From Rhizophagus irregularis (taxonomy: Eukaryota; Glomeromycota; Glomeromycetes; Glomerales; Glomeraceae): a DNA stretch of 64,000 nucleotides. The stretch is taken from the NCBI RefSeq assembly GCF_026210795.1, contig NC_089438.1, positions 3,121,501 through 3,185,500 on the forward strand. Direction: 5' to 3'. Below are positions 1 through 64,000 of this stretch, in pieces. The position numbers were made by a program, and so were the translations under genes. Below the pieces are notes generated by a model, which saw only the letters and a program-made list of their open reading frames with translations, ran no database searches and was not told the origin of the DNA. How positions within the stretch are numbered: the stretch's first letter is position 1; every line of letters begins with the position of its first letter.

Positions 1-539
1 TTTATATATAAGATAAAATATTAAAACATCGGTTTATCGTGAAATTTATTATATCACATAGCCAAATTGTTTGCTGATTATTGACCGTTGTCATAAAGTT
101 ACATATTAAAATATCTATCTTTTCTTAATGTGAATATTATTTATCCATATATTTATTCATTTCCACTAGAACCTTCTAAAAGTGCAACATAGATCAATAA
201 TTTTAAATGAAAAATTACTTCATTTTACTCTTGCATTATAAAAAAGTGTTTATCATATCATACAACTGTACATACAAAAACAATGCTATTTAGTTTTTAT
301 AAATCGTACTTGCAACTTTAAGAACAGTAATCCCGCACCCGTGATAAAATTAGTTTTAATCACGTGTTTTGTCGCCTCAAAATTAAGTCGTGCCGTGTTT
401 ACAATTCTCCAAGCTCACTTCATAACCACATAAATGTAAGAACTTAATTGTAATGTTTCATTATTAAATTATGCATTTAGGAGAAAGAAATTAACCGATG
501 CAACAAAAACCTCGTTTCACATGTAGATAAAATATTGCA

Positions 540-812
540 GATATATAATTCTGAACAAGCCAAACTCAAAAGTGCCCCAAGTTCATTCCATATCCGCGCT
601 CTAATGCAAAAATGCAGGAATATGAGGAAGAAATCCGCCAAATCCGTGAAGCACAAGTAGCTATAACCAATGAAGAGGCAGCCCGCCTGATGCAAATCGA
701 TCCTCACCCGCATTATGAGGTAATTTTCGTGCGTCATGATCAGATACGTATAGGAAGAGAGTTAACAGACTCAAATTTCATGGCAAAAATATCCAGGACG
801 AATTTAGCATGA
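540..812 (+). pseudogene. Possible short coding remnant, unrecognised
   Basis: An ATG at 612 opens a 66-codon frame rich in Glu, Gln and Arg (starts MQEYEEEIRQIREAQ), with base composition less AT-rich than its surroundings. A second frame just upstream, about 544-610, is also open and Ser/Pro/Lys-rich and overlaps it, which would fit a fragment split by a frameshift. I recognise no domain. It may be a remnant of a larger or transposon-borne gene, or chance. Confidence 0.2.
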
Positions 813-1073
813 AATATTTTTATAATTTAATAATCAAAAGATGTTGAATAATAAATAAATATAATTTATTTATAAAAATGTGAATAATTTAAAAGAAGAA
901 TAAGATTTTTGTAAATAATAAAAATATAAATTTTGGCTTCTTCGTTCATCAAAATCATCTTAATCGTAGGACGTTCAACCTTTTTTTTAAATTGTAAAAA
1001 AAAAAATTAATTAATACATTAAAAATATCAAAAACATAAAAAGGAAAGTTTTATCTAAACTACTACCTGAAAT

Positions 1074-2778
1074 TCATGCATTAAGATTATCATCTTCGGG
1101 TTCTTATGTGATACATGTTAATAAAAAATCTACTTAAAAATAAATAATTAATCATATTGGTTGCTTACCTAAAATTTTTGGTTCATCATCACCATCTTCC
1201 TCATATATATCAAAATTATCAAGATCAAAATGTAAAGATTCTGAATAAAGAAGTAAAATCAGTATATTTATAATTAAAATAAATAGAAAACTTTTTTAAA
1301 AAAAAATTACCTGGAATGTCAAATTTGTGAGTAGCTTCAGAACTTAAAAGACTTTTATAATTCAAATGCCTACTAGTATAAACAGCTTGTGGATGCGTTT
1401 GATATGTAACTTTCGAACTATTTTGAGCTACTTTTTTATTTAATTTGTCCGCTTGAGCACATTGTTTAGATATTCCTGATTCATCAGGATCTCGATTTGA
1501 GAAGAGATTTTGTTCCCTTCTATCAGCAGATATATCAACAAAAAGTTTAGAGGTCATATTTTTCAATTTTTCTGCACTTGGTCGTTTTAAAGGATCTGCA
1601 TTCCAACACTGTTTAATCAAATCTGAGAGTAGTTGAGGTACATGATAATTTTTCGATTGTGGACGAAGTCCTTCACAAATTTTTAAAGCTAAATATTGAT
1701 CATGCGGTATATCACAATATGGAGGTAATCCAGTAATAATCTCATAAGAAATAATACCAAATGCGTAAATATCAGCTGCTTTTGTATATTTTTGACCTTT
1801 TAATACTTCAGGAGCAATATAAGGTAATACACCAAATATTTTTTTGTCCTCATTAACAGATTTTCCATCATCTATTTCACATAAACCTAAATCACCAATA
1901 CAAAAATTATGAGTATCTTTTATCAAGATATTTCCTGAATGAAAATCTCTATGAATTATATCTTTATCATGAATATCCTTCAAACCATCAATAATCCAAG
2001 TCATATAAAGTATTTTATCTTTCCAACTCATATCTTTATAACTTTCATTTAAAAAGTTTCGAAGACTACCCCTAGAAGCAAAATCCATTACCATTATATA
2101 ATTTTTTGTATTAGGATCTTGGGATATGCCGTAACATTTAATATAATTAGGAAGATAATTCAATTCTGAATGAAATTTAACCTAAGAATTAATTGTAAGT
2201 CTGTATTAAGATTTTTATTTTATATTTTATTTTTTATAAGAAAATATATATATATATATACACTGTACCTCTTTTGAAAATTCTTGTACTAAAATTTGAG
2301 AATTATTTAAAGTCTTTAAAGCCACTCGACAATTTTGTTTATCCCTATTCCATGTTTTAAGTTTATTATCCCAAGAACTGATATATCCTTCTCTCCATAT
2401 TGCTGTATAAACAGTACCAAAACCACCTTTTGCAATATATTTAACTTTAGAAAATTGACTATAATCTATCCATTCTAATACTTGCCAATATTCTTTAGCA
2501 TTTAATTGTGCTTCTTGAATAAATTTGTCAATATTAGCATTTCCACTTGTCCAATTTTTGGAATTTTCTTTAAATATTAGAGAATTACAAGTTTGACACC
2601 ATGTATAATGAGTTCTAATTTGCTTGCAACGTTCACATAATCCATATTTAATATAACTCTCATACAATTCTGATGGTATAATTTTATTAATGAGTAATTC
2701 TTGTTCGTCAGTTAATGCCAGACGTTGAAAATCTTTTATTTGATTATAAATCTCATCACTAATATGTAATTCTTCCAT
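1074..2778 (-). CDS. Protein kinase, Glomeromycotina-expanded family (copy 1)
   Basis: A cytoplasmic kinase of about 493 residues. The model has four exons: 2778-2269, 2181-1311, 1240-1169 and 1102-1074, all with GT-AG introns. The N-terminus carries a zinc-ribbon-like Cys set (C48, C51, C61, C64) and the family linker NWTSGN at 75-80. Kinase signs are a glycine loop KGGFGTVY (117-124), Lys155 in VALK, catalytic HRDFHSGN (Asp249, Asn254), DLG in place of DFG at 267-269, then APE and DIYAFG. The tail has THPQAVYTSR and ends in acidic short exons. All motifs needed for catalysis are present, so it is probably active; substrate unknown. The last exon is the least certain: without the final intron, translation stops at 1152. 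It is a close paralogue of 11329-12947: 17 of 170 residues differ in exon 1. Confidence 0.9.
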
Positions 2779-3447
2779 TTACGAAAAATAAAATATTACT
2801 GATAATAATAAAAAAAAAAAGTTTCAATATTTATCCTATTATGTATTTTAATTTATACTATTATGGTAACATGCTAACCATTATTAAATTCATTTTAATT
2901 TACTAATATAGTAATGATAATCCATTGACATTTAATTACGCAGCGTACGAACTACGGAGAAACTTTTTTTTATTTTCGTTGAAATGGCGTCTTTGAATTT
3001 ATTGACTTTGAAAATACATAATTTAGAATAACTAGGAACAATTAAGAAATTAAGAGGTTACTTTATAACATATTTCAAGGTTTATAATAATAAAGAATTA
3101 CAAATTTTTTTCTTTATAAAACAATTTCCTTTTGTAAAATATAAAATAAAAAATTCTTATTTGTAAACTACGCTTTTTTATTACATTTCTTTGTTTTCTA
3201 TGATTCAAAATATTTTTTACATAAATTTACATGCGACAGAAGTGAAGATCGGGTAATTACCAGTTTCCCTCAAGTCTTATGTAGGATCCAATCGGATTTA
3301 CAACAACGAGGTTACACTAATTAGTACCGCACTACTACCGTGCTATACTGTATAATCATTTTATGTTACCGGTTTTTATAAATTTGACTTTAATTAATAT
3401 TTGTAGAATCGTTTAAAACAAATTTAAATAATTACAATCTATCAGAC
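2779..3447. other. Intergenic; upstream region shared with the second kinase copy
   Basis: No gene seen. The first 200-250 bases beyond the kinase start (about 2780-2970) resemble the sequence upstream of 12947, including the words gtttcaatatttat, ctattatggtaa and gcagcg, so the duplicated unit includes the promoter side. Confidence 0.5.
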
Positions 3448-3550
3448 GCAAAAATTACGTTCTCGATCCTGTACGACTTACTTTCTTGACCCGGTCAGAA
3501 TACGCATGATTATGTATGGCAAAAATGGTCTTTTCTTTGACCCAAAACGT
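3448..3550. repeat. Inverted repeat, left arm
   Basis: This roughly 100-base block starts gcaaaaattacgttc, includes ttcttgacccggtca, and recurs in reverse complement at 6150-6251 with moderate divergence. The arms bracket 2.6 kb that contains the transposon 4503-5933. They could be termini of an older element or two independent copies. A shortened related sequence lies at 4820-4848. Confidence 0.6.
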
Positions 3551-3609
3551 GATAATTGATAATGCGATAAACAATAAAGATATATTTAATATTTAACACA
3601 ATAACTTCA

Positions 3610-4069
3610 GTTGTTCTTTAATATTTTTTTTTCTACAATATTTTATAATATTTTATCAAATTGCAATATAATGATTTGTTTTTTTTCGGTTTTTTTCCAA
3701 CTGATCTAAATTTCCCTTTTTTTAATTTTCATTTTTTTTTCTTGAACCGATCTTTTACAAATGGTTCTTTTTTTTTCAAATTTCCTCTTTTTTCTTTCGA
3801 AACACCTTTTCCTTTTCCTTTCGGTTTCTTTTTTCAACCCGATTTTTCTCTTTGTTCCTCCCCACAAATATTTTTTTTTCATTTTTATTTTTTCGAATTT
3901 TTTTCATTTTTTTTTTTTATTTTTTTCCGGTTGGCTTTTAAATTTTTTTCCACTTTTCCTTTTTCGGTTTGGCTTTTTTCTTTCAAACCGAATTTTGTTT
4001 TCCCGAATTTACTTTTTCCTGATTCTTATTATTAATAATAATATTTTTTTTTTGTATCAAGCTCAATAA
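3610..4069. repeat. T-rich low-complexity tract
   Basis: Long T-runs are broken by ttcggttt, aaaccgaa and ccttttcc words. Open frames here are Phe-rich on one strand and are composition artefacts. A shorter tract with the same cggttttt/aaaccgaa flavour is at about 15340-15480. Confidence 0.6.
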
Positions 4070-4502
4070 TAGGCTAACATAATTACTTAAAAAATTTCAT
4101 TGTAGGCATTAAAAAAAAATTACATCCTCTAGAAAAAAATTTCCTAGAAAATTAATCATAAGTTCATAACGATCTATTGTTACAAAAAATAAATAAGTAA
4201 TTGTAACAATGTAACAATAAACTACTACGAAATTGTTTTTGTAATGAATTTGTAAATTTCACTGCAACATTTGTTTTGTATGATAAATAAAATTTTCATT
4301 TAATAATAATATTTCATATAACACTTGCACACAATTCATTGTTATTTGTATAATCATATAAATCGTGTAATTTATTACATTTATTTCCTACTAATACCAT
4401 CAAAAAACTAGACCTATTCATACTGCATGGCAAATAAAATATAAGTATGTTATTATTACTCTCTTACTTGATGGGCAAGTAGTAAAATATTAAAATATTT
4501 TA

Positions 4503-5933
4503 GGGGATTGCTAACCGTCGCCTGGCGATCATCGCCTGGATTTTTTTTTTCAAATATGTCACAATTGTCACATGATGTACAATATATAGTAATTTATTAA
4601 TCGGCCAATGGCTGATTTTTTTAACTTGATCGGTTAAACTTAAAATTTTATTGCGAAGATATTTTTAGAAAAATTTTTTTGCAAATATGTTTATTCAAAA
4701 TAATCTAAATTTTATTTGCAAATATTAAAGTTTAAGTCACACATTTACGATTTTAAAGAAAAAATCACCATATTTATTTTTAATGAAGTGATACAAATAA
4801 AAAAACAATAACAACGGACGCAAAAATTACCTTCTTGACCCATGTAACCATATCATCACCCCTCCGCATAAATAAATAAAAAAGATAAGTACCGTATTTT
4901 GCGGTAAGTAAGCACCCCCCGAAAGTAAGCACCCCTGGCCAGAATTATGGCGATTTTGGCCAAAATTATGAGGATCTTGGCCGGCATCAAGTGCAAAAAT
5001 GGGGTGCTTATATACCGCAAAATACGGTAAATTACAATTATCAAGGAGACAGATTCTAATAAAATAATGAAGCAACAATGGAGTAATGGAAAGTAAATAG
5101 AAGATTAAAAAACAAAAGGAGAAATAGGATATGATGAGAGATGAAAAGGAGTGATGGGAGACGATGGGAGATAAAAAGGAGTGATGGGAGACGAAGAGGA
5201 GTGATGAGAGACGATAAGGAGTGATGAGAGACAAAAAGAAATGATGGGAAGTAAACAGGAGAGAAAAAGAGATAATAGAAGATGAAAAGTTGTAATAGAA
5301 AATAATGGGAGACGAAAGGATGGAATAATGAGAAGTAATACAAAAAATAAAAAAATGATCATGATAGGAGGTTGGGTAATGATAGGAAACCAAGTAAAAA
5401 AAAACCATAAAAACCATAAAGTAAAAAAAAATGTAGTTAGTAAGCAACGAAATATAAGATAGAAACGAAATAAAAAAAAAATAAAAAATAAAAAAAAATA
5501 AAAAAATATACCTTTATTAATTGTAAAACCGAAAGAACTAAAATATCTAAAAAAAAAATGAAATAAAATTAGTGAAAAATGAAATATGAAACAGAAACAA
5601 AATAAATAAAAAAAAAATGAGTAAGAAACGAAACGTAAAGTGAAAAACAACTGAACCTTAATTGCAGAACCGGAAGGACTAAAGGACCTAAAAATAATGA
5701 AATAGAGTAGTAAGAAACAAAGTGTAAGCAGAATGTAAGTTAGAAATAAAAGTAAAAGAAAGGAAAATACCTTGAGACCGAAAGAACCGAGGAAACGAAA
5801 ACGAGATTCTAAACATGACGCGATCATGTGGCCAATCTGGCCAATCAAAATATTAAATCTGTCACGTGATCGAAGACCCAGATAATCACCCAGGCGACAA
5901 TGACAATCGCCCAGGCGACGGTTAGCAATTTCC
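4503..5933. mobile_element. Non-autonomous DNA transposon, Mutator-like by 9-bp TSD
   Basis: The ends are inverted repeats of about 45 bp: the left end has attgctaaccgtcgcctgg from 4507 and the right end has its exact complement, ending five bases before 5933. A second CGCCTGG word follows in both arms. A perfect 9-bp direct repeat, aatatttta, lies directly outside (4494-4502 and 5934-5942), the classic target duplication of Mutator-type transposons. The interior is purine-rich on the plus strand, with tandem-like gatgggagac/gatgagagac words at 5130-5320 and no transposase. It hosts a second element at 4890-5029. Confidence 0.85.
4890..5029. mobile_element. MITE nested in the 4503-5933 transposon
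   Basis: A 140-bp element bounded by a perfect 17-bp inverted repeat, taccgtattttgcggta (4890-4906, complement 5013-5029). Inside are aagcacccc blocks and repeated TGGCCA/GGCCGGC words. No coding capacity. A TA flank would fit a Tc1/mariner-type MITE, but this is inferred from the terminal TA only. A related copy in opposite orientation occupies 63060-63916. Confidence 0.75.
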
Positions 5934-6149
5934 AATATTTTAATTTAATTTATTTTATTTACGAAAGATGATAAATTACATTTAAGAAAAAAAGTAAATC
6001 AAGTAACTATGTAATAAATACTAATCACAACCCGCATAAAACTAATAGATTAAAATAAAAAAAAATGTTGAATATAAATAAAAAATTTTGTTATCATATT
6101 AATGAAAAAATATATATGAAAATAAGATAAAATAAAAACGCGTTAATGT

Positions 6150-6251
6150 TTTTTTGCAGGTCAAGAAAAGAACATTTTTGTCATGCATAACATATTTTGA
6201 CCGGGTCAAGAATGTAAGCGAGTCGTACACGATCAGGAACGTAATTTTTGC
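6150..6251. repeat. Inverted repeat, right arm
   Basis: Reverse complement of 3448-3550, ending cgtaatttttgc at 6251. It contains the complementary form of the cttgacccggtca word. No clear target duplication was found for the pair. Confidence 0.6.
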
Positions 6252-6452
6252 TTATCAGACTGAACAAAATAGGGCCAGTCTATCCCCTATTAAATAAAAT
6301 CATAAACTTTAATTGTCTTCATCATCCAATTTAGTTAATGCACTGACATTATTAATCCACTTAATTGGGAAGATTCTAAATAAGTAAAACAAAATATAAT
6401 AAATAAAATTGTAACTACATTAATATGCAATTCCAATATAAAAATTAGATAA

Positions 6453-7653
6453 TTAATTTTGCAAGCTTAAATTGTTCTCAGATTCGACATTGTTTGATAT
6501 AGTAATATCAGAACATATTGCTAAACTCTTATTTATATCTATAGTTTCTTCATTCAATTTTAGGATTGCTTTTGGTTTTTCTAATAAAACGTCTTTTTCA
6601 TTAACGTAGTCAAAGTTTGTATCATTTTGTTTAGGAGAAATTATAGCTTTAAGAGTAGAAACGATATCTTGCATATCTGGACGTTTATTTGGTTCATTTT
6701 CCCAACATTCTAATCAAATAGAATATAATTTTAACGTTAATTAAAACAATAATTAAATAATAGAATTAATTATTATTACCTGTATATAATTTACTATATT
6801 CAGCAGGAGTTCCGTCAATAATTTCTTCTCTTTTTCCATCTATTATTGATAAAGCTAGACTTACGTCATAATTATCACCATATGGTTGTTTTCCACTTGA
6901 AATTTGCCACATTAGAACACCGAAACTATATACATCAGACTTTTCATTCAATTTGTAATTTTGCTGACAATTTAACTTTTTTGGATCGACATATGGTATA
7001 GAACCAAACATTTTTGAATTATTACTTGAATTAGAAATCTTTCTTGATAAACCAAAATCTGCCAGTTTTATCTTTTTCTGGTGTATAAATACATTGTCAG
7101 AATGCTATTTTATTTAAATGAAAAGAGTTTATTATAATTAGCTAAAATCAATATTGAAAATCAGAAAATTTAAATCATTACCAAATCACAATGAATAATG
7201 CCACATTTATGTATGCACTCTATCGCGCTTGCTAGTTGGAACGCAAACTGGTATTTATCATCCCATCTGAGGTCATTAAAATGATCACGTAGGTAAGTCC
7301 TTAATGTATCGCTATCAGCATATTCCAAAACAAGTGCGTATTTTTGAATTTTATCTAGTAGATATACATTAAAAAAAATTAATTACTATTCATTAAATAT
7401 GTTTTTTTTTTAAAAAAAAAATTAGAAATATTATATATTATATGCAGATTTACCATCTTTTTTTATCATTGTGATTCCATAAAATCGTAAAATATTTTCA
7501 TGAAAATCCACTCTTTTTTGTAATTTTATCTGTAAAAAATTTAATTAGTAAAAATCAAAAAATATTTTTTAAATTTATATATAAATTTAATACCTCATTA
7601 ACAACTTCTTTTAATGTAGTCTTAACACCTTTGAAACTTTTTAAGGCAAAAAC
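6453..7653 (-). pseudogene. Second kinase domain of the MLKL-like locus, beyond an in-frame stop
   Basis: The reading frame of 7654-9616 continues past the TAA at 7656-7654 through 7653-7594 and four further exons (7529-7454, 7354-7182, 7104-6780, 6709-6453), all with good splice signals. Residue numbers run along the whole locus. The domain starts upstream with GKGSFGSV (524-531). Beyond the stop are the VAIK-type lysine in FALKSF, HCDLHSDN (HRD Arg replaced by Cys), an intact ADFG (659-662), SDVYSFG, and a C-lobe ECWENEPNKRPDM. The family normally reads a non-stop codon at position 541, so this half is lost unless the stop is read through or is a sequence error. The downstream exons show no other damage, so inactivation would be recent. 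Confidence 0.75.
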
Positions 7654-9616
7654 TTAATCGGTATTTTTCCAATAAGCACAGCAGACACTTCCAAATGAAC
7701 CTTTTCCTATCTTTCGTATTATCTCAAATTCTGAATAATCATAATTTGTGATAAATTCTTCGGCAATTGATTTTTCTAACCAATCCGAATAATTACCTAT
7801 TATATTTAAACTAATATTCATCAGTTTTTAGTTAAACTTGTTTTCATTAAATTATTTCCAAAATATACCTGAATCATTAATATTCGCTTTTGCTATTACT
7901 TCTGTAAAAAAAAAAAATTATTATTAAAAAGTTAAATTACTGCCTGCAATTTTTCTTAATTTATATTCTAGTAAAATAGGAATAGTTACTATAAGGTCGA
8001 ATTAAAACTTACTGTCTGGTTGCTGTTTTTGATTCAAAACTTTACCATGATACGAAGAAAGAAGCGATGGTATCCCATAATTTTTATAAAGTTCTTGAAG
8101 CGTTGTAAAAATTTTTGAAAATCCGGGTCTATAACTTGGATCATGCTCAACAGCTAAGATGAAAGAGCGAAAGGGATTTTAGAAAAAACTTTTTAATTTT
8201 AAATATAATAACTAATTATTTTAATATAAATACCTTCTTTTGCAATTTCTTGATATTTTTTTGGCAAACCGTTACCTAAAGAAAATGGTTCCCGATACTT
8301 TTGTCTAACAACAAGGTCGGTAATTTTTAAAATATCATTGTAATTTTCGTATGGAGTTTTTTGTTCAGCAATCTCCCAAAGTAAAATACCAAAACTATAA
8401 ACTTCACATCTAGTAGTATATTTTACTCTTCTTTGTCCTAACATTTCAGGGGCCAAGTAACGAACAGTTTCTTGTATTGCACTTAGTTCCTTCGTTTCCC
8501 GATCAAACGTTCTGCTCGATTTAAAATTTGCAATCTTAGCAATTTCATTAGCAGTGATTAAAATATTTTCCGCTCTTATGTCTCTATGAACAATCTAAAT
8601 AAACAATTGATATATTGAGAATTTATTTGATGGAATAAGATTAAAAATTTGGAATTTATTAATTCACTTACTTTAATGGCTCTTAGGAAATTTAGACCTC
8701 TTGCAATATCAGCAGCAAATCTCAATTTCTTTTTAACATCAAAATCATAGTTATTATAATATTCCTTTAAATTACCAAGTTCAGCCCATTCGGTTATTAG
8801 ATACCATCTTTCTTCATTATAAATTACTCCATAAAATTTTAAAATATTATCACAAACTAGTAATTTTTCCAATATGGAAATTTGATCCTTAACATTATTC
8901 ATAGAACCTTCATTATCCTTTTCATCCGCAATGCATTTAAATCCTACTATCTCCCCATTTTTTTTATTAACACATTTTCTGATCTTATTTCCACGAGCTT
9001 CACTTGTATCCTCGTATTTATTAATATTAGTCATACCTCCTAAAATTTCATCAATATATTTTATAAGGTAATCCATATCTTGTCTTAAAGCATTTTTATC
9101 ATTTTCAGCTTGATTACGTGAATCAACAGTATTAGCAAAATTTAAAGCTGCTGCATTGCTATCAAAATCTCCGCATAATTCTTTAAATTTTTTTTCTATA
9201 CTTTTGACTGGAGCATATTTTATTAACCCTTTTAATTGACCTACTTCTTCAACAAATCTCTTAATTTGGTGAATATTATTTATTAATGTTTGTAATAATA
9301 TCAATTTTTTTTGATTAAAGAAATTTTCATTTTGTTCACTACGAATTTTTAAATTACGTATTGCCGATTCAGCTGCCGATACCCTATCAATTAAAGCACC
9401 ACAGATCCTTTTATTATGTTCTGCTGAATGATATAATTCCATTATTTGATCTAATAAATTAACTACTTCCGTTGTCAATGGAATAAATTTTGAGAATGGT
9501 ACTATTGTATTAGTCACAGTATCAGTATCTTCCAATGCATTTAACGACATTCCTACTCCTTCAAGCATATTTTCTACTACCTTATGTTTGCCATCGTAGT
9601 TCACATTATTTGTCAT
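7654..9616 (-). CDS. MLKL-like protein: four-helix N-terminal domain plus pseudokinase
   Basis: Five exons (9616-8672, 8594-8234, 8153-8013, 7901-7869, 7796-7654) give 540 residues before a TAA. Residues about 30-195 are helical and resemble the MLKL/HeLo-like four-helix domain that in animals and plants permeabilises membranes on activation. Residues about 205-470 are kinase-like but lack a glycine loop. Lys227 (VGFK) and an HRD with Asp320 and Asn325 remain, while DFG is replaced by NFK (338-340), so magnesium binding and catalysis are probably lost, as in MLKL. YLAPEM and CEVYSFG follow. The start ATG lies about 75 bp from a MITE. The end is uncertain: the frame runs on into a second kinase domain behind the stop, so the intact ancestor was probably an 837-residue tandem protein. 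A regulated cell-death role is inferred only from architecture. Confidence 0.75.
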
Positions 9617-9691
9617 AATTAATATTTCCTTTTTTCTTTTATTTCTTTTTTATTTTAAAGAAAAAGAGAAAAGATTTTTTTTTTTCAAGAT

Positions 9692-9822
9692 TTTTTGGAA
9701 TGCTAATCAATCGACGCACCTGGTCTAGGGCCTTTCCTTTTTTTATATATAGATATATGTAAATCACTGGGCACTGGCTAAACACCTAATCGCTTTTGGT
9801 CAATTGGTTAGCATTCCAAAAA
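9692..9822. mobile_element. Small MITE upstream of the MLKL-like gene
   Basis: A 131-bp element with 19-bp terminal inverted repeats (left tttttggaatgctaatcaa, right its complement with one mismatch). No open frame. It lies in the presumptive promoter of the minus-strand gene starting at 9616. Target duplication not resolved. Confidence 0.6.
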
Positions 9823-11328
9823 TTGGCCGATATGGATATTTAAATAAGTATTCGAGAAAGGAAATTACAATAAATCAAATGCATAGTTGCAATTTCCTTT
9901 TTGACTTCTGACGGTAGCATGTAGTGATGTAGTGATGTACAGTAGCTTCCAACATCTTAATGGTAACACAGATGACATCTGACTATTTGTTTAGGTCCAC
10001 ATTAGTAACACAGTATATTGTTGAGTTTGATTATATGCACAGTTTATAATTATGATCAATATAAATTATTTTACGTTTTGTGTTAAACTATATTCCTGAA
10101 AGATCATAAAGTGAGTTGATTTTCCATATAAATAACCATGTAGATCTTTTCTTTTATATAATGTCGGCAGAAATTTTAAGAGACTGACCGACATTAACGG
10201 TAATTCTAGCTCTAAAACAATGCGTACAAGAGTTAATAATAAACTAGGAAAACGGAAACCGGTATTAAGTCCGAAGTAAATCACAATAAGGAACATAGGT
10301 TCAGTAGGACCCAGAAATACTCAGTATATATACAGGGGTAGGGTACACAGATGCGTTGCCATCATAGTGAAATTAGACAGAGTAAAGTTTTGATTTGCGT
10401 ATAATCTAAGAATTTTTCATCCATAGTTAGGTCATCAAGATTGTCGAAATTTTTATATGTAAAAAATTAGTTTGCCTAAATTTGGCTAATCTTATATATT
10501 GACTGTACGTTAACCGCATTGTAATATTTAGTATTAATTGAAAGAAATTTCTAAGGGTTAAAAAGTGAAATTTTAAAAAAATATTATTGAAAAAATGGTA
10601 AATTAGAAAAAAATCTATTTTTTCACATTAGTATTTGGTTTTATAAATAATATAGAAGCCATGATAAAATAATTAATAACTTAATGTCTGAAATTTTATT
10701 TGCGTATTTTTGCAGGATTTTCAATATCAGGTGTCAATCATGTGTACTACTTATATAAAAAGTCTCTGCGTACAGCTCATAGTAAAAAAATTTTTCGCCA
10801 CTTGAACCTTATATATATATTTCTGGGTCCTGGTTCAGTTCCTGAAATGAGCAGAATAATTGGAAATTACCGGACAACGACCGTCACGTTCACGTGATTG
10901 TTGCGTTCGCCATAAACTTATTTTTTAAAAGAAAAGACGCGGATCAAAGTTAGGATAATTTTTTCAATTTTATTTTTATACAATTTATATAATTAAATTT
11001 TTTTTTATTTATTCAATCATCTAAGAAATTAAACATTTATCAATGGACATGACGTAATCATCAAGCGTATAAGTATATAGTCCTTCGTGGCTTCGTTACA
11101 CTTCGGACTATCATTTGTTCTGACATTATTAGTATTTTACTCTTATTATTATTACAAATTGTTAATCTTTAAATAGGGTTTACATTATATGAGACGTGTC
11201 AATAAATGCCATAAGTAATTTTAATATATGATAAAATTTGAAATAATTTATTAATCATTGGTCATAAGAAAAAAGGGTATACATAGATTGTATTCAAGGT
11301 AATAAAATATCTTTTAAAAATAAATAAA
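9823..11328. other. Intergenic, no supported gene
   Basis: AT-rich sequence with a minus-strand 76-codon frame (10296-10066) and a plus-strand 65-codon frame (10700-10897), neither with a recognisable domain. About 10140-10290 is less AT-rich and could be an eroded coding piece. A short hairpin, atagtccttcg...cttcggactat, is at about 11080-11112. Confidence 0.4.
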
Positions 11329-12947
11329 TTAATCATTTTGTTGATTACATAAAATATTTAGCTTATCGTCATGATCTTCTTCCTCATCAAAACTATCAAG
11401 ATCAAAATATAAAGATTCTGAATAAAGAAATAAAATCAATATGTTTATAATTAACAATAAATAGAGAAAATTTCTTTAAAAAAAAAATTACCTGGAATAT
11501 CAAATTTGTGAGAATCTGAAAGATTTTTAAAATTCAAAAGCCTACTAGTATAAACAGCTTGTGGATGCGTTTTATACGAAATTTTTGAATTATTTTGATC
11601 TACTTTTTTATTCAATTTATTTGCTTGAGCACATTGTTTAGATATTCCTGATTCATCAGGATCTTGTTTTGAGAAGGGATCCTTTTCCCTTCTATCAACA
11701 GATATATCACTAAAAAATCTAGAGTTCATATCTTTCAATTGTTTTGCACTTGGTCGTTTCAAAGGATCTGTATTCCAACACTGTTCAATCAAATCTAAGA
11801 GTAGTTGAGGTACATGATAATCTTTTGATTGTGGACGAAGTCCTTTACAAATTCCTGAAGCTAAAGATTGATCATGTGGTATATCACAATATGGAGGCAA
11901 TCCAGTAAAAATCTCATAAGCTATAATACCAAATGCGTAAATATCAGCTGCTTTTGTATATTTTTGACCTTTTAATACTTCAGGAGCAATATAAGGTAAT
12001 ACACCAAATATTTTTTTGTCTTCGTTATTAACAGATTTTCCATCATCTATTTCACATAAACCTAAATCACCAATACAAAAATTATGAGCATCTTTTATCA
12101 AGATATTTCCTGAATGAAAATCTCTATGAATTATATCTTTATCATGAATATCCTTCAAACCATCAATAATCCAAGATATATAAAGTATTTTATCTTTCCA
12201 ACTCATATCTTTAAAACTTTCATTTAAAAAGTTTCGAAGACTACCTCTAGAAGCGTAATCCATTACCATTATATAATTTTTTGTATTAGGATCTTGGGAT
12301 ACGCCGTAACATTTAATATAATTAGGAAGATAATTCAATTCCGAATGAAATTTAACCTAATAATTAATTGTAAGTCTTTATCAAGATCTTTATTTTTTTT
12401 TTTTAAAAAAAAAGTACATATATATATCATACTGTACCTCTTTTGAAAATTCTTGTACTAAAAGTTGAGAATTATATAAAGACTTTAAAGCCACTCGACA
12501 ATTTTGTTTATCCCTATTCCATTTTTTAAGTTTATTATCCCAAGAACCGATATATCCTTCTTTCCATATTGCTGTATAAACAGTACCAAAACCACCTTTT
12601 GCAATATATTTAACTTTGGAAAATTGACTATAATCTATCCATTCTAATACTTGCCAAAATTCTTTAGCATTCAATTGTGCTTCTTGAATAAATTTGTCAA
12701 TATTAGCATTTCCACTTGTCCAATTTTTGAAATTTTCTTTAAATATTAAAGAATTACAAGTTTGGCACCAAGTATAATGAGTTCTAATTTGCCTGCAACG
12801 TTCACATAATCCATATTTAATATAACTTTCATACAATTCTGATGGTATAACTTTATTAATTAGTAATTTTTGTTCGTCAGTTAATACCGGACGTAGAAAT
12901 TCGTTTATTTGATTGTAGACCTCATCACTAATATGTAATTCTTCCAT
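11329..12947 (-). CDS. Protein kinase, Glomeromycotina-expanded family (copy 2)
   Basis: Paralogue of 1074-2778 with matching exon boundaries: 12947-12438, 12356-11492 and 11417-11329, giving about 487 residues. It has the same Cys quartet (CERC...CQTC), NWTSGN linker, glycine loop KGGFGTVY, VALK, HRDFHSGN, DLG in place of DFG, APE and the THPQAVYTSRLLNF tail. The final exon is read to a TAA at 11331-11329; copy 1 instead appears to splice once more, so the two C-termini differ. No damage seen; probably active, role unknown. The pair flank the MLKL-like locus in the same orientation, 10 kb apart. Confidence 0.9.
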
Positions 12948-13385
12948 AATTGTGACAGTGTAATTGTATAATATGATGCTTTACGAAAAATAAGATATTA
13001 CTAATAATATTATTTTATTGTCATGCGCCAAATAAATTTTTTTTTTAGAATATCATAAAAGTTTCAATATTTATACTATTATGGTAATATACTAACCATT
13101 AATAAATTCATTTGATTTACTAAGATGGTAATGATAATTCCGTTAATTGCGCAGCGAACGTGGCGGAAAATTCTACAGAGGAATTCTTTCGTTACACAAA
13201 TTCCATTAAAAATAATAATCCTGACGATAGTTAGCAAACGTAGCGGAAAATTCTACGGAGAAATTCTTTTCTTTATTTTCATTATACATTTTTAGAATAA
13301 CTATAGTGGGAGACACAACAAATCATCAAATATGTTTCAAATAAAAATCACGTGATTGAATTAATATTGACTTTTGATTGGATAG

Positions 13386-14729
13386 AACCACCCTAGCGTC
13401 GCCTAGAAAAAATGGTAGCCGGATAGGTTTTCATTTACCCCAGTATCACCGACACTTTTATAATTAAAATTCCACCCCCACGTGACCGGTGACATTTAAA
13501 GGGATGTGAAAAAAATAATTTTGTGGGGCAAAAAATAACTAAGTCCCTCAGATAAATATAAACAGTGAAAACGCGGTGGGTGTGATGCCGGTGATGAATA
13601 TTACAAAATCACGTGGGGGTGGAAAAAGTGTCGGTGATACTCGGGAAGATATAGGTTTTCCGGGTTACACGTGATTCGGAAACCGATTTTTGGGTTAGCT
13701 TGTTAATTTTTATTATAACGTAGTAAAAAAAACTTCGATAAATAACTGAATAAATTAATATAGTAAATATTTAAGTATTTTAAGAAAATTGCTGAAATTT
13801 TATTTATTGCTATGATATTATTTATTTTATTTATTCCCAATACATTGTAATTTTGTTAAAGTTTTTCCATGTTTTTGGCATTGTTCAACAGTTTTCTAGT
13901 GCTTTAATATCTATTTAATTTGTTGTTTGTTATTTTGTTTGATCAGAAATTTCTATCCTCTTCCTCAAGTGTTTATAATGAGAAACTTTTTCTATAGTAA
14001 CACGTATTTCAAATTATTTCATGATTACATTGTTTCATATTATTACCAATATTACCAATGAAAGGCGAAGTAAAGGAGGCGTAGACAAGGGTATTTTTGC
14101 CATAAAATTGTCGTTTTATTAACGATTTTGCCACTTTTTTTAATTATTCACCTTTTCCAACAATCTGAAATTTTGCAAACAATTTTTAACCATAGATGTC
14201 GTTTTGGTTTGTTATATGATTCTTTTAACAATTCTTTAGCCTAAAAAAATTATTTTGACATTAGTAAAGATTAAAAATGCATCTGTATATGAAATTTATA
14301 CATAGTATTAACATGCCTTGGTCGTAGATGTAACATTTTATGAGAATATTTTTAAACTTTGATTAAGTCCAGTTTTGATAAGATTTCTATATTTATTGTT
14401 CCTTCACAATGGTACCGTTATAAATAGGTAGATGTGTCTCTTTGTTTATCTAATATAGGATGCTTTACTTGCCGTTTTCCAAGTTCAATTCGACAATTGC
14501 AATAATATAATATATGAAGAGAGTCTTTTTTTTGATTTTTATTCCGATAAACCCATGAATAGCCATCATCTTCCGAAGTAAGTATTATTACAGAAAGATA
14601 TTGATGAAAAGGTAAAAAGGTAAAAATTGATTTATAATCAATTAATGTAACCGGAAATCAGTTTCCGAATCACGTGTAGCCAGCAAACCTATCCGGCTAC
14701 CATTTTTTCTAGGTGACGCTAGGTAAGTT
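13386..14729. mobile_element. Non-autonomous DNA transposon with long terminal inverted repeats
   Basis: The termini contain cctagcgtc (left) and a matching complement (right), followed in both by tagaaaaaatggtagccgga. Homology between the arms continues through a cacgtgattcggaaac block, interrupted on the left by the insert 13433-13650. A direct repeat of at least 10 bp, gattggatag, lies on both sides (13376-13385, 14730-14739), consistent with a Mutator-like target duplication; the exact boundary is ambiguous by a few bases. No transposase in the interior, which is AT-rich and unremarkable. Confidence 0.8.
13433..13650. mobile_element. MITE inserted in the terminal repeat of the 13386-14729 element
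   Basis: A 218-bp element with inverted ends carrying agtatcaccgacac and inner arms ccacccccacgtga / tcacgtgggggtgg. It is flanked by a perfect 10-bp duplication, ataggttttc (13423-13432, 13651-13660). The right arm of the host has a single uninterrupted version of this site, so the host must have been present first. Mutator-like by duplication length. Confidence 0.85.
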
Positions 14730-14739
14730 GATTGGATAG

Positions 14740-15970
14740 AAATAAATCATGTGGTTAATACTTCTCTGTAATTCGGCTGAATTTATTAATTTTAAGACTT
14801 TATTTATATTCCAGCAAAAATCATAATGACTGACCAGAATCAAATCTGAAAATTATATATAAAATACCTGAATTTTACAGGTTAATAACTTTTGATTTAG
14901 ATAACCAAACTGGATAATCTCAACGTCATTTTGTAGCTTTAATTAGTATCTAATAAATTACGTTTAAATATTTTAACTCAAAAAATTTTTATTAAATTTT
15001 CAATTTATTTGATGTATTGTTGCGTCCCAAACCGAGGGAACCACCAACGCCAAAAGGATGTTATATCATGCGAAATTTTATGATTTTTACTAATTTTACC
15101 CCATTGAGAAATCCATCTTGGTATGGCTTAGATCAGTTGATCAGTTGGATGATTGACATCTACAAAAAAAATATTACCCATATAAATAATTTGAATTGTG
15201 CAACGTGAAATGCGTGATGATTCTGCGCCAATTAAAATGGTCATGAGCACAAATCCTTGTGGTGGTTAATGAATTTGGTCGGCTCTCGGGATGATGCAAT
15301 TGACCGCAGCAGATCACATCATCAGTTAAAGTATAATGGGCTTTTTGCTTTTTTTATATTGTTTTTCAGTTCTTATAAACTTACTTCTTTTCGGTTCTTA
15401 TAATAGACCGAAATATAATAAATTTTTTTTTTTCGTTTTTTTTCAAACCGAAATTTATTTATTTATTTTTTTTATTTACTTCTCAAGTTTTTTTTTATTC
15501 TGTACATATTTAATTATTTATAATTAATGATACTAATATATCTTAATTTACCTAAATATTGATTGTTATATTGATTTCAACTATATTAATTCTGTTGCAA
15601 CGCAACAAGTTAGGAATTATTTTTATTTGGGTTCATTCAATCCGATTGTTGAAAATTTCCTTTTTCTTTTATGCCGATCAATAGTAGCGCAACAGCCGTA
15701 ACACCCGTAACAATTTACTATAAATAGAATTTTTATATCAAATTTTTGAATGTTACACATGCTGTATAAGGGCTTATTTTTTGAAATAAATTTAATCCGA
15801 ATTCCGTAATTTTTTAAAAAAAATTTTACATTTCACTTTATTATGTGAATTTACTAATAAAGTTTTTAAGCTAACCAGTTAAAAAGAAAAAAATATTATC
15901 TTTGAATTTACTAAGTAAATTGTAATCTACATATATACAATCCAAATTAATTAGCATTGGAATTATCAAA
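14740..15970. other. Intergenic, no supported gene
   Basis: AT-rich, with two short frames (15017-15208, 15336-15527); the second is a T-rich, Phe-coding tract. I see no domain or structural RNA. Confidence 0.5.
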
Positions 15971-17789
15971 ATGGATCCTAAAGAAAATAAAAGAAGTTTA
16001 TGGAAGTTTGTTTATGTTGATGAATATCAGGTAAAACAATTCGTTTTATCATTAATAATATAACATTATTTATTTCTAAGTTGAGCAATGATAATGTTTT
16101 TTTTTAATTATTTATTTTAAAAGTTACATGTTACAATTTCTACTATTGGTTCAACTGCTGAATCAGCAGTAGAGGTAGATGATAAAATAGTTTATATGGA
16201 AGATTTAGAAAAAAGAAAACAAGTATATGGAATATGTGGAGAATGTAATGAACCTGGCACAGGAGAAGATTGGTGTCAACCTTGTAATGCTAAAAAATTT
16301 AAGGATAAATTGAAAAATTGGACTAGTGGAAATAAAGATATTGATGAATTTATACAACAATCACAACTTAATGCTGTACACCATAGAAAATATCTTGAAT
16401 GGATACCTTTTGAAAATTTTAAAGATATTACTTATATTACCAGAGGTGGATTTGGTAAAATTTACTCAGCTGAATAGCCTGAAGGATATATTGATTCTTG
16501 GGGTATTAAAAATCATAGATGGAAAAGGTATAGCAGAAAAGTTGCATTAAAAAGTTTGGATAATTCATCTTGTATAAGTACAGAATTTTTAAATGAGGTA
16601 ATTAAAATAAGAAATGTAACTTATTTACTTAATATTATATTTTATTAATTCCTTTCAATGTTTTATTAGATTAAAACTCATCTTCAGATTTATCTTCTTG
16701 ATGTTATTCAATGTTATGGAATAACTCAAGATCCAAATACCAAAGATTATATGATGGTTTTAGAATATTGTGAATATGGAAATTTGAGAAATTATTATAT
16801 GAATTATGAATCAGATTATTATTCAAAATTTTATAGATTAATAAAAATTGCAAGAGGACTTCTAGATATTCATAATGCTGGAAAAATTCATAAAGATTTT
16901 CATTCAGGCAATATATTATATTATAGTGATAGACATCCATATATAAGTGATTTAGGAATGTGCCAACCAGCAAATAATAAAAAGCAATTAGTTAAACAAG
17001 AAGAATTTATGGAGTGTTACCTTATATAGCACCAGATGTTTTACGTGGATATCAATATACAAAAGCATCTGATATTTATTCATTTGGAATAATGATTAAT
17101 GAATATATATCTGAAGAAACTCCTTATAATAATATTCCTCATAATCATGCTTTAGCTATTAAAATATGTAAAGGACTTAGACCAAATATTTTTGAATATA
17201 CACCAAAATTACTTGCAGAATTAATTATTGAATGTTGGGATGCTAAAGCAGAAAATAGACCAACTGCTAAAGAATTGTATCAAACATTAAATAAATGGTG
17301 TAATAGCTTTAGGTTTAAGGATAGTGATATTAAATCTCAAGTAAATGAATATGATGATAAAATCAAATTAAACAGAAGAAGTGAAAAAAGATCTAATAAC
17401 ATTCAAACACATCCACAAGCAATCTATACTAGTAGACTTTTAAATTTCAAAAATCTTCCAGAACCAGTAAATTCAGGTAATTTAATTTAACTTTACTTTG
17501 GTCACCAAAAAAAAATGCATTACTAATAACTTTATTTTTTAATAGACATTACTAAAACAACATTACGTAAGTAATTATTTCTATTGGAAATCAATATAAT
17601 TAATAAATCTTTATATTGTTTTAATATCATATTAATTAATTTATAGATTCCGAATGTTTTGATTGTCAATTAGACGAATTAGGTAAGATTATTTATTCTT
17701 TAGTTCTTTATTTTGCTAATACTTATTAATTTGCTTACTTTGTAGATCTTGAAGAAATTAATCAAAATGAAGAAAATAATACTGAATGA
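15971..17789 (+). pseudogene. Broken kinase of the same family (nonsense plus frameshift)
   Basis: Six exons can be traced: 15971-16030, 16124-16597, 16670-17476, 17546-17566, 17647-17682 and 17746-17789. The protein has the Cys quartet CGEC...CQPC, NWTSGNKDID linker, RGGFGKIY loop, VALK, HKDFHSGN (HRD Arg replaced by Lys), DLG, APD, SDIYSFG and the THPQAIYTSRLLNF tail with small acidic exons. Two lesions break it: a TAG at 16475-16477 just after the glycine loop, at a position where the paralogues read Trp (TGG), and the loss of one base near 17008 before VLPYIAP. Everything else aligns without further damage, so the loss is recent. Read-through is not excluded for the stop but cannot repair the frameshift. 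Confidence 0.85.
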
Positions 17790-18625
17790 TTTTTTTTTAT
17801 GAGAATCAAAGAATTTAGTTTAATTAAAATTATAATATTAAATTATTTCTTTTATACTAGTTATTATTTATGGGTTTTGTATGTATTCTGGTTTAATAAA
17901 AATAAATTATAAATTGGCAAATTAATTTTATCTTTACATTATTACGTACTGTATATTAAACTAATCTGACAATAATATTCTAGGTAGTTTAATATCAAAT
18001 TAAATTATCACTTATTGAATAAATTTATTATTATTTTTTTACTTGATTATTTTTAAACGAAAAATGATCTTGAAATTTTTACAAAAATGTTTTAAAAGAT
18101 TTTAATTAGTTGTTGAAACATAAAATGAAGAATCAAATGAAAATGAACAAGCACAAAGTAATAATTTGACTATCGATCATTTATGAACTGGATATACTGA
18201 TAAAAGTTTTTGCTAGATAGTAAATAAACAAATACTACAATATGATGATTTCATAATTTATAAAAATTTCAGTGATTTTCACGACTTGATGATATACAGT
18301 ATATATATTTCTCAGATAACTAACTATTAACTTTTCAGTGAAATCATCTTAAATTAGTTCTAATCATAATATATAATAATTGAATAATTTTTATAAAGTA
18401 ATTTATTGATAAGTTATAATATAAAAACAAAAAAAAAATAAAATTATTTAAATTACAAACTAAGAAATATTTAATCTTATTACTCTAGTCCTAGTGTTTA
18501 AATAATTATATAAAAATACTTTGTGTAATAATAGTATTACATAGAAGATGATTATTTATCTATATCTAAAAATTTATTAAAAAAGACTTTAGTAGTGATT
18601 TTTTAAATTAATTAAAATTTCAAAT
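17790..18625. other. Intergenic, nothing recognised
   Basis: Very AT-rich, no open frame of note. It separates two convergent kinase relics, so it probably holds their 3' ends. Confidence 0.5.
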
Positions 18626-19905
18626 TTAAAATAAAGAATCCTTACTATCCGGAAGTTCTAATTCGTCTTGTTCTTCTGAATGAAGATTCGGATTGTTATG
18701 TATTTCATCATCTACAAATAAAATAATTATTTAGAAAATACTAAATTAGTTATTATTATTATTATTATAATTATTATAATCAGTTTAAATAATTATATTA
18801 CATACCATCAATATTATCATGATATTTTTATTTGTTGCTGCATTGTTTCTTGAATATTAAAAATTAAAATAATGTTATGTTCAATATTAAACAATTAAAT
18901 TTGATAATATTAATCATATTACTTACCATTTTTTTGAATTCCTTTTGAATATTTTGGATAATTTTTTACTACCAACTAAAAAGTTTAAAATGTAAATTTA
19001 ATTTGTTTGATTATCTAAAGGAAATAATATTAAATATGTCTTATAAATTACCTTTAAAAATGTTAATTATTTTTGAACTATTCTTCTGATTATTCAACTT
19101 ATCAAAATTATCAACTAATAGATAAAAATAAATCAAATAAAGTACTATCTTATTATATTAACATAAATCTAATATACTTACTGTTATTGGGAATATGAAA
19201 GTTGTATGATTTATTAACTGTGAAATGCTAATAAAAGAAAATAATTTATTATTTAATTATTTTAAAATAAAAATATATAAAATTGTAATGTTTAATTTAT
19301 ACCTTCTTGTTCTTCTGCATTATTATTTAATTAAAAAGGTAAGATTTTAATTATTAATATCAACCATATATTAAAAATCAAATAACGAATTTCAATAATA
19401 TTTTCTGTTGCATTTCTTGGTTCAGGAAGATTTTCAAATTGATAAACTTTAATCATAAGTAGTCTTCTACTATTTGTATGAATATCCACCTTTTGTTAAA
19501 TATTTAATATTTTTTAAATTATTATATGGAATCCATTCAATTATACTATCTGGTTCAAGTGTTTTCATTTGACATTCTTGTATTAAATTATCAATAATAT
19601 CATTTCCAGATGTCCAATTTGAAAATTTTCTTTTTAATAATTTCGACACATAATGTAGCTAAACATTTTTAGTTACAATTTTCACAAACTCTTCTTGTTC
19701 CACTATTATCAATAAGTTTGCTTTTGTCATAACTTGCAGTCAAAATTTTTATTGCTTCAGATTTTTCATCTTTTGTAAGTAATTCTTCAGCAAGAATTGT
19801 TTGTTTTTGAAATTCAAATTGTTTGTGCATATCGCTATAATACGCTAGTTCACATGCTTTATTAAATATAGTATAAATTAAGTCTTTTCTAATAGTAACA
19901 GACAT
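18626..19905 (-). pseudogene. Decayed kinase relic, inverted paralogue of 28362-30562
   Basis: The first 78 codons (19905-19672) parallel the start of the kinase at 28362: same helical leader, TKDEKSEAIKIL and VCENCN. A TAA then interrupts, followed by a frameshifted leader (about NWTSGNDIIDNL, then IIEWIPYNN) and the first residues of a glycine loop (TKGG). The sequence next jumps to the C-terminal tail (VYQFENLPEPRNATE near 19440), so nearly the whole catalytic domain is deleted. Tail exons are still recognisable, including 18711-18626, which ends NPNLHSEEQDELELP. It cannot encode a kinase. Confidence 0.8.
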
Positions 19906-21837
19906 AATAAAATATTTTATTGTAAATTTTTTTAAAAATTTTTTTTGGAACGGTCTACTTATAAGTCAATCATGTGTAACAATGACTGCGTATGTACTCC
20001 TGTACTCAAACCTAATCAGTCTAGTCAAATGATTTGTGATTTTCATTGTTGAGGAAAATTTTTTTTCCGATACATCAAATTTAATTTCGACCAAAAAGTA
20101 CGACAATTTTTTATTTAATCTTTGCCATTTATTTTAAAGGATTTCAAAAAAAAAAAAAAAATTATTATTTATCTAAAGACGCAAGTTCACTTGACAAATA
20201 ACGATGATCGTAAATACTGTAACTACAGTATTAAATATATATATATCAGAAATTTATACCATTAAAATATATTAGACAAATTTAATTGTAAATTTGGATT
20301 TTAATGTACATAGGATTGATAGGAGAAGTTAATTGATAAATTAACATTGAATATATTAAAAATTGTAATATAAAAAATATTCATAATATTTCTTTTTTTA
20401 AGGATGACTATCTAAAAATAATCAAAAGTTGAATTAACTTTTATAAAAAGTTTAACTTATAGTAAGTTGCTCCTCTGATATGAAAACTTTTTTTTCATTT
20501 CATCAAAATTTATAAGTTTTCCATTTAAAACATCACGACATCAGGTATTTAAAATACTATAAAGATTGTACAAATCCTAATACAAATTGCGATTATCAAA
20601 AATTTTCAACCTTAAAAAAATTACTTCTTCAAAAACGAATTTTATTTATTACTTTTGCGATTGTAAGTAAGTGGCTGCCTATTTATCTGATTTATACGCA
20701 CTTCGAATTTTTCGATAGTCTTGCCCTTAAAATCTGCTTTGGAGAAATTGTTTTAGCCATGCCTGTTACCTCCATTATTATTTGCACGAATCTTAAGTTG
20801 ATTTCTCATCGTTATTCTTCCATTAATATCACTATTATTGGATTAAATTATCTACTAGGTCAAACAGTTTTCATACAAGTCTATATGGAAACTCTACAAT
20901 TATTACAGTTTTATGGATAAAAATAGCCATAGGATTTTTGTTTATCTAAATAAATTTTAGCATATGATTATTATGATATACAATTTCCCTATGAAAATAA
21001 TCATATGATATTTATACAAAGTATTTGATTTATGTGCAATTTACATATGATTTGGTATAGAATTTTGCAATCATAGCCTATAAAAAACAAGCAATTTTTT
21101 TACTTCTTTAGTAATTCATAAAATTTGTGCGTACTTGGTGGCGTAACTTTATATGAAATCACCGACGTGATATAAATCAGGAAATTTCATTGGTCTATAT
21201 TTTGTATGGCATGATTTATTTATTCATCTTTTTTTCTTTTTTTTTTCAACATCACTTCAACATTTTTTTTTGTTAAATAAAAACTGAATAATCTGCGAAG
21301 TTGGTTTTAATTGTTAATTATTATGTTTTATTAAGTATTTTTTTACATAATACTACATACTGCTTTACTACGTGCGCGTTTTTCATTTCATAGCGTAATT
21401 TCAGTACTTTGTTAACTGGAATATGCCTTGGAGGTTTAAGAAAATTTGTTCAGCAGGTATGAAACTATCTATATATTAATTTTATTATATATCTTTAAAA
21501 TATTTGCGAAGAACTGATTTACATTTGTTTTTTTCGCATAATGTCTGCGATTAGATTTATCAATCCGGTCATACTTTGAGAGTATTCTGGTATTAAAGTG
21601 GTCGCATTGGGTTTTCTTGAGACAATGAAACTCCATCCTAATTCAGTTCAAGGTTCATTAGACAAATGAGAATCCATATAACGAAAACAATTTCTAACCT
21701 TTCTGCTGGTGTTCTTGTCAATGAAGAAGAACAAAGGATATATAATGACAGTAATAAACTGTGATTTGAAATTGCAACTTTGCTAGTTCAACAGGTTCGT
21801 CAACATTTTATTTAAACCTTATTTCTGGTTCATAAAA
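19906..21837. other. Gene desert, start
   Basis: No supported gene. Around 21570-21800 short frames with a coding feel appear (for example NLSAGVLVNEEEQRIYNDSN) between stops, suggesting an eroded coding fragment without a family I can name. Confidence 0.35.
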
Positions 21838-22060
21838 GGTGGGATGTGCACGACCTCTGGATGGTGAATTCCTCCTAGAGGTATAGAGTGTAAGTGTCAT
21901 TTCTAGCGTGACATTTCACGAGCTTCTCTACTATTGCATAGCCTAAAGCGGTGTTGACCTTCCTGTGGGTAGGGGTGTTGTTCTCCAGTGTGATAGGTGT
22001 GGGTATCATTCCCCTAGAAAGATCATGAGTCATGTACGAAATGTACTACCTACTTGATTT
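21838..22060. other. Compositionally distinct GC-richer island
   Basis: About 220 bp (ggtgggatgtgcacgacc to catgagtcatgtacg) that is far less AT-rich than the surrounding kilobases and has no long open frame. It could be a non-autonomous retroelement, a transposon fragment or an RNA gene. I could not match RNA polymerase III boxes convincingly, so no function is claimed. Confidence 0.3.
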
Positions 22061-22549
22061 ACATTTACTAATTATTTCAAGTTTTCTTAGAAATACTCAC
22101 CTGAAGCTTTGGGTTAAAAGACAGCTGGCGATTAAGGAGGTGTGTATGGACTTTAAATAGGGCTCTTTAAAGTGTTAATGATATCAGTTGTGTTATCACT
22201 TGCCAACCTTCTTTAGGATATATTGATCACAGATTGACGTATTGAATATGCTTGATGCTTCTTGTAGTCAAAAAAGCAACGAATACATTGGTGAAGTTAA
22301 TTCACACGCAGAATTTGCCATTTAGACAAAAGTGTAAAAAAAAAAAATAATCTATCATCTCAAAAAGTTGGTGAAATTTTTTTTGATATAAAAATATCGC
22401 CTTGGATTTTATGATGAGCACGTTTTATTAATGGCTTTATTGTATCTACAGGATAGAAAATTGGATGTCTCAGTTAAAAAGGTCCATATAAAATGCAACT
22501 TATGATAAGGATTTGTTCACACGAATTCCTCAAAAGTTTTCTCATATGA

Positions 22550-24000
22550 ACAGATAAAACCACAGGCAGGAATGTAGATGATGATATTGATGATCCACTC
22601 ATTGGCAATAATAGAGCCATTAATTTAGCTGGGCATTTTAATTTTCGAAAGATAATTCATCATCATTAAATTCAATTAAAACCGTATGAAGTTCCTTCAT
22701 ATCTGCTTCCTTTGACAAGTCACAAAATCTTGATAGCGTATCACCTGACCTAGAAGAGAGCAAAACAGAATTAATTGACATATAGTATCAAGGTGAAGAA
22801 GAAATTAGGACAAAATTGAATGGCTCAATATAGTTCGCAAACAAAAATCCTGAAAACATACAGGCCACCTTTTATTATCTCGTTGAGCGCCACATTCCTG
22901 CTGGAGTTCAATATAAGCATCTTGATAAAAGGTTAGGGCTGGTATTATACGTAAATTTAAAAAATCTAGCCCTCATTTCCTGGTGACTGGGCCTTAGTAT
23001 ATCTCATGCGTCGTAAAATAAACTTCAGTCATATGTATTTACAAAATCAAGTATCAAGTTTATTTAAAACTTCAGTCATATGTATTTACAAAATCAAGTA
23101 TCAAGTTTATTTATTAGTGTACATTTTTACTAAATAAATTTAAGAATTACGCAAATCAATTCACCGAAGATATTTGTGATATGGTAAACATTTCATATGG
23201 TTCGCAACTCAAGTCTTTTGTAATTTCAATTGAATCATTCAATACCTTTCGTCATGAGGGTCATAATATCGCACAACGGATTTTAATACATTTGTAAGTG
23301 TTTATTTGAAATATTTAACAACCACAACAAAATACTTAAATAATTTTTCTATAAGTAGTTCCGAGTGATTTTGAAGTACCAACAAGAATTGAAAACAAAA
23401 ACATTGAACTTACTCAATAGATACAACAGTATATATTATTAGTAGATTATTCTGTATGCATCAAGATCGATGTGGTCGAACTTGTATGGTAAATATCAAT
23501 ATCAATTTGTAAAATTAAAAATGATAAAGCTCATTTGTTAATTTTCTTTTTGTTTTATTTAGGAATTAGGATTAACATACAAAACATCACAAAATTGACG
23601 GACTCATTAAAGTCAAGCTATAATTCTATTTGAGTCTCATAGCAGGTGAGCACCTATATCAAAGGAAGACGTTGATATTAAATTATGTAGAAATTTTATG
23701 CGAATTCTGAATAACCTATTATAGCCATTTGTCATCATATTAACATTATTTAATGTATAGGTTCGAAGAAAGAGACTTGTCCATTATTACTTTCAAAATT
23801 TGACATTACGGTAAGAACTTCGGTACAAACAAAATTCAAGTGACACTCCTACTAATCTACCAGCATATTAGAATTTGGAAGATAAAGTTGATGAAGATAG
23901 AAATATTGACGAAGGTAAAAATGTTGATGAAGAGATAATAATTATGAAGAGTGTTGCGAACTATGAAAATTAAGTTCAAGACAATATTAGACGAAGTAAG
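22550..24000 (+). pseudogene. Eroded coding fragments, unrecognised
   Basis: A series of short frames in different phases look coding by composition but are cut by stops and shifts, for example NVDDDIDDPLIGNNRAINLA near 22570, NIQATFYYLVERHIPAGVQY near 22860 and SYGSQLKSFVISIESFNTF near 23200, and an Asp/Glu-rich piece near 23890. They could be one ancient gene or transposon protein. I recognise no family. Confidence 0.3.
23020..23113. repeat. Tandem duplication, 2 x 47 bp
   Basis: Two nearly identical adjacent 47-bp units beginning aaacttcagtcatatg (23020 and 23067). A recent local duplication inside decayed sequence. Confidence 0.85.
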
Positions 24001-26156
24001 AGATTTATTTTCAACTGGTTAACTAAACGAATATAAATAAATCTTTGTTTTAGACTCACTATTATTCAAGAAATTCTGCTAATTTGTCTCAAAAAAAAAA
24101 AAAAAAAAAAAAATGGTTAGAAAATATTGCTGAAAATATTGCGGCTAATTTTAATCCTCTAGAGTAAATGATCTAGGAGAATATGAACGCCGACAATGTC
24201 AAGATCATGGAGAGACAAGACTAAAATTTAATGAGAATAATAAAAGATGTGTACGACTAGATTTAAAAGTTTTTAATAAAATTAATTAATTTAATATATT
24301 CTTTAATAAATAAAATAAAAATTATGTTTATAAATTATCATAATACAAAAGAAACACTCTCGTAAGTCGTAACAAATATCACATGATTTAAACATTATCA
24401 TGTGATTTACGTGACAGACCTACTGACTAGAGAGGTCGTTTCTCATTTTGGCTTCAAATATTGATCATTAATGAGTTGCTCTTTTTTTGGTCTTTTTCTT
24501 TCTTAACTAAGAAACATAATACTTAATTCTTTTTTCCCGATCTTTCGAGTTTACAATGGATAACTGAATGACTTCTATTTTGATTATCTGATTTCTTAGA
24601 AAAAGAATAATATTTCACGTGATTCTGAAGAATTAAAACCATAATATATTGCTTTGTTACAACGAGAGAATAATTTTCATGAGTGAATGACATTCATAAA
24701 TATAGTATTAGGAGTAAAATTTTATAAATTTATAGTGACATAAAACGAATTGTTCGTAAAAAAAAAAAATTATAAAATGTCCGTTTTTAATATCTTTAAT
24801 TTTAATACCAATATTATTACACGCACAAGAACCTTTAGAATATAGTGAAAACTTACCTAACCTTCATTATGAAGGTTCAAACACATATCAAGATGAAAGA
24901 TAATAATACTTTTTACCCAAAGAAATAACGAAACAAATTTATAAATCCAAATTATATTTGCGCATCGTCTTCATTAATAAAATAGTTCTTCCAATTGAAA
25001 TCGATTATAATTCATTTTTCTTGATTTATTCATGGATACGGCGCAAACTCATTTGATTGTATCGTAACATTCTATAGCATTGATTGATGGTTACGTACTT
25101 ATAGAATCTAGACTCTATATACTGTATATAGAGAAATAATATTATTTGGAACGGAGTTATAAATAAGTATGTTTACTATTTAAAAAGAAAAATCACAATA
25201 TGTTAAGGATATATTGATAAGATATTTTCGATAAACTTTAAAATTAATTTTTAGAATTTTTTTTAAAAAAAAAATAAAATAAAATTAATTTTTAGGAAAT
25301 TTAATTTATGTGATAATTATCAAGTTGACACTGACCTTGATTCCAAACAAGTTTTTAATTTCTTACGAAGTATTATAAAATTATTTCGTTACTAAAAAAA
25401 ATTACGGTATTAAAAATATTAATTGCGTTAAATAAAAAAATCATTCAAAGTTTTACAAAGTATTATAACATTATTATATAAGAAAAAAGATTAATTTTTT
25501 TGCGAAAAAAAAAAAATTATAATTATCAGATAATAATTGTTGGGACAATAAGTGTCGAGTTTTAGAGTTTTGAATTTTCAGGATAATTATTGTATATTGT
25601 TGAGATTTTGAATGGTTTCCATTTGATGTTTTCTTTCAAAATAACCTTTTTATAAAATTTATATAGAACCAAATCACACTTTGAATAAAATGAAGTTACA
25701 TTGCTATACACACATATGATTTTACAATATTGATATATGATTATTCAAATTATTACAATTATTATTTATTATTAAAATTATTGACAAGGCATGATTCATT
25801 GATTCAAGATGACCATAAAAGTTCCCAAGTATTATCAAATAGAAGCGTGATTATTTAAACTCAATAAAATGCATTATTACTTCCGTTTCTATCTTTCTTG
25901 TCTCTTTTTTATTTCGTACAGATATTTAATAACAACGAAAGAATTTGTATTATTTAGCATAAAAAATATAGGTATAAGTCTTTATGAGCAACTTCCATCT
26001 TAATATCGACGTAATCGCATTTCAAGAGTAGTATATTTTTATACCAATAAAATTTGAAGATTTGTTTATTAAGAAGCATGTACAGATTTGTACAGTATAA
26101 AAAATTATATCATTATCCAACTCTTATACCATAATTGTATTACTAATTTATTCTAT
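24001..26156. other. Gene desert, end; possible secreted-protein scrap at 24783-24903
   Basis: Mostly AT-rich sequence without genes. At 24783-24903 a frame reads a hydrophobic stretch (FLISLILIPILLHA) followed by QEPLEYSENLPNLHYEG and a stop, like a secretion signal and a mature start, but the nearest ATG (24777) is in another frame. Probably a broken fragment. A hairpin cacatgat...atcatgtg is at about 24381-24404. Confidence 0.25.
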
Positions 26157-27572
26157 TTAATAGTAAAATCTAGGTTTATATAGTATTAATCTAATATTAT
26201 GCTTCTCTAAGAAATCTTTAAAATTATCACGATCATAATTATAGTAATGCCAATAATCATCATTTATACCTATTCCTAATGTTGATAAAGTTTCTTCATA
26301 TTCCATGTAATTCAACAGACCTTCTAAATTCATAATTGTACCTTTCATTTTATTTTGATATAATTGTAAAGTAACTAGCCTAAAATTTTTAATATATTTA
26401 AAAATCATTTCAAAACCTTTTTTACAAACCCCAGAAATTGATAATGAATTAATATTTGGACAATATTGAGTCAAAGCAATTAAAGTATCATCATTAATTG
26501 ATTTTTTATTATCTTCTTCACCAATTGTTAAAGAAGATAAATTATTTCCAGCTTTTTTTATAATCAAAGTAGTTACCTCAGATGACCAATCATTAAAAGA
26601 TAAATCTAACTTTTTAAGATTATTGAATGAAGTAAATAAATCAATATCTTCAAATTTTAATCCTTCATTAGATCTTAATACCAGTACTTCTAAATTAATG
26701 CATTTAAGAATATAATCAAATGATATTTTGCTAAAATCCAAATTGTTTAATACCAATTTAGTTATAGAATTTGCTCTTAATTCTAAAATATTTGTGATAA
26801 GATCATCAAATTTATCAGCATTCCATTTAACACTTTTATAATCAAAAATGAATTCCTCTAGATTATTTTTTGATTTTACAAGAGAAATAAAATCTTTTGT
26901 ACATTTATTATCATATAATATATTTATTTTTAAACTAGAAAGATTTTGAAAGTGATTTTTAAAAAAATTAATATACATTCTTGCTATATTGATATCATAC
27001 TCCCCATCACAATATAATATAAGATGATCCAAATATTTAATTTTGTGTTGCATGATTTTCAATATTTTTTTATCATTAAAACGTATATTCCAATTTAAAC
27101 AATTTAATCTTTGACTTTGTCTCATAATTGAATGAAAGAGATGGTTTTTTAATATTTCAACTTCATTATGATAAATTGGGTTCATTAAATAATTTTTTTT
27201 TTTGAAAATTTTATACCATGAAATTACTGCATTACTTAAATCACGAATATTAAATTCTTTTAAATATTTTCCATATTCAAATAAAAGTGGTATTTTATTT
27301 TCATTATAGTTCTCGAATTCACTGTTTAAGATTGAGATAACTTTCTTATGATCATCTTCATTGAAACAATTAATATAAGTTTGTATGATAAAATAATGTT
27401 TACTTTCAACTTTTATATTGCAAAATTTAAATGGATTTTCCCAAAGAATAGGGATTGTTAATTCACAAATCTGCTTATTCAAAAGTAGGAAATTGAATAA
27501 ACTAGCACCATCATCTTTTAACTTATTAATAATTTCAAAAATAATATCTATATTAAAAGTGGGTAGGGTCAT
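26157..27572 (-). CDS. F-box/LRR-like protein, single exon
   Basis: An uninterrupted 471-residue frame. Residues about 4-45 fit the degenerate F-box of this fungal family (hydrophobic start FNIDIIFEIINKL, then LLLNKQICELTIPILWENP). The rest is leucine- and isoleucine-rich with irregular LRR-like units such as LTKLVLNNLDFS, LEVLVLRSN, LKKLDLSFNDWS and INSLSISGVC. F-box proteins recruit substrates to SCF ubiquitin ligases, with the repeats binding the target; the target is unknown. The ATG at 27572 is the first in frame and leaves the F-box at the N-terminus as expected. No intron or damage seen. Relatives at 36793 and 50680. Confidence 0.85.
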   Translation of the reverse strand: MTLPTFNIDIIFEIINKLKDDGASLFNFLLLNKQICELTIPILWENPFKFCNIKVESKHYFIIQTYINCFNEDDHKKVISILNSEFENYNENKIPLLFEYGKYLKEFNIRDLSNAVISWYKIFKKKNYLMNPIYHNEVEILKNHLFHSIMRQSQRLNCLNWNIRFNDKKILKIMQHKIKYLDHLILYCDGEYDINIARMYINFFKNHFQNLSSLKINILYDNKCTKDFISLVKSKNNLEEFIFDYKSVKWNADKFDDLITNILELRANSITKLVLNNLDFSKISFDYILKCINLEVLVLRSNEGLKFEDIDLFTSFNNLKKLDLSFNDWSSEVTTLIIKKAGNNLSSLTIGEEDNKKSINDDTLIALTQYCPNINSLSISGVCKKGFEMIFKYIKNFRLVTLQLYQNKMKGTIMNLEGLLNYMEYEETLSTLGIGINDDYWHYYNYDRDNFKDFLEKHNIRLILYKPRFYY

Positions 27573-28361
27573 CTTTATGTGGAAGGGAAAATAGAAGTTT
27601 AGAAAAAAATTTTTTTTTCTTGAAAGTGGTTTTAACTATGAGTCATATTATATGCATAGTTATACAATCTGAATACTTATTGTATTATGTAATAATCTAT
27701 TATTTAGTGTGACATACAAATAACACAGTGTTCCTGATTTTGTAATACAAAAATTGGAAATACGATCATGATAATATTAACCAATTATTATAAATTTATG
27801 GAGAGAAATTTAGACCTTTTAAGTATATTTCATTTGTTGAAAAATTTATACAGTATTTTATACAAAGATTTAATAATATTTACTCATAATTAATAACAGT
27901 TTTTATCAACTACATCAGGAAAAATATATTTTACAACATACTTATTAATTAACATATTAGATTAGTTAGAATCCTTTTATAGCTCAACTGTAATATTGAA
28001 ATTTGTATTACTTGCCTTAATATATGTAGTTTAATATTTATTTAAACTCTATATTCAATATCGATTTTAGCATCTCAGCAAACTTACAGATAATTAATAT
28101 CAAGTTCTTCAATCCATTCGCGCTATATTACGTGTCTTAATATTTACTGTATTACACAGTATGTGTTACATATTTATTATCTTAGTACGGTAATTTGTGA
28201 TTTGTCTATCATATGTAAATCAGAATCACAGACTCGGTAGTACATTTTTTTAATTTACAGCGTGTAACGTCTGTACCGACTGTAACGTCCATTAGGCTAT
28301 ACAAATTATGCACCAACTTCGTCTTGAATCTTTTTTTTTAAAATTCTTTTAAAATTTAAGC
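27573..28361. other. Divergent intergenic region
   Basis: Shared 5' region of a minus-strand F-box-like gene and a plus-strand kinase. AT-rich; no recognisable motif or gene. Confidence 0.4.
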
Positions 28362-30562
28362 ATGTCTGATATTTGTAAAGAATTAGTTTATACTGCAATT
28401 AATAGAGCATATGCTTTAATAGATCAGAGTATTTACAATAATCAACATAAACAATATGAATTTAAAAAACAAATAATTCTTGTTGATGATTCACTTACAG
28501 AAAATGAAAAATCTGAAGCAATAAGATTATTGACTAGACTTTATGATATGGATAAAGTTTTTCTTAATGAAGGAACAAAAAGAATTTGTGAAAATTGTAA
28601 CAAAGAATGTTTAGCAACATTATTTTGTGAGCATTGTGTTCGGAATTATTTAAAGGCAAATTTTTTAAATTGGACATCTAGAAATGATGATATTGATAAT
28701 TTAGTGCAAGAATGCCAACTGAAAACACTTGGACCATCTTATATAATTGAATGGATCCCATATAATAATTTTCAAAATATTAAATATTTAACAAAAGGTG
28801 GATGCTCTGAGATTTACACAGCAACATGGATTAATGGAAGATATGATAAATGGGATTCTAAAGAACAACGATTAGAAAGACGTGGAAGACAGAATGTAGT
28901 ACTTAAAAGATTAGAAAATGTTGAAAATGCAAATCAAAATTGGTTTGAAGAGGTTTGTAATCTAGAAATATTTTGAAAAGATAATAACTAAACTTTTATT
29001 TAAAAATTTTAATACATTCTTTTTGTAGACTAAATCACATTTAACTATAAGTAGTAAATGGGGAGAAGTTGTACGATGTCATGGATTAACACAAGATCCA
29101 TCAAATGGGAGTTATATGCTTGTAATGAGAAAGATGGACATAGATTTAAGAAAATATTTACAAAAAATCATAATCAACTTACATGGAAAAAAAGAATTCA
29201 AATTGTTGCTAATATAATTAAAGCACTTTTACGAGTTCATAATGAGAATGCAATTCATAGGGATTTGCATTCTGGTAATATATTATTTAATTTTAATGGA
29301 ATGGCTAGTATTAGTGATTTTGGATTTTGTGGACCTACAGATAAACCATTAAAAAGTATATATGGAAATCTTCCTTATATAGCACCTGAGGTTATTATTG
29401 GAAAAGAACCGACTTTTAAATCTGATATTTATAGTATTGCAATGCTTATGTGGGAAATTTCTTCTGGACAACCACCATTTATTAATTATGAACATAATTA
29501 TGATCTTGCTATGAAAATTGTTAATGGCATAAGACCAAAAATTGTACCAGGAACTCCTTTAGAATATAAAAATTTAATGAAACAATGTTGGGATGCTGAT
29601 CCATCAAAAAGACCTGTTATCAAAACACTTCGCAATAAAATAAGAAATCTCAATTACTTTTATCAGAGTAAATCTAACCAACCAGAAGAAAATAATAATA
29701 ATTTAGAAACAAATAATAATATCAATAGTCTAAAAAATTATACGTATAGTACAAGTAAAGTTTATCAATTTGAAAATCTTTCTGGACCAAGAAATGCAAC
29801 GGAAGGTAATAAATATTATTTACTTTTCTAGTTAATTATTTAGAGAATATTAATGCTAATAATATTATTAACTAAAATAATATAAAATAATAGAAGAACT
29901 AGAAGGTAATAAGTTATTATTTTAAATTTTCTTATTTATAAATGAGATAATTATTTTTTGATCTTATAGAATTTTATAGTAAATCTTATAACTTTTGCAT
30001 TCCTGATAACAGTAAGTATTATTAAATTAATACTAATTTGCGCATTAACTAATTGATTTGATGTTTTTTAGTTGATGATTTTGATAAATTAAATAATCAG
30101 AAGAATAGAACATCAAGAATAAGTAGTATAATTAAAGGTAATTTGACCAATCTATATTTTATTTATTTTAAGAAATAATCAAAATGAATGAATAATAATT
30201 TTACTAAATTATTTAGTTAATAGCAAAAAATTATTTAATATATTTAAAAAAAATTCAAAAAATGGCAAGTAAAGTAGTAATAATTGATTTGTTAATTTAA
30301 TCTCTTAATATTAAACATAACTAATTTCATTAAATCTTTTAGATATTCAAAATAGTAATTGTTTTAAAGAAGAAATAATACAACAAAGAAAGAATATTGA
30401 TATTGATGGTATGTGAAATAATTATTTAATTATAGAATTTATTTTATGCTGTTTTTAATTTATTTTAATATAGATGAGAATGAAGTGTACAACAATCCTA
30501 ATCTTCATTCAGAAGAACAAGATGAGTTGGAAATTCCCGATAGTAAGGATCTTTTTTTGTAA
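28362..30562 (+). CDS. Protein kinase with one-base frameshift in an A-run
   Basis: Eight exons are traceable: 28362-28952, 29029-29805, 29894-29905, 29970-30011, 30072-30137, 30217-30264, 30343-30408 and 30474-30562. The leader has CENCNKEC...CEHC and NWTSRNDDID. The loop reads KGGCSEIY (the second loop glycine is lost), then VVLK, HRDLHSGN, SDFG (here with canonical DFG), APE, SDIYSIA and the tail VYQFENLSGPRNATE. Exon 2 changes frame at 29162-29167, where an A-run has six bases but the domain needs seven; this may be an assembly error or a real lesion. The intron 30265-30342 uses a GC donor. Every tail intron is phase 1. If the run is corrected, about 563 residues. Close relative of the relic 18626-19905. 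Confidence 0.75.
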
Positions 30563-31811
30563 CAATGTTTATTTAACTTTAAAGTTATTGATTAAATTTT
30601 TTTAATAATGTATTTAGATATTTAGATACTGATGTATTTTACAAATACTATTACAATCGAAGTTATCCTTATTATAAATTATTTAAACACTAAGACTAGA
30701 GTAGTAAGATTAAACATCTTTTAAGAAGATTCTTAGTTTGTAATTTAAATTTATTTATTTATTTATATTATAACGTGCAATAAAATAAAATGTTTATCCT
30801 TATTATTTATTATTTTGATAATTTCATCCATATAGCTTCACCTTTTTATGATTTGTCTTTTCTTATTAAATAATAAAAAAAGAAATAAGCATTATCTTGG
30901 ATATATTTCTACTTTCTAGTAATTAGTGTTAATTTATTATTCGAATGATCATTATCATTCTTTGAATCGATAGAAAATTTATGAACGTTTATTAAAAAAA
31001 TTAAGTTTCGTTATTAATAAAATTCGGCATAGAATTTATTTTTTACCGAAAAATATTATTTATTCTAATGGTTTCATTAAAATTTTTTATTTTTTTTTCT
31101 AATGTTATTTATTATCCTATACCATTTTATAGAATTTATTGAATGTAATGGACAATTACCCATCATTCAGACAGAAATTAAACTTAGAGCTTGGGGCAAG
31201 CTTTCCAACGTGATTTATGGTATACGGAAATATGTGTAAAAAAGGGCCCGGGACTTATTAATCGTTTTTTATTCATATCAAATTTTTATATCTTCTACTA
31301 TAACTGTAGATTTGTGAAAACTATTACTAAGCTGATGACATCACCGCTAATTCATCAAATCCTATTTATTTTACAACTTTGCCTCATAAGCCTATGTTGA
31401 AGAAATTTAACACTTAGTTTATTTGATGCACCAATAAATCTTCTTGTTACTTTTGTCTTAAAGTCATATATTTTATCATCTTTTACCCCTATTTCACCTT
31501 AAAAATTTATATATCATGCAAGCATAAGAAAAAAAGTTTATATTAGGTCGTTAAAGATTAAAACTTTTAAAGCCAGGTTAAAGTAGGCAAAAATTTATTT
31601 GAAAATTATGTACATAATTTAGGTTAGAAACTTCCCACCTCACATCGAAAAAAAATCAGATTTATCATTATCCATTCAAGATTCTTTATTAAAAACATTG
31701 TATTCTATAAATTAAAAATATTTATTTTTTTTAAAAAAAAAAGATGATAAATAACTTAATTGTTAAGTTTTTCATAATTCAATCTATCATACTTATTACC
31801 ATACCGTTTTA
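30563..31811. other. Intergenic, no supported gene
   Basis: AT-rich. A 69-codon frame at 31191-31400 has no recognisable feature. This is the 3' side of both neighbours (convergent genes). Confidence 0.45.
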
Positions 31812-33723
31812 TTACTTAATAGGATTAGTGGATTGTTTATTACTTTGTATAATTATTTGTCTCAAATCTTGAATTTCTTGTTTAAGTTCATGCAACGTTA
31901 ACCTATTATCATCAACAATTGGAATCGATTCCTGTCCATGATTGCTACAATTATTAATTATCGAATCTGGAGTACTTATTGGCTCATGATTAGTTATAAA
32001 TTCATTTTGTATTTGTTCAATTTCTCGTCCATGATTATATGTATTTTTTTCTTCTTGGTTATTATTATTATTACTTTTCTGTCTATTTTTATTCCATCTA
32101 TATGAAAGGAAACCTACAGAAGATAAAGTCGCACCACCAATCAAAGATCCTATAATCGCGCCGGTCATAGAAGGTGCCGATTGTGATTGTACTATAATTG
32201 ATGGTGATATTGTTGATGGTGATGGTGATGTTAGTACTTTACCAGAACTTGTACTTGATTGTGGAAGAGGTGGAGGATAAAATTCATATGTCCATATATA
32301 TTCGTCAACATTACTAATATCAAGTAATAAAATATCACTTTCGGTAAATCGGTCATAACCTTCACCTATCGTTAATTAATTATATATTTTTAAAATCGTA
32401 TGTTAATCCAAATAATAGTCTAAAAAAAATTTACTTACCGAATGTTATAACCATATATTTTCCAATTACATTTGCACTATGATACGCTCGACTTTTTGGA
32501 ATTATTCCAGAAATTTTTGGAATATGCCATTCAAAATTAATTACATTTAATTCATAAAGTGAATTTTCAGGTGTAAATTTTTGATTTAAAGCAGGAGCAC
32601 CTCCATAAATTATTACTCTTTGGCCATCCGATCCTATTAACATAAGATTTATTAATATGAAACGGGTTTCAATTGTTATTATATTCTTTATTTAAACACA
32701 TACCGAGAACGGCAGAAAAACCATTCCTACCGGAAGGCACTATTCCTGAGGTCGTCTATATTTAAGAAAGATGATGTTAGGCGGTGAATTATTTTTTGAT
32801 TGAGTAATTTATATCAACTTACTTTTGTATTCCAATTATCGTTGATTGTATCATATAAATAGACCTATAAATATATTAAAAATGAAATTATTATAGTTAG
32901 TCAATTTGTTTTGTAAATATATTTAAATCAAAGATCGCAAAATTAATTATAATAATTTACCTGGTTCAATGTTAGTACATCACCATTGAAACCACCTTGA
33001 ATAACAAATAGTTTATTAAAAACAATATATTGTTAAAATAGTAAAATCATAAAAACTTTGCTTACTCATATAAATTATCCTATTATCAGGTAATAAAGTG
33101 GCACCATAATTCATTCTTGCAGTCGGCGCATCAAATGAACTTCCCAGTTCCCAAATAAGCTTTTTTGTATCTAATATAAGCATATCATTATTAAAAAAAT
33201 GTGTATTCTTCCCGAGTACAAGTCCACCCCATAGATACATTTTTCCATTTCGGTCTATAATACCGGTCAATACATTCTTTTTCATAGAAATATTGCCATT
33301 TAATTTTGGAGGAATATTATCAATTATTTGTGGGATACTCCATGAATTACTTTTCGGATTAAAGATATAAACAAAATCCGTTACAGTGACATCGACATAT
33401 CCTCCATATAAGAATAAACTATTATTATTCTCACCACCATTCACTGATACAGCATGATAATGTGAAGGAACAGTATTAATGCTTGATAAATCTTTCCATA
33501 ACAAATTTCGAGTAATAAATGGGACAGAGACATCAAGATAAAAAAAATCTTTTCCAACTTCAAGAGGCTTGTAACCACCCAAAATATACAATTTATCATC
33601 AATGAGCGTTGCAGTATGTCTCGATCGTTCCATTGGCTTATAGGGCGTCATTTGACAATTTATTCCGATTAATAATTGAAGTAAAAACCATAACGTAAAG
33701 TATATTAAATTTTTTTGTGTCAT
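31812..33723 (-). CDS. Secreted/transmembrane kelch-repeat protein
   Basis: Six exons (33723-33066, 32995-32961, 32864-32823, 32755-32704, 32633-32439, 32365-31812) give about 511 residues. A signal peptide (residues 1-23, hydrophobic LIYFTLWFLLQLLIGINC) precedes six kelch-type blades, for example HTATLIDDKLYILGGY, NNSLFLYGGY, GKMYLWGGL and RVIIYGGA, enough for a beta-propeller. A Ser/Pro-rich stalk, one membrane helix (GAIIGSLIGGATLSSVGFLS) and a polar, Asn-rich cytoplasmic tail with a coiled-coil-like LHELKQEIQDLRQIII follow. The predicted topology is propeller outside, tail inside, so an adhesion or sensor role is plausible; ligand unknown. The exon 1/2 junction gives SGFNG where the family would have GGFNG, so that splice site is the weakest point. 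Confidence 0.85.
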
Positions 33724-33946
33724 TATTGCACTTTCTTTATTAAAAAGAGTTTCAAGTGGACCAAAATTCTTTTTTAGAGTTGTTCATTAATTAGAAAATC
33801 AGAAAATAATTAATGAACGGTAGGTCTACGATTAAAGCTTTGTTTATATTATTTAATAATACAAAGCAACAAACAAGTTATACAAAATCCATTGTGAGCA
33901 AATAACTTTAGCCTCGCTTTAATTATATTTAATAAATAAACTATAT

Positions 33947-34285
33947 TTGGAAGTTATTAATGAAAGTAATGAAAATAAGCATCAAAGAAGCCATTACAAT
34001 TCACTTGTCACTTTATTGGTTCGAACGATGTACTATAATAATATTCGTGCGTGTATGGCGCGCATTATTTGTATTGAACACTACACTGTATTTGTCACAC
34101 CTGTGACTCTGCTGCGCCCTTTGGCGTTTGTTCAATGGAATAATAGCATTCCTATGATCAAAACATACGAAAATTTCTTAGAATTCCGTTACAGGCACAG
34201 TCGTTCAACAATGAAGTTAGTCAACATCAAAAGCTTACACCGGGATCTAATCGACTGGACACTTATCTGGTTGATCCTTCGATAA
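33947..34285 (+). CDS. Hypothetical 112-residue frame, weak
   Basis: An intact ATG-to-stop frame with base composition less AT-rich than its flanks and a basic, Arg/Leu-rich product. No signal peptide, domain or neighbour supports a function. It may be a fragment of a longer eroded gene or a chance frame. Confidence 0.15.
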   Translation: MEVINESNENKHQRSHYNSLVTLLVRTMYYNNIRACMARIICIEHYTVFVTPVTLLRPLAFVQWNNSIPMIKTYENFLEFRYRHSRSTMKLVNIKSLHRDLIDWTLIWLILR

Positions 34286-34376
34286 AACTAAAATTATTCC
34301 ACAAATCAAAAATACCCTCCAGTCTCCACATATTACCTAATTTTGGCCGCGCTAAACCTATATAGCCCTACATCGG

Positions 34377-34923
34377 TATCGGGACTTTTCGCCGAAATCC
34401 ATCTCACCGAACCATTTTGCCGAAGCCTTTTCACCAAATGGACATTTTCCGAATAAAACGTTTCTCTGAAAAATTATTTATTTCATTTTGGTTATTAATA
34501 CTAAATACATTACTGATAAAGAAATCTTTATCTAGAAAATTATTGAATTAGATGAAATTTATTAAATTTATCTAATCTTTATAGATTGGTTGTTTATAAT
34601 ACATTAATGTTTTTTACTTACTTTTTCGTGTATAAATGTATTTATATACTATATACTAATACTTATTGTATAACAATTAATATCAGTAACTTGAATGTTA
34701 GATTGAAATATCCTGAAAAAAGAGATTTAAAATAAATAGAATTTTTTTTTTATCTTCATTTACGCGTTGAATATTCTTTATAAAAATGTTAGTCGCAAAC
34801 CATTTTCGGCGAAATGTACTATTCAATGAAATAGAATTCGGTGAAATGGACGAAATGTACTTGTGAAACATCCCCTTAGCGAAACATCCATTCGGCAAAA
34901 TGGCTTCGGAAAAATGTACCGTA
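34377..34923. mobile_element. Inverted-repeat element with reiterated gccgaa modules
   Basis: The two ends are imperfect inverted repeats built from repeated cattttgccgaa-type words (left about 34381-34445; right, as complement, about 34800-34923). Interior AT-rich, no coding. Looks like a non-autonomous transposon whose subterminal repeats could be transposase-binding sites. Exact ends and target duplication unresolved. Confidence 0.5.
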
Positions 34924-35078
34924 ATCTCCTACACTATATGTGAACATGCCAAAATGTTTCTCAGCTACTGAAGACAACGAACGCTTATACACGTGTATTG
35001 CACACAGGAATAAGATACATCAAAATCTTTATTGTTAGATCATAAACAACTACTTATAGAAAAATTTAAGGTTATGCC

Positions 35079-35636
35079 TTACGGTGTCCAGTCCGATGAT
35101 CTTCCTGAGTCCAGTCATGTCAACTTTTAGCATAGTCATGTGAATTTGGGTCCGGATCATCAGACCTTGCGGTCCAATGATTCGCTTAAAATTACTTGAT
35201 TATAGAGCTTGATCTACACGACTTTTTTTTTTACATTCGCTTTATAATGAGAGTTATTATAAAAAAATTTTTTTACTATTAAATATTTAATGAGATAATG
35301 GTTTTAGTAATGATATAACCTCTTGCTTCAATAAATTAAGATGCAATTAATTTTGTTAAAGCTTTTAACCATTTTATTGTATAAAAAAATGTTTATTTAA
35401 ATCTAAACTAAAAATTATTAAATACGAGAAAAAAAAATAAAATGTAGATCGGTCATGTAAATTTAGTTTGGTCCGATTGATCAAAATCACAGGACTCAGC
35501 ACAGTTAATTTAGTCCAGGTCCAGTGGTAGCGAAGTCTGATCAAAGTTTAAATTCGGTCTGCATCAAAATTCACATGACTGTGCTAAAAATTTACATGAC
35601 TGGACTCAGAAAGATCATCGGACCGGACTCAGTAAA
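35079..35636. mobile_element. Inverted-repeat DNA element, about 560 bp
   Basis: Long terminal inverted repeats of more than 60 bp: the left arm contains gtccgatgatcttcctgagt and ccagtcatgt, and the right arm its complement with few mismatches. Both arms also carry internally repeated catgtgaatt/ggtccgg words. No transposase. No target duplication found. A short frame starting at 35524 lies partly in the right arm and is not a gene. Confidence 0.65.
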
Positions 35637-35726
35637 GATATACTCAAAAATTTATAGACTTATAGATGACACTTCAACAAGCTCATCCTCATATCACCGC
35701 TTACTCAATAATTCAGACATTTTTAA

Positions 35727-36145
35727 ATGGATCCTTACGATGAATGTATACTTAATGCTCCACGTATTCATAAACAACTAACAATGCTTATCAATAAATA
35801 TATCCCTAAACCCTCTGTCGCTAAACACACTTTATTAGCCATCTTTAATATCTTCTCACAGAAAATCAGAGGAAAATTCTGTATTTATACAGCGCTGTAT
35901 TTTTAAAGAAAGAAATTATGATAAATTTTCAATTTGGAAATATGAAGAAGAATCTGATCGAGTTACTAGTCGCTTGGGAGGTGAATCGCCTGGTAATGAG
36001 TTGCTAGTCGCTTGGGAAAAACAAAACGGCATCATGAAACGTCTGAAAAAACGCGAAAAAGTGAACATAAATAAACCTTACAACGCCCAAACCGTAATAA
36101 CACCTGAAGATCCTCAACCTGATATCATTTTCAATCCTGGCTAGT
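35727..36145 (+). pseudogene. Eroded coding fragment, unrecognised
   Basis: A 59-codon frame (35727-35906, starting MDPYDECILNAPRIHK) is followed in another phase by a frame about 35940-36144 that contains SRLGGESPGNELLVAWE and TVITPEDPQPDIIFNPG. Base composition is markedly less AT-rich than the flanks. It looks like one gene broken by a shift, perhaps transposon-derived; no family recognised. Confidence 0.35.
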
Positions 36146-36792
36146 GGATCACTGGCACGTCCTTATCATATATTTTACACAGTGGCAACTGGTCGCAAAT
36201 TCGAAATCATATAATTTTTTTATCGCTTCTGGTATCGGATCCTACAACGGATATCAGTTCTTTGTAACCTCAATATGTTTTTCCGATTCAATAAATAAAT
36301 AAATACATATAAAAATAATAATTTTATATATATCATTTTTTATTCTTTGGGTCTCTCATATCATAAATATTATAAACCACTTACAATCATTTTTTTTAAA
36401 ACAAACCGTCATTTGAGGCTAATGTTGCCCAGCACTATAAATTTTTTTTGATTTTCGGTTAAAATCATGTGATAAGTTGTTAACCAATCAAAATCATGAT
36501 GATTTAGGTAATGGTCGAATGACCAGGTGATCCAACAGGTCGTTGAAGTACTTCCAAAAAACTAGTATTAATTCCGGCCGAATCATAATGTTGGCCGAAA
36601 TTAACATTTTAATACTAATAAAATATTTAAAAATTTACATTAGGAAAAAACATAACCATCATTAAAAAAACTATTTTTTGACCTTTTATTAATATGTCAA
36701 ATATATAATAACAAAATAAAAATTATCCAAAATTTCAAAATTTCAAAATTTCAAATATATAAAAAAAAAAAACCTCCTCTCCTAATATCCTT

Positions 36793-38205
36793 TTACCATT
36801 CAAAATCTTGAAAAGTATTTTCACTTAAAGCATTTTCATACTTTTTAACTATACCATTTTTTTTATATTTTTCTATTAAATCAAAATGTTCACTTCCATA
36901 TAAAACATGATATTGAATTGTTTGTAATAATATAGGACGCATTGGAATTCTAATTTTCCAATTATCAAAAAAGAATTCAAAAGATTTTAATTCAGGTTCT
37001 CTATGATAATAAAATTTCAATTTAAATAAACTAATTGAAGAATTATCAGATAAAATTTTAAATATAATATTATAATCAATCATAACATTAACATCCCAAA
37101 CATCCTCAAAAATAATATATAAACCAATTAAATGATTACAATTAATTAATAATTCTCTTAATTCTAAAATATTATTATTAATAAATAATAATTTAAGATA
37201 TTCAAGATTTGGACATTTTTTATAAATAGTTTGAATAATTTTTTTATTACTAATCTCATTATGACTTATATGATCAATTTTTATTTCAATAAGATGACCA
37301 TTAGTATGATCAATTAAACTTGTTAAAACTTTGATTGGAATTCCTGTAGCTTTTAAAATTTGTAAATAAGGTAAAGATAAATTTTCCAAACAATTCCAAG
37401 ACATAGGACGAGAATTATCATATAATTCTAAACTTTTTAAATTTATAAAAGAAGAAAGTATTTTTGTTGTAGGTTGTTTTGTTATCTTAAAATATTGTAA
37501 ATGATTTGCGTGTTTAATAAAAGAATTTTCAAGAATACCACAAAATAATTCATCATTTGAAGAATAAGGTTTTGTTAAAAAACGAATATTAATTAATTTT
37601 TTAGGGGAATCAATTAATTTAATAATTTCATCATTATTATTACAAGGTTCAACGTAAAGTTCCAATTCTTTGATTGATTTACAAATTTCCACCAATCCAA
37701 TTAAAGTATCATCATTTATGTTAGTATTACAACTAAGGAATTCAAGTTTTGAAAAACCTTTTTCAACTCCAGAAATAAGATCCATAAAATAATAATTAAA
37801 TTTATGAGGTATATAAAGATGTGTAAATTTCATATTTTCATTAATAAAAATTTTAAAAATTTCATTTATATTAATTAATGATTTAGAAATTAATAATCTT
37901 TCAATTCCACCTAAATTTAAATATTTACAAAAATTAATATAATTAAATAAAGGTTTTTGATATGAATTTATATTAAAATATTTTGATAATTTGTTTCTTG
38001 ATTCATTTGATAAATGTAAAATGATTATATTTAATAATAAAGTTTCGTTCCCTTTTCTTAAATATTTCCAAGGATTTTTCCATAATATTGGAATAACTAT
38101 TTCACTCCAAGTTTTATTAACTGTAAGACATGAATAAAGTGATTTTTTATCATCTTGTAATTCTTGTAATATAAGATAAATAATATCTCTATTTATTTTT
38201 GACAT
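36793..38205 (-). CDS. F-box/LRR-like protein, single exon
   Basis: An intact 470-residue frame. The N-terminus (residues 3-46: INRDIIYLILQELQDD, then CLTVNKTWSEIVIPILWKNP) matches the F-box style of the family. It is followed by irregular leucine-rich repeats (LEFLSCNTNIN, IKELELYVEPC, LKSLELYDNSR, LEYLKLLFIN). Predicted substrate receptor of an SCF ubiquitin ligase; target unknown. Asn- and Ile-rich codon use reflects the AT-rich genome. No damage. Not a recent duplicate of 26157-27572: only the N-terminal pattern is shared. Confidence 0.85.
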   Translation of the reverse strand: MSKINRDIIYLILQELQDDKKSLYSCLTVNKTWSEIVIPILWKNPWKYLRKGNETLLLNIIILHLSNESRNKLSKYFNINSYQKPLFNYINFCKYLNLGGIERLLISKSLININEIFKIFINENMKFTHLYIPHKFNYYFMDLISGVEKGFSKLEFLSCNTNINDDTLIGLVEICKSIKELELYVEPCNNNDEIIKLIDSPKKLINIRFLTKPYSSNDELFCGILENSFIKHANHLQYFKITKQPTTKILSSFINLKSLELYDNSRPMSWNCLENLSLPYLQILKATGIPIKVLTSLIDHTNGHLIEIKIDHISHNEISNKKIIQTIYKKCPNLEYLKLLFINNNILELRELLINCNHLIGLYIIFEDVWDVNVMIDYNIIFKILSDNSSISLFKLKFYYHREPELKSFEFFFDNWKIRIPMRPILLQTIQYHVLYGSEHFDLIEKYKKNGIVKKYENALSENTFQDFEW

Positions 38206-39887
38206 TTTTATTTTTTTTTTTCAGTAAAAAAAAAAAAAATTTCTTTGATTGACAAATAAATATCATTTATGTTATTTTGTACCAATGTTGTGCCATTTTG
38301 CGTATCACAATATTACGAAATTATGATTTTAGCCATTTTGCATTAAACCAAATATGTTAAGTATTTTAACAACAATAAAATAACACATGGAACATGTACA
38401 ATCTTTTGTCAGCCTTGATGATCCGCTAAAAAAATTGTTTAATAAACTAAACATATCTTTTGTTATATAATGTCATACAAACTTTAGTTAATAAAAATTG
38501 CGAGAGAGGGTTCCGCTCATTCCTCGATGAATTTCCTTAATCGGAAAAGTGATTCTCTAATTTCTTTTGTACCATATAAGGAGATGACAGCGATCATGTT
38601 TATAACTGGTTTAACTGACCATTTGAGCAACTACTTAATAATTAAATTAATTATTAAAAATTTATTAGTTTAATTAATTAATGTCAAATTTATTAAATTT
38701 ACGTTTCACTTACATAATAATCGAAATTTTCATTATTAAAAAATAAAAATTATTTAAATAATTTAATCGAGCACAAATGATCCACCTACGCAAAAGTTCA
38801 GTCCCAAAAGTTATAGAAAAATTATTTATTATTAATAATCAAGTAAATACTAAAAATTTCGAACTAAACAAAATCAGAAATTTCCCTAAGATCGAATTTT
38901 TAATTTCATACGCAGTAGTTACCCACATTCGAATGAAAGTTTATTGTTTTATTCAACAAAGAGAACCTTTTTATTATATTATTCCCTAATTTTGATATTC
39001 ATTTATTTTATTTAACGATTTTTACCCCTGTAAAAGAATCATCGTTATTTTTAGAAATTTTTTGTTAAACCCATTTTTTTTTTGTTTGTGTCACGGTATG
39101 TGGCACAGCTGGCACAGTAACGAATCAACACTGATTCCCACTACAATAATAATAACGGGTATTTGAAAAATAAACGATTGTATTATTGTAATTTAAATAA
39201 AGTTATTTGATAAATCAAAGAATTTGTCATAATCTCTTTTAAAACATACCTTATTTTGATTCTTTCATTTTTTTCTTCCGAATTCCGTCTTCCGGCAATG
39301 AAGTTTGATATTCATTATATTACCCGATTTGGTATTTTAAATAATGCCTTTATTTGTTAACAACGTCTTTGAGTCATTGTCGCTAATTTTATACAATAGA
39401 ATGTTTTAAGTTGAAACTTATTTTCGTTTACTAAAAATGTATATGACGTAGCACAGTGTGTGAGTGTATCAGTGTATCAAAACAAGTCACACAATATAAA
39501 TATGGAATTTATTTGAAAAATAGAATACCTGAATTAGTATCTAAATAGTTTATTCAGAAATAGATCGATTCAAAAAATAGATCGAACGTTCTAATTAAAA
39601 AATACATGTATTAATATAGTATAATATGATGTATTCTCTATACAAAGTTAAGTAATAAAGAGCTCACAAAAGGAACCACAAAGAATTTTGATTCTCGTGA
39701 TTGTTTATTTTATTATTATTCTTAATTTAGAGTGATAAAAATAAAGATACAAATGTATATATATGCGCTTCAAACGTAAAAAATTCGATTCTTTCGTTGT
39801 ATTTTTTTATTACTAAAAAATTTGAATCTTTCTCATGCTATATACTCTTTACAAAGAATTCGCTCATAAAATCTTTTCGCTCACAAT
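38206..39887. other. Intergenic, no supported gene
   Basis: AT-rich, one 70-codon frame (38777-38989) without features. 5' side of both neighbours (divergent genes). Only the approach to the minisatellite at 39888 stands out. Confidence 0.45.
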
Positions 39888-40395
39888 AAATCTTCGCAAT
39901 ATTTTTTTTTCTCATCAAAAAAAATAAATCTTTGCAATATTTTTTCCTCATCAAAAAAAATAAACCCTCGCAATATTTTTTTTCTCATCAAAAAAGAATA
40001 AATCTTTGCAATAATTTTTTTCTCATCAAAAAAAAAAATAAATCTTTGCAATATTTTTTTCTCATCCAAAAAAAAATAAATCTTTGCAATATTTTTTTCT
40101 CATCAAAAAAAAATAAATCTTCACAATATTTTTTTTCTCATCCAAAAAAAAATAAATCTTTGCAATATTTTTTTCTCATCAAAAAAAAATAAATCTTCAC
40201 AATATTTTTTTTCTCATCAAAAAAAAAAAAAAATCTTTGCAATATTTTTTTCATCAAAAAAAATAAATCTTTGCAATATTTTTTTCATCAAAAAAAATAA
40301 ATCTTTGCAATATTTTTTTCCCATCAAAAAAAAAAATAAATCTTTGCAATATTTTTTTCTCATCAAAAAATTCTCGTTAAAAAAAAATAAATCTT
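39888..40395. repeat. Minisatellite, about 13 units of 34-40 bp
   Basis: Tandem units of the form aaatctttgcaat, a T-run, ctcatc, then an A-run. Variants include cttcacaat and tctcatccaaa, and homopolymer lengths vary between units. Complementary T- and A-runs in every unit could fold as hairpins. It ends 22 bp before the start codon of the Sel1-repeat gene, so it probably forms its promoter or 5' leader. Confidence 0.9.
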
Positions 40396-40417
40396 CATAC
40401 CTAAATCTTTAAAAAAC

Positions 40418-42085
40418 ATGACAAATATGACCGACATCACAAAAAACGATCAAGATTTTTTAAAAGATTTTTTAAAAAATTTTTATATTAAAATAATTAA
40501 TATAAAAAATTTAAAAAATTTCAATGAAAATTTTATAAAAGAAATAATAAAATGGATAAATGAAACAATTATAAAAAATGATTTAAGTTTAAATAAAATT
40601 TTTAACATGATGAAAAATCATGAAAAAAGTGATTTATATTTTTCAAGTATAATAGGATTTTTTTATAATTACGATTTAGGTATTGATGACGTTAATAATA
40701 ATGATAATAATAATGATATGGCATCTTATTATTATAATATTGCTATTGAAAATGGTTATAAATTAACTGAATTAGATTTTGATTTAAATCGTAATTATGA
40801 AAATTATTATTTTCAATTAGAAAATGTTATTATTGGAAAATATTTATTATTATTCTTTTATTATAAAGATCATTTTATTAAATTATTTAATCAGAATGGA
40901 AATGTTCCACGTATACTCTCACGAATACGTTCTAGTCATAATCATCTTGAATATGATGAAATAATTCAAAATGTTGAAAATCATATAAAATTAAATATGG
41001 AATATAATCTTGAAGAAATTCATTTTTTATTATTATGTATTAAATTTGGATTAAAAGATGAAAAAGAATTAAATAATTTATTTAATTATTATAAATATTT
41101 GGAAGAAAAAGGAAATGTTTTGGCTCAAATGAATTTAGCTTATTGTTATTTATCAGGTATTGAAACAAAAATAGATATTCGTATGGTATTTAATTTATAT
41201 TTCAAATCTGCTATGAGTGGAAATTCGATAGCACAAAATTATTTAGGTTATTATTATAAAAATGGAATTGGAATAAATAAAGATGAAAAGGAAGCATTTA
41301 AATGGTATTTGAAATCTGCAGAAGGAGGAAATCATAACGCTCAAATTAATCTAGGAATTTGTTATCGACGTGGTATTGGAATAAATGAAGATAAAAAGAA
41401 AGCATTTGATTGGTATTTAAAATCTGCAGGAGGAGGAAATCGTGATGCACAAAATGAGATAGGAAATTGTTATTATTTTGGTAAAGGAGTTGGTAAAGAT
41501 TATGGTAAAGCGTTTAAATGGTATTTAAAGTCCACTAATGATCACGATCAACAAAATATCAGAAATGATTTGGAAAGTTGTCAAAAAAATGTCATCTCTA
41601 ATAATAAAAATTATCAATATCGATATGAAGAAAAGATAAATTGTGAAGAGAAATCAATATTTGAATTACATTTAAAATCTGCTGAAGAAGGAGATAGTAA
41701 TTCACAAATTGAATTAGGTAAATGTTATTTTTTTGGTAAAGGAGTTGATAAAAATCATAATAAAGCATTTGAATGGTATTTAAAATCAGCCAATAAAGGT
41801 AATCATATTGCTGAAAATGAATTGGGTAAATTATATTATTTTATTGATAAAAATTTTGATAAAACATTTGAATGGTATATGAAATCAGCTGAAGGAGGAA
41901 ATTCTGATGGACAATATAATTTAGGATTTTGTTATCATTGTGGAATTGGATGTAAAAAGAATATTGAAAAGGCTGGTTATTGGTATAAAAAGGCTTCAGA
42001 TAATGGTTCATTGAATGCAAAAAATGTTTTAGATAATAGTAGTCTCTTTCTTTTTATGAAGAAATCATCATCATCTGTAATTTAG
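40418..42085 (+). CDS. Sel1-repeat (TPR-like) protein
   Basis: An intact single-exon frame of 555 residues. An Asn/Lys-rich helical N-terminus (1-200) is followed by about eight Sel1-like repeats (about 235-545), each close to A-x-x-x-LG-x-CY-x-x-G-x-GI-x-K-D-x-x-KAF-x-WY-x-KSAEGGN, for example GYYYKNGIGINKDEKEAFKW. One repeat around residue 390-410 is degenerate. Sel1 repeats form solenoids that scaffold protein complexes; in this fungal group they are often joined to kinases, but no kinase domain is present here. The first ATG (40418) is used; the next in frame is three codons later. The minisatellite abuts the 5' side. Confidence 0.9.
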   Translation: MTNMTDITKNDQDFLKDFLKNFYIKIINIKNLKNFNENFIKEIIKWINETIIKNDLSLNKIFNMMKNHEKSDLYFSSIIGFFYNYDLGIDDVNNNDNNNDMASYYYNIAIENGYKLTELDFDLNRNYENYYFQLENVIIGKYLLLFFYYKDHFIKLFNQNGNVPRILSRIRSSHNHLEYDEIIQNVENHIKLNMEYNLEEIHFLLLCIKFGLKDEKELNNLFNYYKYLEEKGNVLAQMNLAYCYLSGIETKIDIRMVFNLYFKSAMSGNSIAQNYLGYYYKNGIGINKDEKEAFKWYLKSAEGGNHNAQINLGICYRRGIGINEDKKKAFDWYLKSAGGGNRDAQNEIGNCYYFGKGVGKDYGKAFKWYLKSTNDHDQQNIRNDLESCQKNVISNNKNYQYRYEEKINCEEKSIFELHLKSAEEGDSNSQIELGKCYFFGKGVDKNHNKAFEWYLKSANKGNHIAENELGKLYYFIDKNFDKTFEWYMKSAEGGNSDGQYNLGFCYHCGIGCKKNIEKAGYWYKKASDNGSLNAKNVLDNSSLFLFMKKSSSSVI

Positions 42086-42604
42086 TATGTAATTTAGTTA
42101 TATAAATTTTCAAATTTTCAAATTTTTAAATTTTCGAAATTTTCGTAAATATTTGTAACAAAATACGATAGAATATTCCCTGTATAAAATATTGTTATAT
42201 TTGTTTATAATAAAATCATTTTCATTAAATACACTACATGAGCGATCGATGATCAAAATGTACTAACGATCAATAAAGTTATAGTGTGATTATGAATGAA
42301 AAAAAAATTTTCTTAGTCATGAAAAATTTTACGTCGTCACACTGGTCAATTCATTATTAGTCATGACGTATTTTTACTGATAAATTTACATTTTCAAAAT
42401 ATCATAACAATCACCGATTAAAGAGTCAAAAATACTACTTTTTCTAAAAAAACAAATCCTCCTCTCTCATACTACTTCATATAAAAAAGAATACTCTAAT
42501 ACACAAAATACACCACCTTTAAATTTTTACGTCTCATCGTTTCTTCCAATACGATACCACCAACATTATAATTCTTTCTTATAAACAATATAATTTAATA
42601 GAGG

Positions 42605-42880
42605 TATATTTATAGTGGTATTCTTTCGTTAAATGGACAAGAAATTTTTAAAAAGTTTACTAGCTGCAGATGAACTACTGCTTCAAGGGTTACAAAGTCA
42701 TTTGATTGAAATAAATCGAACGAACAGAACTTCAACAATTTTGTACGGAAAAATCTCCAGAAAAAATAATTAAATCACTTGATTTCACTATTCAATTACA
42801 AATGAGATCGATCGACTGATCGAAATTTGGAACATTTACTAAAATGGGGTCTTGCACAAAATCTTGAACTTGATTCATTA
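42605..42880 (+). pseudogene. BTB-BACK domain fragment
   Basis: Pieces of the BTB/BACK part of the large fungal BTB-TLDc or BTB-kelch family remain in different frames: YIYSGILSLNGQEIF (about 42605), LLAADELLLQGLQSHLIE (about 42657) and, after more shifts, LEHLLKWGLAQNLELDS (about 42830). These are the end of a BTB fold, the junction and a BACK helix. No start, no partner domain and several frameshifts: a dead fragment. Confidence 0.6.
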
Positions 42881-43224
42881 TCATATTATGTAATCGATTA
42901 TCCTTTTTTTTTTGTTTACAAAAGAATCGTCCGATCTACCAAATTTCAAAGCAAAAGCCTCCGAAGGGAGCATTATTTTCTAGACAAAGTTAGACAAGTG
43001 CAAAGTGGCTACTTATTTCTTGGAAGGAGCGAATCTGAATCAAGAAACCTTAAAAGAGAAGGCGTGTTATTTATTATTTTGCAAAGCGGGGTAATTCCTA
43101 AGTCAAAGTCAAGAATGTGGCTTAGAATTACTGGATTTGTTTATTTGGTTTATTTTAAAGGGTGTTGTTTATTTTGCAAAATAAAGTAACTCCGTCCTAA
43201 GCAAAGTCCAACGTTGGTGTTTGA

Positions 43225-43600
43225 CTTGGGGGATTACCTTTTATTTTTTTTTTTATTATATACAAATTTTTTTACTATTTTTTTTATTTCTATATATTTT
43301 TTTTACTATTTTTTTATTTCTATATATTTTTTTTATTTTATTTTCTTATTTCTTTCAATTCTTTACATTTTTTATTTTTATTATTTTTTTTATATATATA
43401 CATATTTTTACTATTTTTTTTATTTCTTTTTTATTTTCTTATTTCTTTCAATTCATTATATATTTATTTATTTTTTTATGAATATTATAAGTTACTCATG
43501 CAAAAAAACTACTCATGCAAATAATTATTTATTATGGCATACAACACGTATTTTCTTATTTCTTTTAATTCTTTAATATATATATTTTTTTATTTTTTAT
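43225..43600. repeat. T-rich simple tract with imperfect tandem units
   Basis: T-rich sequence with repeated tttatttctatatat and ttatttctttcaattcttta words. Overlapping Phe/Tyr/Ile-rich frames here are artefacts of composition. Confidence 0.6.
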
Positions 43601-44354
43601 TTTATTTGTTTACTTGATATTTGTTTATTAGTACTTGATAACCAACTCAGGCTCAATTTGGCATCCTAACTTTGTCATTAGTAAAAGCCTGCAAAAGCCT
43701 GCTAGTTCTGGAAGAGTCAAATGACACAAGTATTAATAGAACCACTATGGTTCAATGGAGGAATTTGGTCATGTAAGTAGATTAAGAAATTGGTTTGTAT
43801 TTTTTATTTAAAAGTTGGAAATCAGTAAAACTAATCATATTATATTTTAATATTGGATCCAGATAATGCGATTAGCAAATATTATTTAATATCCAATGAT
43901 GATGGATCAAAAAAGTTAAGAATTAACCCTTAAAAATCAGAAATGAGAATAAAGAGCGAAAGAGGTTTTGTCAATGATAGAAGATTGAAAGTATCGAAGA
44001 TTGCTTGAAGAGCACGAGATTGATCAGAAAAACCAGAAAGTCATCATAATAAACAATTTTACAAAATCAAGAAATTTGGCTGGCTCATGAATTTCTCAAC
44101 CTTCGCCATCATTCCATCCTGAAGATAAAATCCAATTCAGAAAATGAGAACAATTCAGAAAGTGAGGGTGGCAAAAATGACTATCAATCTCCCGAAGAAA
44201 GCATCAGCAAATAGATGAAAAGATAATGGTGATGAAAATTTCAATAGTAAATCAAAGAAGGTGCTTTCTACAGGCTTATTAAGGAGTGGAGTAAAAAAAG
44301 TTAAGTTCACTCATATTTATCGCCGTTTTCAAAAAGAAAACCGAAAACACAGAA

Positions 44355-44907
44355 ATGACAAGTCAAGAGCCTGGTATTTGTGAAATTGATCCTTGGTTAA
44401 AACCTTTTGCTCCCGCAATAAAACGCAGACTTGAATCATATAAAAAATGGATCAACCAAAATGAAGGTGGTTATGATAAATTTTCGCATGGATACGAACG
44501 TTTCGGTCTCAATGTACTACCAAATGGCGACATTATATACCGCGAATAGGCACCTAATGCCGTTGCTGCAAGTTTGATTGGCGAATTTAATGATTAAACA
44601 TCCAACGAAAAAGGATTCTTTTGGTGTTTGGGAAGTTCATATCCTTGCCTAAAATGGCACTCCTACTATTCCTCACAATACTAAAATAAAAATCATCAAA
44701 AGGCGAACGTATCGATCGTCTTCCAATCCTGGATAAAACGAGTTACACAAGATTTAAATGTAAGTCTTGGATGCCATCTTTTGGAACCCACCTCAAAAAT
44801 ATCAATGGAAAATATAACTCCCCGAAAACAACAAGTTTAAGAATTTATGAAGTCCATGTGGGAATTTCTAGGATGAAACCCGTCAATGGTTTAAAAAATA
44901 AATTTGG
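44355..44907 (+). pseudogene. Glycogen branching enzyme (GBE1-type) N-terminal fragment
   Basis: The first 64 codons match the N-terminus of eukaryotic 1,4-alpha-glucan branching enzyme: DPWLKPFAPAIKRR, NEGGYDKFSHGYERFG and DIIYRE. A TAG stands where the family has Trp in REWAP, then APNAVAASLIGEFND, a frameshift, DSFGVWEVH, a second stop, NGTPTIPHNTKIKI, another shift, and SLRIYEVHVGIS near 44840-44878. Homology then ends, before the catalytic barrel. No intron is visible across about 170 codons, which would fit a truncated retrocopy, but the parent gene is not in this window. Not functional. Confidence 0.8.
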
Positions 44908-45492
44908 TAAGCTCGGACAAAATATGGACGAAAAACGGATGAAAACCGAGCGAATATTGGTATTTGAATATACAATCACAAATAAACTGCGCACACCATT
45001 TTGAAAAACGGCGATAAAGAAATCCAATTAATGTAACATTAATTTTAGCATTTTAATTAACGTTAATTTAGATCTAGTGATAATTATGTAATATTTTATT
45101 TAAATTGATGAATCCTTTAAATAATTTGATAACTTGATAATTTAAAAATATTATATGCAAATATTTACTCTTTAGATAAAATCATTTATCATTATTGATT
45201 AGATTATTAAATATAAAAATAAAATTACAAAAAAAAAAAAAAAAGAATAAATAAAATAATAAATAAAATAAAAATAATGAAAAAGAATGATAAATAAATA
45301 CAAATGATAATTATACTTTTTTGAAATTTATTATATATTATTATATATATATTATTATTTTTTGTTTTCCAAGTTCCCAAATGTTCACAATTTTTTTTTT
45401 TATGATTATTTATTTATTTATTTATATTATTTTTTTTAAAACAGAAAAAAAAGAAAGAAAAAAGAAAGTAATATCTCTTAAAAAGGTACGAT

Positions 45493-47054
45493 TTATACCG
45501 AAAACTTTCTTTTAATCATTTTAACAATTTTATTCTCTTTTTTTGATTTATCCATTAATTTATTACTCCAAACACTTCCTTCTTCATTATGAGATTCTTT
45601 AATTTCAATCTTTATCAAAGTATTTAAACAAGCTTCACCACATAAAGGATCTAATAAATTTATCATATCATCAGAAATGAATTCATTTGTTTTCCTATCA
45701 CAAAATACGACAAGAGCGGAAGTTGATCTTATACTATTAATTGCATTATATTGATGATGTAATTGATTATTTGAATTTAAATCTCTTGAACTATTATTTA
45801 AATGATGTCTATGAGGACGATGAATATTTGAATTATTTGCTGAAATAGAAAAAGTATTATTCTTCCTTCTTGATACATCCATTGAACATCTTTGTTTTGA
45901 TGTAATATCAAAAGAACTTCTTGATTGATGTAAAGATTTTCTACCGTTTAATAAATCTACATCAGATAAATTGGAACTTGATTGTGATTGTTGTAATTGA
46001 GAGGGGGATACAAGAGTTGTTATACTAATATTTGATAAATGATATAAAATAAAAGTTTCCATATCCATTGTTAAAGCATTTGGATATTTTTGAAAGACAG
46101 AGTTGATCACATCATGATTTTCATCAAGAAAATTATCATCAAGACGACCTTGAGAAGAATAAAAACTATCTGTAGAAGCATTTAAACCAGAGAATATTGG
46201 AGTTGTCGTCAAGACTTTACTGAATTCTCTTTGTAACTAAAAGAGGATGGAAGTAAAAATATAATGATTAAATGATTTACATTTTGATATTACAATATTA
46301 CGATATTACGATATTACGATATCACAATATTACATTATTGCTATACACGAACATTATACGAAAAAAAATTAAAGACTTACCATCTCACACATTTCACGAT
46401 CACAATAAGTTATTTTTGATATATTATAAGGAGAATCTACGATAGGAAAAGCATCTTTTGTATCAATCCCATGAATAAAATAATCATAATTTTTCGTTAC
46501 GGAAAATGCACCACTTGGTACTATCACATCACCAATATTTGGATGAGATATTGAACCACAAGATCCCAATCGAATTATAACTAAAGGACCATCAACTACT
46601 TGTCTAACTTCTCTTATAAAAAAATCCATCATAGAAAATCCCTATAAATAAATAAAAAAAAAATTAAAATTACCGTTTTTTTTGATCCGATTTAATTGAA
46701 TACTTACGTAAAATATCGAAATTATACTAATAGGTATGGTTTTATAACGTCCTGTTATTGTTAAAAAACCTCTTCCTGAATCAAGAATAAATGGTTTTGG
46801 ATTACGATCTAAAAGTCTCTCAATTACCAATGCTCTTGAAGGATCTTCAACCGTTATGATTCGATTAGCGACTTGAATTATTTTTTTTAAAAAAAATAAA
46901 GAAATTTAATTATAAAAAAAAAAAATTTTTTAAAAAAATTTTATAAAATTGATGGCGTAAGTTATAGGTTACCTTCACCACGTTTGACTCCGACATGGTA
47001 CGTTCTTCCATCATCGACTTTTGGAAAATCCGCATATCTCAACTGATCTTTCAT
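45493..47054 (-). CDS. Uridine phosphorylase-like nucleoside phosphorylase
   Basis: Four exons (47054-46973, 46871-46708, 46641-46381, 46236-45493) give 416 residues. The family cleaves uridine with phosphate to uracil and ribose-1-phosphate in pyrimidine salvage. Family signs are RTYHVGVKRGEVANR near the start, GRYKTIPISIISI, the strand-loop VIIRLGSCGSISHPNIGDV (about 104-122), and MDMETF (226-231) at the place of the substrate/ribose-binding Met-Glu motif. Unusual is an insert of about 100 residues (about 244-341), rich in Ser, Asn, Gln and His, between that motif and ALVVFCDRKTNEF; it is probably a disordered surface loop. The basic end KMIKRKFSV is also extra. Exon 2/3 joins as IFYGFSMM, so that junction deserves checking. 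The start gives the expected N-terminus. Confidence 0.85.
46287..46345. repeat. Short tandem repeat in intron 3 of the phosphorylase gene
   Basis: About five units of gatattac(a/g)-type sequence in the intron between exons 3 and 4. No coding effect. Confidence 0.7.
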
Positions 47055-49929
47055 TATCGTAACTACGACACTTTCTTTAATTAGAATCACTTTGTTAAAC
47101 GAAATTTTGAAAAATTAAATGATAATGAATTTTTTTAAAAAAAAAAGATGATCAAAAATAAATAAATAAATAAGAAAAATATATATATAATATATATATA
47201 TATATCGTTTTTTTTTTTAATTAAATCGTTTATATACTTTTTAAAAAAAAACGGATATTTAAATAATAAAGTTTATCCGATCATCAAACTATTTTTTGAT
47301 TAGTTGTGGAAAAAAAAAAATCTAAAAATCTTAAAAATTTTTTTTCTAACTAATCATATGATTGAAGTGAATCTAAATATAGTAATAATATATGATCCCT
47401 TTTATTATTTATATGTTTCAAATGAATAAATGAGGAATAGATGATTTATGATTAAAAATCAAAGGAGCGGATGAAATTATGTAATTGTTTTTTAATTTTG
47501 AAACATTTTATTTAAAGGGTTTTTATTTTATGGGATGTGAAAGTCCGATGGGAAATGGAAAATTTTTATATTTGATTATGATTTTTTATGATTTGAATAT
47601 GATTGATTGGTTCAAAAAAAAAAATTTTTTTCTTTTTTTGATGCAAATATTATTATTACTTTTTTTTTTTTTAGAAAAAATGTCTTTTTTTTTTAATGAA
47701 AAGTTCTTTGAAAAAGAAAGGGAGAAAAAAAATTACAAATAAATAAAAATGCAAATGAATAAATATAAATCGTGTATATTGTGGGTAGAAATTTTAAAAA
47801 GAAACGTTTCTTTGTCCCCAAGAAAGTTTAGTCACTTTAAAGAGAGAAATAAACGGTAAAAAAAAATATACATGTATTATGGTATTATAACGTCGTGATT
47901 ATTAAAACTTTTTATGATAAGTGAATGTATTTTTCGAAGGGGGAAATATGTATGTATATCTTTCATTAAACAAAGAAAAAGAAAAAAGATAAAAAAGAAA
48001 AAAAAATTAAAAGAAAAAAAAAGAAAGATTACGAAAATGGAAGTTTAAAGTTTAATTTTTCGTCCAGAAATAAGGTAAACGAAGAACATGAATTGTAACC
48101 AATTACTGAAGCTTAAATATGTGTGTGACAAATAAACAAGTTAAATAAGCATCCCTTTCGTTTCTTTATATATATTATAAAACAAGTTTATTAACCGGTA
48201 ACCGTTTAATTAAATTAATAAACAAGTATTTCTTTACTGGATAAAATAATAATAATAATAATTGTAAATAAATATTTAATATCAAACTTATAAAACAATT
48301 ATAAATAACGGACAATATATGTCAAAATTGACTTTTACTTTTTAAAGAAAATGAATATTATTATTATTATTATTTAGAAAAAAAAAGAAAAGAAAATTCA
48401 GAAATCTTTATTGTAATTTTTATTTTTGTTTGTTTTTCTAAAAAATATCGAAGATAATTTGTTACTTGATGCATAGTAATACATTTAATTACATTTTGTG
48501 TTCTATTTCCTTACCATTTTGCTGCATCGACATACTTGTACCTTAAAGAAACTGCGGCGGTTATTTTTTTTTTCTGCTGCGCCGAATTAAAATTTTTTTT
48601 TCCCCTCGTTACGAGGAGAAAAAAAAAGAAAAATGGGCTTAAAGTTAAAAGGATATACAAAAACGGTTATGGTTAATTACTTTATCGAACATCGATCATG
48701 AGGCTTATGCGCAGAGATTGTTTGTTACATTCAATGAAACAATCATATGAGTATATGACATATATTATTATAAGTTTTAATATTTTACTTATTGTTTTAC
48801 TTTAAATTTTTCGAATAAAATTAAAAATCTTTTTATATAAAATTTCACAAAGAAAAAAAAAAAACTACAATAACTCAGAAAATGATTTATTTAACGATTT
48901 ACAAGGTCCCTTGCAGAAATCGTTTATAAAGATTAGGTTACCGGAAAATCCTTGCATACCTTGTGTTATACCGTGTTATACCGGAATTTCCGAAATTTAT
49001 ATATCTAATTTTAGGAATTACCTTTTACCGATTTTTTAAATTCGCCGGAATTTCATTACGCCATAAATGTGTTAATTCATTAACTCATTGTTTATTAGTT
49101 TATAGTATTTCAATTGTTATCGTTTAGTTTAAATGATTTAACAATATGAAAGAAAAAATGTAACAATCATTGTTACACTATGGAAGTTTGGAAGATAGCA
49201 CGCAGATTATTATTGTTACCGTAAGTTATAAGTTATTCGCGTGAACGCGTATCAAATGTAAATCAAATTAATCGTATATTTATTTCCCAATTAGAACAAT
49301 AAAATGTTTTGAAATCAAATTATTATACCAAAATATCCGTTAATGCTGTTAATGCTCTCTAAAATTATATAATAACATTGTTATTGAACGAAATTGTCAT
49401 ATTTTTACAAAATTAAAAAATTATTAATATTATCTTATTATCCGAAGCGTAAGCGGAGAGAAGCTTTAACTCACCAACATCTGAGGATCTGAGGGTCATT
49501 TGATATATTTTTATTGCAAATTCTATCAGAATAAACATGATTAAGCATATCACTATTTAGTGTAATAATAAAAAAGAATACTTCTTTCTCTCAAAGCATA
49601 TGCCACAATCGATTTATATAAATTGATTATGGTAAATGAGAAATGGTTTACTTGGGTTATATCTCCTTGTGTCATTGCGGTACAATCAGGAGTAGAGTGG
49701 AATTTTGGGAGGGTGTCAAGAAAGTTTATTCCTTTGATATACTACTCGCCAATGCGAGCAAAGATGGAGAAACCTAGTCCGGGACTTCAATGTTAGTAAA
49801 ATAATATGTATTAACAGTAATAATATTTTTAGATTTCATAAAATGGTGTATAGCAAAGAAATTGAGAAATGAAAAACCTACAAAAAGCATGGTTGTATAG
49901 AATAAGAAATAGAAATCATATACAGTTTC
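47055..49929. other. Intergenic, no supported gene
   Basis: AT-rich, with A- and T-runs. The frame 47485-47742 is Phe/Lys low complexity. A short GC-bearing hairpin, cccctcgttacgagg, is at 48602-48616. About 49640-49790 is somewhat less AT-rich without a frame. Confidence 0.45.
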
Positions 49930-50290
49930 CTGAGTTTACCTATAAAGTCCAGAAAGGTCCAAGTCTCCAAGAGCGTTTCCTAAAGAAAAAAAAGAGAGGG
50001 AAGAACGATAGATAAAGAGATTGACAAAGTAATAGATTATAAACTTAACATCAGTATATCGTCGATAATGATGATAATATTGTCTTCATTAGTAGCGACA
50101 GGCGACAGCGATAATTCTGAGTTTACCTATAAAGTCCAGGCCGAAATCCACAAGGTCCAAGAGCGTTCCTAAAGAAAAAAAAGAGAGGGAAGAACGATAG
50201 ATAAAAAAGGTTGACAAAGTAATAGATTATAAACTTAACATCAGTATATCGTCGATAATGATGATTCATCAGTAGCGACAGCGATAATTA
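49930..50290. repeat. Tandem duplication, period about 187 bp
   Basis: Two adjacent copies start ctgagtttacctataaagtc (49930 and 50117). Both include aagagagggaagaacgatag and aacatcagtatatcgtcgat and end near agcgacagcgataatt. They differ by small indels, so the duplication is fairly recent. No coding. Confidence 0.85.
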
Positions 50291-50679
50291 TGATCATTAT
50301 TCTGTCAAACGGTACATATAGTATATGTACTTTTATCTAGAAAGAATTTATATAATTTATTTGCAAACTACTCAATAACAATGTGTATATTAATGTATTT
50401 ACAAGGCAAAATATTTTTTTTAAAAAAAAAGAAATAAAGAAAGGACCAATCAGATAACTATATGATAACTATCCTGTATATTTTTATTACATTTGACATA
50501 ACCTATTTGATATCATCATTTTCTTATTTTCTTATAGCCTGTTTCGTCGCACAAATTTACGTCAGATGTGACTATTCCTGAAAAAGTATAATGATTTTTG
50601 TATCGTTATAAAACCCTGATGAGAGAATTTTTTTATGGAAATTTTTTATTAAAAAAAATTCAATAAAAAATTAATAAAA

Positions 50680-51843
50680 ATGACTTGTCACATTCCTGCT
50701 GATTGTCTTGATGAAATTTTCGAACATTTATATTTAGAGAAAGATAAATTTACAAATTTATATACATGTTTATTAGTTAATCGTCTTTGGTGTGAGGTTT
50801 CTATTAGAATTTTATGGAGAAATATTTGGAGTTTGAAACATAATTTTTATGTTTTAAAGGAATCAACGAAATTGATCAGTATTTTAACAGCTTGTCTACC
50901 TGATGAATCAAAGGATCTTTTACGAGAGAATGATATTTTCATTTCAACATCAATATCTAAAGATCTTAAACGTATGAATGGAGTTTATATTACAACACCA
51001 ACTTCAAAACAACCTTTATTTAATTATATATCATTCTGTAAAGTTCTTTCAATTGGTAAAATTGACATGATGATCAAGAAATTTTTTGAAAATCAACAAT
51101 CGTCGATTAATTCAAGAGATTCAAACAACTATCACAAAGCAGATTTGGTTACACAAGAAATATTAAAAATGTTTATGAATCGTATCACTTCTTTAAAAAA
51201 ATTATCATATCGTACTTTTGTTATAGATCATAGAAAAGGTATAACATTTACCAATTTTCCTAGATCAAGAGAATGTTTAATGGATCTTTCAGAATTAAGC
51301 AGTGATTCGGATATTCATTCCGAATTTTTTTATCAATTATCCCAAATATGTCATAATATTCAATCAATTAATATAATATTCGAAAAAGCTGTCTCTAATG
51401 GATTAAAAAAATTAATCTCTTCACAAAATAATTTAAAATATTTATCATTATATCAAAATCATAATTGTATTGGTTGGGAAGAATTAATACCTTATTTAAC
51501 AAAACATTCAAATACTTTAATTAGATTAAAGATTAATGGTAATGATTCTGGTCCTTTCTCTTTTATTACTATATTCACAAATTTAAGGGAACTAATTTTA
51601 TCAACCAATTATGATAATACTTTTAATGGTTTTAATGATTTACAATATGTTACATTCACTCATTTACATACTTTGGAATTTCATCATGGTTGTCCAAAAG
51701 TTGATGTATTAATTAAATTATTAGAAAATAATGGGAAAAATTTAAAAACCTTTGTTGCTGATATTCCAGATAAATATACTGATATATTAAATAACGCCAT
51801 CAATAAGTTTTGTCCAAAATTTAAGACTAACATATTGGGTTAA
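50680..51843 (+). CDS. F-box-like protein, single exon
   Basis: An intact 387-residue frame. Residues 3-50 (HIPADCLDEIFEHLY, then CLLVNRLWCEVSIRILWRNIW) are a good F-box. The remainder has weak leucine-rich repeats (LKYLSLYQNHN, LIRLKINGND, LRELILSTNYD, LHTLEFHHG). Predicted SCF substrate adaptor; target unknown. It is shorter than the two other F-box genes here and the only one with a conserved Asp/Glu-containing F-box start. The ATG at 50680 immediately precedes the F-box. No damage seen. Confidence 0.85.
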   Translation: MTCHIPADCLDEIFEHLYLEKDKFTNLYTCLLVNRLWCEVSIRILWRNIWSLKHNFYVLKESTKLISILTACLPDESKDLLRENDIFISTSISKDLKRMNGVYITTPTSKQPLFNYISFCKVLSIGKIDMMIKKFFENQQSSINSRDSNNYHKADLVTQEILKMFMNRITSLKKLSYRTFVIDHRKGITFTNFPRSRECLMDLSELSSDSDIHSEFFYQLSQICHNIQSINIIFEKAVSNGLKKLISSQNNLKYLSLYQNHNCIGWEELIPYLTKHSNTLIRLKINGNDSGPFSFITIFTNLRELILSTNYDNTFNGFNDLQYVTFTHLHTLEFHHGCPKVDVLIKLLENNGKNLKTFVADIPDKYTDILNNAINKFCPKFKTNILG

Positions 51844-53170
51844 TAATGTATATTTATTTAGTTAGAATGTTAGATTAGAAATCAAAGAAATTCTTTTTTC
51901 AATGAAATAAAAATATAAATGTTTGTATATACTGTATATTGTATATATTTCAATTTTCATTTTTTTCTCCTCCTCACCTTAAAGCACGCTTTTTTTTTCT
52001 ATTATCCGGGCACATCGCAGATTGATTTTTTTTGTTTGTTACGATATGATGATGACGGAATGACGGATGACCAAAATTACGTATTCAATCACGAATTCAA
52101 AAAATACTCGTTTTTATACCTGTTATTATTGTTATTATCTAGTTGAAATTTCGAAGCGTTAAAAACAAAAGGAGAACGTGTGATCGGTGTGAATCTCGTT
52201 CATCAACCGCTTAACTTGGGTATTTCAATCCAAATTAGTGGGTTACCCAGTTCCGATTACTTCCGAGTTTACCCGAATTATATGATGATAACAATGGATT
52301 CGGTCACGAGTATCATATGAACCCGGATTTGAAGGTCGCAGCAAATGATTGTCATTTCTCTAATTTAATTTTTTGTAAAATTAAAAATTATACTCTGATA
52401 GTTTTTTTTTTCTTACTATGTTTAGCACTAAAAAAAAATTGGGGATTAAAAAAATTTCGGTTTTTTTTTCAGTAAATACAATCAGAAAAAAAAGGGGGTG
52501 GGTATGATTAATGTTAATTAACGCCTTTTCATTCTATCAATTGAACAATTGAACAATTAAATTTTTAATTTAGTATTTTCTGAAAGAAAATCTTGATCTC
52601 TTTGGGATCGGGTAACCAATTTCAGAACCTTGTTTCACTAATCCTCTGAGAAAATTTCTTTTTTCTTTCTTTATCTTTCTTTTTTTTTTAGAAACTTTAA
52701 ACATTTTAGTTATTAATTAATTTTTTTTGTGTTTTAGAATAAGAAATGATCAAATTTTCATTAGGAAATTTTATAATCAAATCTTTTTTTTAAAAAAAAT
52801 TTGTCATTATTATTTACACGAATGGCGCAGAAAATGGAAAATCTAGAGGTAAAATGTAATATGTTATTGTTCTACTCATTAAAACTCGGTAAATGTTAAT
52901 TATTTTATTCATTATTTTGGATAGCATAAGCAGAGCTTTTAGTCCTTATATATACATTACCTAAATAATCACTATGATATTTTCCTATATGGAAAAATTA
53001 AAATAAGATCGAAAAAAAACGAATAAATGGGATGAATGGGATGAATGGTATTTTTTTTTTTAAGAAAAAAAAAAAAAAAGAGAAAAAAGAAAAAGAAAAG
53101 AAAAATAAAAAAGAAAGTGAAAATAAATACCAACCAACCTCTTTGTCATCATTATTATAATTATTAAAAA
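51844..53170. other. Intergenic 5' region of the GHKL-type gene
   Basis: AT-rich with a less AT-rich patch at about 52150-52350. No gene recognised; the frame 51919-52146 has no domain. Long A/G-rich runs at 53050-53120 immediately precede the start codon. Confidence 0.45.
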
Positions 53171-56100
53171 ATGGATGAGATTTATTTAAGAAATCAAGTA
53201 CTTTCGAGTGCAGGTGGTGAGCATCGAGTAGAAGTTAATCAAAGACATTTGATCGATAAGATTTTGGCTCGGTAAGAAAAAAACTTTATGGTTTTGTAGT
53301 ACATTTTTCTTTTCCATTTTTTTGTATTTCCTTTAAAGTTAACCTTTCATATATTTTTTTAGATACTCTGCTAAGTTTGTGGTATTTCGGGAATTGATGC
53401 AAAATTCCGGTAATAAATTTAAAAATTTAAATATTTTTCAACATTATTTTTTTAACAATTTTTGATTTTTTATAACGTAATTAAAATTTATTTTTTATTT
53501 TATTTAATAAAGATGATGCTAAATCAACAAAAGTTCAAATATTTTATGAAACCGCAAAACCAAAACAAGATATCAAGTTAAAAGACAAGATCATTAGAAT
53601 TGGTTTTAAGAATAATGGATTTCCTTTTAGACCTGAAGATTGGGATCGATTAAGGAAAATTGCTGAAGGAAATCCTGATGAACAAAAAGTATATATATTA
53701 TCATTTTTTTCGTTAATTAATTTTTTGCTTTAAACTTAAAAAGATCTTTCACGATGACATTAATAGATAGGAGCTTTTGGTGTAGGATTTTATTCATTGT
53801 TTTCAGTTTGTGAAACGCCATTGTAAGTAATTAATCATAAATTAGTTGTTTTTTAATAAATAAAAAAAAATGATATTTAATCCAAAGTTTAATTTGATAG
53901 TGTTTCTTCTGGTGATCAAGGAATGGCTTTTTATTGGCAAGGAAATCAATTATTAACAAAACAAGCGCGAATTTATAATAAGGATAAGATTTGGACATCA
54001 TTTTTAATGGATATGAGAGAGACTGAGGAGGTAGATATTTTATTCGTATCATCGATCATCGGAAATCATTCATTATATCTCATTTAACACTTTGATTGAT
54101 GTGATTGATTAGTTTCCAGAAATTGACGAACTCGCCCAATTTTTAGCCAATTCTTTGGTAAGCCCTTCTCTATGCTCCGGACTAATTAAGAAAAGTTCTA
54201 AAACACGAAGCGTCATACTAATATTTAAAAGTAACAGGGATTTACCGGGAACCTTCAAGAAGTTTCAGTGTATTTTAATAATACATTGGTAATAGAACTA
54301 TCAAAGATAATGAAAGATTTGGGATCGACGGGAATATCGCCCGAGTTTGACACATATTCTCCACAAGAGATGTTTCATATTACATCAGTAGATGTTAGAG
54401 GCGTTCAACTAACCGTTAAGAGATTAATTATTCCAAAAAATATAGATAACAGGAATAACTGGCGTTTTTTACCGATAACTGATCTTGAAATTGAAAAAGT
54501 ATTTATATTTCTTAAAATTGCTAATGGTAATTTGGATGTTATAGTTAGCGAAGCATTTTCTAATGAAATGGAACGAAGCACTAAAAAGAAACCACCAAGT
54601 AAAACAACCATCCAAATAATTTATACTGGATATGGTGAACATAATTCATCTATGAATCATGAGAATAATATTTCCCCAATATTTGAAAATTTACATCCAT
54701 TTCCGAAACAAGGAAGAATATATATTGGATTTCCAACTCATCAAACTACTGGATGTTGTATCCATTTAGCGGCTCGCGTGATTCCTACTGTATGTACTTT
54801 AATATTTTTTTTTGATTTATAGTATCTTTGATGAACCTAATTTTTTAAAAATATGACAAATTATTTATTTAGGTGGAGAGGGAATCAATTGACTTGGTAG
54901 ACAAGACTTTGGCTGTATATAATAGTGAATTGTTAAGTTTAGCGGGAACATTATGCAGAATTCTATATGAAAGTGAAATGTCTTATATAGAACATCGTCA
55001 CGATAAAATGATTAATGAATCTATTGATTCTGAAGAACAGATTGAATGGCTTGAAAATCTAGCAGAACATGCTTTAACACATTTTACATTTAGAGAGAGT
55101 ACGCCAAATGCCGAAGTTGGCAGAATATCAGAATCACAATTTTTCGAATGTTCCAAAAAAAAATTATCAATTTATTCAACAAATGGTGTTCTACCGATAA
55201 CTGACGTTCGTATTCCTAATCGGGAAATGGAAGGGTTCATAAAAGCGGTTCCAGTTGTTCCAGAATATGTATATGATAGATGTATCAGATTTTTTAAGAA
55301 AGCAAAAGATTCGAAATTTATAGAAGAATTATCTCTTAAAGATGTTTTATTTGAATTGAATAGTCGATCTCTATCTGAAGGGGAAATGATCGAACTTTTG
55401 AAATGGTGGATTTCTTATAGATCGAAAGAGAATAATGTTGATCCATCAGACGTTAATCACTTCATGCAACTTGCACGCGTTGGAGATAATTTTCAACCTT
55501 TGAATACTATTAATTATTTTTTGAATCCAGGCATAGTTCCACCAAATATGGATATCCCAAATGATGTATTACCATATAGTATTTCCAAAAATTTCAAAAA
55601 TCATAAAGATTTTGAAACATGGTTTAAATGGAAAGAATTATCTCTGGTTAATTGGGCAAGATTTATCGTTGGAAAACCTGATTTGGAATGTAACCCTGAT
55701 TTTGCTAGAAAAGTTCATAGTACTTTGGCAAAAAGTTTGAACAATCTCTCTCAAAATGATAAGAAAATAATTCATCAGTTATTTGAAAAAAAGAAATGTA
55801 TTCCAACTAAATTTGGAATGAAGTTTCCACAAAATGCTTATTTCCAAAATGTTAATATACTTCCTGATTTGCCAACGATCGATTTTCAAAAGCCCTCAAG
55901 CGTTCAAGCTTTAATGGAACTTCTGGGTGTTCGAAAGGTAAACAAAAAATAATATATATACAGTATATATATTTGAAACGATTAAATTAACTAATAAATT
56001 ATTGAATTTTTCATAGGTTGTTGAATTACAACTAATTTTTGATCGTCTTCTTCATGAAGGAGATTGGGATCATATACAACTTGTAAAATATCTTTCTTCA

Positions 56101-58821
56101 AAGTATAATGATCTCAAAGAAAATGAAAAAAATATATTAAAGAGAAAACCTATTTGGCCTAAAGAAATTTATTCAACAAAAGCAAAAATTCGTCGTTACA
56201 TTGCCAATCAATTGTATTCACCCATACCATTACATCGTGAATTTGGTTTACCTGTAATTGATTGGAAAGGAAGATGGGGTCGTAACACTCCAGAAGGTAC
56301 TATATTTGATTTTATATATATATATATATATATATAATTAGTTAATCTATAGTTGAAAAATAAAAATTTATTTTAAAATTTGTAGGGAAATTCTTAATTG
56401 AATTAGGTTTACAAGAATATCCTAAACTTCAAAAAATTCTAGAACTTATAGTACCACCAACACCTTCAAAAATTCGTATGAAAGCTTTTAAATATCTTAA
56501 CGATAATTTTAAAGATAGATATTCCAAAGATTACAAACCGACTGAAATCAACGTCACATTTTTGCCATGTAGAAAACGATACGTTTATGCGACACCTACA
56601 AATTGTTATATTAATTCTGATTGCATGAAATTGAATTTTAATGTTATACGTCAAGATTATTTGTATTGCGCGGAACAATTTGGTGTTCAACAAAACCCTA
56701 GTCCTGATAAACTTTTAAAGAGTTTGATCGAAAAACCACCACGAGATATAGCTAAGGCAAAAGGAGTTTTTGAATATTTGGCCTCACAACAAGGAAATTT
56801 TACAGATACTGATTGGAAGATTCTTGGTGATCTTAATTTTATTCCAGTCAAAGATAAAACTAGACCTAATGTAATTAATCTTATCAATCCACATAGTTGT
56901 TTCCTTGAATGCACAGAAAATAGGTATGTATTATGTTTATATAAAGTACATTTTATGGGGCGACCTTTTTTTTTTTAAATAAAAAAATTTTTTTCTTTAG
57001 TTTGAGAGAATTCTTTACATATATTGATTTTGGAGAGATTGCAAAAAGGTTTCTTCAAAGTTGCGGTGTTAAAAATGAACCATCTACGATCGAATTTGCC
57101 GAATTATTGGTGAAATCATCACGTGAATTGTGGGATTCTCCCGATTTAGATAAATATTCATACATTTTGGATAGAATTGCCATTCACATTAATATTATAG
57201 AACGTAATAAACCAAGTTTATTTATGGATATGAAAAGAGAACCTATTTTAATAGGTATCGAGAAGAAAATCTGTAATGGTGAAAAGGTTGATCAGAAAAA
57301 ATTGGCTTCAGCAAAAGATATTTTCATAAATGACGATCAAGGATATCAACAAATTTTTAAACCGTTGATAGCCCCAGAAACCGATTTAATGGAAAAACTT
57401 TATAAGGTATGTTACCTATAATTTATTTTAATTTTACAGAGATATACGAGTGTGGAAAGATATCATGCAGAATTATTTAGAATATTAACGATAAATTTAA
57501 TATTTAGAAATTGGGGTGTAGATCGTTATCTGAATCAGTACAATATACTGTAATTCCAAAAGGTATTATTAAAAAAACTGAGAATACTATGAAGATAAGG
57601 AAAGCATTAATAGAAAAAGCTGGTTTATTTTATCATGATATATCTAAATCGAAGATTTTAAGAGATGATGAATGGCTTAAGAACTTGAAAGTGAGATTAG
57701 TTGATCGTATAGAAGCAGTTTATGAGTTAAATAATAATGTTCAGATTAGAAATGATACTACTGCTTGCGTAATTGAAAGTAATGAGTTGAGTTCATGGGT
57801 ACTTTATATAACACCCGATCCAGATAATCTTGATATTTCGCAATATATATGCAAACATATTTTCAAATCACCTAAATTTAAGGAATATTCCTATTTTAAT
57901 ATGATCTTAATCACATCTTTATCAACTTTGGAACGTAAGGGATATCCGGTTGATCGTATATTAAAATCTAGATCACAGAACGTTGTTAAGCAATATAGTC
58001 AAAAACCTACCGTTAAATCACCAGTTGCTGTAAATTCTCAATTTACTCAAAATTTACGAAATTCTTTACGAAATGCAATAAAAACTTGCCATTCTAACCT
58101 TGGAAGTACTATCGATAGTCAAGCTTGTACTATGGTTGTTAAAGAAAGTGAATCAAGTTACTGTGATGTCATACCTGGTACGAACAATATATTCAAATAT
58201 ATATTTTTTATAATTATATTTTTATTCTTATTAATTTTGATTCATCTATTTTTTTAGGTCATTTATTATGCTGTGTTGGAAATGAACAGGGTATTGAACT
58301 TTATGATACTAAAAGTATTAAGCAAGCGGACATCTTATCTCCATCAAATCGTGCTTCATTATTCCGTTTTTTAAATATATTAAGAAATATTGCGAGTGTA
58401 TTTGAACTTGAATTACAAGCCGTTCATGTATTTTATGATAATTATACCAATAGTGTTGCATTTAATCGTGATAGATCATTATTTTTTAATTTAAAATTTT
58501 ACATTGGATTACACGATAAAGAATGTGCGGTTAAACCTACAAGCGATGCCATGACTTATTGGTATCTTACATTTTGTCATGAATTGGCACATAATATTAT
58601 TCAATCCCATAGTTCTGATCATGAAGTAAGTATATTATTGTTTATTTTAAATATTTTATATACATATATATATATATAATTTTTTTATCATTTTTTACTA
58701 ATTTAAAATTCTTAATTGTTTGAAAAATAATTAGCATTATTTAACATCATACGCAGAAGCTTATATGTCAAAATTTTTAACAATGTTGAAAAATCTTCGA
58801 TGATGATGATGATGATGATAC
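53171..58821 (+). CDS. Large GHKL/Hsp90-fold ATPase-like protein with C-terminal HELAH motif
   Basis: Fourteen exons read through in frame: 53171-53271, 53363-53409, 53513-53688, 53767-53822, 53901-54030, 54113-54157, 54238-54789, 54873-55937, 56017-56296, 56386-56923, 57001-57406, 57508-58177, 58258-58625 and 58735-58803 (stop). The product has 1500 residues. The N-terminus is a GHKL ATPase: FRELMQNSDDA (42-52, Glu44 and Asn48), IGFKNNGFPF, and IGAFGVGFYS (109-118), almost the Hsp90 form. The family is, to my knowledge, the fungal DUF3684 group of unknown function. The C-terminus has CHELAHNIIQSHSSDHEHY (1462-1480), a zinc-protease-like HExxH. No membrane segment or signal peptide, so a nuclear or cytosolic role is likely. 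Just after the stop is a run of TGA/GAT triplets to 58821, included in the range. Confidence 0.9.
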
Positions 58822-59324
58822 AAAGAGTTTTTTTTAGTTGGTTTTAAGATAATTTATTTTTTTTATTTTTATTATCTTTTTTATTTTATTTTATTTTTAT
58901 TTTATTTTTAAATATTATTTATATTTCAAATGATATATTTTTTATTTATATATATGTAAAAATAATATATGTAAAAACAATATTATTTATTATTAAAATT
59001 ATTTAATATTTATTTAAAAAATTCATTTTGAATTTCGAATTTTTTTTTTTTTGAATTTTTAATTCCATGTTAACTAAATAATTGATCCATCGATTACTAT
59101 GTTAGGAAAGTCGAAACTTTACAAACTTTACTATTAGAATTAATATCTTTATTATTTTAAATTCATTTTTTGCAATGTAAACTTTTTACGCTTAAATAGT
59201 GTGCAAACTAATAAGTAATAACTACAATGACTTTTAAACTTACTTTAAACATCCAATTCTACTAGAAATTTCTAAAAAAGTCTGATCGAATTGAATAATT
59301 ATTTATGTCATTGGACGTAAATTG

Positions 59325-59558
59325 GAACGGTGAGACGAATAGTTGTGAGGATGTTGAGTGGAGTACGGTGACATTTGGCGGTGTGTAACATAAAGGGTGT
59401 GAAGCTTACTCAGGTGATGAATAGTATCTCGGCCCACTCTGAATCACGTGTTTGGCCCTTCGTGTTATTTATCACTTGAGTAAACTGTCACCTAGGGGAC
59501 CGTACTCCACTCACTCATCATCCCCACCGGACTCCACAACTTTCCGTATCACTCGTAT
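59325..59558. mobile_element. Putative MITE with imperfect inverted halves
   Basis: The left half has agttgtgagg, gagtggagtacggt and cttactcaggtgat; the right half has their complements in reverse order (accgtactccactc, atcacttgagtaa). The block is less AT-rich than its surroundings and has no frame. Ends only approximate. Confidence 0.55.
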
Positions 59559-60566
59559 CATTTATAGAAATATTAAAATGTTCGATAGGTTAATCTTTGA
59601 GAATAATTTTGACATTGTTAATTAATATTAATCGCAAGAGAACGGTGTACATAAAATATAGAAAATACAATTATCAATTGACGTATTATGTCTTATTTTT
59701 TAGCAAATGAAAATAAATAAAAAAGAGGTTGTAATTTTAAAACCATTTGGAAACAGCGATAAACAATACGTTTTGTAAATAAGTTTGAATAGTAATCCCT
59801 CTTGGAGGACTTGAAAAAATTAGGCTGCGCTTACAAAAAAGTAACTCTCTAAATGTTTTCTCTCTAATTGCACGCGCTATTCTGTAAATATTTCTCTAAA
59901 TGCACCCTCTTACTCAGTCTCAATTATATAGAGATCAATATAAAATTCCTATCCCTATCCCTATAAAAAAAATTCTGGAAAAAACTCCGATAAAATGATC
60001 ATTTTTCTAGTTTTATTCTGAAGAAACTCAGACACGTGATCATTTTTCTGAAAAATTTTTTATAGGACTAGTTAGTAAATGCATACTCTCTCTAAATGCA
60101 CATGAGTTTGTCTTTCTTTTCGATATTAAATAACAAATGATATAAAAACGCGAAAGTTCCAAATTTTCAATTAAACGTAATTGACTAATTGGTTATAATT
60201 TATATGTAATCCTTAAGAAATACTGTACCTTCTTGACTCGTGACTATTACTTATGAGATCGGCATGCGATTGTACAGTATATGGATATTTTGCAACGAAT
60301 CATGCGAAAACTTAATGTGTTTATATGCTATTTGTATCATGTTTAAGAGTATTCACTAGAGAAATGTACCAGATATACAATTGTACAGATCGGTTATTTT
60401 ACGCAAAACATGGGAGGTGGGCTAATTTGGTTTTCTAATAGAATATCTTACAATGTTATCTCTTCAATTTCATATTAATTACACGTTAATAAATATTAAT
60501 AACTTTCATGGTATTATAAATGATACCATGGTAAAAACTCGAGTAGATAATAAAAGTTTAAAATAA

Positions 60567-60862
60567 GGCCACACAAATTCAATTTTTCGGTTCACGTAAC
60601 ATTGAAATTTAAAATCGACCCGGGGACCCGGGTTTAGTAAAAAAAGTTTATATATAAAATCGTGACATTTGATTGGTTGATTTTTAAAAGGGAGGAATTT
60701 ATTTTCGCTCTAGAAGTTCTCAGCCGCGTGATAAACTTACCCGCCAATAAAATTACGTCTCGATCACGGGATAAATTTTTTATATATAAACTTTTTTTTA
60801 TTGAAATTTGAAAAAGTGACCCGGCCGGGTGAAGTGAACCGAAAATTCGAATTTGTGTGGCC
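60567..60862. mobile_element. Inverted-repeat element, about 296 bp
   Basis: The terminal inverted repeats begin ggccacacaaattc (60567 on the left; complement ending 60862). They continue as ttttcggttcac and, after a divergent CCCGG-rich stretch, aaaagtttatatataaa. No coding; target duplication not resolved. The small minus-strand frames crossing it are artefacts. Confidence 0.65.
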
Positions 60863-63059
60863 AAATCGTTGCGTTCATCTTAAGCATTTTCTCGTTTCTT
60901 AATCTAATGAAAATTTTAATATATTTTTTAATTTTAAAGCTCTCGTTGTTATGACCACCATGGCACCATTGGATATAACACAGTATATAAAATTTAGGCT
61001 TAGTCGAGTTCATACTTCATAGTTTAAAATTTTTAATAATATTTTATACACCATACTATATTTTAATTCTAATAAACGTTATAACGAACGTTGTATTTCT
61101 TTTATTTAACTGCAAAAGAAAAATTGCAACAAAGAAAGTAATGAGAACGGTTTCATTTTAAATAGATTTGTTGGTTCGTTTGTTTTATTTTAAATTGTAA
61201 TTGTAATTGATCAAATCGTTGCAACCGCAATACCGCATCTAATTTTATATTGTTGCGAATCTTTTTTTTTTTTAGGCTGACGAAAAATATGATGGAGAGA
61301 ATATGCAGATAGCTCAAATTAAAAGTATATTTATATGCCGGTTAGACTTTACATAAAGATTGCACGTTAAACAGATATTACTCTAATGCGTGACTCCCGC
61401 GGATATTACTATATTCTATTATAAAAAAAAATTTTTAATATTCATTTTTACAAAGTAGAGTGAATTTTAAGATCAGTATATATAACATAAATCTTTAAGA
61501 TCCTCAAATAAACAATCAATTAGTTGTTAAAGTCATTAAAATTTCAAGAATCTATTTATTGTCATTTCCTATAGTTCGTACTTTATAAAACGTTTATGTC
61601 TAAAGATTCATATAAATTAACCATAAGGATCAAATGAAAGAGTTACCCATCTTGCAAATTATTTCTGTCTTGGGTCATTCGAGACTTTAATTTTTATTAA
61701 TACTTTATATACAGTAATGATTTTAACGAATTCAAATTCCTCCTGACAAAAACATAAAACTATTGATTCTTTGTGTTCTTAATAAGCCAAATTAATAATT
61801 TTCGAAACCAATTTTGAATTTCAGATCATTGAGGCCATTAAAAGAAGAATATACGAATGTTGTCTTCAAATCTTCAATAACTGATTCAAGATTTTTAGGA
61901 AATACATTGCAATTGCTATATTCAAAGATACTGTATATTTAAGAGCGACTAATATGGATTATAAGTCATTCTCAATAATTCGCACCCACAAAAAGAATTT
62001 CTAAGCATAAAAAAACAATGGTTAAAAGTACAAATCGCAAGTGATACAAATAATTTATCGAATTGTTTTTTAAATTGAATTAAATTATATAGTTATAATT
62101 GATTATTATACAATATAGTCGGAGAAAAAGTTCGGTAGATCAATTCGAAAATTCGAACCGATTTTCCATTATATAATGCTTAAATTGTATATTTTGAATT
62201 CAGCCAAATTCATACGGATTTTGCCATATAAGGGAAATTTTTAATTTAAAATATGATACAACAAGTGAATCGCATTATGCGATGCTTTATTGTGCATTAC
62301 CCGGTTCGGAATACTGTATTTATTTATTCATTTAACAATGACTCGTTATTATATGTGTTTGTGTGACAAAAAACATAAACAGCAATTGGAGTGAGGATAA
62401 AAGTATGTTAATAAGAAAATTTAACATTTAAATATTTTCCTAAAGAGTATTTTAGCTCGTAAATGAGGAATCGGCAAAATTAATTTACTGTAAAATTCGG
62501 GAATATTGTAAATATTAAATATGGTTATTTGCCTATGTTATCTTTTTTTTTTTTTACTGTTACGCCCACTTTCATTATATTCCTTTTTCGACATCATTCT
62601 TTTATCCTTTTTTTGATTTTCATTTCCATTATATTATTCCCTAGTTTGGTATCACTATGCATAATAGCAACTTTATTTCTTAGATTAGATATAACGAATA
62701 AAATTTATACGCTTATTATAATATCGCTATATATGTTCGAACAATAAATAAACAGATAATAGATAATAGGTATAATATTTATTTTTTTGTCCTTTTGGCT
62801 GGAATTTGTTTTTGGTAGTGTACTAAAAAAAACGCCTCGCTTACCATTAATAAAGTACAATAAATACAAAAATTTCAAATTGTTATCCATTCGTTCTTAG
62901 GTAAAATTGACATCATAATGAATCAATGAAAATAAACTGTAACATGTGATGTTATATTTAAAGTATTCCGTATTCATAAGTGATTCGGGTGTTGATCACG
63001 TAAAAAAAGTTAACTAAATCAGACATTTCTATATAATTATTTTTTTTTTCGTGTCTTAT
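60863..63059. other. Intergenic, no supported gene
   Basis: AT-rich, no recognisable gene; short frames at 62529-62747 and 62705-62890 lack features. Nothing structured apart from homopolymers. Confidence 0.45.
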
Positions 63060-63916
63060 TACCGTATTTGCAGTATATAAGTAGTGTTTCGATCCGTATT
63101 CGGGTCCAACCGGTTGAACCCGGATAATTTTATTTTTCGGATATCCGGATAATCGCGGTTTTTACCCGGATAAATATCCGGTTAAAAAATATCCGGTTTT
63201 GACCCGGAATCCGGATAATGAAAATAAAAAAAAGTTTTTCTTAAATGTTTAAATTAGTTTTCTTTCTAAATTTTTATTCAGTGAAGGATTGAAATCAATT
63301 CCCAAAATAAGAATTGATTTTTAGAGTCAATCAATCGTGATTATTATTCATTTCTTAAGTTTCAATTCTAAAATTCGGTTTATTATTTTGACTTATTGAT
63401 ATTAAGCCATTTTGTGCACTAAAAGCATGCAACAATCTTGATGATCACGGACAAAAAAAAAGTTCACATTTTCTAAAAAATTTCGGAAAATCAAACCTAC
63501 AGCATAATTTGGGCAAAATTCATAGTGCCGGCCGAAATTAGAGTTTCTAACCTTAATTTAAGATCTACGATTTAATTAAATAAACGCCACCAATTTAATC
63601 AAATTTGTTACTATGGAACTTAATTAAACTTATACCATGAATTTTATTTAATATATGCCATGAATTTCCCAATCTATAAAAAAAATTAATATTAATTCTA
63701 TCCGGATTTCGGTTTCTATCCGGATATATCCGGATTTTTATCCGAGGCGGATAATCCGGATAAAAACCGGATAATTTTTTTAATTTATCCGGGTAACGGT
63801 TTCTACCCGGATCGAAACACTATATATAAGCCCCCCTTTTTTGCACTTAATGCCGGCCAAGTCCATCATAATTCTGGCCAGAGGTGCGGAGTGCTTACTA
63901 ACCGCAAAACATGGTA
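63060..63916. mobile_element. MITE of the 4890-5029 family, split by a later insertion
   Basis: The left piece taccgtatttgcagtatata (from 63060) and the right piece 63823-63916 (atgccggccaag, ataattctggccag, gtgcttactaaccgc, to atggta) together correspond to the reverse complement of 4890-5029. The ends are diverged, so this copy is older. It is interrupted by the hAT-like element 63082-63822. Confidence 0.75.
63082..63822. mobile_element. Non-autonomous hAT-like transposon, 741 bp
   Basis: Perfect 15-bp terminal inverted repeats, tagtgtttcgatccg and its complement, are bounded by a perfect 8-bp target duplication, tatataag (63074-63081, 63823-63830), as made by hAT transposases. Both subterminal regions are crowded with atccgg/ccggat words (63110-63230 and 63700-63810), plausible transposase-binding repeats. 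No transposase encoded. Confidence 0.9.
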
Positions 63917-64000
63917 TATTCCAAATTCTTGAAACTATAAAAGGATTATTATATCGTTAATGTAATTTATATTATAATTTATTTTATTAATAGTTATGAA

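Follow-up and report, generated by a model that had tools for sequence, protein, structure and literature searches.

In animals, RIPK3 phosphorylates the pseudokinase of MLKL, which frees the helical bundle to permeabilise the plasma membrane, and fungal HeLo domains are relatives of this bundle (passages of PMC12881547 and PMC10197012). The fungal HeLo proteins treated in the passages of one review are switched by NLR receptors or built into them, often with amyloid templating, and the same passages describe HELL proteins in which such bundle domains occur together with a kinase or pseudokinase domain (PMC12881547). Among early-diverging fungi, MLKL-family proteins occur in Glomeromycotina only and carry Sel1 repeats, according to the sections of PMC8778642 on these proteins. 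In wheat, Pm13 holds an MLKL-type bundle and a complete kinase in one protein (excerpts of PMC10951266).

Here we analyse a gene of Rhizophagus irregularis in which an MLKL-like front half is followed by a second kinase domain (K2). It lies in a 64,000-nucleotide stretch of DNA, the whole of which we call the window. Our overall reading, held with moderate confidence, is that the locus is one fused gene, that its intact form is a membrane executioner switched by a kinase, and that the window copy is a duplicate being lost.

Architecture of the window gene

The gene occupies 6453..9616 on the minus strand and consists of nine exons. The eight introns measure 64-111 nt and are all GT-AG. Splicing gives a frame of 838 codons with two stops, one at codon 541 and one at the end; the other two frames of the spliced sequence have 76 and 121 stops, and base composition predicts about 77. 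The spliced frame and the all-GT-AG introns confirm the continuous nine-exon frame with one internal TAA described in an earlier note, which was made from the sequence alone.

Exons of both halves match Pfam Pkinase or PK_Tyr_Ser-Thr. According to fold and Pfam, exon 1 (8672..9616, minus strand as for all features of the gene) encodes the N-lobe of a pseudokinase, preceded by a HeLo/MLKL-like helical bundle at residues about 45-196. Exon 2 (8234..8594) encodes the C-lobe, as judged by Pfam and motif reading, and exon 3 (8013..8153) the end of the pseudokinase. By motif reading, this first kinase-like domain is without a glycine loop, keeps HRD, and has NFK in the place of DFG; together with the Pkinase match, these features bear out the proposal that a pseudokinase follows the bundle.

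The first linker intron (intron 3, 7902..8012), which is the fusion breakpoint, a 33-nt linker exon with an NIND motif (exon 4, 7869..7901), and the second linker intron (intron 4, 7797..7868) lead to K2. K2 begins in exon 5 (7594..7796), which encodes the glycine loop and includes the premature TAA (codon 541, 7654..7656). Exons 6-8 (7529-7454, 7354-7182, and 7104-6780) encode HCD, DFG, and the C-lobe, and exon 9 (6453..6709) encodes the end of K2 and a C-terminal tail, with the terminal TAA at 6455-6453. Motif reading finds GKGSFG, FALK, and DFG in K2, with HCD instead of HRD, and along with Pfam it agrees with the earlier description of a second kinase with glycine loop and DFG. The stop had been placed four codons before the VAIK-type lysine, which is right to within one: the lysine (V-F-A-L-K) is the fifth codon after the TAA. 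The PDB chains nearest to K2 mostly belong to the TKL group, and RIPK4 and RAF are among the matches.

The MLKL-like front half

The earlier note had called the locus MLKL-like and named a comparison of its fold with MLKL/HeLo domains as a check. The predicted structure is a four-helix bundle of the executioner type, MLKL-like. The top three rows of a Foldseek search with the bundle are MLKL chains (E 0.33-0.58, probability 0.91-0.99), and the search returns zero matches below E 0.001. Fold alignments of the bundle with animal and plant MLKL chains have 11-17% identity. Pfam MLKL_N matches the window bundle with 15.5 bits, under its curated cut-off of 27; the corresponding regions on contigs C21 and C32 (19.9 and 22.2 bits) are also short of it, and three fusion exons on contig C29 pass it. 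At E up to 0.1, MLKL_N matches 27 of the 32 family members in alignment A1, which comprises the 30 best of 137 bundle matches minus L037 (stop inside) plus the three C29 fusions, with the window, C32, and C21 rows in longer versions. The MLKL-like assignment of the bundle is thus favoured by its predicted fold and falls short at the Pfam cut-off. A profile search of the PDB with an exon-1 alignment finds ordinary kinases and no MLKL among the best 60 of 411 matches; because the matches shown hit only the N-lobe part, this search is no help for the bundle. Fold prediction and domain matches support the reading of the front half as an MLKL-like bundle with a pseudokinase.

The two halves as one gene

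On contig C21 (3763250-3766600) lies a copy whose nine exons match those of the window gene, phases included; it has 894 codons and no stop or frameshift. The linker exon is common to the two copies, and both linker introns align. The C21 copy holds one complete and one degenerate kinase domain in one frame; in the window gene the complete domain is cut by the stop. An apparent intron in the C21 brace, and an apparent intron and frameshift in the C32 relative, are rejected as artefacts of spliced alignment; the frame is open at both places.

Out of 47 K2-type matches, we studied closely the window, C21, L041-L046, L048-L050, L052, and L057-L059. Among these fetched loci, a start codon before K2 is absent in six of six fused copies or remnants (the C21 copy and five tandem or remnant loci) and present in six of six relatives whose K2-type kinase stands first in the gene. 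In L041, the Met is located inside the conserved start of the kinase itself, and in L045 a start codon lies further upstream of K2.

These start codons bear on whether the window holds two neighbours, a truncated HeLo-pseudokinase gene that ends soon after exon 3 and a kinase gene from the ATG at 7821. Unspliced intron 3 does reach a stop immediately (8004-8002; frame ...QPDSKF), and the in-frame ATG at 7821-7819 inside intron 4, missed by the earlier note, could start K2 separately. However, the C21 copy and the tandem relatives are without such an ATG, the linker exon and introns are common to C21, and the TAA would cut K2 anyway. We therefore reject two adjacent genes as the main reading and consider this arrangement improbable.

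The comparison of copies instead supports the reading that the window halves are one gene, with covalent joining to an apparently active kinase. That an MLKL-like part is covalently joined to a kinase, as proposed before, is upheld by the phases of the C21 copy, by a K2 without its own start, and by the one-exon joins on C29 described below. The K2 tree, with a clade support of 92/93 for K2, is compatible with more than one placement of window relative to C21 inside that clade, and the front-half tree likewise fits more than one branching order of window, C21, and C32. Because the linker exon and introns are common to window and C21, the fusion with a C-terminal kinase probably has a single origin.

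Origin of the parts

The nearest K2 relatives lie on contig C10, and most of them do not stand alone. Among the first eight K2 DNA matches, six are loci other than window and C21: four have K2 behind another kinase, L046 is a remnant of this tandem arrangement with a frameshift, and L045 has a different N-terminal stretch. In three of the four tandem loci, a permissive test finds that an intron exists joining the C-lobe of the upstream kinase in frame to K2; L042 is rearranged upstream of K2. Intron 4 of the window gene is similar by eye to the intron preceding K2 in the tandem loci.

The C32 relative of the front half has Sel1 repeats after the pseudokinase, following where exon 3 ends it, whereas window and C21 lack them and have the linker introns and K2 instead. 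Because this sister bears Sel1 at that point, the fusion appears to have swapped the Sel1 part for the second domain of a tandem kinase. As the comparison shows for architecture and breakpoint, the locus unites the front of an MLKL-like gene, with its HeLo bundle, brace, and pseudokinase, and the C-terminal kinase of a tandem-kinase gene, acquired via the linker intron of that kinase.

The tandem kinases at L041-L044 on C10 (kinase A and K2) keep kinase motifs in both domains. Between the kinases of L042 lies additional coding-like sequence with what we take to be a P-loop-like motif. Upstream of 4554 (minus strand) at L045 on C10, K2 shares its reading frame with a cysteine motif at the N-terminus, which presumably resembles a Zn(II)2Cys6 cluster.

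Condition of the window copy

At the position of the premature TAA, the C21 and tandem copies have a sense codon. The window gene also falls short of C21 and C32 by 44 residues behind the first brace helix; the predicted structure retains a helix at 166-196, and the brace is incomplete. The bundle-pseudokinase branch of the window (0.29) is the longest of the group, against 0.078 and 0.043 for C21 and C32. In the codon model of the front half, omega is 0.34 on the window branch and 0.19 elsewhere, a borderline difference (3.7 for twice the gain in log-likelihood); the model rejects omega = 1 for this branch (21.1). For K2, modelled on five of eight rows (L044 and L045 left out, and L046 left out owing to its frameshift), omega is 0.32 on the window branch and 0.25 for the rest, which is no difference (gain 0.5), and omega = 1 is again rejected (11.5), indicating purifying selection. 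K2 has thus been conserved for most of the time since the duplication, so the stop is probably recent.

The same constraint on K2, whose 296 codons past the TAA are free of stops and frameshifts, would be expected if the TAA were an assembly error or were read through, leaving the window gene intact in life. But the TAA is a substitution and not a homopolymer indel, the assembly (146.7 Mb) consists of 32 long contigs, and the long front-half branch and the missing brace segment are expected of weaker constraint. We regard an error or read-through as quite unlikely. As far as its sequence tells, the window copy is probably a duplicate that was damaged recently. Provided that its message persists, the product would comprise the bundle, the pseudokinase, and a short piece of K2; with four exon junctions 3' of the stop, this message may undergo nonsense-mediated decay. 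The suggestion that the stop usefully uncoupled the executioner from its kinase is not supported, given that K2 is cut before its lysine, part of the brace is lost, the front-half branch is long, and the lesion looks recent.

The C21 copy differs at its 5' end, where four in-frame TAA in an AT-rich repeat precede the open frame. The first Met of this frame is its tenth codon, about 22 residues late and still ahead of the first helix of the bundle. Neither C-terminal-kinase copy retains both the N-terminus and the whole brace.

Fusions in the opposite order

Three genes on C29 (1419700-1422900, 1425300-1428500, and 1444000-1447200) have the order kinase, MLKL-type bundle, pseudokinase, and their kinase and bundle are joined within one uninterrupted exon. 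Because this order is reversed relative to window and C21, kinase and executioner appear to have been fused on at least two occasions, with both orders represented. When two domains fuse repeatedly, this is classically taken as a sign of joint action. If two independent joinings hold, they suggest kinase control of HeLo/MLKL executioners in fungi too, and the C29 genes are natural three-module genes in which such control is directly testable.

At L052 (C29, about 7870-2700, minus strand), a kinase-bundle-pseudokinase gene is followed by another bundle-pseudokinase unit, whose bundle contains a stop; the two are near enough that they could once have formed a five-module protein.

Across the genome, the MLKL-like bundle family has at least 137 matches at 121 merged places, many of them on C15, C29, C1, and C20. 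We surveyed bundle-kinase pairs by coordinates, with 150 of 3034 kinase candidates scored plus one K2 place, so that the counts are lower bounds and other kinases are missed. A same-strand K2-like kinase lies downstream of the bundle at at least two of the 121 places (1.9 and 2.0 kb) and upstream at at least four (0.3-0.8 kb). The remaining pairs are one formed by the second bundle at L052 (2.2 kb) and five neighbours 3.7-4.8 kb away. Bundle matches also stand side by side in frames of the same length (four with 761 codons, three with 610, and three with 479), which suggests that some proteins contain HeLo bundles in arrays; candidates are C1:400912-402660 (minus), C20:2087398-2088651 (plus), and C1:5192739-5193950 (plus).

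A possible working of the intact protein

In the intact protein, the TKL-type kinase beside the pseudokinase would phosphorylate it in cis, or in trans within an oligomer, thus taking the role of RIPK3 on an attached pseudokinase. Acting through the brace, the pseudokinase would then free the bundle, which would insert into a membrane and kill the hyphal compartment. Cis activation and membrane killing are suggested by analogy with MLKL. With the activator fused to the executioner, another brake would be required, e.g., a regulated kinase or a bound partner. In the window copy, the TAA would have removed the catalytic kinase from a duplicate that is probably now being lost. More broadly, we tentatively propose single-chain 'necrosomes', in which a TKL kinase and an MLKL-like executioner were joined at least twice, with the kinase C- or N-terminal, into a death switch loaded in cis, the window copy being naturally disarmed.

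The main rival accepts that the modules are fused and expressed but takes the bundle for a membrane-targeting or oligomerisation adaptor in kinase signalling. A family of this size suits signalling scaffolds, as do the Sel1 repeats of the C32 relative and of Glomeromycotina generally (sections of PMC8778642), and no C-terminal-kinase copy has both the N-terminus and the entire brace. However, by fold and by Pfam family the bundle groups with MLKL, and as in that protein it is succeeded by a pseudokinase. We consider an adaptor rather unlikely and retain the executioner as the favoured reading.

Comparison with known systems

Among the best-ranked matches in the open-licence literature (the best 6-20 of up to 7,072 papers), none names a fusion of the three modules in one order or the other. 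The Glomeromycotina MLKL/Sel1 proteins (PMC8778642) and fungal HELL proteins (PMC12881547) share the bundle-plus-kinase-like core, and the C32 relative also has Sel1, but the sections on these proteins describe no second kinase that seems active. The plant tandem kinase-pseudokinase Yr15 likewise has kinase and pseudokinase in a single chain; it belongs to the plant lineage, and the passages on it mention no HeLo bundle (PMC6170490). In wheat Pm13, a single chain unites an MLKL-type bundle with a kinase that has every key residue, and a brace lies between them, but excerpts of PMC10951266 give it one kinase domain and no pseudokinase, whereas both are present here, in two orders. The fold likeness to animal MLKL comprises the four-helix bundle, the brace helix, and the pseudokinase, and the partner kinase is TKL-like. 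In contrast to the animal system, the kinase here is in the same chain, and the window copy is without part of the brace. Animals split the work between two proteins, RIPK3 and MLKL; here, if the working is shared, one chain would do both.
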